Shown piece by piece: positions 1 through 45,128 of a stretch of DNA of 45,128 bases. Position 1 is the stretch's first letter; the number at the start of each line of letters is the position of its first letter. The position numbers were made by a program, and so were the translations under genes. Origin of the DNA: Actinomycetes bacterium (GTDB taxonomy: Bacteria > Actinomycetota > Acidimicrobiia > Acidimicrobiales > Acidimicrobiaceae); assembly GCA_021784785.1 (NCBI GenBank), contig JAJYHJ010000017.1, positions 1 through 45,128 of the forward strand. The letters are read 5' to 3'. The notes under the pieces were generated by a model. The model was not told the origin of the DNA, searched no databases, and saw nothing but the letters and a program-made list of their open reading frames with translations.

Positions 1-1
1 C

Positions 2-97
2 GATACTGGCCGTGCTTGGAGAGGCGAGAACGACTCTCAGACGAGTGAGAATGAAGCCCAAGGGAAGAACCTTGAGAACGGTGCATCTGGTGAGTAG
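2..97 (+). CDS. possible C-terminal end of an upstream gene (partial)
   Basis: From the left edge a frame stays open for 31 codons and ends in TAG at 95-97. The translated tail is hydrophilic and rich in Glu, Asn, Gly and Ser (it ends ...ENGASGE), as unstructured C-termini often are. No family can be recognised from this fragment. A second frame (3-155) is also open to the edge and ends in TGA, and nothing here decides between them, so this is a tentative call. Confidence 0.22.
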   Translation, partial: DTGRAWRGENDSQTSENEAQGKNLENGASGE

Positions 98-396
98 ACT
101 CACTATTTATCATTCAGATGCAACGGTATCGTTTGCCTTCAGTGTGAGAACTTGAGTGGCTGGGTCGTGTGGCCGCGGGAAGCTTCAAGTGTGTCAGCTC
201 CCACCGACACAAGACCGTGACGGGCCGACAGGGGGCAAGAAGGTCCTGGTCGGTGCCGCATGGGGTTGTGTACCTAAGGTTGTGCAAAAGTCTGCGTCAA
301 TGAGAGACTACCAATCTGACAGCTAGGGTTTTCGCCTGATATTAGCGTTAGCTATCATAGTGAGTTGGCTAATAGTTCGGAGTGGTTGCGCTTTGA
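98..396. other. non-coding stretch, no recognised gene
   Basis: No convincing reading frame was found on either strand. The only local structure seen is a 7-bp inverted repeat, CACCGAC at 202-208 and GTCGGTG at 249-255, enclosing a G/C-rich loop. It could be part of a small structured RNA, but the core motifs of 4.5S/SRP RNA, tmRNA, RNase P and tRNA were not seen. Confidence 0.3.
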
Positions 397-666
397 TTAG
401 TTGTTGTGGGTGCGCCTATATCCGTCAGATTGGTACCGGAACAGTTCTTGCACTCTAACTGTGTGAGGGCGGCCTTGTTCTAATTCAGTTGAAGCTTTGG
501 AGTTCAATATTGCTTTTGCCTTGGCGATTTGTTGTAAAGCCTTCTCTCGATCGATTGGTGATCGGTAGCTTTGGTAGTATGCGCTTTTGGTGGATATCTC
601 TTCGGGAAATAACGTCTCTATAAGTTCCATAATGAGATTATGGAGCAAGGGAGTTACAAACCACAT
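397..666 (-). CDS. doubtful small hypothetical protein
   Basis: An open frame of 89 codons (77 if the internal ATG at 628-630 is used) lies downstream of ftsH on the same strand. The predicted product has a short hydrophobic start, then a charged, Lys/Glu/Gln/Tyr-rich body (DREKALQQIAKAKAIL could form a helix). No family is recognised. Neither candidate start has a good ribosome-binding site, so this may be a chance ORF. Confidence 0.22.
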   Translation of the reverse strand: MWFVTPLLHNLIMELIETLFPEEISTKSAYYQSYRSPIDREKALQQIAKAKAILNSKASTELEQGRPHTVRVQELFRYQSDGYRRTHNN

Positions 667-835
667 AACCTAGGGAGCGGCGGTCCGTTCGCATGTCGCT
701 TGCTCTCTTTAGAGGTTGGCGTGAGATTAGAAAGAAACGCTCTTTAGATTAATTAATTGCAACTGACCTAGATGTTGCGTCGGCCAACGAGTTGGTTGGA
801 TCTGCTCTCATTAGATTTAGACAGCCTCTGTAGGC

Positions 836-2782
836 TCAGTTGAAGTCTGTCTGGCTGCGCATAGCAATTTGTTGTACAGCTTCAAGCCTCGGTACAACGG
901 CAGTCTTTTTACCGCCAGGATGCACCTCCTTACCATAAGCCTCATCGACAAGTCTTCCGACCTCTGCTCCGTCGATAGTCTCCTTCTCCAAAAGCGCATT
1001 AGCTACTGCTTCGAGCCCCGCCTTATGTTCAACCATGAGGTCTGTGGCTCGTTGCTCTTGTTCTCTTAGAATACGTTCGACCTCTTCGTCGACGACTCGT
1101 TGAGTGTCTTCAGAGTAGTCTCTGGAATGCATGAGATTTTCCCCTAAGAACACCATGCCTTGCGATCCCCACGCCATGGGTCCAATTCGGTCACTCATAC
1201 CCCACTCGCGTACCATTTTTCTTGCGAGTTCTGTATTGCCAACAAGGTCGTTGGAAGCGCCAGTAGAGAGATCACCGTAGACCAGCATCTCAGCTACTCG
1301 GCCTCCCATTCTCACCACTAAGGAGTCTTCGATGTACTCTTTGGGATAGATATGTCTCTCTTCCATTGGAAGCTGTTGAGTTACTCCTAACGCCATTCCC
1401 GTGGGAAGAATCGTTACCTTGTGCACTGGGTCTGCATACTTAAGCACGTAAGCCAGTAGTGCGTGACCGCCCTCGTGATAGGCGACTCTTTCCTTCTCTT
1501 CGTCTGAAAGTACCATAGAGTCGCGACGTTGTCCCATAAGGACGCGGTCCCGTGCGTCCTCAAAGTCAGCCATGGCGATCTCTTCTGAGCCCCTTCGTAC
1601 TGCGTGCAATGCGGCTTCATTAACTAAGTTTGCGAGGTCGGCACCACTCATTCCCGGAGTACCTCGAGCGATGACCGCTAGATCGACGTCGCTTGACAGC
1701 CTCTTTCCTTTGCAATGAACCTTTAGAATAGGTAAGCGTTCTTCCAGGTCAGGCAAGGGCACGACGATCTGGCGATCGAAACGGCCAGGTCGCAAGAGCG
1801 CCTCGTCTAAGATGTCTGGTCTGTTGGTGGCGGCCATAATTACGACACCTTCTGCAGGGTCGAAACCGTCCATCTCTGAAAGCATCTGATTTAAGGTTTG
1901 TTCTCTTTCGTCATGCCCACCCCCGAGGCCAGCACCACGTTTTCTGCCTATCGAGTCGATCTCGTCGATAAAGATAATTGCGGGAGCTTGCTTTCGAGCT
2001 GTCTGGAACAAGTCTCGTACTCGACTTGCGCCCACGCCTACGAACATCTCCATGAAGTCAGATCCGCTAACGGATAAAAAGGGGACTCCTGCCTCGCCTG
2101 CAACTGCTCGTGCAAGTAACGTCTTTCCTGTTCCTGGGGGTCCAACAAGTAGAATGCCTTTGGGAGTTCGGGCTCCTATAGCCGTGAATCTCATCGGTGA
2201 CTTGAGGAAATCCACGACCTCCTTGATTTCAGATTTGACTCCGTTGTAACCAGCGACGTCGTCGAAGGTCGTCCGCGGTCGCTCTGCGGAGTATAGCTTT
2301 GCCTTTGACCGGCCGATCGACATGATTCCGGACATCTGGCCTTGTGCTCGCCTATTGAACCAGATAATTATTCCTAAAAAGAGCAAGAATGGTAGTGCAT
2401 AGGAAAGTAAAGAGTCCAAAAGGTTTGATGAGGAGTTCGAGAAACTCAAGTTGACGTTGTTTTTTTGGAGCTGAGCGACTTCGGTACTGATCTCTGGCAA
2501 TGGTCCGTTTACGGTAAATGCGGTTCCATTTTTTAGTGTACCTGTAATTATTCCTGTCGTGTTGTCGATGACTGCCGAGGCTATCTGGTTGCTCGATACA
2601 TCTTTTACAAAGGTGTTGTAGCTAAGTGGTTGGCTAGTTGTACGCGTAGACACCGAGGAGTAGAGGAAGAATATTCCTGCTACGATAAAGATACCGATGG
2701 CTATCCATCTCCAGCCTTGGTCTGCAGAAGGACGGGGCTTTTGACTATTTGTTGACCTCATGTCGTTGAAGTTGCGACTCAT
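836..2782 (-). CDS. ftsH: ATP-dependent zinc metalloprotease FtsH
   Basis: This is the membrane-anchored AAA+ protease that extracts and degrades misfolded membrane proteins and short-lived regulators. At 648 aa it has the normal family length. A first membrane helix spans about 24-41, an extracytoplasmic segment follows, and a second helix lies at about 121-142. The AAA module shows Walker A GPPGTGKT (214-221), Walker B IIFIDEID (269-276) and the second region of homology [19 protein letters not shown] (about 318-336). The peptidase zinc site is HEGGH (436-440), an actinobacterial-looking variant of HEAGH, with a likely third ligand Asp512 in TGASNDL. The gene diverges from the CPBP protease gene across a 132-bp gap. 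The call is secure; the ATG at 2782 lacks a strong Shine-Dalgarno sequence, and the ATG seven codons downstream is an alternative start. Confidence 0.97.
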
Positions 2783-2914
2783 ACTTATAGATGTTAAGCG
2801 CTTTTAGGCGATAACAGGTGCTTTTAGACGCTCTCTAAGAATACTCAAAGCCTCAAATTATCTTTCTTTTACATGTAAGTGGGGGAGTTGATCCTAGTAG
2901 GGTAAGGTTTTCCT

Positions 2915-3664
2915 ATGCAAGAGCCTCCTTCTTACTCCTCCCCTAAGAAAAAATCTTTTCCTTTCTGGCTTCCTCTTATATCCCTACCTTTAGGACTTTT
3001 GGTAGCATCTTTAGCAGCGAGTATCGTTGCTCTGGTTCAAGGTCAAAGTACGACTCACCTTGTCGTGAATGCACCTATACTTGCGGCCGATGAGGTAGGC
3101 CTTTGGATTGTATTTCTCGGAGCACTAGTTATCGGCGTACGCAGATACGGCTCTGGTTCTTTCATTCAAGACTATGGCTTCAAGGTTAAGTTGTGGCCCG
3201 ATGTTCCCTTCGGGCTGGCGATTGGCGCGTTCTGTCAGTTGGTGGTGCTGCCGGTTCTGTACCTCCCCTTTGAGGCCGGCAATCCTTCTTTTGCGAAGGC
3301 GCTTTCACAACCTGCGAAGACCTTAGTGGGCTCTGGAAAATCGGGTGGAGAAGCTCTTGTCTTTGCAATCATCGTCGTTGGTGCTCCAATTATGGAAGAG
3401 CTGTTTTTCCGAGGACTTACCTTGAGGTCTTTGGAGGCGTTGTCGGCGAAGTTGGCTTCACGAATCCGAGGCGTTTTGGTGGTCGTTGTAACTGGCGTGT
3501 TCTTCGCTCTGGCACACTTTGAACCTCTCCAGTTTTTGGGGTTATGGGTTGTGGGTATGGTTCTTAGCTATATGTCGTATAGAACCCGAAGACTGGGTAT
3601 GTCTATCTTTACCCACATGAGTTTCAACTTGGTCGCTTTTGTTGCTCTAGTGAGTGTGCGTTAG
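2915..3664 (+). CDS. CPBP-family intramembrane metalloprotease (CAAX-like)
   Basis: The protein has 249 aa and several hydrophobic segments (about 17-43, 61-75, 97-117, 147-160, 186-200 and 205-220). It carries the three motifs of the CPBP/Abi family: EELFFRG (161-167), FALAH (197-201) and HMSFN (234-238). These supply the Glu and His residues thought to form the metal site in this family. Bacterial members are intramembrane proteases, but the substrates are mostly unknown and none can be inferred here. It is a single gene divergent from ftsH, and the ATG at 2915 is preceded by a short AAGG. The family call is confident; the specific role is unknown. Confidence 0.85.
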   Translation: MQEPPSYSSPKKKSFPFWLPLISLPLGLLVASLAASIVALVQGQSTTHLVVNAPILAADEVGLWIVFLGALVIGVRRYGSGSFIQDYGFKVKLWPDVPFGLAIGAFCQLVVLPVLYLPFEAGNPSFAKALSQPAKTLVGSGKSGGEALVFAIIVVGAPIMEELFFRGLTLRSLEALSAKLASRIRGVLVVVVTGVFFALAHFEPLQFLGLWVVGMVLSYMSYRTRRLGMSIFTHMSFNLVAFVALVSVR

Positions 3665-3779
3665 GTGTGTTTTTGTCATATGTGACGTTTGTGGCTGGTA
3701 ACTGCTAAAGAAACGGACAGCCTGTGCCGAAGATACATAGTTGGGAAAGCTCAAATGAGCAGATCTGTGGAGGATTTGA

Positions 3780-3962
3780 TTGTTGTCTAACATTTGTCCA
3801 AACTGTCATGAAACCTCACTCGTAGAGATATCGCTAAGGGTTGCAGGACACGAGGTAACTTTGAGAAGCTGCTCGGCGTGTGAGTCAAGATGGTGGAATC
3901 GAGACGGCGAGACCTCCCAGGTGCACGAGGTCTTATACCTTGCATCGCAGACTAGGCGTTAG
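3780..3962 (+). CDS. small zinc-ribbon protein of unknown function
   Basis: This 60-aa frame starts at TTG 3780, six bases after a clear GGAGG (3769-3773), which supports real translation. The product has two CxxC knuckles, CPNC (6-9) and CSAC (31-34), spaced as in a zinc ribbon, followed by a WW pair and a polar tail. Actinobacterial manB neighbourhoods often carry small metal-binding proteins, but this one does not match a family I can name. It may be a nucleic-acid-binding or accessory microprotein. TTG 3783 is an alternative start. Confidence 0.6.
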   Translation: MLSNICPNCHETSLVEISLRVAGHEVTLRSCSACESRWWNRDGETSQVHEVLYLASQTRR

Positions 3963-4027
3963 CGAAAAAGCTGAGATTAACTTAAGCGTTCGCTCTCTCA
4001 GTAGTCGGAGCTAGGTAGGCTTTACCC

Positions 4028-6532
4028 GTGCAGATTTCGGAGTCACCAAAGAGAGAGTTCTCCGGCGGACACGACGACGTGAGTTCGCCAAGTGCAATAG
4101 GGGGTAGGTACTCTTTCATTAAGAGAAACTACGGTATCTTCATCGCCATTGGCTGCTCGTTGTTTGTGTTCTTTTCTCTTCATCCTTCACTGATCCTCGC
4201 CAATACTACTACGGCCGGCGGTGACACCGGAGCACATTTTATCGTTCCATACTTTGCGTGGAAGGACGTGTTTTCACACTTCGAGATAAGTGGCTGGTCG
4301 CGTATCTGGTACAACGGCTTTCCTTTACTCACTTTTTACTTTCCCTTACCTCCATTGATGGTCGACCTACTTTCATTTGTAATCCCCTATGACGTGGCTT
4401 TCAAGTTGATGACTCTTAGCGGTTCGTTTGCTCTACCTCCGCTTATGTATGTGCTTGGTCGTAGCGCCCGACTGAGGGAACCCTACCCAACACTTTTGTC
4501 ACTGGCGTCTTTAGGGTATCTCTTTGATAGGACCTATACGATTGACGGTGGGAATATTGCCTCAACACTTGCTGGTGAGTACTCGTTCTCGGTGGCGCTA
4601 GCCTTCGGCGTAGGGTTTTTGGCGGTCGTCTTCAGCGGCTTGAACTCTAATAAGAAGGTAGCTTTGGCGTCGGTTCTCTATGCCTTGACAGCGCTATCTC
4701 ATCTTCTTCCAGCCTTCTTCGTCGCAGTGGTGGCGATAGTATACGTGCTCTTTGGTAAGGAGCGGTTGGAACTAGTCCGTCTGGCGATAGCGGGGACATT
4801 GGGTGCCCTGATATGTGCTCTGTGGCTGATACCGTTCGCTGCCAATATCTACTATACGACATCTATGGGATGGACAAAGGTTACTACTTATGTTCAATCT
4901 TTGGCCCCCAATCCCTTGAGGCCTTGGATCTACTTGGCTCTATTAGGGGTGGTATTTTCAATTTATAAAAGGAGGCGCCTAGGTGTTACGTTCAGTATCG
5001 TTGCGGTCGTCTCGGTACTGTCTTTTGTATTTCTACCCCAAGGTGCCGTCTACAACGCGCGAGCGTTGCCATTTTTCGTGTTTTCTATCTACGTGTTAGC
5101 AGCAGCAGGTGTTGCAGAGTTTGCTCTTTGGCTACCAAGAGTTCTGATGTTTTGGCGAATAGGACAGAACCGGTCGGTCTTAGTCGGAGACGAAATGGAT
5201 CGTTTTACCGCATTTAAAGATTCTCGGGTCGAATACTTGGGCGATGATAGTGGGCTTGGGAACGGAAGTGACGACCTTTCACCTGGAGCCTTTGACCAAA
5301 GAGACGACCAATACTCCAATGAACGCCACTCTTCCCAAATCGTGTCACAACACTATCTAAAGGATAGATCAAGGGCCAAAGTCGGAGCTGTCTTGTTCTT
5401 CATATTCGTGACCATAGTCGGTGTGGTTGCCCCTGTTGTTGACTTACCCTCTTGGCTCCAGTCGCATGTAACGCAGTCCTTCGTGCCAAGCTGGGCTAAC
5501 TGGAACTACTCTGGGTATCAAGCGAAACCAGGCTGGCCCGAGTACCAACGGTTGATGGTGGCCATGAATTCCGTGGGCAAAAGTTATGGGTGTGGGCCGG
5601 CGATGTGGGAGTACAACTCCAATGAAAACAACTTTGGTACACCTATGGCACTAATGCTTCTTCCATTTTGGACTCATGGTTGTGTGGACTCTATGGAAGG
5701 GCTGTTCTTTGAATCGTCGGCTACGACGCCTTATCATTTTCTAAATCAGTCGGAACTTTCGTACTCACCGTCAGATGCAATGGCAGGGCTTCCCTATACC
5801 GGATTAAACGTCCCCCTTGGGGTCAAACACCTACAGATGTTGGGAGTGAAGTACTATATGACTTTCTCTCCAGTAGTCAAGCAGCAGGCCTCAAAAGACC
5901 CTAATCTTCTACTTTTGAAGACGGTTCCCGCGGTCGATCCGAGTCTGAGTCAAAGTGGGTCGGTCCTTGGGCAGAGTTGGAATATCTACCTAGTTCGAGG
6001 TTCTCAAAGTGTTGTGCCTTTGACTCACCTGCCTGTAGTTTGGAAGGGTATGCGTGGCGGGAAAAGTGATTGGTTGAAGTATTCGGTTCGATGGTATCAA
6101 AATCCGAGCCAATGGAGTATATACCGAGCGCAAAATGGACCTAGTAACTGGAAGAGAATAACGCCAGGCGCGTCTGTGGGATCAGAACCCAAACTACCTT
6201 CAGTCCAAGTTTCAGGCACTTTGATGAATACAGATTCGATCTCTTTCAACGTCTCTAAGGTGGGTGTTCCCGTAGTGGTTAGGGAGTCCTACTTCCCGAA
6301 CTGGCACGTAACTGGAGCTTTGGGTCCTTATAGGGTGGCTCCTAACCTTATGGTGGTGGTTCCAACATCCACTCACGTCAACTTGACTTATGGATCTACG
6401 CCTGTAAATGTTATAAGCGACGGCGTATCGTTGCTGGCTGTACTTGCGGTTATAGGCGTCTGGTTCGAGATACCTGAAACAATTTGGAGAAAACTACGCG
6501 GTGGAAGAGCGGCCTCTCTGACTAACCTTTAG
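4028..6532 (+). CDS. large multi-pass membrane protein, GT-C / PTPS-related type
   Basis: This 834-aa protein has a cytoplasmic N-terminus, about ten or more hydrophobic helices to residue ~360, a long polar insert (about 378-448), another helix, a large soluble region (about 480-780) and a last helix near the C-terminus. The first loop has an acidic GGDTGAH motif, and GGNIASTLAGEYSFS follows further on. Both resemble the 6-pyruvoyl-tetrahydropterin-synthase-related membrane proteins (PF10131), which share the GT-C glycosyltransferase fold. Placed just before phosphomannomutase, it may use polyprenyl-linked sugars in cell-surface glycan synthesis, but that is inference. The start is GTG 4028 and has no strong ribosome-binding site. 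An orphan GT-C-like protein of other specificity is equally possible. Confidence 0.65.
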   Translation: MQISESPKREFSGGHDDVSSPSAIGGRYSFIKRNYGIFIAIGCSLFVFFSLHPSLILANTTTAGGDTGAHFIVPYFAWKDVFSHFEISGWSRIWYNGFPLLTFYFPLPPLMVDLLSFVIPYDVAFKLMTLSGSFALPPLMYVLGRSARLREPYPTLLSLASLGYLFDRTYTIDGGNIASTLAGEYSFSVALAFGVGFLAVVFSGLNSNKKVALASVLYALTALSHLLPAFFVAVVAIVYVLFGKERLELVRLAIAGTLGALICALWLIPFAANIYYTTSMGWTKVTTYVQSLAPNPLRPWIYLALLGVVFSIYKRRRLGVTFSIVAVVSVLSFVFLPQGAVYNARALPFFVFSIYVLAAAGVAEFALWLPRVLMFWRIGQNRSVLVGDEMDRFTAFKDSRVEYLGDDSGLGNGSDDLSPGAFDQRDDQYSNERHSSQIVSQHYLKDRSRAKVGAVLFFIFVTIVGVVAPVVDLPSWLQSHVTQSFVPSWANWNYSGYQAKPGWPEYQRLMVAMNSVGKSYGCGPAMWEYNSNENNFGTPMALMLLPFWTHGCVDSMEGLFFESSATTPYHFLNQSELSYSPSDAMAGLPYTGLNVPLGVKHLQMLGVKYYMTFSPVVKQQASKDPNLLLLKTVPAVDPSLSQSGSVLGQSWNIYLVRGSQSVVPLTHLPVVWKGMRGGKSDWLKYSVRWYQNPSQWSIYRAQNGPSNWKRITPGASVGSEPKLPSVQVSGTLMNTDSISFNVSKVGVPVVVRESYFPNWHVTGALGPYRVAPNLMVVVPTSTHVNLTYGSTPVNVISDGVSLLAVLAVIGVWFEIPETIWRKLRGGRAASLTNL

Positions 6533-6580
6533 TGGTTACCGGAGCACGGGACCAATGACAGGTGGTGAGTCATAACAGAC

Positions 6581-7930
6581 ATGGATACATCGATCTTTAA
6601 AGCATATGATATCCGAGGTGTTGTACCTCAGGAACTCGACGAAGAGTCGTGCCGGCTCATTGGAGCTGCCTTTGGGCGCTTCATTAAGAGCACGCAAGTT
6701 ATTGTGGGTCGCGACATGAGAATCTCAGCCCAGGCGCTTGTTTCAGCGTTTACTGATGGTCTAAATGCAGTGGGCGTATCGGTTATCCAGATAGGTCTTG
6801 CTTCTACTGATATGTTGTACTTTGCTTCGGGAAGGCTTAATCTTCCTGGTGCAATGTTCACTGCTTCACATAATCCTGCGCAGTACAACGGAATCAAACT
6901 TTGCGGCCCTGGTGCTGCACCAATCTCATCTGACACGGGTCTGATGGAGATAAAGGATCTAGCACTAGAACTTGAAGGAAGTAGCCTAAAGACGGCACAT
7001 CACGCTGAGAACCAAAATCTTGACCTCTTAGATGACTTCGTAAATCACGTTAGATCCTTTGTAGATGTGACTAAATTTGCGCCGCTTAAAGTGATAGCCG
7101 ACACTGCAAATGGTATGGGTGGACTTGTAGTTCCAAGAGTGTTTGAGGGGCTGCCAGTATCGTTGGAGATACTATACCCGGATCTAGATGGAAGTTTCCC
7201 TAACCACCCAGCTGATCCAATACAACCAGAGAACTTGGTGGATTTAAAGAGTCGCGTCCTCGCTGATCGAGCAGATGTAGGTTTGGCTTTTGATGGCGAT
7301 GCGGACAGGGTGTTTCTGGTCGACGATAAGGCCAATCCGGTATCCGGATCGACGACGACCTCCTTGGTCGCTAAGGCGATGTTGGAGAAGCATCATGGGT
7401 CTACCGTCCTTTACAACCTCATCTGTTCAAAAGCAGTACCTGAGGTAATTGAGGAGAACGGCGGGGTTCCACTCAAGACCAGAGTGGGGCACTCCTACAT
7501 CAAAGCGGTTATGGCACAGTCGGGAGCCGTATTTGGTGGTGAACACTCGGGTCACTACTACTTTAGAGACAACTACCGCGCCGATTCAGGACTGATCGCT
7601 TCTATGTTCGTGCTTGCGGTCATGTCAGAGGCTAAGGAACCTTTATCACTTTTAAGACAGCCCTTAGAGCGCTATAGCGCATCAGGTGAGGTCAATACTA
7701 AAGTGAGGGACTCAAAGTCAGTTATTGCCTTTATCGAAAATGCGTATAGCGGACGAGGCGGTATCGATCATCTGGATGGGCTTACCGTGGATCTTGGGGA
7801 GTGGTGGTTTAACGTTAGGCCTTCTAATACCGAACCGCTCTTGCGACTGAACCTGGAGGCTAAGTCCGACCAGGAGGTTGCTTCTAAGCTGCAAGAGGTT
7901 CTTGCTGTGATTACAAAAGCCGATTCCTAG
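6581..7930 (+). CDS. manB: phosphomannomutase / phosphoglucomutase
   Basis: This alpha-D-phosphohexomutase interconverts mannose-6-P and mannose-1-P and often also glucose phosphates, feeding GDP-mannose and cell-wall glycan synthesis. At 449 aa it is the normal length. All four active-site loops are visible: the phosphoserine loop TASHNP (94-99, Ser96), the Mg loop DGDADR (238-243), the sugar-recognition loop GEHSGH (320-325) and the phosphate-binding loop RPSNTEP (413-419). The start is ATG 6581. The gene begins the actinobacterial cluster manB - Trm112-like - SIS isomerase - ahcY, suggesting joint control of sugar-phosphate supply. The family is certain; mannose versus glucose preference cannot be told from sequence. 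Confidence 0.93.
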   Translation: MDTSIFKAYDIRGVVPQELDEESCRLIGAAFGRFIKSTQVIVGRDMRISAQALVSAFTDGLNAVGVSVIQIGLASTDMLYFASGRLNLPGAMFTASHNPAQYNGIKLCGPGAAPISSDTGLMEIKDLALELEGSSLKTAHHAENQNLDLLDDFVNHVRSFVDVTKFAPLKVIADTANGMGGLVVPRVFEGLPVSLEILYPDLDGSFPNHPADPIQPENLVDLKSRVLADRADVGLAFDGDADRVFLVDDKANPVSGSTTTSLVAKAMLEKHHGSTVLYNLICSKAVPEVIEENGGVPLKTRVGHSYIKAVMAQSGAVFGGEHSGHYYFRDNYRADSGLIASMFVLAVMSEAKEPLSLLRQPLERYSASGEVNTKVRDSKSVIAFIENAYSGRGGIDHLDGLTVDLGEWWFNVRPSNTEPLLRLNLEAKSDQEVASKLQEVLAVITKADS

Positions 7931-7956
7931 ATCTCTTACTAAGGAGTTCAGATTAA

Positions 7957-8163
7957 ATGTCACTATCGCAGTCCCTTCTTGACATACTCGTATGCCCTTT
8001 GGACAAAGGTGAACTATGGTACTTTGAGGACGAGCAGTTTTTGTATAACCCAAGGCTAAGGCGTAAGTACAGAGTTGTCGACGACATACCTGTTATGTTG
8101 GTTGAGGAGTCGGAGATTGTCGGTGCAGAAGAGCACGAACGTATCACTAAAATTCGAAGCTGA
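7957..8163 (+). CDS. Trm112-like / UPF0434 small protein
   Basis: The 68-aa product has the family layout: LLDILVCPLDKGEL at the start, a basic middle (RLRRKYRVVDD) and the conserved IPVML near residue 46. Family members are small scaffold or zinc-ribbon-like proteins; the second cysteine of the usual CPxC is Asp here, so zinc binding is doubtful. ATG 7957 follows AAGGAG (7940-7945) at good spacing. It sits between manB and the isomerase gene, as in other actinobacteria, but its role there is not known. Confidence 0.8.
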   Translation: MSLSQSLLDILVCPLDKGELWYFEDEQFLYNPRLRRKYRVVDDIPVMLVEESEIVGAEEHERITKIRS

Positions 8164-8213
8164 CAGTGACTTCGCTGAGCATAGATACTAGAAAGAGAAG
8201 TTTTTAATAAGCA

Positions 8214-9239
8214 ATGATGCAATTGGACTCTTTAGATATGTGGGGAGCAGCTGCTTCGCTGCCTGAGCAGGTAGAGGCAGCTGCTAGTGCTGCCGTTGCG
8301 CTTCACGGTCTGCCAGCAAAAAGCGAGATCGAAAACATTGTGATCTTGGGTATGGGCGGTAGCGGCATCACTGGTGACGTACTTCTCTCTATAGCGGGAC
8401 CCTTCTTAGCGGTGCCGGTAGTCGTTATCAAGTCTTATACCGTTCCGGCTTTCGTAGGCCACTCGACGTTGGTTTTTGCAGTCTCCTTCTCAGGTAACAC
8501 CGAAGAGGTTCTTGAAGCCGTAACGATCGCTGCAGAGCAAGGCGCGCAGATCGTCGTGATAGCATCAGGCGGAGAGCTGGTTCGCTTTGCAGAGTCTTCT
8601 GGATTTCCTTGGATCTCGGTTCCAAGTGACATACCTCAACCTCGTGCGGCAATAGGTGCTCTTTCGATCCCTCCTTTAGTTGTATTGGAGGAGATAGGGC
8701 TGTTCCCTGGGGCAACACATTGGATAGACCTAGCGGTTGCACAGTTGAAAAGACGACGAGACCAACTTCTATTGGAAGGATCGGTTGCTCAGGAGCTAGC
8801 CGAAAAGATTGCGGCCACTGTACCGCTGTTCTTGTCGTCAGCAGCGATGGGTCTCACAGCAGCGATGCGATGGAAAGCACAGGTAAATGAGAACGTAAAG
8901 TCTCCTGCATTTTATGGAGTCTTCCCAGAAGCCTGCCACAACGAGATCACTGGATGGGAGAACCTATACCCTGAGGCACACGCGTTCTCGATGGTAATCT
9001 TACGACACGATATTGAACATCCACAAGTTGGTCGCAGATTCTCCTTGGCGAAGGAACTTTTGAAACCCAAGGTACAAAGCTTTGTAGAACATCGTGCAGA
9101 TGGAGAAGGTGAGTTAGCTCAGCTTCTTGATTTGGTTATCGTCGGTGACTTTGTATCACTTCATCTAGCGAAGATCGCTGATGTAGACCCTGGACCGATT
9201 CCTGTACTTGTTGAGTTTAAAGAACAGTTAAAGAGTTAA
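8214..9239 (+). CDS. SIS-domain phosphoglucose/phosphomannose isomerase (TobH-like)
   Basis: The protein has 341 aa and two sugar-isomerase (SIS) halves. GMGGSGITG (46-54) and SFSGNTEE (91-98) form the phosphosugar-binding site. FPEACHNEITGWEN in the second half (Glu239, His242) matches the catalytic region of bifunctional phosphoglucose/phosphomannose isomerases. The expected reaction is fructose-6-P to mannose-6-P or glucose-6-P, which would feed the phosphomannomutase encoded just upstream. Actinobacterial members of this cluster are called TobH, and some may have lost activity; here the motifs look intact. ATG 8214 and ATG 8217 are both possible starts, with AAAGAGAAG upstream. Confidence 0.82.
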   Translation: MMQLDSLDMWGAAASLPEQVEAAASAAVALHGLPAKSEIENIVILGMGGSGITGDVLLSIAGPFLAVPVVVIKSYTVPAFVGHSTLVFAVSFSGNTEEVLEAVTIAAEQGAQIVVIASGGELVRFAESSGFPWISVPSDIPQPRAAIGALSIPPLVVLEEIGLFPGATHWIDLAVAQLKRRRDQLLLEGSVAQELAEKIAATVPLFLSSAAMGLTAAMRWKAQVNENVKSPAFYGVFPEACHNEITGWENLYPEAHAFSMVILRHDIEHPQVGRRFSLAKELLKPKVQSFVEHRADGEGELAQLLDLVIVGDFVSLHLAKIADVDPGPIPVLVEFKEQLKS

Positions 9240-9264
9240 CAAGCGTCCATTTTGAATCAAGTAG

Positions 9265-10569
<1,305 letters not shown>

Positions 10570-10575
10570 CTAGTC

Positions 10576-10595
10576 GAGCGCCTCTTGCGTTTTTT
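10576..10595 (+). terminator. weak intrinsic terminator after ahcY
   Basis: A short stem pairs AGCGC (10577-10581) with GCGTT (10587-10591) across a 5-base loop, including G-U pairing, and runs into a T tract (T at 10590-10595). It lies 7 bases after the ahcY stop. The stem is short, so efficiency is uncertain. Confidence 0.3.
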
Positions 10596-10662
10596 GTGTG
10601 ATGGTAGACGTGGGTCCGTTGTAGATGCTTATGTCAAAAGATATAGGTAGAAGGGAGTTAAG

Positions 10663-11205
10663 GTGCAAGTAGAGTTCCGTCATAAGGGTTGTCACCTTGA
10701 GGATTCGAGTAAAGAGTTAATAAGTGAGCGAATGGATCACATAACCCGTTTCCTCGATGAACCCCGCAATGTAGAGGTATTTTTCTCTGAAAATAATGCT
10801 AAAGCTAAGGAGCAGAGATACCTTTGCGAGGTGACTGTCGTCTCTCACGGTTACGTGGTAAGAGGACATAGCACAGGAATGGAGCTATTACAAGCATTTG
10901 ACAAGGTTGAAGATAAGCTGCGACATCAGCTGGAAAGACTTAAAACCAAGGTTTTGCATAGGTCGCAACCGCACCATAGAGATGCCAAGGTGGTCACCAA
11001 TGAACTTGGCGAAGACCTTGAAGTTAAGATTGCAAAGTCTAAAACCTTCAAAGTCCCAAAGTTAGATCCAGCGGAAGCTGCGTTTCAGATGGATCTCCTT
11101 TCGCACTCGTTTTATCTTTTTTCAAACGTACAGACGGGACGCTCGGCGGTTGTCTATAGACGCGAAGACGGCTCGGTGGGCCTTATAGATCAAGAAGCTG
11201 ATTAA
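10663..11205 (+). CDS. hpf: long-form ribosome hibernation promoting factor
   Basis: This 180-aa protein has the N-terminal S30AE/YfiA fold (about 1-100), which binds the decoding region of idle ribosomes. A basic linker (about 95-110) leads to a C-terminal dimerisation domain (about 122-178) with the typical pattern KTFKVPKLDPAEAAFQMDLL and FYLFSNVQTGRSAVVYRR. The two-domain form marks a long HPF, which makes 100S ribosome dimers in stationary phase or stress. The start is GTG 10663, eight bases after AAGGGAG (10649-10655). It precedes secA, as in many actinobacteria. Confidence 0.93.
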   Translation: MQVEFRHKGCHLEDSSKELISERMDHITRFLDEPRNVEVFFSENNAKAKEQRYLCEVTVVSHGYVVRGHSTGMELLQAFDKVEDKLRHQLERLKTKVLHRSQPHHRDAKVVTNELGEDLEVKIAKSKTFKVPKLDPAEAAFQMDLLSHSFYLFSNVQTGRSAVVYRREDGSVGLIDQEAD

Positions 11206-11223
11206 CCCATAAGCGACTGGTCA

Positions 11224-11287
11224 CCTCTAAAGTTCGTGTTTAGATCTATTTAACTGGTCGATTTGGTCAAAAGCGAAACTTTAGAGG
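11224..11287 (+). promoter_or_regulatory. inverted repeat in the hpf-secA leader
   Basis: CCTCTAAAGTT (11224-11234) and AACTTTAGAGG (11277-11287) are perfect 11-bp complements separated by 42 bases. The right arm contains the AGAGG that serves as Shine-Dalgarno sequence for the small leader ORF starting at 11298, so folding of the RNA would hide it. It has no T tract, which argues against a simple terminator. A role in controlling leader or secA translation is inference. Confidence 0.5.
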
Positions 11288-11297
11288 AGTAGTGTCT

Positions 11298-11390
11298 TTG
11301 TCGACTATGAGAGTTAAAGCATTAACTCTTTTTGCGCGGTTAGTTGCTCCGTTGTTTTTACTACGATGTAGGTTGGATGGGAATATTTGA
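11298..11390 (+). CDS. candidate leader peptide overlapping the secA start
   Basis: A 30-codon frame starts at TTG 11298, eight bases after GGAG (11286-11289), or at the in-frame ATG 11307, and ends in TGA 11388-11390. The secA ATG (11377) lies inside it in another frame, so the two would be translationally coupled. The peptide has a basic start (MRVK), a hydrophobic core (ALTLFARLVAPLFLL) and a short basic tail (RCRLDGNI), the layout of a short signal or anchor sequence. This recalls SecM-type secretion monitors, which stall the ribosome when export is slow and so raise secA expression. No known arrest motif is recognised, so both translation and function are unproven. Confidence 0.45.
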   Translation: MSTMRVKALTLFARLVAPLFLLRCRLDGNI

Positions 11391-14118
11391 TAAAGTTCTT
11401 CGCGCTGGTGAAGGAAGAAAACTAAAACGACTCGCCGAGATAGTGCCGCTCATCAACGACCTTGAAGATGAGACAGCTGCACTTTCTGATGCTCAACTTC
11501 GAGCCAAGACAGATGAGTTTAAAGAACGGATAGCTCTTGGAGAAAGCACAGATGATCTCCTAGTTGAGGCCTTTGCAGTAGTTAGAGAGGCTGCAAAGAG
11601 GACTATCGGACAAAGGCACTACGACGTTCAGTTGATGGGTGGTATGGCCTTACACTTTGGCTGGATCGCCGAGATGAAGACCGGTGAAGGGAAAACCCTT
11701 GTCTCGACGTTGCCAGTCTATTTGAATGCTTTAGAGGGCCAAGGCGTTCATCTTGTAACTGTAAACGACTATCTCGCCCAGAGGGACTCTGAGTGGATGG
11801 GTCGAGTGTATAGGTTCCTAGGGATGACTGTTGGAAGGGTTACTCCCGACAGTCCGGACTCACAGTCCAAGCGTGAGGCGTACCAATGCGACATCACATA
11901 CGGAACGAACACCGAGTTTGGATTTGACTATCTTCGAGATAATATGGCTCGATCGCTTGATGAGATCGTGCAAAGAGGCCATCACTTTGCCATCGTTGAC
12001 GAAGTGGACTCGATCTTGATTGATGAGGCTCGAACGCCTCTTATCATCTCAGGACCATCAGAGATGTCGCAGGAGCTTTACTATCGATTCGCAGGCATTG
12101 TACGGACCTTGCGCAACGGAACCGACTACGAGGTAGACGAAGAGAAAAAGACGGTACTCCCAACCGAAGAAGGCATCATAAAGGTCGAAAAGGCGCTCGG
12201 AATTGAGAATCTCTTTGATATCTCTGCGATGGCGTTTCTTCATCAACTAAATCAAGCACTTAGAGCGAAAGAGCTTTACAAAAGGGACAAAGACTACATC
12301 ATTGAACGTGGTGAGATCAAGATTGTCGATGAGTTTACGGGCCGAACTCTTGAGGGTCGTCGCTGGTCTGAAGGGTTGCATCAAGCCGTAGAGGCCAAAG
12401 AACGAGTGCGGATAAAAGAGGAGAATCACACTTGGGCGACGGTTACGTTACAGAACTACTTCCGTATGTACGAAAAGCTCTCAGGGATGACTGGAACCGC
12501 CGAGACCGAGGCCGCAGAGTTTGCTAACACCTACGGGCTTCAAGTAATCCCGATCCCTACTCATAGAGACCTTAGGCGTGTTGACCAACCTGACTACGTC
12601 TACAAGTCAGAGATGGGCAAGTTTCAAGCGGTGGTCGATGACATAGCTGAACGACGTGACAAGGGCCAGCCGGTTCTCGTAGGTACAGCTTCAGTAGCCA
12701 AGTCTGAGCTTCTGTCTGAGCTTCTCCAAAAAAATGGTATCCCCCACTTTGTCTTGAACGCGAAAAACCATGCGTTGGAGGCTCAGATCGTAGCTCAAGC
12801 GGGACGACTTGGTGCGGTCACTGTGGCTACCAACATGGCTGGTAGAGGCGTTGATATCTTGTTGGGTGGAAACCCTGAAGGCCTTGCTCTCCAAGAGGTT
12901 TTAGCACAAGGTAAGACGACTGCCGATGAAGAAGGGAGGGTCCTTTACGAGGAGGCACTTTCAAAGTACAAAGAGATCTGCAAACACGAAGGTGATAAAG
13001 TTCGTGAGGTGGGTGGACTTTATGTACTTGGTTCCGAAAGGCACGAGAGTCGACGGATAGACAATCAGCTGCGCGGTCGTTCGGGACGTCAGGGAGATCC
13101 AGGTGACTCGAGATTCTATCTTTCGTTAGAGGATGACTTGCTGCGGCTGTTCTCCGGCGGTGCGATGACCTGGATGATGCAAAAGACCTTCCCAGACGAT
13201 CAACCGATCGAGGCGAAGATGGTAACAAAGGCTATTGAGCGGGCCCAGACAACTGTTGAAGGAAAGAACGCTGAGATTCGAAAAGAGGTCCTCAAGTACG
13301 ACGAAGTGCTAAATGAGCAGCGAAAGATTATCTATAAACAACGTCGTCAGGTTCTTGAAGGTGAAGATCTGAAAGAGCGTACCTTTGAAATACTTTACGA
13401 TGTCATCTCTGGCCTCGTTGATACCTACTGTGAAAGGGACTTTCAAGAAGAGTGGGATCTTGACGGTCTCGTAACTGAGATAAAAGGATATTGGCCGACA
13501 AAGTTTATCCTTTCAGATCTCGAGCAGGCGATCTCTAAAGACCAGCTTATTGAGTCGTTGGCTACTGAAGCAGAGGAGTACTACGACGCGAAAGAGAGTA
13601 GGCTGCCGGGTGGTTCAGACACAGCGCGAGAGATCGAACGAGAAGTGATGCTGACGGTCATCGATCAAAAGTGGAGAGAGCATCTCTCTGAGATGGACTA
13701 CCTACGCGAAGGTATCAACCTAAGGGCTATGGGACAGCAGGACCCGTTGGTCGCTTGGCAGCGTGAGGGATACGCTATGTTTAGTGAACTCATCGAGGAG
13801 ATCGATGCGGACTACCTGCGCTATGTCATGACGGTCGATGTAGTTACAGAACCTATCGCAGGTGTCGACTTAAATCAGGCCTCTTACTGGGGCGCTAACG
13901 ATCCTACGGACGTGTCACTCCTGAACACCTCCCAAGCCGTTCCTCTGAGTGAGATCATGAAGTCATCTCAGCAAGTCGAAGAGTCACATGGAGATCTGTT
14001 GGATGAAGGATATCAAGAGCCCTATATTAAAGATGCGTCTGAGAAGGTGGGACGGAACGAACCTTGTTGGTGTGGTTCTGGTATCAAGTTCAAGCACTGC
14101 CACGGCAAGGCTAGCTAA
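11377..14118 (+). CDS. secA: preprotein translocase ATPase SecA
   Basis: This is the motor of the Sec pathway, driving unfolded preproteins through SecYEG. I place the start at ATG 11377 (MGIFDKVLRAGEG, as in the family), giving 913 aa; an upstream TTG at 11344 would add 11 atypical residues. Visible are the first nucleotide-binding motif MKTGEGKT (100-107), the DEVDSILIDEARTPLI box, the preprotein cross-linking domain, the second NBD with VATNMAGRGVDI and GRSGRQGDPG, and a C-terminal SEC-C zinc motif (Cys897, Cys899, Cys908, His909) that binds SecB or ribosomes in other species. The ribosome-binding site is weak, and the start lies inside a small leader ORF. Confidence 0.97.
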   Translation: MGIFDKVLRAGEGRKLKRLAEIVPLINDLEDETAALSDAQLRAKTDEFKERIALGESTDDLLVEAFAVVREAAKRTIGQRHYDVQLMGGMALHFGWIAEMKTGEGKTLVSTLPVYLNALEGQGVHLVTVNDYLAQRDSEWMGRVYRFLGMTVGRVTPDSPDSQSKREAYQCDITYGTNTEFGFDYLRDNMARSLDEIVQRGHHFAIVDEVDSILIDEARTPLIISGPSEMSQELYYRFAGIVRTLRNGTDYEVDEEKKTVLPTEEGIIKVEKALGIENLFDISAMAFLHQLNQALRAKELYKRDKDYIIERGEIKIVDEFTGRTLEGRRWSEGLHQAVEAKERVRIKEENHTWATVTLQNYFRMYEKLSGMTGTAETEAAEFANTYGLQVIPIPTHRDLRRVDQPDYVYKSEMGKFQAVVDDIAERRDKGQPVLVGTASVAKSELLSELLQKNGIPHFVLNAKNHALEAQIVAQAGRLGAVTVATNMAGRGVDILLGGNPEGLALQEVLAQGKTTADEEGRVLYEEALSKYKEICKHEGDKVREVGGLYVLGSERHESRRIDNQLRGRSGRQGDPGDSRFYLSLEDDLLRLFSGGAMTWMMQKTFPDDQPIEAKMVTKAIERAQTTVEGKNAEIRKEVLKYDEVLNEQRKIIYKQRRQVLEGEDLKERTFEILYDVISGLVDTYCERDFQEEWDLDGLVTEIKGYWPTKFILSDLEQAISKDQLIESLATEAEEYYDAKESRLPGGSDTAREIEREVMLTVIDQKWREHLSEMDYLREGINLRAMGQQDPLVAWQREGYAMFSELIEEIDADYLRYVMTVDVVTEPIAGVDLNQASYWGANDPTDVSLLNTSQAVPLSEIMKSSQQVEESHGDLLDEGYQEPYIKDASEKVGRNEPCWCGSGIKFKHCHGKAS

Positions 14119-14133
14119 GCACTAGGTACTACT

Positions 14134-15237
14134 TTGGCTGACTATAAAGATCTATTTGATGAGACTTCTGCTCGGGTTAAGGCTGCTCAGGGATACTTAG
14201 GTTTCGAGAGACTTGAGCAGGAGTATGGACTTTTAGAGGCGGAGATATCGAGCCCTCAGTTTTGGAACGATCCAGATAACGCTCGAGAGCGGACCAAGAA
14301 ATTTGGCCAGATTCGCCAGGACCTAGAGACCCTGAACACTCTTACAACACTGTTAGAAGAGCTTGAGATCGCTAGAGACCTCATCGAGGCGGGTGATGAG
14401 GAGTATCGAGAAGAGTTTGAGAAGGTCCTAAATGATCTGGTTTCCCAACTTGACGAGGTTGAGATGCGCAGCCTTCTTGGTGGTGAGTTTGACGAAGGCG
14501 ACGCGGTGTGTGAGATCCATGCCGGCGTAGGAGGAACAGACGCTCAGGACTGGGCCCAGATGATGCTTCGCATGTATCAACGTTTTGCTGACTCCGAAGG
14601 TATGGAGTTTGAGCTCGATGACGTGACTGAGGGTCAAGAGGCGGGTATTCTCTCGGCAACATTTATCGTTCGTGGGAGATTTGCCTATGGGTATCTAGCG
14701 GCCGAGAAAGGAGTCCATCGACTAGTTAGAATCTCTCCATTTGACGCTCAACGACGTCGTCAGACATCTTTTGCATCACTTGAGGTCATCCCTCTAATTG
14801 ACTCCGATACTGCAGGTATAGTTATCGACGAAAAAGACCTTCGAATCGATACCTATAGATCATCAGGAGCGGGTGGGCAACATGTGAACGTTACTGACTC
14901 TGCTGTTCGGATAACTCATCTCCCTACTGGAGCGGTTGTTTCATGTCAAAATGAGAGATCTCAGCTTCAAAACAAGGCCAAGGCGATGGAGATCTTAAGG
15001 GCTAAGCTTGCTGAACGAGCCCGCATTGAACATAAGGAGGCCTTGGAAAAGATCGCAGGTCCACAGGAAGACGTTTCTTGGGGATCACAGATTCGGTCGT
15101 ATGTTCTTGCCCCTTATCAGATGGTAAAGGATCATCGTTCTGAGTACGAAGATGGAAACGTACAGGCAGTTCTCGATGGAAACTTGAAGCACTTTGTACT
15201 TCAGTATCTAAAGTGCCGAAGGTCCCAACTTAACTAA
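14134..15237 (+). CDS. prfB: peptide chain release factor 2
   Basis: RF2 ends translation at UGA and UAA. This 367-aa protein has the stop-recognition tripeptide SPF (201-203), which separates RF2 from RF1 (PxT), and the universal GGQ (247-249), which triggers peptide release. Translation begins at TTG 14134, 15 bases after the secA stop. The region around residue 20 (AAQGYLGFERLEQE), where many bacteria have an in-frame UGA and a programmed +1 frameshift, reads through without a stop. Autoregulation by frameshifting is therefore absent here. Confidence 0.95.
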   Translation: MADYKDLFDETSARVKAAQGYLGFERLEQEYGLLEAEISSPQFWNDPDNARERTKKFGQIRQDLETLNTLTTLLEELEIARDLIEAGDEEYREEFEKVLNDLVSQLDEVEMRSLLGGEFDEGDAVCEIHAGVGGTDAQDWAQMMLRMYQRFADSEGMEFELDDVTEGQEAGILSATFIVRGRFAYGYLAAEKGVHRLVRISPFDAQRRRQTSFASLEVIPLIDSDTAGIVIDEKDLRIDTYRSSGAGGQHVNVTDSAVRITHLPTGAVVSCQNERSQLQNKAKAMEILRAKLAERARIEHKEALEKIAGPQEDVSWGSQIRSYVLAPYQMVKDHRSEYEDGNVQAVLDGNLKHFVLQYLKCRRSQLN

Positions 15238-15246
15238 AAATGAGCG

Positions 15247-15260
15247 TACCACGCGTGGTA
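15247..15260. promoter_or_regulatory. 14-bp perfect palindrome upstream of ftsEX
   Basis: TACCACGCGTGGTA is fully self-complementary and lies 9 bases after the prfB stop and 97 bases before ftsE. A loose promoter-like pair follows it (TTGATA 15271-15276, 18-bp gap, TATGAC 15295-15300). It may be an operator, or a hairpin at the end of the prfB transcript; it has no T tract. Confidence 0.4.
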
Positions 15261-15357
15261 TATTGTTAGATTGATAAGAGGTTCATAACAGTTCTATGAC
15301 CTATCTTGCGTAAATATAAAGTGCAGAGATGGTCAAAGACGAGGAGGGAACGCATAC

Positions 15358-16050
15358 GTGATCCGATTAGAGAACGTGTACAAGTCTTATGCTCCAGGTC
15401 AGTTCGCCTTAAAAGGAGTGTCTTTGGAGGTTGAGCGTGGCGAGTTTGTGTTTTTGATCGGTCCGTCAGGTTCTGGCAAGTCAACTATGCTGAGACTCTT
15501 GCTTCGCGAAGATATTGCAGATCAAGGGAGCGTCTGGGTAGCGGGAAAAGATCTTTCGAAGATTCCGTCATGGAAGGTACCGTACTTTAGAAGAAACATT
15601 GGATCGATCTTTCAAGACTTTCGTCTTTTACCCAATAAGTCGGCGTACGAGAACGTGGCGTTTGCTCTTGAGGTAATTGGAAAGTCCCGTAAAGCGGCTG
15701 AGAAACAGGTTCCTCAGATACTTGAACTTGTGGGCCTTGCTGATAAGATGCATAGGCTTCCCAACGAGCTCTCTGGCGGAGAACAGCAAAGAGTAGCGAT
15801 CGCTCGAGCATTTGTAAATCGGCCCCTGATTCTGCTCGCGGACGAGCCGACGGGAAACTTGGATCCTGAGACGGCATGGGGTGTTATGAGACTCCTGGAA
15901 AGAATCAACCGCACAGGTACAGCGGTGGTTATGGCTACTCATGACGTTGGTATCGTGGATCAGATGCGTCGACGTGTAGTAGAGATCGATTCCGGGGCGA
16001 TAGCACGAGATCAGATCCGCGGTGTTTATGGACTGGGAGTCCACCAGTAG
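15358..16050 (+). CDS. ftsE: cell-division ABC transporter ATPase FtsE
   Basis: FtsE is the cytoplasmic ATPase of the FtsEX complex, which in other bacteria controls peptidoglycan hydrolases at the division site. The 230-aa protein has Walker [10 protein letters not shown] (35-43), the Q loop near FQDFRLLPN (85-93), signature LSGGEQQRV (138-146), Walker [10 protein letters not shown] (159-167) and the switch His in ATHD. GTG 15358 follows GAGGAGGGA (15341-15349). The gene is paired with ftsX downstream. Confidence 0.95.
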
Positions 16051-16127
16051 TAATAGTCTTTACGCCGTTATAACGTGATCGTTTCGTTTAGAATCGTGCG
16101 TCGGTTTAGTTCTTTGGGAGTAGATCT

Positions 16128-17015
16128 TTGGGTCTTTCAGTAGAGTATGTAGTTAGAGAAACAGCGGGTAACCTTTGGCGTAATCGCTTGATGTCATTGG
16201 CCGCGATGCTGACGATAGCTGTGTCTTTGGCGCTAGTCGGGTCAGCTTTGTTGCTAAAACAAGGAGTGGCTACGTCTACGCAGGCCTGGAAAGGTGGAGT
16301 ACAACTCCTGATATTTATGCAACCGAATGCTACGAACGCTCAAAGCAAAGCTATCGTAACGCAACTTGGCACTCTGCCTTCGGTTCAAAGATACTCCTAT
16401 GTAAATAAGGCGGTATCATACCAAGAGTTTCGTAGATTATTCGCTAACCAACCCGATCTTTTGAACTCGGTCTCCGAGGCGCAGATACCTCCTTCTTACC
16501 GAGTCGTGCTAAAGAACCCTTCAGAAGCTCCTTCTATCGGCCAAATCTTCAACGGGCAACCAGGTGTAAAGGCCGTGGACTATAACTTTGCTGCAATCCA
16601 GACTCTTGAGAAGGTCTCATCGATAGCCCAAGGCGTGATTATAGGGCTAGCAGTTATCTTGCTTCTATCAGCGACAGTCCTTATTTTAAATGTGATCCGC
16701 GTAGCGATATTCTCTCGAAGAAGAGAGGTCACCGTGATGAAGCTGGTAGGAGCTACGAACTGGTTTATAAGGATACCCTTTATGCTTGAAGGATTCACGC
16801 AAGGCCTCGTTGGAGCTCTAATAGCCGGTGCCGCTGTGCTCGGCATAAGAGCCCTATTTAACTATTTGATCCAGCGATTTCAAGTTCACTTGCTTAGTGG
16901 TTTTGTACTTACCTCTCATGATGTATTGATGACAGAGCTAGTAGTGTTCGCGATTGGCGTAGTTGTGGGAACGACCGGTTCTGCTCTAGCTGTTCGACGC
17001 TACTTAGACGTCTAA
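16128..17015 (+). CDS. ftsX: cell-division protein FtsX
   Basis: FtsX is the membrane partner of FtsE. The 295-aa protein has the FtsX layout: a cytoplasmic N-terminus, helix 1 (about 24-43), an extracytoplasmic domain (about 44-165, the part that contacts hydrolase regulators such as RipC/NlpC-type proteins in actinobacteria), then three helices (about 168-190, 220-240 and 265-287). RREVTVMKLVGATNWFI between helices 2 and 3 is typical of the family. The start is TTG 16128 after GGGAG. It follows ftsE by 77 bases. Confidence 0.93.
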   Translation: MGLSVEYVVRETAGNLWRNRLMSLAAMLTIAVSLALVGSALLLKQGVATSTQAWKGGVQLLIFMQPNATNAQSKAIVTQLGTLPSVQRYSYVNKAVSYQEFRRLFANQPDLLNSVSEAQIPPSYRVVLKNPSEAPSIGQIFNGQPGVKAVDYNFAAIQTLEKVSSIAQGVIIGLAVILLLSATVLILNVIRVAIFSRRREVTVMKLVGATNWFIRIPFMLEGFTQGLVGALIAGAAVLGIRALFNYLIQRFQVHLLSGFVLTSHDVLMTELVVFAIGVVVGTTGSALAVRRYLDV

Positions 17016-17027
17016 CTCAAGGGTCGC

Positions 17028-17052
17028 TAGGTTATGGTGACTCTATAACCTA
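17028..17052 (+). terminator. hairpin between ftsX and def
   Basis: TAGGTTAT (17028-17035) pairs perfectly with ATAACCTA (17045-17052) across a 9-base loop, 13 bases after the ftsX stop. The stem is AT-rich and no long T tract follows, so it could be a weak terminator or a regulatory site. Confidence 0.3.
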
Positions 17053-17109
17053 TGGCTAAAAAGACACTTTTGTGGGCTTGACTTGGGGTTGAAAGGCTAG
17101 GTTGTATTC

Positions 17110-17637
17110 GTGTCGCTTTTACCAATAAGAACATATGGAGATCCAGTCCTTCGCTCTAGAGCGAAGGAGATAGAGGATATAGATGGAAAGTTGGCCGCTT
17201 TAGTTGAGGACATGATTGAAACCATGTACGATGCTCCCGGGGTAGGCTTAGCGGCTCCTCAGGTGGGTGTGGACAGACGACTCTTTGTCTACGACATAGG
17301 CGAAGGCCCGAAGGTGCTGGTCAATCCCGAGATAAAAGAGAGCTCTGGGGAATGGGTTTACGAAGAAGGGTGTCTGTCGGTTCCTGGACTGTGGTGGCCA
17401 ATTACGAGACCTAAAGACGTCTTGATAGTGGGGATTGACCTCGAAGGCAACGAGGTTGAAGTTGAAGGTTCCGAACTCCTCGGTAGGGTATTTCAGCACG
17501 AGTTTGATCACCTAGAAGGTGTACTACTTGTAGAGAGATTGGATGAGGATCAGAGAAAAAAAGCGATGAAGATCATCCGAACTGAGGTTGTAAAGGGTGG
17601 TGGTTCTATGATGCGTCCGCCCAAAGAACAAGAGTAA
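17110..17637 (+). CDS. def: peptide deformylase
   Basis: This enzyme removes the formyl group from the N-terminal methionine of new proteins. The three family motifs are present in the 175-aa protein: GVGLAAPQ (44-51), EGCLS (86-90, metal ligand Cys88) and HEFDH (130-134, two His ligands and the catalytic Glu). The start is GTG 17110. It lies 4 bases before fmt, whose product adds the formyl group to the initiator tRNA, so the two form a functional pair. Confidence 0.95.
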   Translation: MSLLPIRTYGDPVLRSRAKEIEDIDGKLAALVEDMIETMYDAPGVGLAAPQVGVDRRLFVYDIGEGPKVLVNPEIKESSGEWVYEEGCLSVPGLWWPITRPKDVLIVGIDLEGNEVEVEGSELLGRVFQHEFDHLEGVLLVERLDEDQRKKAMKIIRTEVVKGGGSMMRPPKEQE

Positions 17638-17641
17638 AGTC

Positions 17642-18547
17642 TTGAGTATTGGAGTAAGCACTTCGAAGAGAGTCGCCTTTTTTGGAACCCCTGAACTCTC
17701 TGCAACCTATCTAAACGCACTTGTCGATAGTGGATTTAACGTCGTTTGTGTCGTAACTCGTCCACCTAAGCGTCGAGGCCGTGGCTCTTTTATGTCTCCG
17801 TCTCCAGTCGAGGAAGCGGCTCGACAAAGTAATCTTCGAGTTATCTACTCACTCGACCAGTTAGATGCGGAAACCTATGACCTTGGTTTAGTTGTTGCGT
17901 ACGGGAGAATCATCCCAGAAGCAGTTCTCAATCGAAGGCCACTCATAAACGTCCACTACTCTTTGCTACCAAAGTACCGTGGAGCGGCGCCGATGCAGTG
18001 GGCGATTCTTTCTGGAGATCAAACAAGTGGTGTGACTCTAATGCGTGTTCGGGAAGAGATGGACGCGGGTGAGATCTATGACCAGGTAACGATAGAGATC
18101 GACGGGTTATATCTCTCTGATCTTTCTGATGTGCTTACAAAGCTGGGCGTTGAGATGGTTCTAAGGTGGTTTTCGAGACCTGATGAGTGGGTCTCCAGTG
18201 GAGTTGCTCAAGTTGGCGAGATCTCTTACGCTCCTAAACTTGAGAAAGAGATCTTTCAAATAAAGTGGGATCGTTCGGTAGATGAGATTGAAAAGGTAGT
18301 CAGGCTGGGGCGATCCTTTACGTATCTAAACGGTCGTCGTTTTGCGATTCTAAGAGGGAGACCTCTTGAAGACGACATCTTTATTCCGCTGAGGCCCGGA
18401 AGTGTTGTCCGGGAGGCTCCTAATCCCTTTATATCTTGTGGTCGCGGAGCACTTGTCCCAGAAGCTGTAAGACCAGAAGGATCGAAAGAGATGAGTTTTG
18501 AGTCGTTTTTACTTGGACATCGTGACCAGAACCTCTTTTTTGGTTAA
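17642..18547 (+). CDS. fmt: methionyl-tRNA formyltransferase
   Basis: This enzyme formylates initiator Met-tRNA using 10-formyl-tetrahydrofolate. The 301-aa protein begins with FFGTPELS (13-20), a typical Fmt start. It has the basic loop PPKRRGRGSFMSPSPVE and the catalytic region NVHYSLLPKYRGAAP, with Asn103, His105 and Asp141 as the expected catalytic triad. The C-terminal tRNA-binding domain runs from about 205. TTG 17642 is used, with AAGAGTAAAG overlapping the end of def, so def and fmt are probably translated together. Confidence 0.93.
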   Translation: MSIGVSTSKRVAFFGTPELSATYLNALVDSGFNVVCVVTRPPKRRGRGSFMSPSPVEEAARQSNLRVIYSLDQLDAETYDLGLVVAYGRIIPEAVLNRRPLINVHYSLLPKYRGAAPMQWAILSGDQTSGVTLMRVREEMDAGEIYDQVTIEIDGLYLSDLSDVLTKLGVEMVLRWFSRPDEWVSSGVAQVGEISYAPKLEKEIFQIKWDRSVDEIEKVVRLGRSFTYLNGRRFAILRGRPLEDDIFIPLRPGSVVREAPNPFISCGRGALVPEAVRPEGSKEMSFESFLLGHRDQNLFFG

Positions 18548-18674
18548 GCTTCGTCTTTGCAGGTCACAGATGTATGGCCTTGGATCGTTAAGACATTGAT
18601 CTAGATAAAGCAGTGATGGTATAGTTGTACTTTCTTTGATGCCGTTGACTTTGAGGTGACCCGTTGCAAGTAGG

Positions 18675-18683
18675 TGATATAAT
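18675..18683 (+). promoter_or_regulatory. extended -10 promoter upstream of the molybdoenzyme operon
   Basis: TGATATAAT is a perfect extended -10 (TG-n-TATAAT) lying 92 bases before the ferredoxin-NrfD gene. No -35 is at the standard spacing (TTGACT at 18645-18650 is 27 bp away), which is tolerable for extended -10 promoters. The 227-bp gap after fmt supports a separate transcript starting here. Confidence 0.4.
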
Positions 18684-18774
18684 AATACGGCTAATCAATA
18701 TTCAAGTTAGTATTTGCTTTATAAGTGCAACTTGATCTAGCTTTGTTAGGACAAGTTTAGGTTGAGGGGGCTCA

Positions 18775-20391
18775 TTGACACAGATGCAAAATCCTGCAAA
18801 CTCTGTGATGTTTCGAAGTCACGAAGGTGTTGCAGAGAGTTCCCGTCCCGCAGCTGGTGGCCGTCATGTTGGTGCCCGAGGCTCGGAACGGTGGGTAAAG
18901 GTATTAGACCAGACGCGCTGTATAGGTTGTCACGCGTGTACGACGGCCTGCAAGAGTGAGAACGAGGTTCCACTAGGCGTTACCCGTACCTATGTGAAGT
19001 CAGTGGATGTCGGCGCTTATCCCAATGTGCGTAGAGCATTCCAGGTGACTCGGTGTAACCAGTGCGAGAATCCTCCGTGCGTTAGCGCATGTCCGACCGG
19101 AGCAATGTATCAACGAGCCGACGGTATCGTGGACTTTGACAAGAAGATATGTATTGGATGTAAGGCTTGCATGGCCGCATGTCCTTACGATGCTATCTTT
19201 ATCAATCCTGAGGATCACTCTGCGGAGAAGTGCAACTTCTGTGCTCACCGTATAGAAGTGGGTTTAGAGCCGGCTTGTGTTGTTGTATGCCCAACTGAGG
19301 CCATATTTATAGGAAACATAAAAGATCCGAACTCTAGAGTGGCTAAGGTTGTCCAACGAGAACACGTATCTGTCAGAAAAGGCGAGAAACACACTCGGCC
19401 AGCTCTGTACTATAAGGGTGCTCACGCAGCAACTCTGGATCCTATCGCAGCGGCGAGACCCAGTGGCTCAACCTTTATGTGGTCAGAGATAACAGAGTCG
19501 CCAAAGACGGTTAACTCCGGACATCCAGAGAAGGGACATCACAACTCATCGGCGGCTGCAAAGTTATCATATGATATCGCCCACAGTGTGCCGTGGGGTT
19601 GGAAAGTTAGCCTATATACCTGGACGAAAGGTGTGGCTGCTGGATTCTACCCCTTTATATTGCTGCTGAGTTACTTTGGAAAACTGTCGTTTGGGTCAGA
19701 GATGACCAGAGTGATCGGGCCTATTGTGTCACTTGCGTTTTTGGCTATAACCGGCGTCCTCTTGATCGTCGACCTGAAGCACCCTGAGAGGTTCTACCTG
19801 CTCTTTACCCACCCTCAGTGGAAGAGCTGGCTAGTTAGGGGTGGTGTTATCATTACCGTCTATGGGGCAACTCTTCTTGGGAGCCTTGCCCTTGGCGTGA
19901 CGGGGAACTCCTCTGATATCAAGTATCTTGCACCGGTCACATTAATATTTGGTGCCTTGACAGCTTTATACACGGCGTTTTTGTTTGCTCAGTCCAAAGC
20001 TCGCGATCTTTGGCAGTCTCCACTTCTAGGTCCAATCTTGTTAGTTCAAGCCGCTTTGATCGGTTCAGGTTTGACAGCGCTGCTGCATCATTACTTAGGT
20101 GCAGAGAGCTATAGATATGCATCTGATGTATTTCTTGCTGCCTTGGTGACCCATACAATCTTTGTACTGGCCGAGATCTCGATAACACACCCAACGGCAG
20201 GTGCCCACTTGGCCGTGTACGAGATGACAAGGGCGACGATGGCGAAGTTTTTTTGGTTCGGAGTGATCGCCATCGCACTTGGATTTTTGTTTGTTGTATC
20301 TCCAGTTGTTGGCGTTGTCATCGCACTTGTTGGCTTGCTGAGCTACGAGCATGCGTTTGTCCAATCAGGTCAACGAGTTCCGCTCGCCTGA
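18775..20391 (+). CDS. fused 4x[4Fe-4S] ferredoxin and NrfD-type quinone-binding membrane subunit
   Basis: This 538-aa protein joins two subunits that are usually separate. Residues about 40-200 form a DmsB/PsrB-like ferredoxin with sixteen cysteines in four groups (49/52/55/59, 94/97/102/106, 126/129/132/136 and 153/156/168/172), enough for four [4Fe-4S] clusters. Residues about 285-530 form an NrfD/PsrC-like membrane domain with about eight helices, expected to exchange electrons with quinone. There is no signal peptide, so the ferredoxin half probably faces the cytoplasm. The start is TTG 18775, four bases after GAGGGGG. The next two genes encode the molybdopterin subunit and its chaperone, making a three-gene operon. 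Confidence 0.88.
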   Translation: MTQMQNPANSVMFRSHEGVAESSRPAAGGRHVGARGSERWVKVLDQTRCIGCHACTTACKSENEVPLGVTRTYVKSVDVGAYPNVRRAFQVTRCNQCENPPCVSACPTGAMYQRADGIVDFDKKICIGCKACMAACPYDAIFINPEDHSAEKCNFCAHRIEVGLEPACVVVCPTEAIFIGNIKDPNSRVAKVVQREHVSVRKGEKHTRPALYYKGAHAATLDPIAAARPSGSTFMWSEITESPKTVNSGHPEKGHHNSSAAAKLSYDIAHSVPWGWKVSLYTWTKGVAAGFYPFILLLSYFGKLSFGSEMTRVIGPIVSLAFLAITGVLLIVDLKHPERFYLLFTHPQWKSWLVRGGVIITVYGATLLGSLALGVTGNSSDIKYLAPVTLIFGALTALYTAFLFAQSKARDLWQSPLLGPILLVQAALIGSGLTALLHHYLGAESYRYASDVFLAALVTHTIFVLAEISITHPTAGAHLAVYEMTRATMAKFFWFGVIAIALGFLFVVSPVVGVVIALVGLLSYEHAFVQSGQRVPLA

Positions 20392-20415
20392 TATAGGTTT
20401 GAAAGAGGTTTATTG

Positions 20416-23352
20416 ATGCCAAAAGGACTTAACTTTCAGGAGTTATCCTCACATATACGATCTATCCGAGAGAAGATTGAGTCCAAAGGAGAGACGTTCT
20501 ACCAAGGACCCTCTGCTACCGACTTGTCTTCATTCCCGCCCAAGGAGCTTTGGAGTAACTGGAGTGAACTTGACTCCAAGTCGTGGCCTGAGCGGAAGCT
20601 TAAGACGTACTCCTTGATTCCGACGACGTGTTTTAACTGCGAATCGGCTTGCGGACTTCTGGCATATGTGGATAAAGAGTCAGGCGTAGTACGCAAATTT
20701 GAAGGTAATCCAGAGCACCCGGGTTCGAGGGGTCGTAACTGCGCAAAAGGACCAGCGACGTTAAATCAGATTACAGATCCCGACCGCATCCTTTACCCTC
20801 TGAAGCGGGCAGGAGCCCGTGGAGAAGGTAAATGGGTTAGGGTGTCGTGGGATGAAGCTCTCGACGACATTGCCTCTCGAGTGCGCAAAGCTATCTCCGA
20901 GGGTGCCACCGATGAAGTGGTCTGCCACATTGGTCGTCCGGGAGAAGATGGCTTTACCGAAAGGGTCCTTGCCTCTTGGGGTGTAGATGGACACAACTCG
21001 CACACCAACGTGTGTTCCTCAAACGGTAGGGCTGGATGGCACTACTGGACAGGAATCGATAGACCTAGCGCTGACTTTGCTAACTCTAAGGTCATAGTAC
21101 TTATATCGTCACACCTCGAGACAGGCCACTACTTTAATCCCCATGCCCAGCGCATCACCGAAGCAAGGATGAATGGGGCGAAGCTGATCGTGATGGATGC
21201 TCGACTTTCTAACACGGCAACGCACGCTGATTACTGGTTGTCGCCTCAACCTGGATCTGAGGCCGCTATAAACCTCGCTATTTCGAACTATCTGATCCAA
21301 AACGATCGATACAACGCGGAGTTTGTAAGACGGTGGTGGAACTGGGATCAATACATGGCTGAGGTTCGAGGCGAGCCAAACGCAACCTTTGAGGAGTTCC
21401 AGCAGGTACTAAAGCACCTCTATGAAGACTTTACGTTTGAATATGCGGCACAAGAGTCTGGTATACATATTGAGGTGCTAGAGGAGGTGGCTAAGGTGGT
21501 GGCTGGTGCCGGCACTGCTCTTGCCACTCATACATGGAGATCAGCCGCTGCTGGGAACGTTGGCGGATGGCAGATAGCAAGGACGTTACTGCTTCTAAAC
21601 GCCCTCATGGGTTCTGTTGCAACTCCCGGAGGAACTTTCCCGAACGCCTGGAATAAGTACGTTCCTCGTCCAATGCACATGCCCGATCATCCTCATAAGT
21701 GGAACGAACTTTCCTGGCCAATTGAGTATCCGCTCGCAATGAATGAACTGTCGCAGCTCCTACCTCATCTTCTCAAAGATGGGCGTGGGAAACTACAGAT
21801 GTACTTTTCTAGGGTGTATAACCCCGTATGGACCAACCCTGACGGAATGAGCTGGGTAGAAGCTCTTATGGACGAGAAGCTGATCGAGTGTTACGTTGCT
21901 TTGACTCCGACGTGGAATGAGAGTTCGTACTTTGCGGACTATATATTGCCGATGGGCCATTCGTCTGAACGACATGACTTGCACTCCTATGAACAGTACG
22001 ACGGTCAATGGATATCATTTCGCCAACCAGTGCTTAGGACCTATAAAGAACAACAAGGGGACAAGGTCGTAGATACTCGAGAGGTGAATCCGGGTGAGGT
22101 CTGGGAAGAGAATGAGCTATGGTTCGAACTCTCTTGGCGTATTGACCCAGACGGCTCAATGGGAATTCGGAAGTACTATGAGTCCAAGGAGCGTCCCGGC
22201 GAGCGGATGTCGATTGAAGAGTACTACTCCTATATCTTTGAGAACTCAGTACCGGGACTACCTGAAGCTGCAGCCAAGGAGAGTCTTACTCCACTCGGCT
22301 ATATGCGAAAGTACGGAGTTTTCGAGATTAAAAAGGGCATCGGAGCACTCTACGAGGAGTCTGTGAATCAGGACGAGCTCGAAGATCCGGCGGTAGGAAG
22401 TTTCGGCAGAGTGTATACTCGTGCTCCAAAGCCCGCCCTAAAGAACATCGTTCCTCAAGGCGATCCCGATCCCGATTCTAAAGGTAGGCGACCCATCGGA
22501 GTAGTGGTGGATGGGGAGATGAGGAAAGGTTTCCCAACTCCGTCTGGGAAACTGGAGTTTTATTCATCTACTTTGGCTAATTGGGGTTGGCCAGAGCACG
22601 CTATTCCTGGTTACATAAAAAGCCATGTGCATCCAGAGAATATGGCTCCAGATCAGATGGTTCTAATCTCCACCTTTAGGCTTCCTGTCCAGATTCACAC
22701 TCGGTCAGCGAACGCTAAATGGCTCGATGAGATAGCGCATACTAACCCAGTTTGGATTCATCCTCTCGACGCAGAGCGACTGAATATATCAGATAACGAT
22801 CTTGTGCGAGTGAATACCGATATTGGTTTCTTCGTGGCTAAGCCGTGGATTACAGAGGGCATAAAGCCCGGTGTTGTCGCTTGTTCTCACCATATGGGAA
22901 GGTGGAAGCTACACGACAATGGACAGCGGCAGATGATGAGGACCGTTGCTCTTACCAAGTCTGGCGATGAGTGGCATCTTGATCCCAAGTCCAAGGTCGG
23001 ACCATATGAAAGCACTGACCCGGACACCTCCCGTATCTGGTGGGGAGATGTTGGCGTACATCAAAACCTTACGTTCCCAGTACATCCTGACCCCATTACC
23101 GGCATGCACTGCTGGCATCAGGCAGTAAGGATTACGAAGGCGCAACCCGATGATGTACACGGTGAAGTATATGTCGACACCAAAAAAGCCCGAGAACAGT
23201 ACTTTTTATGGATGGAGAAGACTCGGTCTGCGGTGACAGTGTCTCCAGACGGTACCCGAAGGCCAAGATGGCTCATGCGACCTTTGAAGCCTTCTAAGGA
23301 AGCCTTCGTCATTCCTCCATCGGCTCTCAGTGGAGATCCTACGTCTAGATGA
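20416..23352 (+). CDS. molybdopterin oxidoreductase catalytic subunit (PsrA/SoeA-like)
   Basis: This 978-aa enzyme belongs to the DMSO-reductase superfamily. An N-terminal [4Fe-4S] site is formed by CFNCESAC...NCAKG (Cys72, 75, 79 and 109). The likely Mo ligand is a cysteine (Cys200 in HTNVCSSNG), as in polysulfide/thiosulfate reductases and some other members. The first 70 residues have no twin-arginine signal, so the enzyme probably stays in the cytoplasm. This resembles SoeABC sulfite:quinone oxidoreductases rather than exported Psr/Phs/Dms enzymes. The substrate cannot be fixed from sequence; sulfite, polysulfide or thiosulfate are candidates. ATG 20416 follows GAAAGAGG (20401-20408), and TTG 20413 is a less likely start. 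Confidence 0.85.
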   Translation: MPKGLNFQELSSHIRSIREKIESKGETFYQGPSATDLSSFPPKELWSNWSELDSKSWPERKLKTYSLIPTTCFNCESACGLLAYVDKESGVVRKFEGNPEHPGSRGRNCAKGPATLNQITDPDRILYPLKRAGARGEGKWVRVSWDEALDDIASRVRKAISEGATDEVVCHIGRPGEDGFTERVLASWGVDGHNSHTNVCSSNGRAGWHYWTGIDRPSADFANSKVIVLISSHLETGHYFNPHAQRITEARMNGAKLIVMDARLSNTATHADYWLSPQPGSEAAINLAISNYLIQNDRYNAEFVRRWWNWDQYMAEVRGEPNATFEEFQQVLKHLYEDFTFEYAAQESGIHIEVLEEVAKVVAGAGTALATHTWRSAAAGNVGGWQIARTLLLLNALMGSVATPGGTFPNAWNKYVPRPMHMPDHPHKWNELSWPIEYPLAMNELSQLLPHLLKDGRGKLQMYFSRVYNPVWTNPDGMSWVEALMDEKLIECYVALTPTWNESSYFADYILPMGHSSERHDLHSYEQYDGQWISFRQPVLRTYKEQQGDKVVDTREVNPGEVWEENELWFELSWRIDPDGSMGIRKYYESKERPGERMSIEEYYSYIFENSVPGLPEAAAKESLTPLGYMRKYGVFEIKKGIGALYEESVNQDELEDPAVGSFGRVYTRAPKPALKNIVPQGDPDPDSKGRRPIGVVVDGEMRKGFPTPSGKLEFYSSTLANWGWPEHAIPGYIKSHVHPENMAPDQMVLISTFRLPVQIHTRSANAKWLDEIAHTNPVWIHPLDAERLNISDNDLVRVNTDIGFFVAKPWITEGIKPGVVACSHHMGRWKLHDNGQRQMMRTVALTKSGDEWHLDPKSKVGPYESTDPDTSRIWWGDVGVHQNLTFPVHPDPITGMHCWHQAVRITKAQPDDVHGEVYVDTKKAREQYFLWMEKTRSAVTVSPDGTRRPRWLMRPLKPSKEAFVIPPSALSGDPTSR

Positions 23353-24254
23353 TAGTAAATCCTGGGGAGTTCAAAACCTCTGAGGTGCAAGGTAAGATCG
23401 AGCTGTTGCACGCCGCACGAGAGATCCTGGACTCTCCGGTGTTGCATCCTGAGCTAGCTCGGATCCTTGATCTTGGAGAATTTACCCCAGACGTTCATAC
23501 TGAAGTCTTTGTAATAGATCTCAAACCGTTTGCGTCTATTTACCTGTCAAAGGTGGCGACCTTAGGTGGTGAGGCTCAAGACTTGGTGGCGGGTTACTAC
23601 AGGGCTGTTGGGATGTCTGTTCCTAAGGATCCAGACTCACTGTCTCAGATGTTGGGTCACTACGAGGGGTTGTTACACTCCGTCGTTCAAGACGAAGAGG
23701 CGGTTATGCTCGAAAGGATAACCCACCTAAGGAGGGCCTTCCTCCACGAGCACATATTACCGTGGGTGCCGTTTTACCTTACGGCACTAAAGGAGTCCTA
23801 TCCGTCTTTTGCTATTTTTTCCAAAGCCTTAATAGAGCTACTGCGCTCTGATGTGGAGGAACTCAATCTTGAGATCAGAACGCGAACGCCTCTCGCACTG
23901 GCTAACCGTACGTACTTGGAGATAGATGCTGAACCAGAAGAGATGTTTTTGGACGTAAAGGCTCTTGTCTCACCTTTTTCTTCTGGGCTGATTCTTACTC
24001 AAAAAGATCTGCTTCGTTGTGCTAGTCAAAGTGGTGTCGCTGCTCGAATAGGAACGAAATCTTTCATGTTGGAGACTCTACTGGGGCAAAATCCCCAAGG
24101 TGTGCTGGAGTGGCTTTTGGGCGAGACGAAGAGACAGGGTTTGAAGTGGAAAGCCATAGAGGATGACTTTGGGAAGGTGGCTGAGAGTTGGGTTGCTTCA
24201 ACCGAGCATACCCAGTCTTACCTTGATACCTTTTTGACGTCTCTGGAGGCATAG
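23349..24254 (+). CDS. TorD/DmsD-family molybdoenzyme chaperone
   Basis: The 301-aa, mainly helical protein has the TorD/NarJ-like pattern. The key signature is HLRRAFLHEHILPWVPFYLTALKES (about 125-149), matching the Y/F...H..P W.P family motif. Such chaperones bind the catalytic subunit and hold it until the molybdenum cofactor is inserted. ATG 23349 overlaps the stop codon of the preceding gene (ATGA), showing translational coupling to its client. The C-terminal part (about 190-301) is longer than usual for TorD and not recognised. Confidence 0.75.
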   Translation: MIVNPGEFKTSEVQGKIELLHAAREILDSPVLHPELARILDLGEFTPDVHTEVFVIDLKPFASIYLSKVATLGGEAQDLVAGYYRAVGMSVPKDPDSLSQMLGHYEGLLHSVVQDEEAVMLERITHLRRAFLHEHILPWVPFYLTALKESYPSFAIFSKALIELLRSDVEELNLEIRTRTPLALANRTYLEIDAEPEEMFLDVKALVSPFSSGLILTQKDLLRCASQSGVAARIGTKSFMLETLLGQNPQGVLEWLLGETKRQGLKWKAIEDDFGKVAESWVASTEHTQSYLDTFLTSLEA

Positions 24255-24556
24255 ATCCCACCGGTATGGACGATCGGTTGGTTATGTCTTGATATTTGGA
24301 GTTCACTTAGAGCCTCAGCGGATAGGTAGCTGGTCTGGTGACTGGCGATTTCCCTGTTCATAGGCTGCATTGCCTAGCAGCGCGGCGTCTTCTCTATTTT
24401 CTCACATATGACGGCAAATCGCGCATTTAGACTGCACAAATTCCTACATTACCTAGGATGTTTTGGTGATCGTAAATAGAGGTCTTCAATGATCTATATC
24501 AACACGAAAGACAGAGGCCACCTAGTTGGGTGAACTTGCCTTTTGGCCTCGGGGTA
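24255..24556. other. convergent intergenic region with a possible terminator
   Basis: No gene is seen between the end of the chaperone gene (+) and the end of the toxin gene (-). GAGGCCA (24514-24520) and TGGCCTC (24544-24550) are perfect complements 23 bases apart and could form a hairpin serving either direction; a TTTT precedes the right arm. The rest holds nothing recognisable. Confidence 0.3.
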
Positions 24557-24976
24557 TCAAGTGCGAGCAACAGCCAAGCCGAGTGCTTGGGCTGCCTGAT
24601 ATAACGGTTCATCACCTGCAACGAGAACAATACCATCTCCGCTGAGAGTCTCCGCGGCAGCTAGGTGCACGGAATCGTACCCTTGCAGAGAATGATCCTC
24701 CGCCAATACTCCGGCACGGCGTACGAGATTGTCAGAGATTTCCACTATGTCCATCTGTTGGTATAGGTAGTCAAGGCCAAGTACCGAGTTACGCAACGCT
24801 CCCTGGTCGAGACGGCCAAGACGGACGGCCATAGCCAACGCTGCACGGCCTTCAGCGTAAACGAGCCGGATGGCGAAAATACGATTGGCCTCATTCCAAA
24901 GCAGACTTGCCCGCTCCGAGCCGGACTCCTCGACCAGGAGCGGCAAAATGGAAGAAGTGTCGAAATACGCTATCAA
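24557..24976 (-). CDS. vapC: PIN-domain toxin (VapC-like)
   Basis: This 139-aa PIN ribonuclease has the expected acidic residues for a metal-dependent active site: Asp6 (AYFDTS), Glu42 (YAEGRAAL), Asp101 (GYDSVHLA) and Asp122 (AGDEPLY). VapC toxins usually cleave tRNA or rRNA when the antitoxin is degraded. It overlaps the antitoxin gene by 4 bases, the standard translational coupling of such pairs. The family is certain; the RNA target is unknown. Confidence 0.9.
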   Translation of the reverse strand: MIAYFDTSSILPLLVEESGSERASLLWNEANRIFAIRLVYAEGRAALAMAVRLGRLDQGALRNSVLGLDYLYQQMDIVEISDNLVRRAGVLAEDHSLQGYDSVHLAAAETLSGDGIVLVAGDEPLYQAAQALGLAVART

Positions 24977-25230
24977 CGACGCTGCTCTGCTATGAGAGGG
25001 CTCACTGGTTGTTTGGTGGTCTCACGTTTTGTGGGAGCAGCCCTCTTTGTTTCAGAGGCCGGTATCACAACTCCCTGTGCTATCAACCGATCGATTGTCC
25101 TCTCCACGCCGATTGGGGTGATTCTCGCTACCGCCCGTCCGCGATCAGTGACAATGACCTCATCACCATTGCCAACTTGGGCAAGGTAACGGCTGAGATT
25201 GTTCTTAAGTTCTCGAATGCCAACTTCCAC
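24973..25230 (-). CDS. Phd/YefM-type antitoxin
   Basis: The 85-aa protein starts at GTG 25230 (reading leftward) behind an excellent AGGAGGTGA. Residues 1-45 (VGIRELKNNLSRYLAQVGNG...VIVTDRGRAVARI) match the DNA-binding N-terminus of Phd/YefM antitoxins. The basic, Thr/Lys-rich C-terminus would wrap the PIN toxin. It probably represses its own operon through the two palindromes just upstream. Confidence 0.9.
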   Translation of the reverse strand: MEVGIRELKNNLSRYLAQVGNGDEVIVTDRGRAVARITPIGVERTIDRLIAQGVVIPASETKRAAPTKRETTKQPVSPLIAEQRR

Positions 25231-25242
25231 TGCTCACCTCCT

Positions 25243-25291
25243 GGTAGCTACCTGTATCTCTCTATTGTAGCTACTTATTAGGAGTTTTCAA
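25243..25291 (-). promoter_or_regulatory. antitoxin-toxin promoter with two operator palindromes
   Basis: Reading leftward, -35 TTGAAA (25291-25286), a 16-bp spacer and -10 TACAAT (25269-25264) precede the antitoxin gene. The palindrome GTAGCTAC occurs twice: at 25267-25274, overlapping the -10, and at 25244-25251 (extended to GGTAGCTACC, 25243-25252), just upstream of the Shine-Dalgarno. The centres are 23 bp apart, about two helical turns, as expected for cooperative binding of antitoxin dimers. Confidence 0.65.
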
Positions 25292-25294
25292 GCT

Positions 25295-25688
25295 TGTCAG
25301 TGGATTGCCACTAACCCAAGCGCCGCATAGCTTCCTTAACTGGTAGTGCTTTGCAGACTTTCAGACGACATCCAACGCCGCGCTAGATTTGTTGCAACCA
25401 TAATGATGGATCACCGCAGGGTTTTTATTTGCAATAATTTGCCCAAAAGTGGCGCCACGTTACTTTGCCGTTAGCCAATCACCTTGATAAAGGTGCTCGA
25501 CTGCTTGAAAGTTAATATTAAATATGGTCTATCACGATGTTGGAAGCGAATTGGTGTCGAAGCAACAAAGGCTGTAAGGCTAGTGTCCACTTTTCTTGGT
25601 TAGGCTCACTTGTGAGCAACGGTCGTTAATTAATGCAGGCCACGTAAACTTTTGTCTAGGTATCAACTTATTGATTAGGAGAGCAGTC
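25295..25688. other. intergenic region with several short palindromes
   Basis: No gene could be supported between the toxin-antitoxin promoter and mog. Three small dyads are visible: AGTGG/CCACT (25297-25310), the perfect palindrome GTGGCGCCAC (25449-25458) and a CACCTT-GATA-AAGGTG hairpin (25480-25495). An FMN or molybdenum-cofactor riboswitch was looked for before the mog/rib operon and its conserved core was not seen. Confidence 0.35.
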
Positions 25689-26192
25689 TTGAGCTTTAGC
25701 GCAAAGGTGCTTACCGTCTCTGACGGAGTCGTAGCTGGGACTCGAGACGACTCATCTGGACGGAGCCTTAAGGGGCGACTGGAACAACTTGGCTACGAGG
25801 TTGTAGAGCATCGAGTCGTAGCCGACGGCAGAGAGAGCGTTGCTGACGCGCTTAAATCCATGTCTGAGGGGTTCGAAGGTCTTATTCTTACTACTGGAGG
25901 TACTGGCTTCTCCAAGCGAGATCAGACGCCTGAAGGAACGTCAGAGGTGCTTGAACGACTCGCACCCGGACTATCAGAAGCGATGAGGCTCATAAGTCCA
26001 TTGGGAAGGCTATCTCGAGGGGTTGCTGGAGTTTTAGATAACTGCATCGTAATCAATCTTCCCGGCTCTCCTCAAGGGGCTATTGAGTCTTTGGCGGCAG
26101 TTGAGGATGTGTTGGAGCACGCTCTGTCCTTGTTGCTTGACTACCATAGTAAGCATCCAAACACCCCTGGACAAGTTGGAACAGACAAGTAG
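25689..26192 (+). CDS. mog: molybdopterin biosynthesis protein, MoaB/Mog family
   Basis: This family adenylylates molybdopterin before molybdenum insertion. The frame is open from 25596, but the family-like start is TTG 25689, five bases after AGGAGAG (25677-25683), giving 167 aa beginning SFSAKVLTVSDGV. Conserved motifs are LTVSDGVVAGTRDDSSG and LILTTGGTGFSKRDQTPEGT, the molybdopterin-binding loop. It overlaps ribD by one base. The molybdoenzyme operon lies about 1.4 kb upstream, so a functional link is plausible but not shown. Confidence 0.88.
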   Translation: MSFSAKVLTVSDGVVAGTRDDSSGRSLKGRLEQLGYEVVEHRVVADGRESVADALKSMSEGFEGLILTTGGTGFSKRDQTPEGTSEVLERLAPGLSEAMRLISPLGRLSRGVAGVLDNCIVINLPGSPQGAIESLAAVEDVLEHALSLLLDYHSKHPNTPGQVGTDK

Positions 26193-27265
26193 TGGTTGAG
26201 TCTAAACCCGATCCAGCAGTCTTTGATGCGATCTTGGAGTTAGGTCAAAAGTCACAGAGTGTATCTAGACCTAACCCTTGGGTTGGTGCGGCAGTGGTTT
26301 CTGATCATGGAGTGGTGTCTTTAGGCGCGACCGAGGGACCGGGTGAGCGGCACGCGGAGGTAGTAGCCCTCGATCTAGCGGGGGACAGAGCCAACGGGGC
26401 GACGATGTATGTGACCTTGGAACCGTGCGCTCACTTTGGTAAGACACCTCCTTGTGCTGAACGGATCGCCAAAGAGGGAGTTCGTGAGGTAGTCGTTGGT
26501 ACGTTAGACCCAGACCCAAAGGTTAGCGGGAAAGGCGTGTCATACCTGATTAATGCTGGCATCTCTGTCAAGGTAATTTCGGACGACTATAGAGTAGTTC
26601 ACGGGTTGAGACAGTATGTAAAACAAAGATCTGTCGGTGAGCCATGGGTGGTTCTCAAACTTGCGATAACGATAGATGGGAAGGTTGCGGCTAAAGACGG
26701 CTCGTCGAAGTGGATAACTGGACCAAAGGCTCGACACGATGTTCATAAGCTGCGAGCGAACTCTGACGTGATCGTTGTAGGTGCTAATACCGTGCGCGTA
26801 GATGATCCGTCTTTGACTGCTAGAGACGTAGACGGTGTTGCGTTGACACGTCAACCGAAGAGAGTAGTTCTCGGAACTATTCCAGCTGATGCCAAGGTCT
26901 TGCCTGCAGAGAGTTATATGGGAAGCTTTAAAGATCTCCTGTTACGACTAGGGCAAGAAGAGGCTCTGCAGGTGTTGGTTGAAGGAGGTCCGAAGGTCGC
27001 CTATGATCTGCACGCAAGGGGACTATTGGACGAGTATGTTTTTTACATAGCGCCTATGTTGGGGCTCGGTGGATCAAGAGATGCTTTTGACGGGGGTGTG
27101 GCGTTGTCGATCGATGGGTTTTGGCGATCGAGTTTTGAAACAGTAGACCGACTTGACGCTGATCTTCGAGTCTCTTTGTTGTCAGTAGGAGCAAGGGATC
27201 TTTTAGACAACCACATTAGCTGGAGTCGACGACTTGCCCAAGAGTTGGGGGCAGAGATTGTTTAG
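26192..27265 (+). CDS. ribD: bifunctional riboflavin deaminase/reductase RibD
   Basis: RibD performs the second and third steps of riboflavin synthesis. The 357-aa protein has an N-terminal deaminase with the zinc site HAE (54-56) and EPCAHFGKTPPC (Cys79, Cys88), and a C-terminal reductase (about 150-345) with VLKLAITIDGKVA and VLVEGGPKVA. GTG 26192 overlaps the mog stop by one base. It is the first gene of ribD - ribE - ribBA - ribH. Confidence 0.93.
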   Translation: MVESKPDPAVFDAILELGQKSQSVSRPNPWVGAAVVSDHGVVSLGATEGPGERHAEVVALDLAGDRANGATMYVTLEPCAHFGKTPPCAERIAKEGVREVVVGTLDPDPKVSGKGVSYLINAGISVKVISDDYRVVHGLRQYVKQRSVGEPWVVLKLAITIDGKVAAKDGSSKWITGPKARHDVHKLRANSDVIVVGANTVRVDDPSLTARDVDGVALTRQPKRVVLGTIPADAKVLPAESYMGSFKDLLLRLGQEEALQVLVEGGPKVAYDLHARGLLDEYVFYIAPMLGLGGSRDAFDGGVALSIDGFWRSSFETVDRLDADLRVSLLSVGARDLLDNHISWSRRLAQELGAEIV

Positions 27266-27306
27266 TAACTTTAGGTGGCTAACGGTATGTACGTGTAGGA
27301 GAGTCT

Positions 27307-27876
27307 GTGTTTACTGGAATCGTTGAACATTTGGGTGAAGTTGCTTTCGTCGACAACAACCGGATCGGCCTCGAATGGAAAGAAGTCGCTACTGGACTAA
27401 ATGTCGGTGACTCCGTAGCGGTCAATGGCGTCTGTCTTACGGTTACCACGATTTATGGACCTATCATAGGAATGGATGTCGTTGACGAGACCTATGAACG
27501 TAGCAACTTAGGAGTTCTAACAACTGGAGACAAGGTTAATCTTGAACGTCCTAGAGCACTTGGTGAACGACTTGACGGACATATCGTCCAAGGTCACGTT
27601 GACACTGTAGGTCGCGTCGTGAGTAAGGCTCCTGATCTTTGGGTATCTTTTCCTAAGGAGTATGGTAAATACTTGGTCGAAAAGGGCTCGATAACTATAG
27701 ATGGGGTGTCTCTTACCTTGGTTGAAGTTCAAGAAGATAGCTTTAGCGTGGCTGTTATCCCTCACACTCTAAGGGTTACTACACTTGGAGTCAGAGGAGT
27801 TGGCGATATGGTTAACTTAGAGTTTGACGTGGTTGCAAAGTACGTTGAGAAGCTAGTTAGCTTTCAGGCTTCCTAA
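27307..27876 (+). CDS. ribE: riboflavin synthase, alpha chain
   Basis: This enzyme joins two lumazine molecules to make riboflavin. The 189-aa protein begins with the family signature MFTGIVEHLGEV and has two lumazine-binding barrels, each with its conserved loop: NGVCLT (about 41-46) and DGVSLT (about 137-142). GTG 27307 follows TAGGAGAG. Some systems name this gene ribC. It lies 41 bases after ribD. Confidence 0.94.
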   Translation: MFTGIVEHLGEVAFVDNNRIGLEWKEVATGLNVGDSVAVNGVCLTVTTIYGPIIGMDVVDETYERSNLGVLTTGDKVNLERPRALGERLDGHIVQGHVDTVGRVVSKAPDLWVSFPKEYGKYLVEKGSITIDGVSLTLVEVQEDSFSVAVIPHTLRVTTLGVRGVGDMVNLEFDVVAKYVEKLVSFQAS

Positions 27877-27903
27877 CAGTTGAGATAAAGGAGCACGAGA
27901 GTC

Positions 27904-29172
27904 ATGGCGTTGTCGACCATCGAAGAGGCCATTGAAGCCGTTAGGGTCGGAAAGATGGTGGTTGTAGTTGATGATGAAGATCGTGAGAATGAGGGCGATC
28001 TCATCATGGCCGCTGAGTTCGTCACCCCTGAGGCGATCTCGTTCTTTTTGAACTACACATCTGGTTTGATCTGTGCACCTCTGAGAGGTGAGCGTCTTGA
28101 CGAATTGAATATACCTCTTATGGTACAGGACAATACAGAGTCGCAAAGAACGGCTTTTACCGTTTCGGTCGACTATCTAAAGGGTACTACCACAGGCATC
28201 TCCGCTGATGATCGAAGCGCAACGATCAAAGCTTTAGTAGATCCAAATACTACGCCCTCCCACTTTGCACGACCGGGTCATATCTTTCCGCTTCGTTATC
28301 GAGAAGGTGGGGTTCTAAAACGCGGTGGCCATACCGAGGCAGCTGTTGATCTTGCTGTGTTGGCGGGTCTTTATCCTGCGGGAGTGCTCTGTGAGATCAT
28401 CACCGAAGACAAGCGAAAGATGGCTCGTCTCGAGGAGCTGACCCGTTTCGCCAAGAACCACGACTTGCCGATTATCTCTATCGCCGATCTAATCAGGTAT
28501 CGAAAACGTACTGATAAGTTGGTGAGGAAGGTCGAAGGTGCAGTCGCTCGAATCCCTACGATATTCGGAGACTTTACCTGTATCGGTTATGAGTCTGTCT
28601 TGGACGGCGAACAACACGTAGTTATGATCAAAGGAGCGATCGATCCTGACAAGCCTACCCTGGTGAGAGTGCACTCAGAGTGCCTTACAGGCGATGTTTT
28701 TGGATCGTTGCGTTGTGACTGTGGACCGCAACTAGAGGCTGCCTTGGAGGAGATCTCTAAGGAAGGTTCCGGGATTGTAGTCTATCTGCGTGGTCACGAG
28801 GGTAGGGGGATCGGAATTGGACATAAACTTCGAGCCTACTCACTGCAAGAGAACGGCTCCGACACCGTAGACGCTAATGTAGAACTCGGTCTCCCTGTGG
28901 ACTCCCGGGAGTACGGAATCGGGGCACAGATCTTAGTTGACGTTGGGGTCCGTTCCATGAAACTCATGACGAATAATCCAGCTAAGTACGGTGGCTTGGA
29001 GGGTTTCGGATTGAACATCGTTGAAAGAGTACCTCTACGACCAAGGGTGAATCCAGAGAACCTAACCTATCTGCGTACTAAGAGAGACAGGATGGGCCAT
29101 CTCTTGGATGGCTTGGAAGAGTACGAGGCTAAGTACGATAAGAAAGACGACGGTGATAGCAAAGGTGTCTGA
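27904..29172 (+). CDS. ribBA: bifunctional DHBP synthase / GTP cyclohydrolase II
   Basis: This fusion makes both precursors of the pathway. Residues about 1-200 are DHBP synthase, with the acidic loop DDEDRENEGD (23-32). Residues about 205-400 are GTP cyclohydrolase II, with zinc ligands Cys260, Cys271 and Cys273 (HSECLTGDVFGSLRCDCG) and RGHEGRGIGIGHK for GTP binding. ATG 27904 follows AAAGGAG. Both active sites look intact. Confidence 0.95.
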   Translation: MALSTIEEAIEAVRVGKMVVVVDDEDRENEGDLIMAAEFVTPEAISFFLNYTSGLICAPLRGERLDELNIPLMVQDNTESQRTAFTVSVDYLKGTTTGISADDRSATIKALVDPNTTPSHFARPGHIFPLRYREGGVLKRGGHTEAAVDLAVLAGLYPAGVLCEIITEDKRKMARLEELTRFAKNHDLPIISIADLIRYRKRTDKLVRKVEGAVARIPTIFGDFTCIGYESVLDGEQHVVMIKGAIDPDKPTLVRVHSECLTGDVFGSLRCDCGPQLEAALEEISKEGSGIVVYLRGHEGRGIGIGHKLRAYSLQENGSDTVDANVELGLPVDSREYGIGAQILVDVGVRSMKLMTNNPAKYGGLEGFGLNIVERVPLRPRVNPENLTYLRTKRDRMGHLLDGLEEYEAKYDKKDDGDSKGV

Positions 29173-29173
29173 G

Positions 29174-29671
29174 GTGACCCACCAACAAGTGACGCGTATC
29201 GAGGGTTCACTTATGGCACAAGGTATGAGATTTGGTCTTGTCTGCTCTCGCTTCAACGAGTTCATTACCTCTTCACTGTTACAGGGGGCTAAGGACGCTC
29301 TTTCTCGACTTGGGGTTGCAAACTCAGAGATACTGGAGGTGATGGTACCCGGAGCCCTTGAGATTCCCCAAGCTGCACGGGCTTTGGCCAGGACTGGCTA
29401 CTGTGATGCCATTATTGCTCTTGGTGCTGTCATACGCGGTGATACAGCGCACTTTGACGTGGTCGTTAATCAAAGCGCTTCGGGATTGAGTGCTGTTGAA
29501 GCGGAGTACGCTATTGTAGTGACGAACGCCATCCTTACCACTGATACCATCGAGCAGGCTATCGATCGTAGCGGCGCCAAGGCTGGGAACAAAGGGTACG
29601 AAGCGGCGATGGTTGCGGTAGAGATGGTAGATCTTTTTAGGAAAATTCGATCCTATGGAAAAGGCGACTGA
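29174..29671 (+). CDS. ribH: lumazine synthase
   Basis: RibH condenses the two precursors to lumazine and in most bacteria forms a large icosahedral shell. I choose GTG 29174, right after the ribBA stop and seven bases after AAAGG (29161-29165), giving 165 aa. The frame is open from 29108, but that start would overlap ribBA by 65 bases. Motifs are SRFNEFIT, GALEIPQAA and GAVIRGDTAHFD, with the catalytic His in the last. Confidence 0.92.
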   Translation: MTHQQVTRIEGSLMAQGMRFGLVCSRFNEFITSSLLQGAKDALSRLGVANSEILEVMVPGALEIPQAARALARTGYCDAIIALGAVIRGDTAHFDVVVNQSASGLSAVEAEYAIVVTNAILTTDTIEQAIDRSGAKAGNKGYEAAMVAVEMVDLFRKIRSYGKGD

Positions 29672-29693
29672 TTAATTTGGTGAAAGAGGAAAG

Positions 29694-30569
29694 TTGTTAA
29701 AACTAGTTCTGCCCAAAGGTTCTTTAGAGAAAGCGACCTTGGAGCTTTTTGCATCTGCTGATCTAACGGTTGAGAGAAGTAGTGAGGTCGACTATCGAGC
29801 TTCAATTAGCGACCCCCGTATCTCCGAAGTTCGGATTCTGCGACCCCAAGAGATACCAACTTATGTCGAAAAAGGACTTTTTGACTTTGGTATTACAGGT
29901 AGAGACTGGGTGGAAGAGACCGGAGTGGATGTAGTATCGATGGGTGAGCTGCATTACTCGAAAGCCACGACTAGACCTATCAAGGTCGTGCTTGCAGTGC
30001 CTTATGACTCGGAGATCAAAACTCCGACTGATATAAGTGACGGGATTCGTGTTTCGACCGAGTATCCCTCTACTACAAAGAGATACTTTGACGAACTTGG
30101 AGTCGAAGTTGAGGTGGTGTTTTCCTACGGAGCTACCGAAGCAAAGGTTCCTGATATCGCTGATGCAGTTGTAGAGATAACGGAGACCGGTAAGGCTCTT
30201 AGGGCGGCCGGACTTCGTATAATCGACACTTTACTTGTATCACATACTGAGGTTATTGCTAATCGAAGCGTTGCTGCTGATCCGGATAAGCTCCACGCTA
30301 TAGAGCAGATCATGACTCTACTTGAGGGAACCTTGTCGGCGCGTTCTAAGGTTCTGGTCAAGTTAAACGTTGGCGAGCGAGACTTAGAAGTCATAATCGG
30401 CCTGCTTCCGTCTATGAAAGCTCCGACAATCTCCAAACTCTATGGCGACCTAGGATACGCTATTGAGGCTGTCGTTCCACGCCATACCATCAACACCTTA
30501 ATACCAGCGCTCAAGGATCATGGGGCGACGGATATCTTGGAGATACCGTTGTCCAAAATCGTTCCCTAG
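29694..30569 (+). CDS. hisG: ATP phosphoribosyltransferase, long form
   Basis: HisG catalyses the first step of histidine synthesis. The 291-aa length and C-terminal domain (about 215-290) indicate the long form, which is inhibited by histidine through this domain and needs no HisZ partner. Visible motifs are LVLPKGSLEKAT (3-14), FDFGITGRDWVEE and the phosphate loop DAVVEITETGKALR. TTG 29694 follows AGAGGAAAG. No other his gene is nearby; it seems to ride on the riboflavin operon transcript. Confidence 0.93.
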   Translation: MLKLVLPKGSLEKATLELFASADLTVERSSEVDYRASISDPRISEVRILRPQEIPTYVEKGLFDFGITGRDWVEETGVDVVSMGELHYSKATTRPIKVVLAVPYDSEIKTPTDISDGIRVSTEYPSTTKRYFDELGVEVEVVFSYGATEAKVPDIADAVVEITETGKALRAAGLRIIDTLLVSHTEVIANRSVAADPDKLHAIEQIMTLLEGTLSARSKVLVKLNVGERDLEVIIGLLPSMKAPTISKLYGDLGYAIEAVVPRHTINTLIPALKDHGATDILEIPLSKIVP

Positions 30570-31140
30570 GTTACTGGCTGCTTTTGTGAATGGCTAAGTA
30601 TAGGTACGCTTCGTTTTGGATGTGAGAGACGGATAATCCCGAGACCTGTAATCTATTTTGGAGAATAGTCTTTACAAATTTTACTACGTTGCAGTTAACA
30701 CTTCTGATGCTTCGTCGATATTGACGGCTTCTGTAGGATGAAGTGGTTCCAGTGCGCGTTTTGATGAAGCGTACCAGATGAACAGGGTATGCTGATCGAC
30801 ATCCACCGACTCTACGACGCAGACACGGGAAAGGGACGGGACCGCTTGTACAACGATAAACAAGCGCTGGCCAGGGGATAACATAGCAGCGAAGAAATCA
30901 AAATGATAGCCGCGCATTATTACGAATTGTCCTAGCCATAACCGGGGAACTATCGGTGGCGGTTGACATCTTTATTTGCTTTAGACCATCGATCGGACCT
31001 TTATAAATGCTTGAATTCATATCGTTGGTATTTATGGTTGTATCTACTCAGCACGTTTACCCCGACTAACTACGGGCAACTCGGCGTCCATGTCAGTGCG
31101 GAAGAGATTGGAAGCGACCTGTAGTGGCTCTTGGGTGCTT
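30570..31140. other. gap before the CRISPR operon
   Basis: Apart from one doubtful small ORF on the minus strand (30684-30917), no gene, RNA or repeat was recognised. A TTGACA at 30963-30968 has no -10 at normal distance. The composition change between hisG and the CRISPR genes makes this a natural left boundary for an acquired module, but no attachment site or insertion-sequence remnant was seen. Confidence 0.3.
30684..30917 (-). CDS. doubtful small hypothetical protein
   Basis: An open frame of 77 codons starts at ATG 30917 (reading leftward), with AGGAC about 11 bases upstream. The product is mildly hydrophobic in its first half and acidic near the end; no family is recognised. It is the only sizeable frame in the gap between hisG and the CRISPR operon, and may be spurious or a gene remnant. 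Confidence 0.25.
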   Translation of the reverse strand: MRGYHFDFFAAMLSPGQRLFIVVQAVPSLSRVCVVESVDVDQHTLFIWYASSKRALEPLHPTEAVNIDEASEVLTAT

Positions 31141-31154
31141 ATCTATTAACGTAC

Positions 31155-31168
31155 CGACAAAGTTTTTG
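31155..31168 (+). repeat. 14-bp direct repeat, copy 1
   Basis: CGACAAAGTTTTTG occurs here and again at 31252-31265, 97 bp apart. Such an exact 14-mer is unlikely by chance within a 100-bp leader. It may be a binding site or the trace of a local duplication. Confidence 0.5.
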
Positions 31169-31179
31169 TAACAGAGGCT

Positions 31180-31225
31180 TTGTAACGTAGTGTGGGATTG
31201 TCTAGATAGTTCATGGTGGAACTAT
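31180..31225 (+). promoter_or_regulatory. candidate CRISPR operon promoter with operator dyad
   Basis: TTGTAA (31180-31185), a 17-bp spacer and TAGATA (31203-31208) form a weak promoter. Overlapping its -10 and expected start is the perfect dyad ATAGTTC-N6-GAACTAT (31206-31225). A dimeric regulator bound there would block transcription; the first gene of the operon encodes a protein with a winged-helix-like C-terminus, so autoregulation is a fair guess. Confidence 0.35.
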
Positions 31226-31251
31226 GGGTTCATTTGATGTTTGAAGGGGAG

Positions 31252-31265
31252 CGACAAAGTTTTTG
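31252..31265 (+). repeat. 14-bp direct repeat, copy 2
   Basis: This second copy of CGACAAAGTTTTTG includes the TTG start codon of the first CRISPR gene. It lies just after the likely ribosome-binding site AAGGGGAG (31244-31251). Confidence 0.5.
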
Positions 31266-32375
31266 GAGAAAGTATTAGTGGCGACCTGCGGACTTAGTCC
31301 GCAGGTCATTACGGAGTCTGTGTATGCACTCGCACTTTGTGCTGAGGTTCCGTTTTACCCCACATCGCTAAAGGTAATCACGACCCTAGAAGGTAAAGAA
31401 AGAGTGCTTAGCACGCTATCTAGCCACGGGGAGGGTTGGCTTTTGAGGTTGTGCCAAGAGTACGATCTAAAGCCGCTGGACATCTGTGAAGAGGATATCT
31501 TGGTTCCCCCTAAGAACGTCACAAAGGGTGGAAGTCTAGAAGATATTAGAACCAGTCGGGATAATGCGATGACAGCGGACACCATAGCGCAGTTTGTAAA
31601 GGAACTGACCGAACGTGAAGATGTTATGGTACACGCATCGATTGCGGGTGGTCGAAAGACGATGGGGTACTTACTCGGATACTCACTTTCTCTTTTTGGT
31701 CGCGTGCATGACAGTCTCTCACACGTTTTGGTCTCCCCTGAGTACGAGTCCCTAGAGGGGTTTTACTATCCATCCAAGGAACCATTGTTGCTATCATCCA
31801 AGTTCGGCACTACTTTAGATGCTTCTGCGGCTCAAATCGATCTGGCGATTTTACCTTTTGTACGGCTGAGATCTTTTCTCCCCAATCACCTTCTTAATGG
31901 AAAGGTAAGTTTTTCTGAGACCGTGAATGCCATACTGTTAGGTCCAAATCTACGAGATATAAGGGTTGAGGTTAGGACATCAAGGGTGATCATCGATGAA
32001 AGTTCCATAGTACTTACGCCAATTCAAGTTGTAGTACTGAGTTACCTTATTGAAAGGGCCAAGGCGGGAGAGGGTTTGCAGTTTCCTCGAAAGAACATTT
32101 ACGATACTGAACTTGGCAATGAGCTCTTGGCTGAAGCGAAGAGACTTGGCGTTGATCTATCCCTTAGACAAGACACGCGGAATCGCCTCGCTCGGGGAGT
32201 GGACAGCTCCTACCTATACACCTTGTTTTCAAGGCTTCGTAAGAGTATTGCAAATGTTGTGGGAATTGACATAGCCCGAGTGCTTTTAAAAGAGACAAAG
32301 TCCGGGGTCGGGGAGAAGAGCGTTGAGTTTGGGGCCGATCTTAACGCTGTGACCTTCAGCTCGCAATGCGATTGA
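31263..32375 (+). CDS. CARF protein of the NE0113 family (Csm6/ring-nuclease type) with winged-helix-like C-terminus
   Basis: The 370-aa protein begins like NE0113-family CRISPR proteins (LVATCGLSPQVITESVYAL, about 5-23) and has SIAGGRKTMGYLLGY (126-140), the family's nucleotide-binding loop. Residues 1-170 therefore form a CARF domain, expected to bind cyclic oligoadenylate made by Cas10. The C-terminus contains LTPIQVVVLSYLIE (251-264) and YLYTLFSRLRKSI (318-329), which resembles the winged helix of OmpR-type regulators. It may be a second-messenger-responsive transcription factor, a ring nuclease that clears the signal, or both. No HEPN RxxxxH motif is evident. TTG 31263 matches the family start. 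Confidence 0.75.
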   Translation: MEKVLVATCGLSPQVITESVYALALCAEVPFYPTSLKVITTLEGKERVLSTLSSHGEGWLLRLCQEYDLKPLDICEEDILVPPKNVTKGGSLEDIRTSRDNAMTADTIAQFVKELTEREDVMVHASIAGGRKTMGYLLGYSLSLFGRVHDSLSHVLVSPEYESLEGFYYPSKEPLLLSSKFGTTLDASAAQIDLAILPFVRLRSFLPNHLLNGKVSFSETVNAILLGPNLRDIRVEVRTSRVIIDESSIVLTPIQVVVLSYLIERAKAGEGLQFPRKNIYDTELGNELLAEAKRLGVDLSLRQDTRNRLARGVDSSYLYTLFSRLRKSIANVVGIDIARVLLKETKSGVGEKSVEFGADLNAVTFSSQCD

Positions 32376-32465
32376 AGGGAGAGATTTGAAAGTTTTCAAT
32401 CAACATGTGGTGAAGGTTCATCTGATACGCTTGGGCTATCCGTTTCGCGACTTCGGAGGTTGTAT

Positions 32466-33569
32466 ATGAGAGAGATGGCGCTATATAGAGTTAGTTTTTC
32501 GACTCCAGCGCTTTTAGGCAGCGCAGAACCTACCGTTGCAGAACTGCGAGTTCCGCCATTTCGATCCCTCCTGCGAAGTTTTTGGCGAGTGGTATATGCA
32601 GCAGATGGAGAAGTGCTCGATACAAACGCGATGTTGAGTGCTGAACAACAGATCTTTGGAGGAGTAGGCGGAAGAGGTGGCGGAAGTGAATCCTTTCGCC
32701 CCAGAAGATCATTAGTGGAATTGGCGATCACGAATGACAAAGGTAAGCCGACACTTTATCCAATTGAGAACGGATATGAGTTTACGCCAAAGCCAAGGCG
32801 CGGGAGTGGTGAACTTGCACAGCGTCTGGATTACCTCGGGTACCCGAGGGTGACTACAAATAATAAGGTTACAAGTTACAAGCAGTCGCTACTTTATACC
32901 GATAAAGAGTTTGTTTTAAGAGTTGCGTGGCCAGCGACAGACTCCTTGAGAAGCTCATTGTCAGAACAACAGGCGGAACAACTTTTTTGCGCTCTTGAAC
33001 TTATGTCGCTTTTCGGTACAGTGGGAAATCGAAGTAGACACGGCTATGGCTCCTTCTGTATGTTCAATATGGATGAGGACGAGCCATTCTATTCCTCTAG
33101 AGAAAAGCTGGAGGGTGAACTCTCCCGAGTTGCCTCAAAGTACCTGAGGTCCTGGGACAGGTGCTTTGGAGAGAAGATGGATATGTGGCCCAGATCCTTT
33201 GCAAGCCTAGAAAATAATAGCAAGCTGTCCGTGTTTATGAGCGAACAGTCCTTTAGCACCATTGTTGATGCTATGAAATCGTTGAGCGAAGTTTGGAGTA
33301 GTGCGCGCAAAAAGATGGGATCTGACAAAGAAGTTTTGGGAAGTCAAGGTAAAGGTCGAGATGTGTGCGCTTCTGAGAGATGGCCGTCGCAGCTGAGAGC
33401 CAAGATATTTCCAATTGAGGTAGAGGATAGAAAGAGGCAATTTGTCGTTGTGTTGTTTCAACTGCCGTATGGGCCCCAATCTCACAAGGAGATTTGGAGG
33501 AAGGCCCATAACTTTCTGTTCGACAATGGGTATCAACCCCTGTTCAATACAATTGGAGGGGTGAACTGA
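32466..33569 (+). CDS. cmr1: type III-B RAMP protein Cmr1
   Basis: Cmr1 caps the end of the Cmr complex opposite the crRNA tag and helps bind target RNA. The 367-aa protein shows the family pattern: a first strand LYRVSFSTPALLGSAEP, then ELRVPPFRSLLRSFWRVV (the Cmr1 RPPSxRGxLRFWxR motif, somewhat altered) and EQQIFGGVGGRGGGS, the Gly-rich loop. RSRHGYGSF (about 192-200) is the second RAMP signature. ATG 32466 lies six bases after GGAGG (32455-32459); an upstream TTG at 32460 is less likely. Confidence 0.85.
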   Translation: MREMALYRVSFSTPALLGSAEPTVAELRVPPFRSLLRSFWRVVYAADGEVLDTNAMLSAEQQIFGGVGGRGGGSESFRPRRSLVELAITNDKGKPTLYPIENGYEFTPKPRRGSGELAQRLDYLGYPRVTTNNKVTSYKQSLLYTDKEFVLRVAWPATDSLRSSLSEQQAEQLFCALELMSLFGTVGNRSRHGYGSFCMFNMDEDEPFYSSREKLEGELSRVASKYLRSWDRCFGEKMDMWPRSFASLENNSKLSVFMSEQSFSTIVDAMKSLSEVWSSARKKMGSDKEVLGSQGKGRDVCASERWPSQLRAKIFPIEVEDRKRQFVVVLFQLPYGPQSHKEIWRKAHNFLFDNGYQPLFNTIGGVN

Positions 33570-33571
33570 AG

Positions 33572-36487
33572 GTGGATAATGAAAGAGCTCAGCTGCGTTT
33601 TAAGAGAAAACTTGCAGCATGGATTCATGACCCCGCAGAGAAGGCACTCGTTCTAATGCGTGATCCCAGTGGGCACGAGGGAGGGACGGTTCGATTCTTA
33701 AAGGAGAAGCTGAACCTTGAAGATAGAAGTTGGTTTAATGCTACGGCCGATCACTGGGCATCTGCGAGTGATAGACCCCAGTTTCCTAACTCTCCGCGTG
33801 AAAATGGTTTCATGCGTACGATCTCCGTAATCTTCTCCAAGGATCCGGTGATTAAGCATCCAATTTCAGGGGAAGAGTTCGATCTCTTGAACCTAGAGTC
33901 AATCGACATAGGCGAGATGAAAGCAGCGTCCTTCGATCACTTTGAGAAGCTTATAAGAACTGGTAAAGATGGGATAGATTATGAAGGGAGCTTTCTAGCC
34001 TTTTGGAGATTTGGTCCCGTTTCCCCACATGAAGGCCTAGCAGGTCTATGGTCTGTGCTTCCAGCAGATACAAGAGTGCCAGATCACAGCATCTGGAGCC
34101 ATCTGGACCTTACGAGTGCCTTTGGTACGGCTATGGATAGCGATCCGGCGCTATTTGAGCTTGCAATTGGTCCAGTTCAGAGCTTTATCAAGCAGTCACG
34201 ATCCACAGCGGACCTTTGGTCAGGATCTCATCTACTAGCCTCACTCTCATTTAGGGCTATGTCGGTGGTGATAGATCGTTATGGTCCTGACTCTGTGCTG
34301 TTCCCCTCTCTTAGAGGTCAACCCCTTATGGATCTTTGGTTGTTGCGTCGGGCACAGAAAATATCTGAGGAAGAGTTCAGTTGGTGGAAGGATAAGCTAT
34401 CCGGTGCACTAGGACGTGGACAGTCCGACTCCTCACCCCTTTATTCTGCCTCTTTGCCTAATAAATTTGTTGCGCTCGTGCCCTTTGACGAAGTCGAGGG
34501 TCTCGCAAAAGATATCAAAGACGACCTCAGAACGTATGTCTTGGAGTTGGGAATGAAAGGCGCAAAGAAACTCTTTCAAAGCGCATACGACCGGCATATG
34601 CAAGTTCAGATCAATCGTCAAATGGCAGAGTTTCCTGAGATGACATGGTCGACTACTCGATGGCCAGGGAAAAGAGAGTCTATGTCTGAGGCATCTGGAA
34701 TGTTAAAAGAGCTTCTAGGTGAGTTTCTTGGTGATAGCGATCGAGATAATGTACAAATGTTTTCCAAGCCCGCTTGGAAAGTACTGGAGCGAGTTGGAGA
34801 GTTGCCGGAGCCCGATTTTTTTTATAGGGCTAATCCAGGAGTCCTGTTTCCAGCAGTACTTGGAGTGGTTCAGGCACTCCAAGCTTCCTCAAAGAGCGAG
34901 AGGCTGTTTTCTGGTAGTACAGAACGTGACTTTCGGTGCTCTACTTGCGGAGACAGGGAATGGTTATGCACAGAACAAGAGGCTTTAGCTTATGAGAAAC
35001 ATTGGCCTTCTCCTGGCATTGGGAGGTCCGAGTCTATCTGGACGATGCTTGCTCGTAAACGTCCGCATTTGGCAAAAAAAAAGAGCGGAGAGTATCTTTG
35101 TGCTTTATGTTCCCTAAAGCGAAGCTGGCCGCTGCTTTTTAACGACGAAATAAAACATCTGCTTGGCCTGAAAATGCGGCGTTATATCGTCTCAACGCAT
35201 GCAATGGCTGCCACAATGACCCTTATCAAAAACTTAGAAAATCTCAGAGAAGTGGAAGACCGATCGAACGATAGTGACGATGAAAATAGTGAAGAAGATG
35301 CTTTGCTACCAGCACTTCCTCCAAAGTTGTATATCGAGGCTCGGAAGCTTGGCCAAGTCAATGAGTTGCAGGAACAATTAACAGAATTAGAGGACTACCA
35401 AGGCGTCCAGGAATCCAAAGCGACAGGTGAGTCCTACTATGGACTTTTGAAGATGGATGGCGACTCCATGGGTCGACTGCTTCAAAGCGGACATGAACGT
35501 AAGTACATCGATAGCTGGCATCCTAAGGTAAGGAAAAGCGCAGAAAATGTGGCTGAAGAGGTCCCTTCTCTCAGAGAGTACCTTGACTCTCGACGTCTTG
35601 TCTCGCCAGCATTTCAAAGAAGTGTCTCGGAGGCTTTGGGCAACTTCTCAACGTTTATGGTTAGGAAGATTTTAGAGCGATATCTATACGGGAAAGTGGT
35701 TTACGCGGGTGGTGACGACCTTTTGGCCTTTATACCAACGATTGACATATGTTCCTCTTTGGGTATGCTTCGTCAAGGATTTTCGGGCCAAAGTACGTTG
35801 GGGGGCGTGAATTACTTTGAGAAGGTCGACATGAAGGTAGGCGGAGGTTTCTGTTGGGACAACGATTCGCGATCGACGGGAGTACCTTTGCGAATCCTAC
35901 TTGGAAGTGAAGTGGCAACTGCTAGCTTCGGAGTGGTAATTGCCCATGCGAAGGCACCGCTTCCAGCGGTGCTATCTCAAGTGGATAGGGCCGAAGGTCT
36001 TGCAAAAAGTATGGGCCGTAACGGGTTTTGTATATCCATTATGAAACGAAGCGGTGGTGATGTGGGTATATTTGGATCTTTTGGCTCTCAAAGTTCAAGC
36101 GAAATACTTTCACCGCTCTTGACCCTAGATCGTCTTATCGGACTATTTAGTGACGAGTACTCAAGACGAGCAGCTTACATAGCAAGTACTTGGTTAGCAA
36201 GTCTTCCACCTCTGAATTCTGGATCGAGTGATCAAAGTGAATGGGAGGAAATGGTCGTATCAATGCTGAGATATCAGTTTGAACGTCAGATGAAAGACCC
36301 GGACGGGATCATGTCTGAGCAGGCTGACAAGGTAATTCGTTCTCTTGTTGTAAACGCCGTCAATGGAATGCTCAGACCTATCGACGCCCAATCATCTGAT
36401 GCGGTAATGTCATCTGAGGCGAAGGCTATCTCGTCGGTTCTTTCGGTGGCAGAGTTCTTGGCCCGGAGTAAGAGGAAAGTATCGTGA
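33572..36487 (+). CDS. cas10: Cas10/Cmr2, signalling subunit of the type III-B complex
   Basis: Cas10 is activated when the complex binds target RNA and makes cyclic oligoadenylate. The 971-aa protein has an HD dyad in AAWIHDPAEKALVL (His19-Asp20), zinc cysteines CSTC (456-459) and CALC (510-513), a first palm motif LKMDGDSMGRLL (626-637) and the cyclase motif GGDD (713-716, YAGGDDLLAF). Both HD and GGDD are intact, so DNA cleavage and signal synthesis are plausible. GTG 33572 follows directly on cmr1, and the end overlaps cmr3 by 4 bases (GTGA). This fits with the CARF-type genes at both ends of the operon. Confidence 0.95.
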   Translation: MDNERAQLRFKRKLAAWIHDPAEKALVLMRDPSGHEGGTVRFLKEKLNLEDRSWFNATADHWASASDRPQFPNSPRENGFMRTISVIFSKDPVIKHPISGEEFDLLNLESIDIGEMKAASFDHFEKLIRTGKDGIDYEGSFLAFWRFGPVSPHEGLAGLWSVLPADTRVPDHSIWSHLDLTSAFGTAMDSDPALFELAIGPVQSFIKQSRSTADLWSGSHLLASLSFRAMSVVIDRYGPDSVLFPSLRGQPLMDLWLLRRAQKISEEEFSWWKDKLSGALGRGQSDSSPLYSASLPNKFVALVPFDEVEGLAKDIKDDLRTYVLELGMKGAKKLFQSAYDRHMQVQINRQMAEFPEMTWSTTRWPGKRESMSEASGMLKELLGEFLGDSDRDNVQMFSKPAWKVLERVGELPEPDFFYRANPGVLFPAVLGVVQALQASSKSERLFSGSTERDFRCSTCGDREWLCTEQEALAYEKHWPSPGIGRSESIWTMLARKRPHLAKKKSGEYLCALCSLKRSWPLLFNDEIKHLLGLKMRRYIVSTHAMAATMTLIKNLENLREVEDRSNDSDDENSEEDALLPALPPKLYIEARKLGQVNELQEQLTELEDYQGVQESKATGESYYGLLKMDGDSMGRLLQSGHERKYIDSWHPKVRKSAENVAEEVPSLREYLDSRRLVSPAFQRSVSEALGNFSTFMVRKILERYLYGKVVYAGGDDLLAFIPTIDICSSLGMLRQGFSGQSTLGGVNYFEKVDMKVGGGFCWDNDSRSTGVPLRILLGSEVATASFGVVIAHAKAPLPAVLSQVDRAEGLAKSMGRNGFCISIMKRSGGDVGIFGSFGSQSSSEILSPLLTLDRLIGLFSDEYSRRAAYIASTWLASLPPLNSGSSDQSEWEEMVVSMLRYQFERQMKDPDGIMSEQADKVIRSLVVNAVNGMLRPIDAQSSDAVMSSEAKAISSVLSVAEFLARSKRKVS

Positions 36488-37617
36488 TGAGGTACTTTTT
36501 TGTTCGACCAGTCGACGTTGTAATGCTGCGTGGCAACAAACTTTTTGGCGAAGCTGGGAGTTACGGTGATGTCGTTGTGCCTCCCTGGCCATCTGTCTTT
36601 GCAGGGGCATTTCGAAGTTATCTGTGGAACACACTTTCAGCTAATAAGAGGCGACAGATAATTGGAGATCCGAGGATCTGGGGTACTTTTCGACTTAGAT
36701 GGTTATCAGTCGGCCGCATCCATGGAACAGAGTTAGATTCGATGCTGGTGCCTTTGCCTAGTGACGTTGTGGTCTTAATGGAGGAAGGTAAGGCAGTAGG
36801 AATTTTAAAACCAAAAACAATCGATCGAGGGTCGATCACGTCATCTTCGGTACTTCCCATGCATATGGTAGCGTCAACGAGTGCCCCTGGAAAGACGACA
36901 AATCAAGGTCTTATTTCGAGTGCTGGCGTGAAAAAGTGGCAGGAGAGTCGACGGGGCATAGAGGTGTCCCAAGTAGGGCAGATTTTTATGTCCGATACCC
37001 GTCTGGGGATAGGTATGAACGTGGATTCGCGTACTGCCTCAGAAGGAGCTTTATACACATCAGATAGCGTAACAATGCGAGAAGGGTACGGTTTTCTGGT
37101 AGGCATCTGTGGTGAAGAGGGATTTTTACCCAAGAAGGGACTGCTTAGGCTTGGAGGAGACGGCAGGGGAGCTGAGTTTCTTGAAGTCAAAGCGAAGGAA
37201 CAGGTTGACCTTGCTACAAGACCTTCCGAGCTATTGAGAAATTCCGACAGATTGAAGATCGCTGCTGTGACGCCTCTCATCTTTGAAGATGGCTGGATTC
37301 CAGATGGAGTAAGGCAGCAGGATAACGACTATGTATTGGAGCTTGAAGGCTTCTCAGCAAGGTTGGTTTCGGTAGCTTTGAAAAGATATGAAACTATATC
37401 AGGATGGGACATGGCTAACCGTAGGCCAAAACTGGCACGACGTGCCGTTCCACCGGGTTCTGTGTACTTTTTTGATAGGTGCGAGGGAAATAAGGAGACA
37501 TTTTACAAGTGGTGCCGTGGAGGTATGCGTGATATGAGAAGGAACGAAGGCTTGAGAAGTACTGAGATTGAGGGATTCAACACCGTAGTTGTTGGTCTTT
37601 GGAGAGATAAGGAATAA
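36484..37617 (+). CDS. cmr3: type III-B RAMP protein Cmr3
   Basis: Cmr3 is the Cas5-like subunit that holds the crRNA 5-prime tag beside Cas10. The 377-aa protein has the family start YFFVRPVDVVMLRGNKLFGE and the loop VVPPWPSVFAGAFRSYLW (30-47). PPGSVYFFDRCEG near the C-terminus is also typical. The start is GTG 36484 or ATG 36487, overlapping the stop of cas10, with AGAGGAAAG upstream. Confidence 0.88.
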   Translation: MMRYFFVRPVDVVMLRGNKLFGEAGSYGDVVVPPWPSVFAGAFRSYLWNTLSANKRRQIIGDPRIWGTFRLRWLSVGRIHGTELDSMLVPLPSDVVVLMEEGKAVGILKPKTIDRGSITSSSVLPMHMVASTSAPGKTTNQGLISSAGVKKWQESRRGIEVSQVGQIFMSDTRLGIGMNVDSRTASEGALYTSDSVTMREGYGFLVGICGEEGFLPKKGLLRLGGDGRGAEFLEVKAKEQVDLATRPSELLRNSDRLKIAAVTPLIFEDGWIPDGVRQQDNDYVLELEGFSARLVSVALKRYETISGWDMANRRPKLARRAVPPGSVYFFDRCEGNKETFYKWCRGGMRDMRRNEGLRSTEIEGFNTVVVGLWRDKE

Positions 37618-37621
37618 GGAG

Positions 37622-38557
37622 ATGTTTGAGAAGGCTGCGGTAATATTGTACTACGCCATTACCCCTACGCATATGGGGGCTGGTGATGGAGTCGGAGTGG
37701 TTGACGCTCCGATCCAGCGTGAGATTATGACTGGATATCCGGTGCTCTATGGCTCAGGATTAAAAGGTGCCATACGTCATGACCTCTCAAGAGAGTGGAA
37801 AGATCAGAGGCCTCGAGACCTTACTTTGATCTTTGGCCCAGAGTCGAAGGAGTCGTCGGAGCACGCCGGTGCAGTATCGTTTAGTGACGCGAATATAGTC
37901 CTATTTCCAGTAAAGTCGATGGAGAAAGGCTTTGTCTACGTGACCTCGCCTCTTTCTCTAGCTCGACTAGCTCGTCTTATCGAGGTTTCCAATGGCGATG
38001 CGGACTGGGGCATCGAAGCTCCGGACGACTCAGAAGCATTTGTTGCGTCAGGTTCTTCAGTTCTAGAGGTTGCCTTAGAAGATGATGGGGTAAAGAAAGT
38101 ATCGCTTGAGTATTTTGAGTTTAACCTGAAAGGCAGCGAAGAGCTTTTAAAAGCTACTACCTGGATCGCCGAGCATATAAATGCATACGATGTGGATGGG
38201 TTTTTTGCCAAGAAACTCCGTGAAGACATAGTGCTTATCTCGGAGAAAAACTTCGGTTTTTTTGTCAACAACCATACTTCAGTGGAACCTCACGTAAAAA
38301 TTGATCCAAAAACTGGAACTGCTGAAGGGAGCGCGCTCTTTTATGTCGAGAACTTGCCTCCTGAAACCCTTTTGGCAGGACTTGTCATGGCATCGAGAGT
38401 GAGGAGTCCGGAAGCGCAGGATAAAGACGCAAGCTGGGTACTTGACCAACTGAGCGATGAGATCGATAAAGAGATAGTGCAGTTTGGTGGAGATGCTACC
38501 TATGGACGTGGACTTATGCAGGTGGGGGTAGTTGAGTTGGATTTGAAGGAGAGTTAG
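37622..38557 (+). CDS. cmr4: type III-B backbone subunit Cmr4 (target RNA nuclease)
   Basis: Cmr4 is the Cas7-like backbone that cuts target RNA every six bases. From ATG 37622 (311 aa, AAGGA at 37609-37613) the sequence begins as in the family: YYAITPTHMGAGDGVGVVD, APIQREIMTGYP and LYGSGLKGAIRHDL. Asp28 aligns with the catalytic Asp26 of Pyrococcus Cmr4, so RNA cleavage should be active. The frame is open from 37589 inside cmr3, but the later ATG fits the family start. GGDATYGRGLMQV near the end is the glycine-rich RAMP loop. Confidence 0.93.
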   Translation: MFEKAAVILYYAITPTHMGAGDGVGVVDAPIQREIMTGYPVLYGSGLKGAIRHDLSREWKDQRPRDLTLIFGPESKESSEHAGAVSFSDANIVLFPVKSMEKGFVYVTSPLSLARLARLIEVSNGDADWGIEAPDDSEAFVASGSSVLEVALEDDGVKKVSLEYFEFNLKGSEELLKATTWIAEHINAYDVDGFFAKKLREDIVLISEKNFGFFVNNHTSVEPHVKIDPKTGTAEGSALFYVENLPPETLLAGLVMASRVRSPEAQDKDASWVLDQLSDEIDKEIVQFGGDATYGRGLMQVGVVELDLKES

Positions 38558-38968
38558 GTGCCAGTTTTACACACTTCTCTTGAACAGTCTCGGGTTCAAT
38601 ATGCGTATAAAGCCGTAACGGAGGCAAAGAGCGACGGCAAAAGGTTTACAAGTTATCGATCTCGTACTAAAGGTATTGGTAATTTGATTATGAACGACGG
38701 ACTGATCGGAGCTATGACGTTTATTTCGACTAAAAATGGCAAGGAGGATGGTGGAGAGATCCTCTTTCGCCATATGATAGGTTGGCTAGCCATTAGATTC
38801 CCAAATGACTTCAAACACGCTCGATCCAATAGCGTTACATCTGCCATAGAAGACCTGGTAAATGTGAGGGACTCCTCAACGTATATGCGTATCACTGAGG
38901 AGGCAATGTCCTTGGTGAGATGGTTGAGACAGATGGTTGACGTCTGTAAATCTGGAGATGAAGGATGA
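38558..38968 (+). CDS. cmr5: type III-B small subunit Cmr5
   Basis: Cmr5 is a small helical protein that stacks along the Cmr4 backbone. The 136-aa product matches the family pattern: RSRTKGIGNLIMNDGLIGAMTFISTK in the middle, and SSTYMRITEEAMSLVRWLRQMV near the end. GTG 38558 directly follows the cmr4 stop and the end overlaps cmr6 by 4 bases, so the subunits are translated as a unit. Confidence 0.9.
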   Translation: MPVLHTSLEQSRVQYAYKAVTEAKSDGKRFTSYRSRTKGIGNLIMNDGLIGAMTFISTKNGKEDGGEILFRHMIGWLAIRFPNDFKHARSNSVTSAIEDLVNVRDSSTYMRITEEAMSLVRWLRQMVDVCKSGDEG

Positions 38969-40203
38969 GTTCTAATGGCGGCTTGCAATTAAGAGGTGGA
39001 AACCCAAAGGAAAGTAACCCTACTCCTCTTGTGCCTAATTACCTCTACCGAAGGCTCAATGGGAGTGAGGGTCGATTTCCCTATGACCAACGAAGTGGAG
39101 GGCAAAGGTTTCACGGTATGGTGAAAATGCTCAAGGACGCAAAAGGCAACAAGGACGAAAAGAAGTCAGTCATAGATGGGGTTGTGGGCGCCGGGAACTC
39201 AGATGGTGCTTCTGGGGTTGACAAAACTACATGGGAGGCAGTCTGTAAGCGTCAGAGTGAGATTCTTTTGCGATGCTACGGAGATAACGTTTTGGCGCTA
39301 CCCGTAGTTCTCACCTCCCCTCTTTTATGTGGGATCGGTGTGGAGAGCCTGACGGAGGTGGGCTTTTCATTCCAGAACCCTTATGGATTACCCTACTATC
39401 CGGGCTCGTCAATAAAGGGTTTGGCAAGAATGTGGGCATGCGAATTAGGCTTTGACGAGCGGAGAATCGATAATTTATTTGGCTCTAGAACTTGCCGGGA
39501 TCAAGTAGGTTCAAAGGGAGGTCTCTGGTTTTTGGATGCTTTCCCTGAACCAAGGTACAAGCAAGAGATTCTTACGCCACATCTCCAAAAATACTTACAA
39601 GGCGAATGTGACGAACCATCAGATTATTTTACGCCCATTCCTATCAAATTTGTAGCGATCTCCCCAGGTGCCAGGATGTGGATATGGGTTGTTGGTCGAG
39701 GGGACCAAGATGACTCTTGGCGTGTGCAGATCCAAAAGATCTTACAGCATGCTCTCGACTTTGGTATTGGGGCAAAAACCTCATCGGGATACGGACTCGG
39801 TTTCGTAGATGAACAGCTCTTTAAAGAGAATGCTCTTCTAGTAGAGGGATATAAGAGGGAGAGCGTAAGAGAGCTTGAAAAAAGACGTAAAGAGGAAACT
39901 CTGGCGTCTATGCCTCCAGAGGAAAGGCGTCTGGAGGAGATGCTTGAACATAAGTTAAGCATTCCCAGTCGTAGCAGCAAGTACATATCGATCATGAAGG
40001 ATGCTGAAAAGGATCCGCCGGATGAAGCTAGGGACTCGTTTTTAGCCTTTGTGGCCAGATTAGCCCAAGATGCATTCATTGAAGAAGATAAGTGGCTAAC
40101 TAACGATGAGCTTGCTTCATCAAGTCTTCCTAAGAAGAAGAGATTTCTAAAAGAGGATGTCCGGCTGATCTTAAAGTATATATCGTCAAACACGGTCGAG
40201 TGA
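38965..40203 (+). CDS. cmr6: type III-B RAMP protein Cmr6 with charged C-terminal extension
   Basis: Cmr6 is a Cas7-like subunit near the top of the complex. In the 412-aa protein residues about 105-290 carry the family motifs: LLCGIGVESLTEVG, YYPGSSIKGLARMWA (144-158), NLFGSR (170-175) and GIGAKTSSGYG (267-277). After about residue 290 comes an extra ~120-residue highly charged, helical tail (ELEKRRKEETLASMPPEERR and on) that an ordinary Cmr6 lacks. Its role is unknown. The start is ATG 38965, overlapping cmr5. Confidence 0.88.
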   Translation: MSSNGGLQLRGGNPKESNPTPLVPNYLYRRLNGSEGRFPYDQRSGGQRFHGMVKMLKDAKGNKDEKKSVIDGVVGAGNSDGASGVDKTTWEAVCKRQSEILLRCYGDNVLALPVVLTSPLLCGIGVESLTEVGFSFQNPYGLPYYPGSSIKGLARMWACELGFDERRIDNLFGSRTCRDQVGSKGGLWFLDAFPEPRYKQEILTPHLQKYLQGECDEPSDYFTPIPIKFVAISPGARMWIWVVGRGDQDDSWRVQIQKILQHALDFGIGAKTSSGYGLGFVDEQLFKENALLVEGYKRESVRELEKRRKEETLASMPPEERRLEEMLEHKLSIPSRSSKYISIMKDAEKDPPDEARDSFLAFVARLAQDAFIEEDKWLTNDELASSSLPKKKRFLKEDVRLILKYISSNTVE

Positions 40204-40204
40204 T

Positions 40205-40516
40205 ATGTCAACATATCTAGTGACTCGTCATAAAGGGGCTGCTGAGTGGGTTCTTTCGAATGCAGCCAAATACTCCGTTGAGATTGATAGAGTGATTCCG
40301 CATCTCGATATTGAACTTCTGATTCCCGGAGATGTGGTGGTTGGAACGCTTCCGATTCAGATGGTGGCGTTGTTGACGGAACTAGGAGTTGGATATGTGC
40401 ACCTTTCCTTGACGGTTACGATGGATATTCGAGGTATGGAACTCACGTGCGAAGAGATGTACCGGCGCGACGCCCGGCTAGAGAGGTTCAAGGTTTGTAG
40501 AGATGAACCAGAATAG
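40205..40516 (+). CDS. csx16: CRISPR-associated protein Csx16 (ring nuclease family)
   Basis: The 103-aa protein matches the Csx16 (VVA1548) family along its whole length: TRHKGAAEW (7-15), HLDIELLIPGD (33-43), VVGTLPI (45-51), HLSLTV and RGMELTCEEM (76-85). Csx16 belongs to the small type III accessory proteins proposed as ring nucleases that degrade cyclic oligoadenylate. ATG 40205 lies one base after the cmr6 stop. It overlaps the CARF-nuclease gene by 14 bases, pairing a likely off-switch with an effector. Confidence 0.85.
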   Translation: MSTYLVTRHKGAAEWVLSNAAKYSVEIDRVIPHLDIELLIPGDVVVGTLPIQMVALLTELGVGYVHLSLTVTMDIRGMELTCEEMYRRDARLERFKVCRDEPE

Positions 40517-41735
40517 CGGGGGTATATGTGCGCAGATAAGTTTCGTGTCAGAAGAATCGGTGCCTAATGCGATAGCTTTGCTAGAAGAGAAACCAGATCT
40601 CTTGATTCTCGTTTCCTCTACCAAGATGCGAGGTTCACGACCCTATAACCAATTACGTGACTTTGCATTGAGCAGAGGAACCGAAGTGGTTACATTTGGA
40701 GACGAAGCCAAAGGAACGGATCTTTTGGACCTAGGTGCTTTAGCGGATGAAGTGGCGAAGTATATAAGTGGTCGTAGAGACATAACGTCTGTCTCGATCA
40801 ACTTAACCGGTGGTCCTAAGACGATGACGATTGTCTTTATGGAGTTTGCTAAGTCTCTCAAAGATCTGAAATCGATGTGGCTATATATCGATACTGATGA
40901 GAGAGTGATTTGGAGGTCGAAGCCGTCACACTTTTCCCCAAATCGTTCCCTTATGCAGGGGTATCTTTCCTTTGAGGAGTACCTCTACGTTCAAGGGTAT
41001 GAGGTAATGCGTAAACATCCTGAGTCCTATGGCGATGTCGTCAAAAATAGAGAAAAGCTGACCTTCCATCTGGCGGAAGTTGCGAGAGATAGTGCATCGC
41101 AAAAAGGTCATAGCCGCTCCATTTTGCAAGAATTACTCACACTCTTTACTAAAGCTCGTGTGAGTGATCGTGGAATAGCCTATAAGGACCAGTATCTCTC
41201 GAACGTGGATCAACGCTCTGTAAAGGTACTGGAGATGCTGACGGACTTCGGTCTTTTGGGATTGGAAAAAGTTGCGAACCATGAAAATCAATACCGAATA
41301 ACTTTTCAAGACGTACCCTCAGCGCGATATATTGGAGGCGCTTGGCTAGAAGAGTTTGCTTGGCTCCAATTAAGCAAGGCGGCTCAAGGGTGTAAATTAG
41401 ATTCAAACACCGTCATAAGCTCTGCTGTGGTAGTGAAGCCGAGAGAAGGGTCTGAGGATTCTTCAAATGAGATTGATGTTTTGTGCCTCAATCGAAACAA
41501 GATGTTGTTCGTCGAGTGCAAGTCCGGAGCCAAACCCGACAAAGAGGGTGGGGTTGCAACCTCTAAGCTGGCTGATTTGACTCGTAAAGTTGGTGGTCGC
41601 CTGGCGACATCAATTCTTGTAGCATCGGCACCTAGGCAAGAAATTCCATCTGGAAGAAGCACGGCAGTGAAGGTCTTTGCTGCGGAAGATCTCTTTGAGT
41701 TGGAGCGCTATTTTACGAAATGGTTGACCTCATAA
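40503..41735 (+). CDS. CARF - PD-(D/E)xK nuclease effector, Card1/Can2 type
   Basis: This 410-aa protein has an N-terminal CARF domain (about 1-145) with the ligand loop SINLTGGPKTM (98-108), a middle helical region with a winged-helix look (about 205-265) and a C-terminal PD-(D/E)xK nuclease. The nuclease residues are visible: GGAWLEEFAW (278-287), NEIDVLC (322-328, Asp325) and VECKSG (337-342, Glu338 and Lys340). This is the layout of Card1/Can2 (DUF1887) proteins, which cut DNA and/or RNA when cyclic tetra- or hexa-adenylate binds. It is probably the main cell-level effector here. ATG 40503 follows GTTTGTAGAG; the end overlaps the next gene by one base. Confidence 0.87.
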   Translation: MNQNSGGICAQISFVSEESVPNAIALLEEKPDLLILVSSTKMRGSRPYNQLRDFALSRGTEVVTFGDEAKGTDLLDLGALADEVAKYISGRRDITSVSINLTGGPKTMTIVFMEFAKSLKDLKSMWLYIDTDERVIWRSKPSHFSPNRSLMQGYLSFEEYLYVQGYEVMRKHPESYGDVVKNREKLTFHLAEVARDSASQKGHSRSILQELLTLFTKARVSDRGIAYKDQYLSNVDQRSVKVLEMLTDFGLLGLEKVANHENQYRITFQDVPSARYIGGAWLEEFAWLQLSKAAQGCKLDSNTVISSAVVVKPREGSEDSSNEIDVLCLNRNKMLFVECKSGAKPDKEGGVATSKLADLTRKVGGRLATSILVASAPRQEIPSGRSTAVKVFAAEDLFELERYFTKWLTS

Positions 41736-42961
41736 TGGGGCTAGAGATCCTAGTTGAGCTTGAACGTATTCCGTTGGTGACGGAAGGAGGCTTAGCGGAT
41801 CGCTGGTTCTTGGAGGGGTGCCTTACCGAGGCAGTTGAAGTCATAGCATCTCTGATTACGAAGAGGGCTCCTGGAGAGCTTGAGAGATCAAGAGGGCTAG
41901 CAGCCCTAAATCGCCTCTTGACCCAACCTCCCTGGATTGCTTCAATGAGGGGTGACGGTGGTACGTTTGCAAGGTTTGTATGGCCAGGTTTCGGTGGTCC
42001 TGAGCTTGACCTGATTTTATCAATGGGCGACTCTGGGAGAGTCGGTAGTGTGCATATATGCAGGGTAGACGGTATAGCTGAAGACGGCGTGATCTATCGT
42101 CCGGCTAGAGATGGAAAAGGCCTAGGGCAAACGGATATCTCTCTAAGTGCGCCTCTAAATGTGGTATATCCGAGCCCACGGGACATTGTAATAGGTAGGC
42201 GTAAAGTTGACTATACAAAGGTGAAACTGCGAACCGAGGATGACGAATATAATTTCTCTAGGCAGGGTTCTGATCAGCTCAGTGGAGTAACCGTAAGGTT
42301 TGCAAAGTCTGTTCAAGATGCTCGGTACCTTGTGCGAGTTGTCGAATCTTTCAGAGCAGCACTTATGTCCAAGGCAAGCAGTCCTTTGGCGGCCTTTATC
42401 TCAGGAAAGCGTGGCGACGGCGTTCGACTAGATAGTCACCAACACCCTTATCTTGTTCCCCGACTTAGTGCCCATGGAATTGATGGCATTGTGATAGTTA
42501 CCGAACGGAAATGGTCATCAGTTATCTTTGAGCTGACTCGAAAGATCAAAGATCTTTATGTTCCTAGCTTACATAAAACACTGATAGCTGGAGTCACTGT
42601 TGGTGGCATTGAGGATGTCTTTGGTGCTCCCGCTCATTACCGAGTGTTTCAAAGTTATACGCCATACGTTCCGTCGCGCTACATGCACAAAAATCAAGAC
42701 CTTCTTGAGTTTGTAACTCAAGACATCGCGGCGGAACTGTCTAGGCGTGGCGTGAACTCCGATTTTCAAATAACACCGCTTAAGGGAAACGTGATTGAAC
42801 GACCGGTGGTGCTATTGGATCGACGAACTCCCAGGAGCAAGGAGAACAAAGTCTGTTATGGATATGAGTTAAAGATTGAGATGGCTGACGCTACTAATTC
42901 CCGCCTTCTTCTTGGCCGATTGAATCACTTTGGGACTGGGGTATTTCGTGGTGTTGAGTGA
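41735..42961 (+). CDS. csb2: Csb2-like (GSU0054 family, Cas5/Cas6) protein, probable crRNA-processing enzyme
   Basis: From ATG 41735 this is a 408-aa protein. The C-terminal half resembles Csb2 of subtype I-G: ISGKRGDGVRLDSHQHPYL (with two His), then HGIDGIVIV, FQSYTPYVPSRYM and finally LLLGRLNHFGTGVF, the glycine-rich RAMP loop. Csb2 is a Cas5-Cas6 fusion, its Cas6 part cutting pre-crRNA. The N-terminal 200 residues are less clear. No other Cas6 lies in the operon, so this is the best candidate for crRNA processing for the Cmr complex; the histidines are possible catalytic residues. The frame is open from 41720. Family assignment is by remembered motifs only. Confidence 0.65.
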   Translation: MGLEILVELERIPLVTEGGLADRWFLEGCLTEAVEVIASLITKRAPGELERSRGLAALNRLLTQPPWIASMRGDGGTFARFVWPGFGGPELDLILSMGDSGRVGSVHICRVDGIAEDGVIYRPARDGKGLGQTDISLSAPLNVVYPSPRDIVIGRRKVDYTKVKLRTEDDEYNFSRQGSDQLSGVTVRFAKSVQDARYLVRVVESFRAALMSKASSPLAAFISGKRGDGVRLDSHQHPYLVPRLSAHGIDGIVIVTERKWSSVIFELTRKIKDLYVPSLHKTLIAGVTVGGIEDVFGAPAHYRVFQSYTPYVPSRYMHKNQDLLEFVTQDIAAELSRRGVNSDFQITPLKGNVIERPVVLLDRRTPRSKENKVCYGYELKIEMADATNSRLLLGRLNHFGTGVFRGVE

Positions 42962-44609
42962 ATTAGGAGAGATACCGTCGACAGTTCCGCTTTCTATTCT
43001 TCGAAGCTTCCTTTACTGCGAGCGTCGTGCTTATCTGGAGTGGGTAGATGCTTACGATGTCAAAACCTCTGATGACGAGCATGGAAAGGACTCGTTATTT
43101 TTACATCAGCAGCTAATCAAACGGTGGGAAATGGAATTTGGTGAAAAGATAGAGGAGTCATACTTTGTGTCTGAAGATTTCAAAATGGAAGGCAAAGTCG
43201 AATACGTCGAAGACACCTTAGAAAAGCCCGTACTCTCTCGATCTACCCCGGTGCTTCTGCGCAACACTTATCCGCCTCCCGACGTAGCGGCGTGGCCCAA
43301 CGACTTAGTCTTGGCTACTGCCATCGCAGCTTTGTTCGAAAGTTTAGCGACTGATTCCAACTCGGCGTGGATCTTCTATGGACAGGGAAACCAAAATAGT
43401 AGCCGTCATTTAGTAGAGATTACGACAGAATTGCGGACTCAGTTGGCTGCTCAAATTACGACACTGTTTGAGATGGTGCGCAGCGGTACGCTTCCGAAAA
43501 TCATAGATGATCTCGATCGCTGTTCACGATGTCCCTTTGCGGCACTGTGCCATCCCGATGAGGTGGGACCACAAGAGGGTAAGCCGATTTGGGTATCAGA
43601 TGATGTAAAGCGCCCGATGTATGTGACAGGAGCTGATCTATCGATTAACAAGGTTGGCGGACGTTTCGAGGTGCGCCGTCGTGAGGAAGTTATAGATGAT
43701 GTAAAAGCCATAGAACTATCACAATTGAATTTGTATGGTGGTGTTCGTATAAGCACACAAACGGTGTCGGAGTTGCTCAAACGCGACGTGCCCATTTTAT
43801 ACTTCAGCGCGGGAGGTTGGTTTAATGGAATAACGACCAGTTCCTTGTCGGGGAGAATCGATCTGAGAATTCGCCAGTTCCATAGATTCCAATACGGGGA
43901 TCTTGAACTTGCCAAATCGGTTGTCTCTGCAAAGGTCAGAAATTATCGTACGCTCCTAAAGAGGAACTCTGTAACGGTTGACTCGAGTGCGCTCAAACGC
44001 CTGAAGGAAATTTACTCAAGGACCATATTCGACTGCTCGGAGTTTCAAACTCTCCTCGGGCTTGAAGGTATTGCAGCAAAAATCTACTTCGAGAACTTTG
44101 CTTCGATGATTAAATATAGAGATGATGGCTACTCGAGCACGTTTGACTTTCAGGGAAGAAACCGTCGGCCACCCTTGGATCCGATTAATAGCATGCTTTC
44201 GTATGCATATGCTGTATTGATCAAGGATATATTTGTTGAACTTTTAGGTGTTGGTTTTGATCCTTTCTTAGGATTTTATCATAAGCCTCGCTTTGGGAGA
44301 CCTGCACTAGCCTTAGATTTGGCGGAGGAGTTTAGACCGCTCGTAGCGGATTCTATTGTGCTTACGTTGATTAATAAGAGGATGGTAGACGATGAGGATT
44401 TTTTAATCCATCCGCGGGGTGTCACGCTTACTAGCTCGGGAAAGAAGAAGCTGCTGATGGCTTACCAATCTCGATTGAACTCGGAAGTGATTCATAAAGA
44501 ACTGGGATATCGTATCACCTACAAGCGAGCTCTCGAGGCGCAGGCTCGGATACTAGCAGCGGTTCTAGTTGGAGATCGAGATGGTTACACACCTTTCATT
44601 ACTAGGTAA
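42948..44609 (+). CDS. cas4-cas1: Cas4-Cas1 fusion, Cas4 active site apparently degenerate
   Basis: This joins a Cas4 domain (about 15-215) to Cas1 (about 225-555), the form typical of subtype I-G. Numbered from the open frame at 42930, Cas4 keeps four cluster cysteines (Cys30, 198, 201, 207) and a His (59). The positions that usually read xIDLxE, PVxYKRG and QLCAQ instead read KVEYVE, PVLSRST and LVLATA, so the catalytic Asp, (D/E)xK and Gln seem lost. Cas1 looks active, with LLGLEG (Glu379), FYHKPRFGRP (His451) and DLAEEFRP (463-470). The likely start is GTG 42948 or 42951 after GGACTGGGG, overlapping csb2. Confidence 0.88.
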   Translation: MVLSELGEIPSTVPLSILRSFLYCERRAYLEWVDAYDVKTSDDEHGKDSLFLHQQLIKRWEMEFGEKIEESYFVSEDFKMEGKVEYVEDTLEKPVLSRSTPVLLRNTYPPPDVAAWPNDLVLATAIAALFESLATDSNSAWIFYGQGNQNSSRHLVEITTELRTQLAAQITTLFEMVRSGTLPKIIDDLDRCSRCPFAALCHPDEVGPQEGKPIWVSDDVKRPMYVTGADLSINKVGGRFEVRRREEVIDDVKAIELSQLNLYGGVRISTQTVSELLKRDVPILYFSAGGWFNGITTSSLSGRIDLRIRQFHRFQYGDLELAKSVVSAKVRNYRTLLKRNSVTVDSSALKRLKEIYSRTIFDCSEFQTLLGLEGIAAKIYFENFASMIKYRDDGYSSTFDFQGRNRRPPLDPINSMLSYAYAVLIKDIFVELLGVGFDPFLGFYHKPRFGRPALALDLAEEFRPLVADSIVLTLINKRMVDDEDFLIHPRGVTLTSSGKKKLLMAYQSRLNSEVIHKELGYRITYKRALEAQARILAAVLVGDRDGYTPFITR

Positions 44610-44612
44610 CTC

Positions 44613-44906
44613 ATGAAACTCAGGCGTTATCTAGTATGCTACGATGTAGGAGATCCAAAGAGGCTTCGGTCGCTCGCTAAATGCCTTGAGTCCTTTGGTG
44701 ACCGTATTCAATACTCCGTTTTCATCTGCGACCTTCCTCTTGTGGAACTGAACCGAATGAAGTATCTCATAACAAAGATTACCAACAATCAAGAAGACTC
44801 AGTGATTGTTATAAATCTGGGCGTATGTAGGCCGGAGTTGGAGGAGAAGATTTTGTTGATGGGCAAGCTCGCAATTCGCCCAAACTACGTTTCGAGAGTT
44901 TACTGA
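44613..44906 (+). CDS. cas2: CRISPR adaptation protein Cas2
   Basis: Cas2 forms the structural core of the Cas1-Cas2 spacer integrase. The 97-aa protein has the ferredoxin-fold pattern RYLVCYDVGDPKRLRS (5-20, with the conserved Asp11), GDRIQYSVFICDL (29-41) and a closing DSVIVINLG strand. ATG 44613 is three bases after the cas4-cas1 stop, in the same operon. It is the last gene before the presumed CRISPR array. Confidence 0.93.
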   Translation: MKLRRYLVCYDVGDPKRLRSLAKCLESFGDRIQYSVFICDLPLVELNRMKYLITKITNNQEDSVIVINLGVCRPELEEKILLMGKLAIRPNYVSRVY

Positions 44907-45069
44907 ATGTTATGAAGAACGAGCTCAGATGAAAAGACGCTCGAGTCCTGCTAAAGGGTATAGTTTCACTGAAGTTTTAGCTAGTTTCTAATAGAATTTG
45001 AGGTTAAAGTTGGAGTTGCTCGAAATTGCCAGTTCGAGTGCTGTTCATAACTATTATAATGGAATGACT
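44907..45069. other. AT-rich spacer between cas2 and the CRISPR repeat
   Basis: No gene is supported. A 6-bp hairpin CTCGAA/TTCGAG (45019-45038) lacks a T tract. TATAAT at 45055-45060 sits 9 bases before the repeat, without a recognisable -35. Depending on array direction this segment is either the leader or the trailing end; the repeat sequence favours the trailing end. Confidence 0.35.
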
Positions 45070-45128
45070 GTTTCCATGCTCGAAGGGGCGTGGCCCCATT
45101 ACGACTCGGGAATTTGCACTCCGCAGGT
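45070..45128 (-). CRISPR. edge of a CRISPR array: one repeat and part of a spacer
   Basis: A 36-bp element at 45070-45105 begins GTTTCCATGC, holds a GGGGC-GTG-GCCCC hairpin (45085-45097) and ends ATTACGAC. Read leftward it starts GTCGTAATG and ends GAGCATGGAAAC, like the 36-bp M. tuberculosis repeat, which starts GTCGT and ends GGAAAC. The last eight bases, ATGGAAAC, would be the crRNA 5-prime tag. This supports transcription toward the cas genes. The remaining 23 bases (45106-45128) would be spacer. Only one copy is inside the window, so repetition itself is not seen. Confidence 0.6.

Follow-up and report, generated by a model that had tools for sequence, protein, structure and literature searches.

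Little is known, to our knowledge, about the switching on of type III CRISPR operons in bacteria. The leader of one such operon lies in the window analysed here (the whole 45,128-nt stretch of DNA, contig C24 of a 2.39-Mb draft genome), and raises the question of whether it holds an operator and which protein would read it. A preliminary description had pointed to a dyad and a 14-bp direct repeat in this leader, and had proposed, citing CARF-HTH proteins such as Csa3, that the first gene product controls its own operon. Our analysis supported a regulatory element in the leader and, as its probable regulator, the product of the first gene, with a different element and a different protein family from those first suggested.

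A type III-B operon headed by an NE0113 gene

The genes and the array downstream of the leader were as follows.

31263–32375, + strand: Cas_NE0113 gene, with an N-terminal CARF domain and a C-terminal predicted OmpR/PhoB-type winged helix
31938–32372, + strand: predicted winged-helix domain of its product, residues 226–370
32460–44906, + strand: rest of the operon, comprising a RAMP gene in the cmr1 position, cmr2/cas10, cmr3, cmr4, cmr5, cmr6, csx16, a Card1-like nuclease gene, a Csb2-like gene, a cas4/cas1 fusion and a gene in the cas2 position
45070–45105, + strand: GTTTCCATGCTCGAAGGGGCGTGGCCCCATTACGAC, the first repeat of the CRISPR array, at the end of the contig; another 24 copies lie on contig C147

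The presence of cmr2/cas10 with cmr3–cmr6 identifies the system as type III-B CRISPR-Cas, and the last gene (44613–44906) is named cas2 from its position only. Inside this type III-B operon lie a Csb2-like gene (41720–42961, below the family cut-off) and the cas4/cas1 fusion (42930–44609, close to Cas4g/Cas1g of type I-G), so that adaptation module and processing gene look as if derived from a type I-G system. On C147 (L036), after position 1749, the repeat end plus GATGACCGCTGTCCTTC recurs once behind the last full repeat, forming a degenerate array end.

The 370-residue product of the 31263 gene scored above the curated cut-offs of both profiles of the Cas_NE0113 family, PF09623 (3e-33; 115.7 bits against a cut-off of 23) and TIGR02584 (193.3 bits against 80.65), and is therefore a full member of this family, which is annotated as 'CRISPR-associated ring nuclease Csm6'. 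Csa3 models gave no match; NCBIfam returned only NE0113 and weak Csx14 matches and Pfam only NE0113, placing the protein in a family separate from Csa3. An AlphaFold2 model of the whole product (pLDDT 93) matched CARF proteins, and a separate model of the C-terminal domain (pLDDT 94.6) had its best Foldseek matches among OmpR-family DNA-binding domains, namely BaeR (probability 0.98), CovR (0.84), and AdeR and ArlR (0.80 each), with weak E-values of 0.03 and above. Pfam and NCBIfam profile searches found no HEPN domain, and this, together with the winged-helix-like C-terminal fold, sets the product apart from Csm6/Csx1 ribonucleases. The models thus predict a protein that works like a CARF-wHTH transcription regulator. 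Direct regulation of transcription by NE0113 proteins was predicted in 2014 by Makarova and colleagues (PMC4012209).

The dyad and other palindromes of the window

The first candidate operator is the dyad.

31206–31225, no strand assigned: dyad ATAGTTC-N6-GAACTAT, judged not to be an operator

Its sequence, ATAGTTC-ATGGTG-GAACTAT, is exactly as first described, and the 20-bp string occurs a single time in the genome. A hexamer TAGATA does overlap it, at 31203–31208, as the candidate -10 that had been noted; the hexamer is weak, however, and a sigma-70 scan returned no promoter there. A repressor covering this -10 from the dyad, with its perfect 7-bp arms, its uniqueness in the genome and its closeness to a possible -10, is nevertheless very improbable: the dyad was found in neither leader of the two same-genus relatives (G001 and G003), it differs from the family operator described below and misfits its spacing, and its size is expected by chance, with 28 inverted repeats of at least 7 bp and loops of at most 10 in the window against 14–31 in simulated sequence. 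We rejected it as an operator because it is not conserved in relatives; it is probably a chance occurrence.

The longest perfect palindrome of the window, GACCTGCGGACTTAGTCCGCAGGTC, has 12-bp arms and lies at 31283–31307, just inside the NE0113 gene; synonymous codon choice would rarely produce it there (P 0.0007). We considered it as a further operator or an RNA switch and judged it incidental, being absent from the family, and Rfam searches returned no RNA element. The truncated first CRISPR spacer (45106–45128) ends in TCCGCAGGT, which is also found in one arm of this palindrome; these 9 nt are all that the two share, probably by chance, and self-targeting by this truncated spacer was rejected. 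The second longest, TCCTTCGCTCTAGAGCGAAGGA at 17147–17168, is a perfect palindrome with 11-bp arms and no loop.

A short element of the repeat region is conserved in the genus

The 14-mer CGACAAAGTTTTTG was confirmed at 31155–31168 and 31252–31265, its second copy spanning the TTG start codon at 31263–31265. It is the sole exact 14-mer pair in the window with copies at most 120 nt apart, and has no further exact copy in the genome. Between the two copies lies a third, imperfect one (31169–31185) that had been missed, and with it the repeat unit becomes ACA(A/G)A-N3-TTTG, read as ACAAA-GTT-TTTGT (31157–31169), ACAGA-GGC-TTTGT (31171–31183) and ACAAA-GTT-TTTGG (31254–31266).

A search for further members near the window, through 197 relatives and samples of ~400 genomes from the class and from the phylum, yielded few, and genus-level footprinting therefore rests on three genomes. 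The NE0113 gene is present in two more genomes of the genus, with protein identities of 58 and 56%, and their leaders are otherwise saturated, with 28 and 33% identity in register. Neither leader carries the 14-mer, and in this comparison, which the preliminary description had called for, both elements it named proved absent while a shorter one was kept in position.

31165–31172, + strand: TTTGTAAC, positionally conserved in the genus, overlapping the 3' end of the first repeat copy

Counted back from the first homologous codon, it starts at 101 nt in the window and in G003 and at 100 nt in G001; in 3000 simulations a shared run of even 6 nt at such a position never arose. A second GTAAC follows the first by 14 nt in the window and in G003. 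A search for the composite TTTGTAAC-N9-GTAAC gave a single match in the window's genome, a single match in G003 and no match in 38 further genomes. The repeat region thus holds the only conserved cis-element of the leader, as the idea of a regulatory repeat would have it, but what is conserved is TTTGTAAC and not the 14-mer.

G001 (96% complete) keeps the NE0113 gene and TTTGTAAC, has no match to cmr2, and has non-CRISPR neighbours around the gene. The element therefore follows the regulator gene and not the CRISPR operon. This orphan gene, with its TTTGTAAC, occupies L009 3959–5098, between a GntR-family gene and a methyltransferase gene. A further TTTGTAAC of G001 lies on the minus strand at L009 7916–7923, ~97 nt before a DNA methyltransferase gene; one such match is expected by chance in that length.

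NE0113 genes of several phyla share a palindrome at a fixed distance from a -10

We then read the sequence upstream of the gene in 80 NE0113 loci from public genomes of several phyla. The palindrome CAAGCTTG occurred within -250 to +30 of the NE0113 gene in 57 of the 80 loci, the next commonest 8-nt palindrome in 5, and the longer form RCAAGCTTGY in 56. The symmetrised consensus was YSRCAAG|CTTGYSR, and its fifth positions from the centre exchanged symmetrically, being complementary in 95% of cases against 72% expected from the columns. In 50 non-redundant sites, a -10-like hexamer started exactly 33 nt downstream of the centre, with a mean score of 4.5 against 1–2 at other offsets, and carried A at position 2 and T at position 6 in 34; no clear -35 was seen at 16–18 nt in these sites. 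This arrangement would place the operator ~45 bp upstream of the predicted start, a distance at which many activator-dependent promoters have theirs. Without the -10, RCAAGCTTGY was not enriched genome-wide, so the short motif alone is no evidence. NE0113 genes that have diverged further, carried by plasmids of Vibrio, Photobacterium, Aeromonas and Rhodothermus, lack the operator.

Upstream of NE0113 in the Methylococcales loci L047 and L096, ACAAATTTGT replaces RCAAGCTTGY; it is AT-centred and nearer to the window's ACAAA...TTTGT. CGGCAAGCTTGCCG belongs to the promoters of NE0113 genes in Accumulibacter, Rhodoferax and Ectothiorhodospira.

All 80 loci were chosen for carrying NE0113, so another regulator common to them may be the binder; plasmid Cas10 loci, considered as a control lacking NE0113, proved too distant to serve. 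In one alternative, NE0113 would be only a cyclic-oligoadenylate ring nuclease or effector, its winged helix a relic serving dimerisation, and the family palindrome the site of another regulator. The NCBIfam name and the Crn1-type ring nucleases among the fold matches speak for this reading. We nonetheless consider it improbable, since no HEPN domain was found in the protein, its C-terminal fold matches DNA-binding domains, and the operator accompanies NE0113 genes across phyla with single-base geometry; ring nuclease and DNA-binding activities could, moreover, coexist.

The palindrome also precedes effector and adaptation genes

Other operator copies within the loci showed the same -10 spacing, 22 of 106 site-strands being strong, and same-geometry copies stood before cmr1-type RAMP genes and cas10. 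Across 26 whole NE0113 genomes, the operator plus -10 pattern matched 31 times and its reversed control 4 times. In two Accumulibacter genomes a match lay ~15 kb from the NE0113 gene, directly before cas2-cas1, an arrangement repeated in several Accumulibacter relatives (cas2 there being read from the protein start). In one Methylohalobius genome the gene behind the match is small, with cas6 and a Csx1-like gene next in line, and Allochromatium plasmids carried copies 80–90 nt before several CRISPR-region genes, including csx16 in A. tepidum. The conserved elements, their geometry and the genes they precede are all direct results of computation. From these sequences, the family palindrome looks like an operator controlling whole type III systems, and is probably an activator site.

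The cas2 promoters of the Accumulibacter relatives (L136:4781–4830 and L137:4256–4305, also L146, L147, L149–L151 and L154) consist of the operator and a -10 TATCGT at the fixed spacing. An ATG follows close behind this -10, so the cas2 transcript is probably nearly leaderless.

Proposed sites in the window's own leader

Neither the family core CAAGCTTG nor RCAAGCTTGY was found in the window's leader, and the candidate sites there are the repeat copies.

31155–31171, + strand: proposed regulator site 1, CGACAAA-gtt-TTTGTAA, the first repeat copy (putative binding)
31169–31185, + strand: proposed site 2, TAACAGA-ggc-TTTGTAA, a tandem imperfect copy with the same 3-bp spacer as site 1
31252–31268, + strand: proposed site 3, CGACAAA-gtt-TTTGGAG, the second repeat copy, over the start codon and not in relatives' leaders
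31196–31201, + strand: GATTGT, a possible -10 by position only, 33 nt from the site 1 centre and a weak match to TATAAT

Site 1 is the leader's best pair of inverted family half-sites at free spacer, equalled by 1.4% of simulated leaders (p about 0.014). The two relatives keep neither its left half-site nor the 3-bp spacer, nor the spacing to the -10. G003 has a copy of CAAGCTTG towards the end of its NE0113 gene (L039:5092), which was rejected as chance, its flanks and -10 not fitting.

On the protein side, a long branch with good support sets the three Ferrithrix-lineage proteins apart from the remaining 78, and recognition-helix position 319 is Y or H in this lineage and S in most others. 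Residue 319 may covary with the operator, S occurring with GCAAGCTTGC and D/E/Q with ACAAGCTTGT; with 2 supported independent pairs the comparison is underpowered on the tree, and the covariation of operator and recognition helix is suggestive only.

In the Ferrithrix lineage, TTTGTAAC might alternatively be the site of a different host-encoded regulator, or a core promoter element with TTGTAA as -35, and NE0113 would not bind there. Indeed, TTGTAA-N17-TAGATA can be read at 31180–31208, and what is conserved in TTTGTAAC is a single half with a direct repeat, not a palindrome, and lacks the family core. We regard this as rather unlikely, because each of the two genomes with TTTGTAAC-N9-GTAAC has a single copy, placed before the NE0113 gene, which is not the distribution of a core promoter element, and because TTTGTAAC stays with the orphan NE0113 gene in G001. 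The sites in the window's leader are likely NE0113 sites.

A model for control of the operon by NE0113

As a whole, we favour, with somewhat more confidence than doubt, the explanation that NE0113 is a CARF-wHTH regulator of the type III-B operon that it heads, with the family palindrome as its operator and a diverged version in the window. An NE0113 dimer would bind YSRCAAG|CTTGYSR ~45 bp upstream of the transcription start, where the bound protein would substitute for the missing -35 and recruit RNA polymerase to the -10 at fixed spacing. With one operator before the NE0113 gene, cmr1 or cas10, and cas2-cas1, the system would form one regulon. The window belongs to the Ferrithrix lineage, an outgroup whose recognition helix differs; its operator would have diverged to CGACAAA-gtt-TTTGTAA with two imperfect copies, TTTGTAAC being the half conserved in the genus, and its transcript would start near 31208. 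Cyclic oligoadenylate on the CARF domain would switch DNA binding and so couple transcription to infection. We infer that NE0113 is the binder, that it activates rather than represses, that this is its ligand and that the model transfers to the window's own sites. The original proposal that the first gene product regulates its own operon is thus plausible, through its CARF domain, its predicted winged helix and the family palindrome before its own gene and other CRISPR operons, while the binding itself is conjectural.

Known systems offer partial parallels. Csa3a and Csa3b, which bind a pseudopalindrome upstream of CRISPR operons and regulate adaptation and cmr genes (PMC8844856), likewise combine a CARF sensor with a winged helix, predicted in NE0113; Csa3, however, is a different, archaeal sequence family mostly tied to type I-A, whereas NE0113 has an OmpR/PhoB-like winged helix and a bacterial -10 at fixed spacing. 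In Methanosarcina mazei, the CARF-HTH protein MM_0565 binds the promoter of its own gene (PMC7465815); unlike NE0113, it comes from an archaeon, and no defined motif was found for its binding. OmpR/PhoB-type activators (BaeR, CovR, OmpR) share the predicted fold of the DNA-binding domain. Their sites lie just upstream of the -35 or replace it, and are usually direct repeats under a phosphorylation switch, in contrast to the palindrome and CARF ligand domain proposed for NE0113.

According to a 2022 review (PMC9704534), no non-nuclease CARF effector other than Csa3 had been characterised by experiment. The literature that we searched, which covered few subscription papers, held no operator or regulon for NE0113, and the NE0113 family operator looks undescribed so far. 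With its single-base geometry, its occurrence in dozens of genomes and its place ahead of both effector and adaptation genes, this candidate operator opens the 2014 prediction for NE0113 to direct testing and calls the current 'ring nuclease Csm6' label into question. Tentatively, and with the odds somewhat against it, NE0113 proteins could be cyclic-oligoadenylate-responsive activators of bacteria, in which the messenger that Cas10 produces during infection alters binding to one operator class driving effector, crRNA-processing and adaptation genes. If true, this would be a transcriptional feedback loop for the type III CRISPR systems of many phyla.
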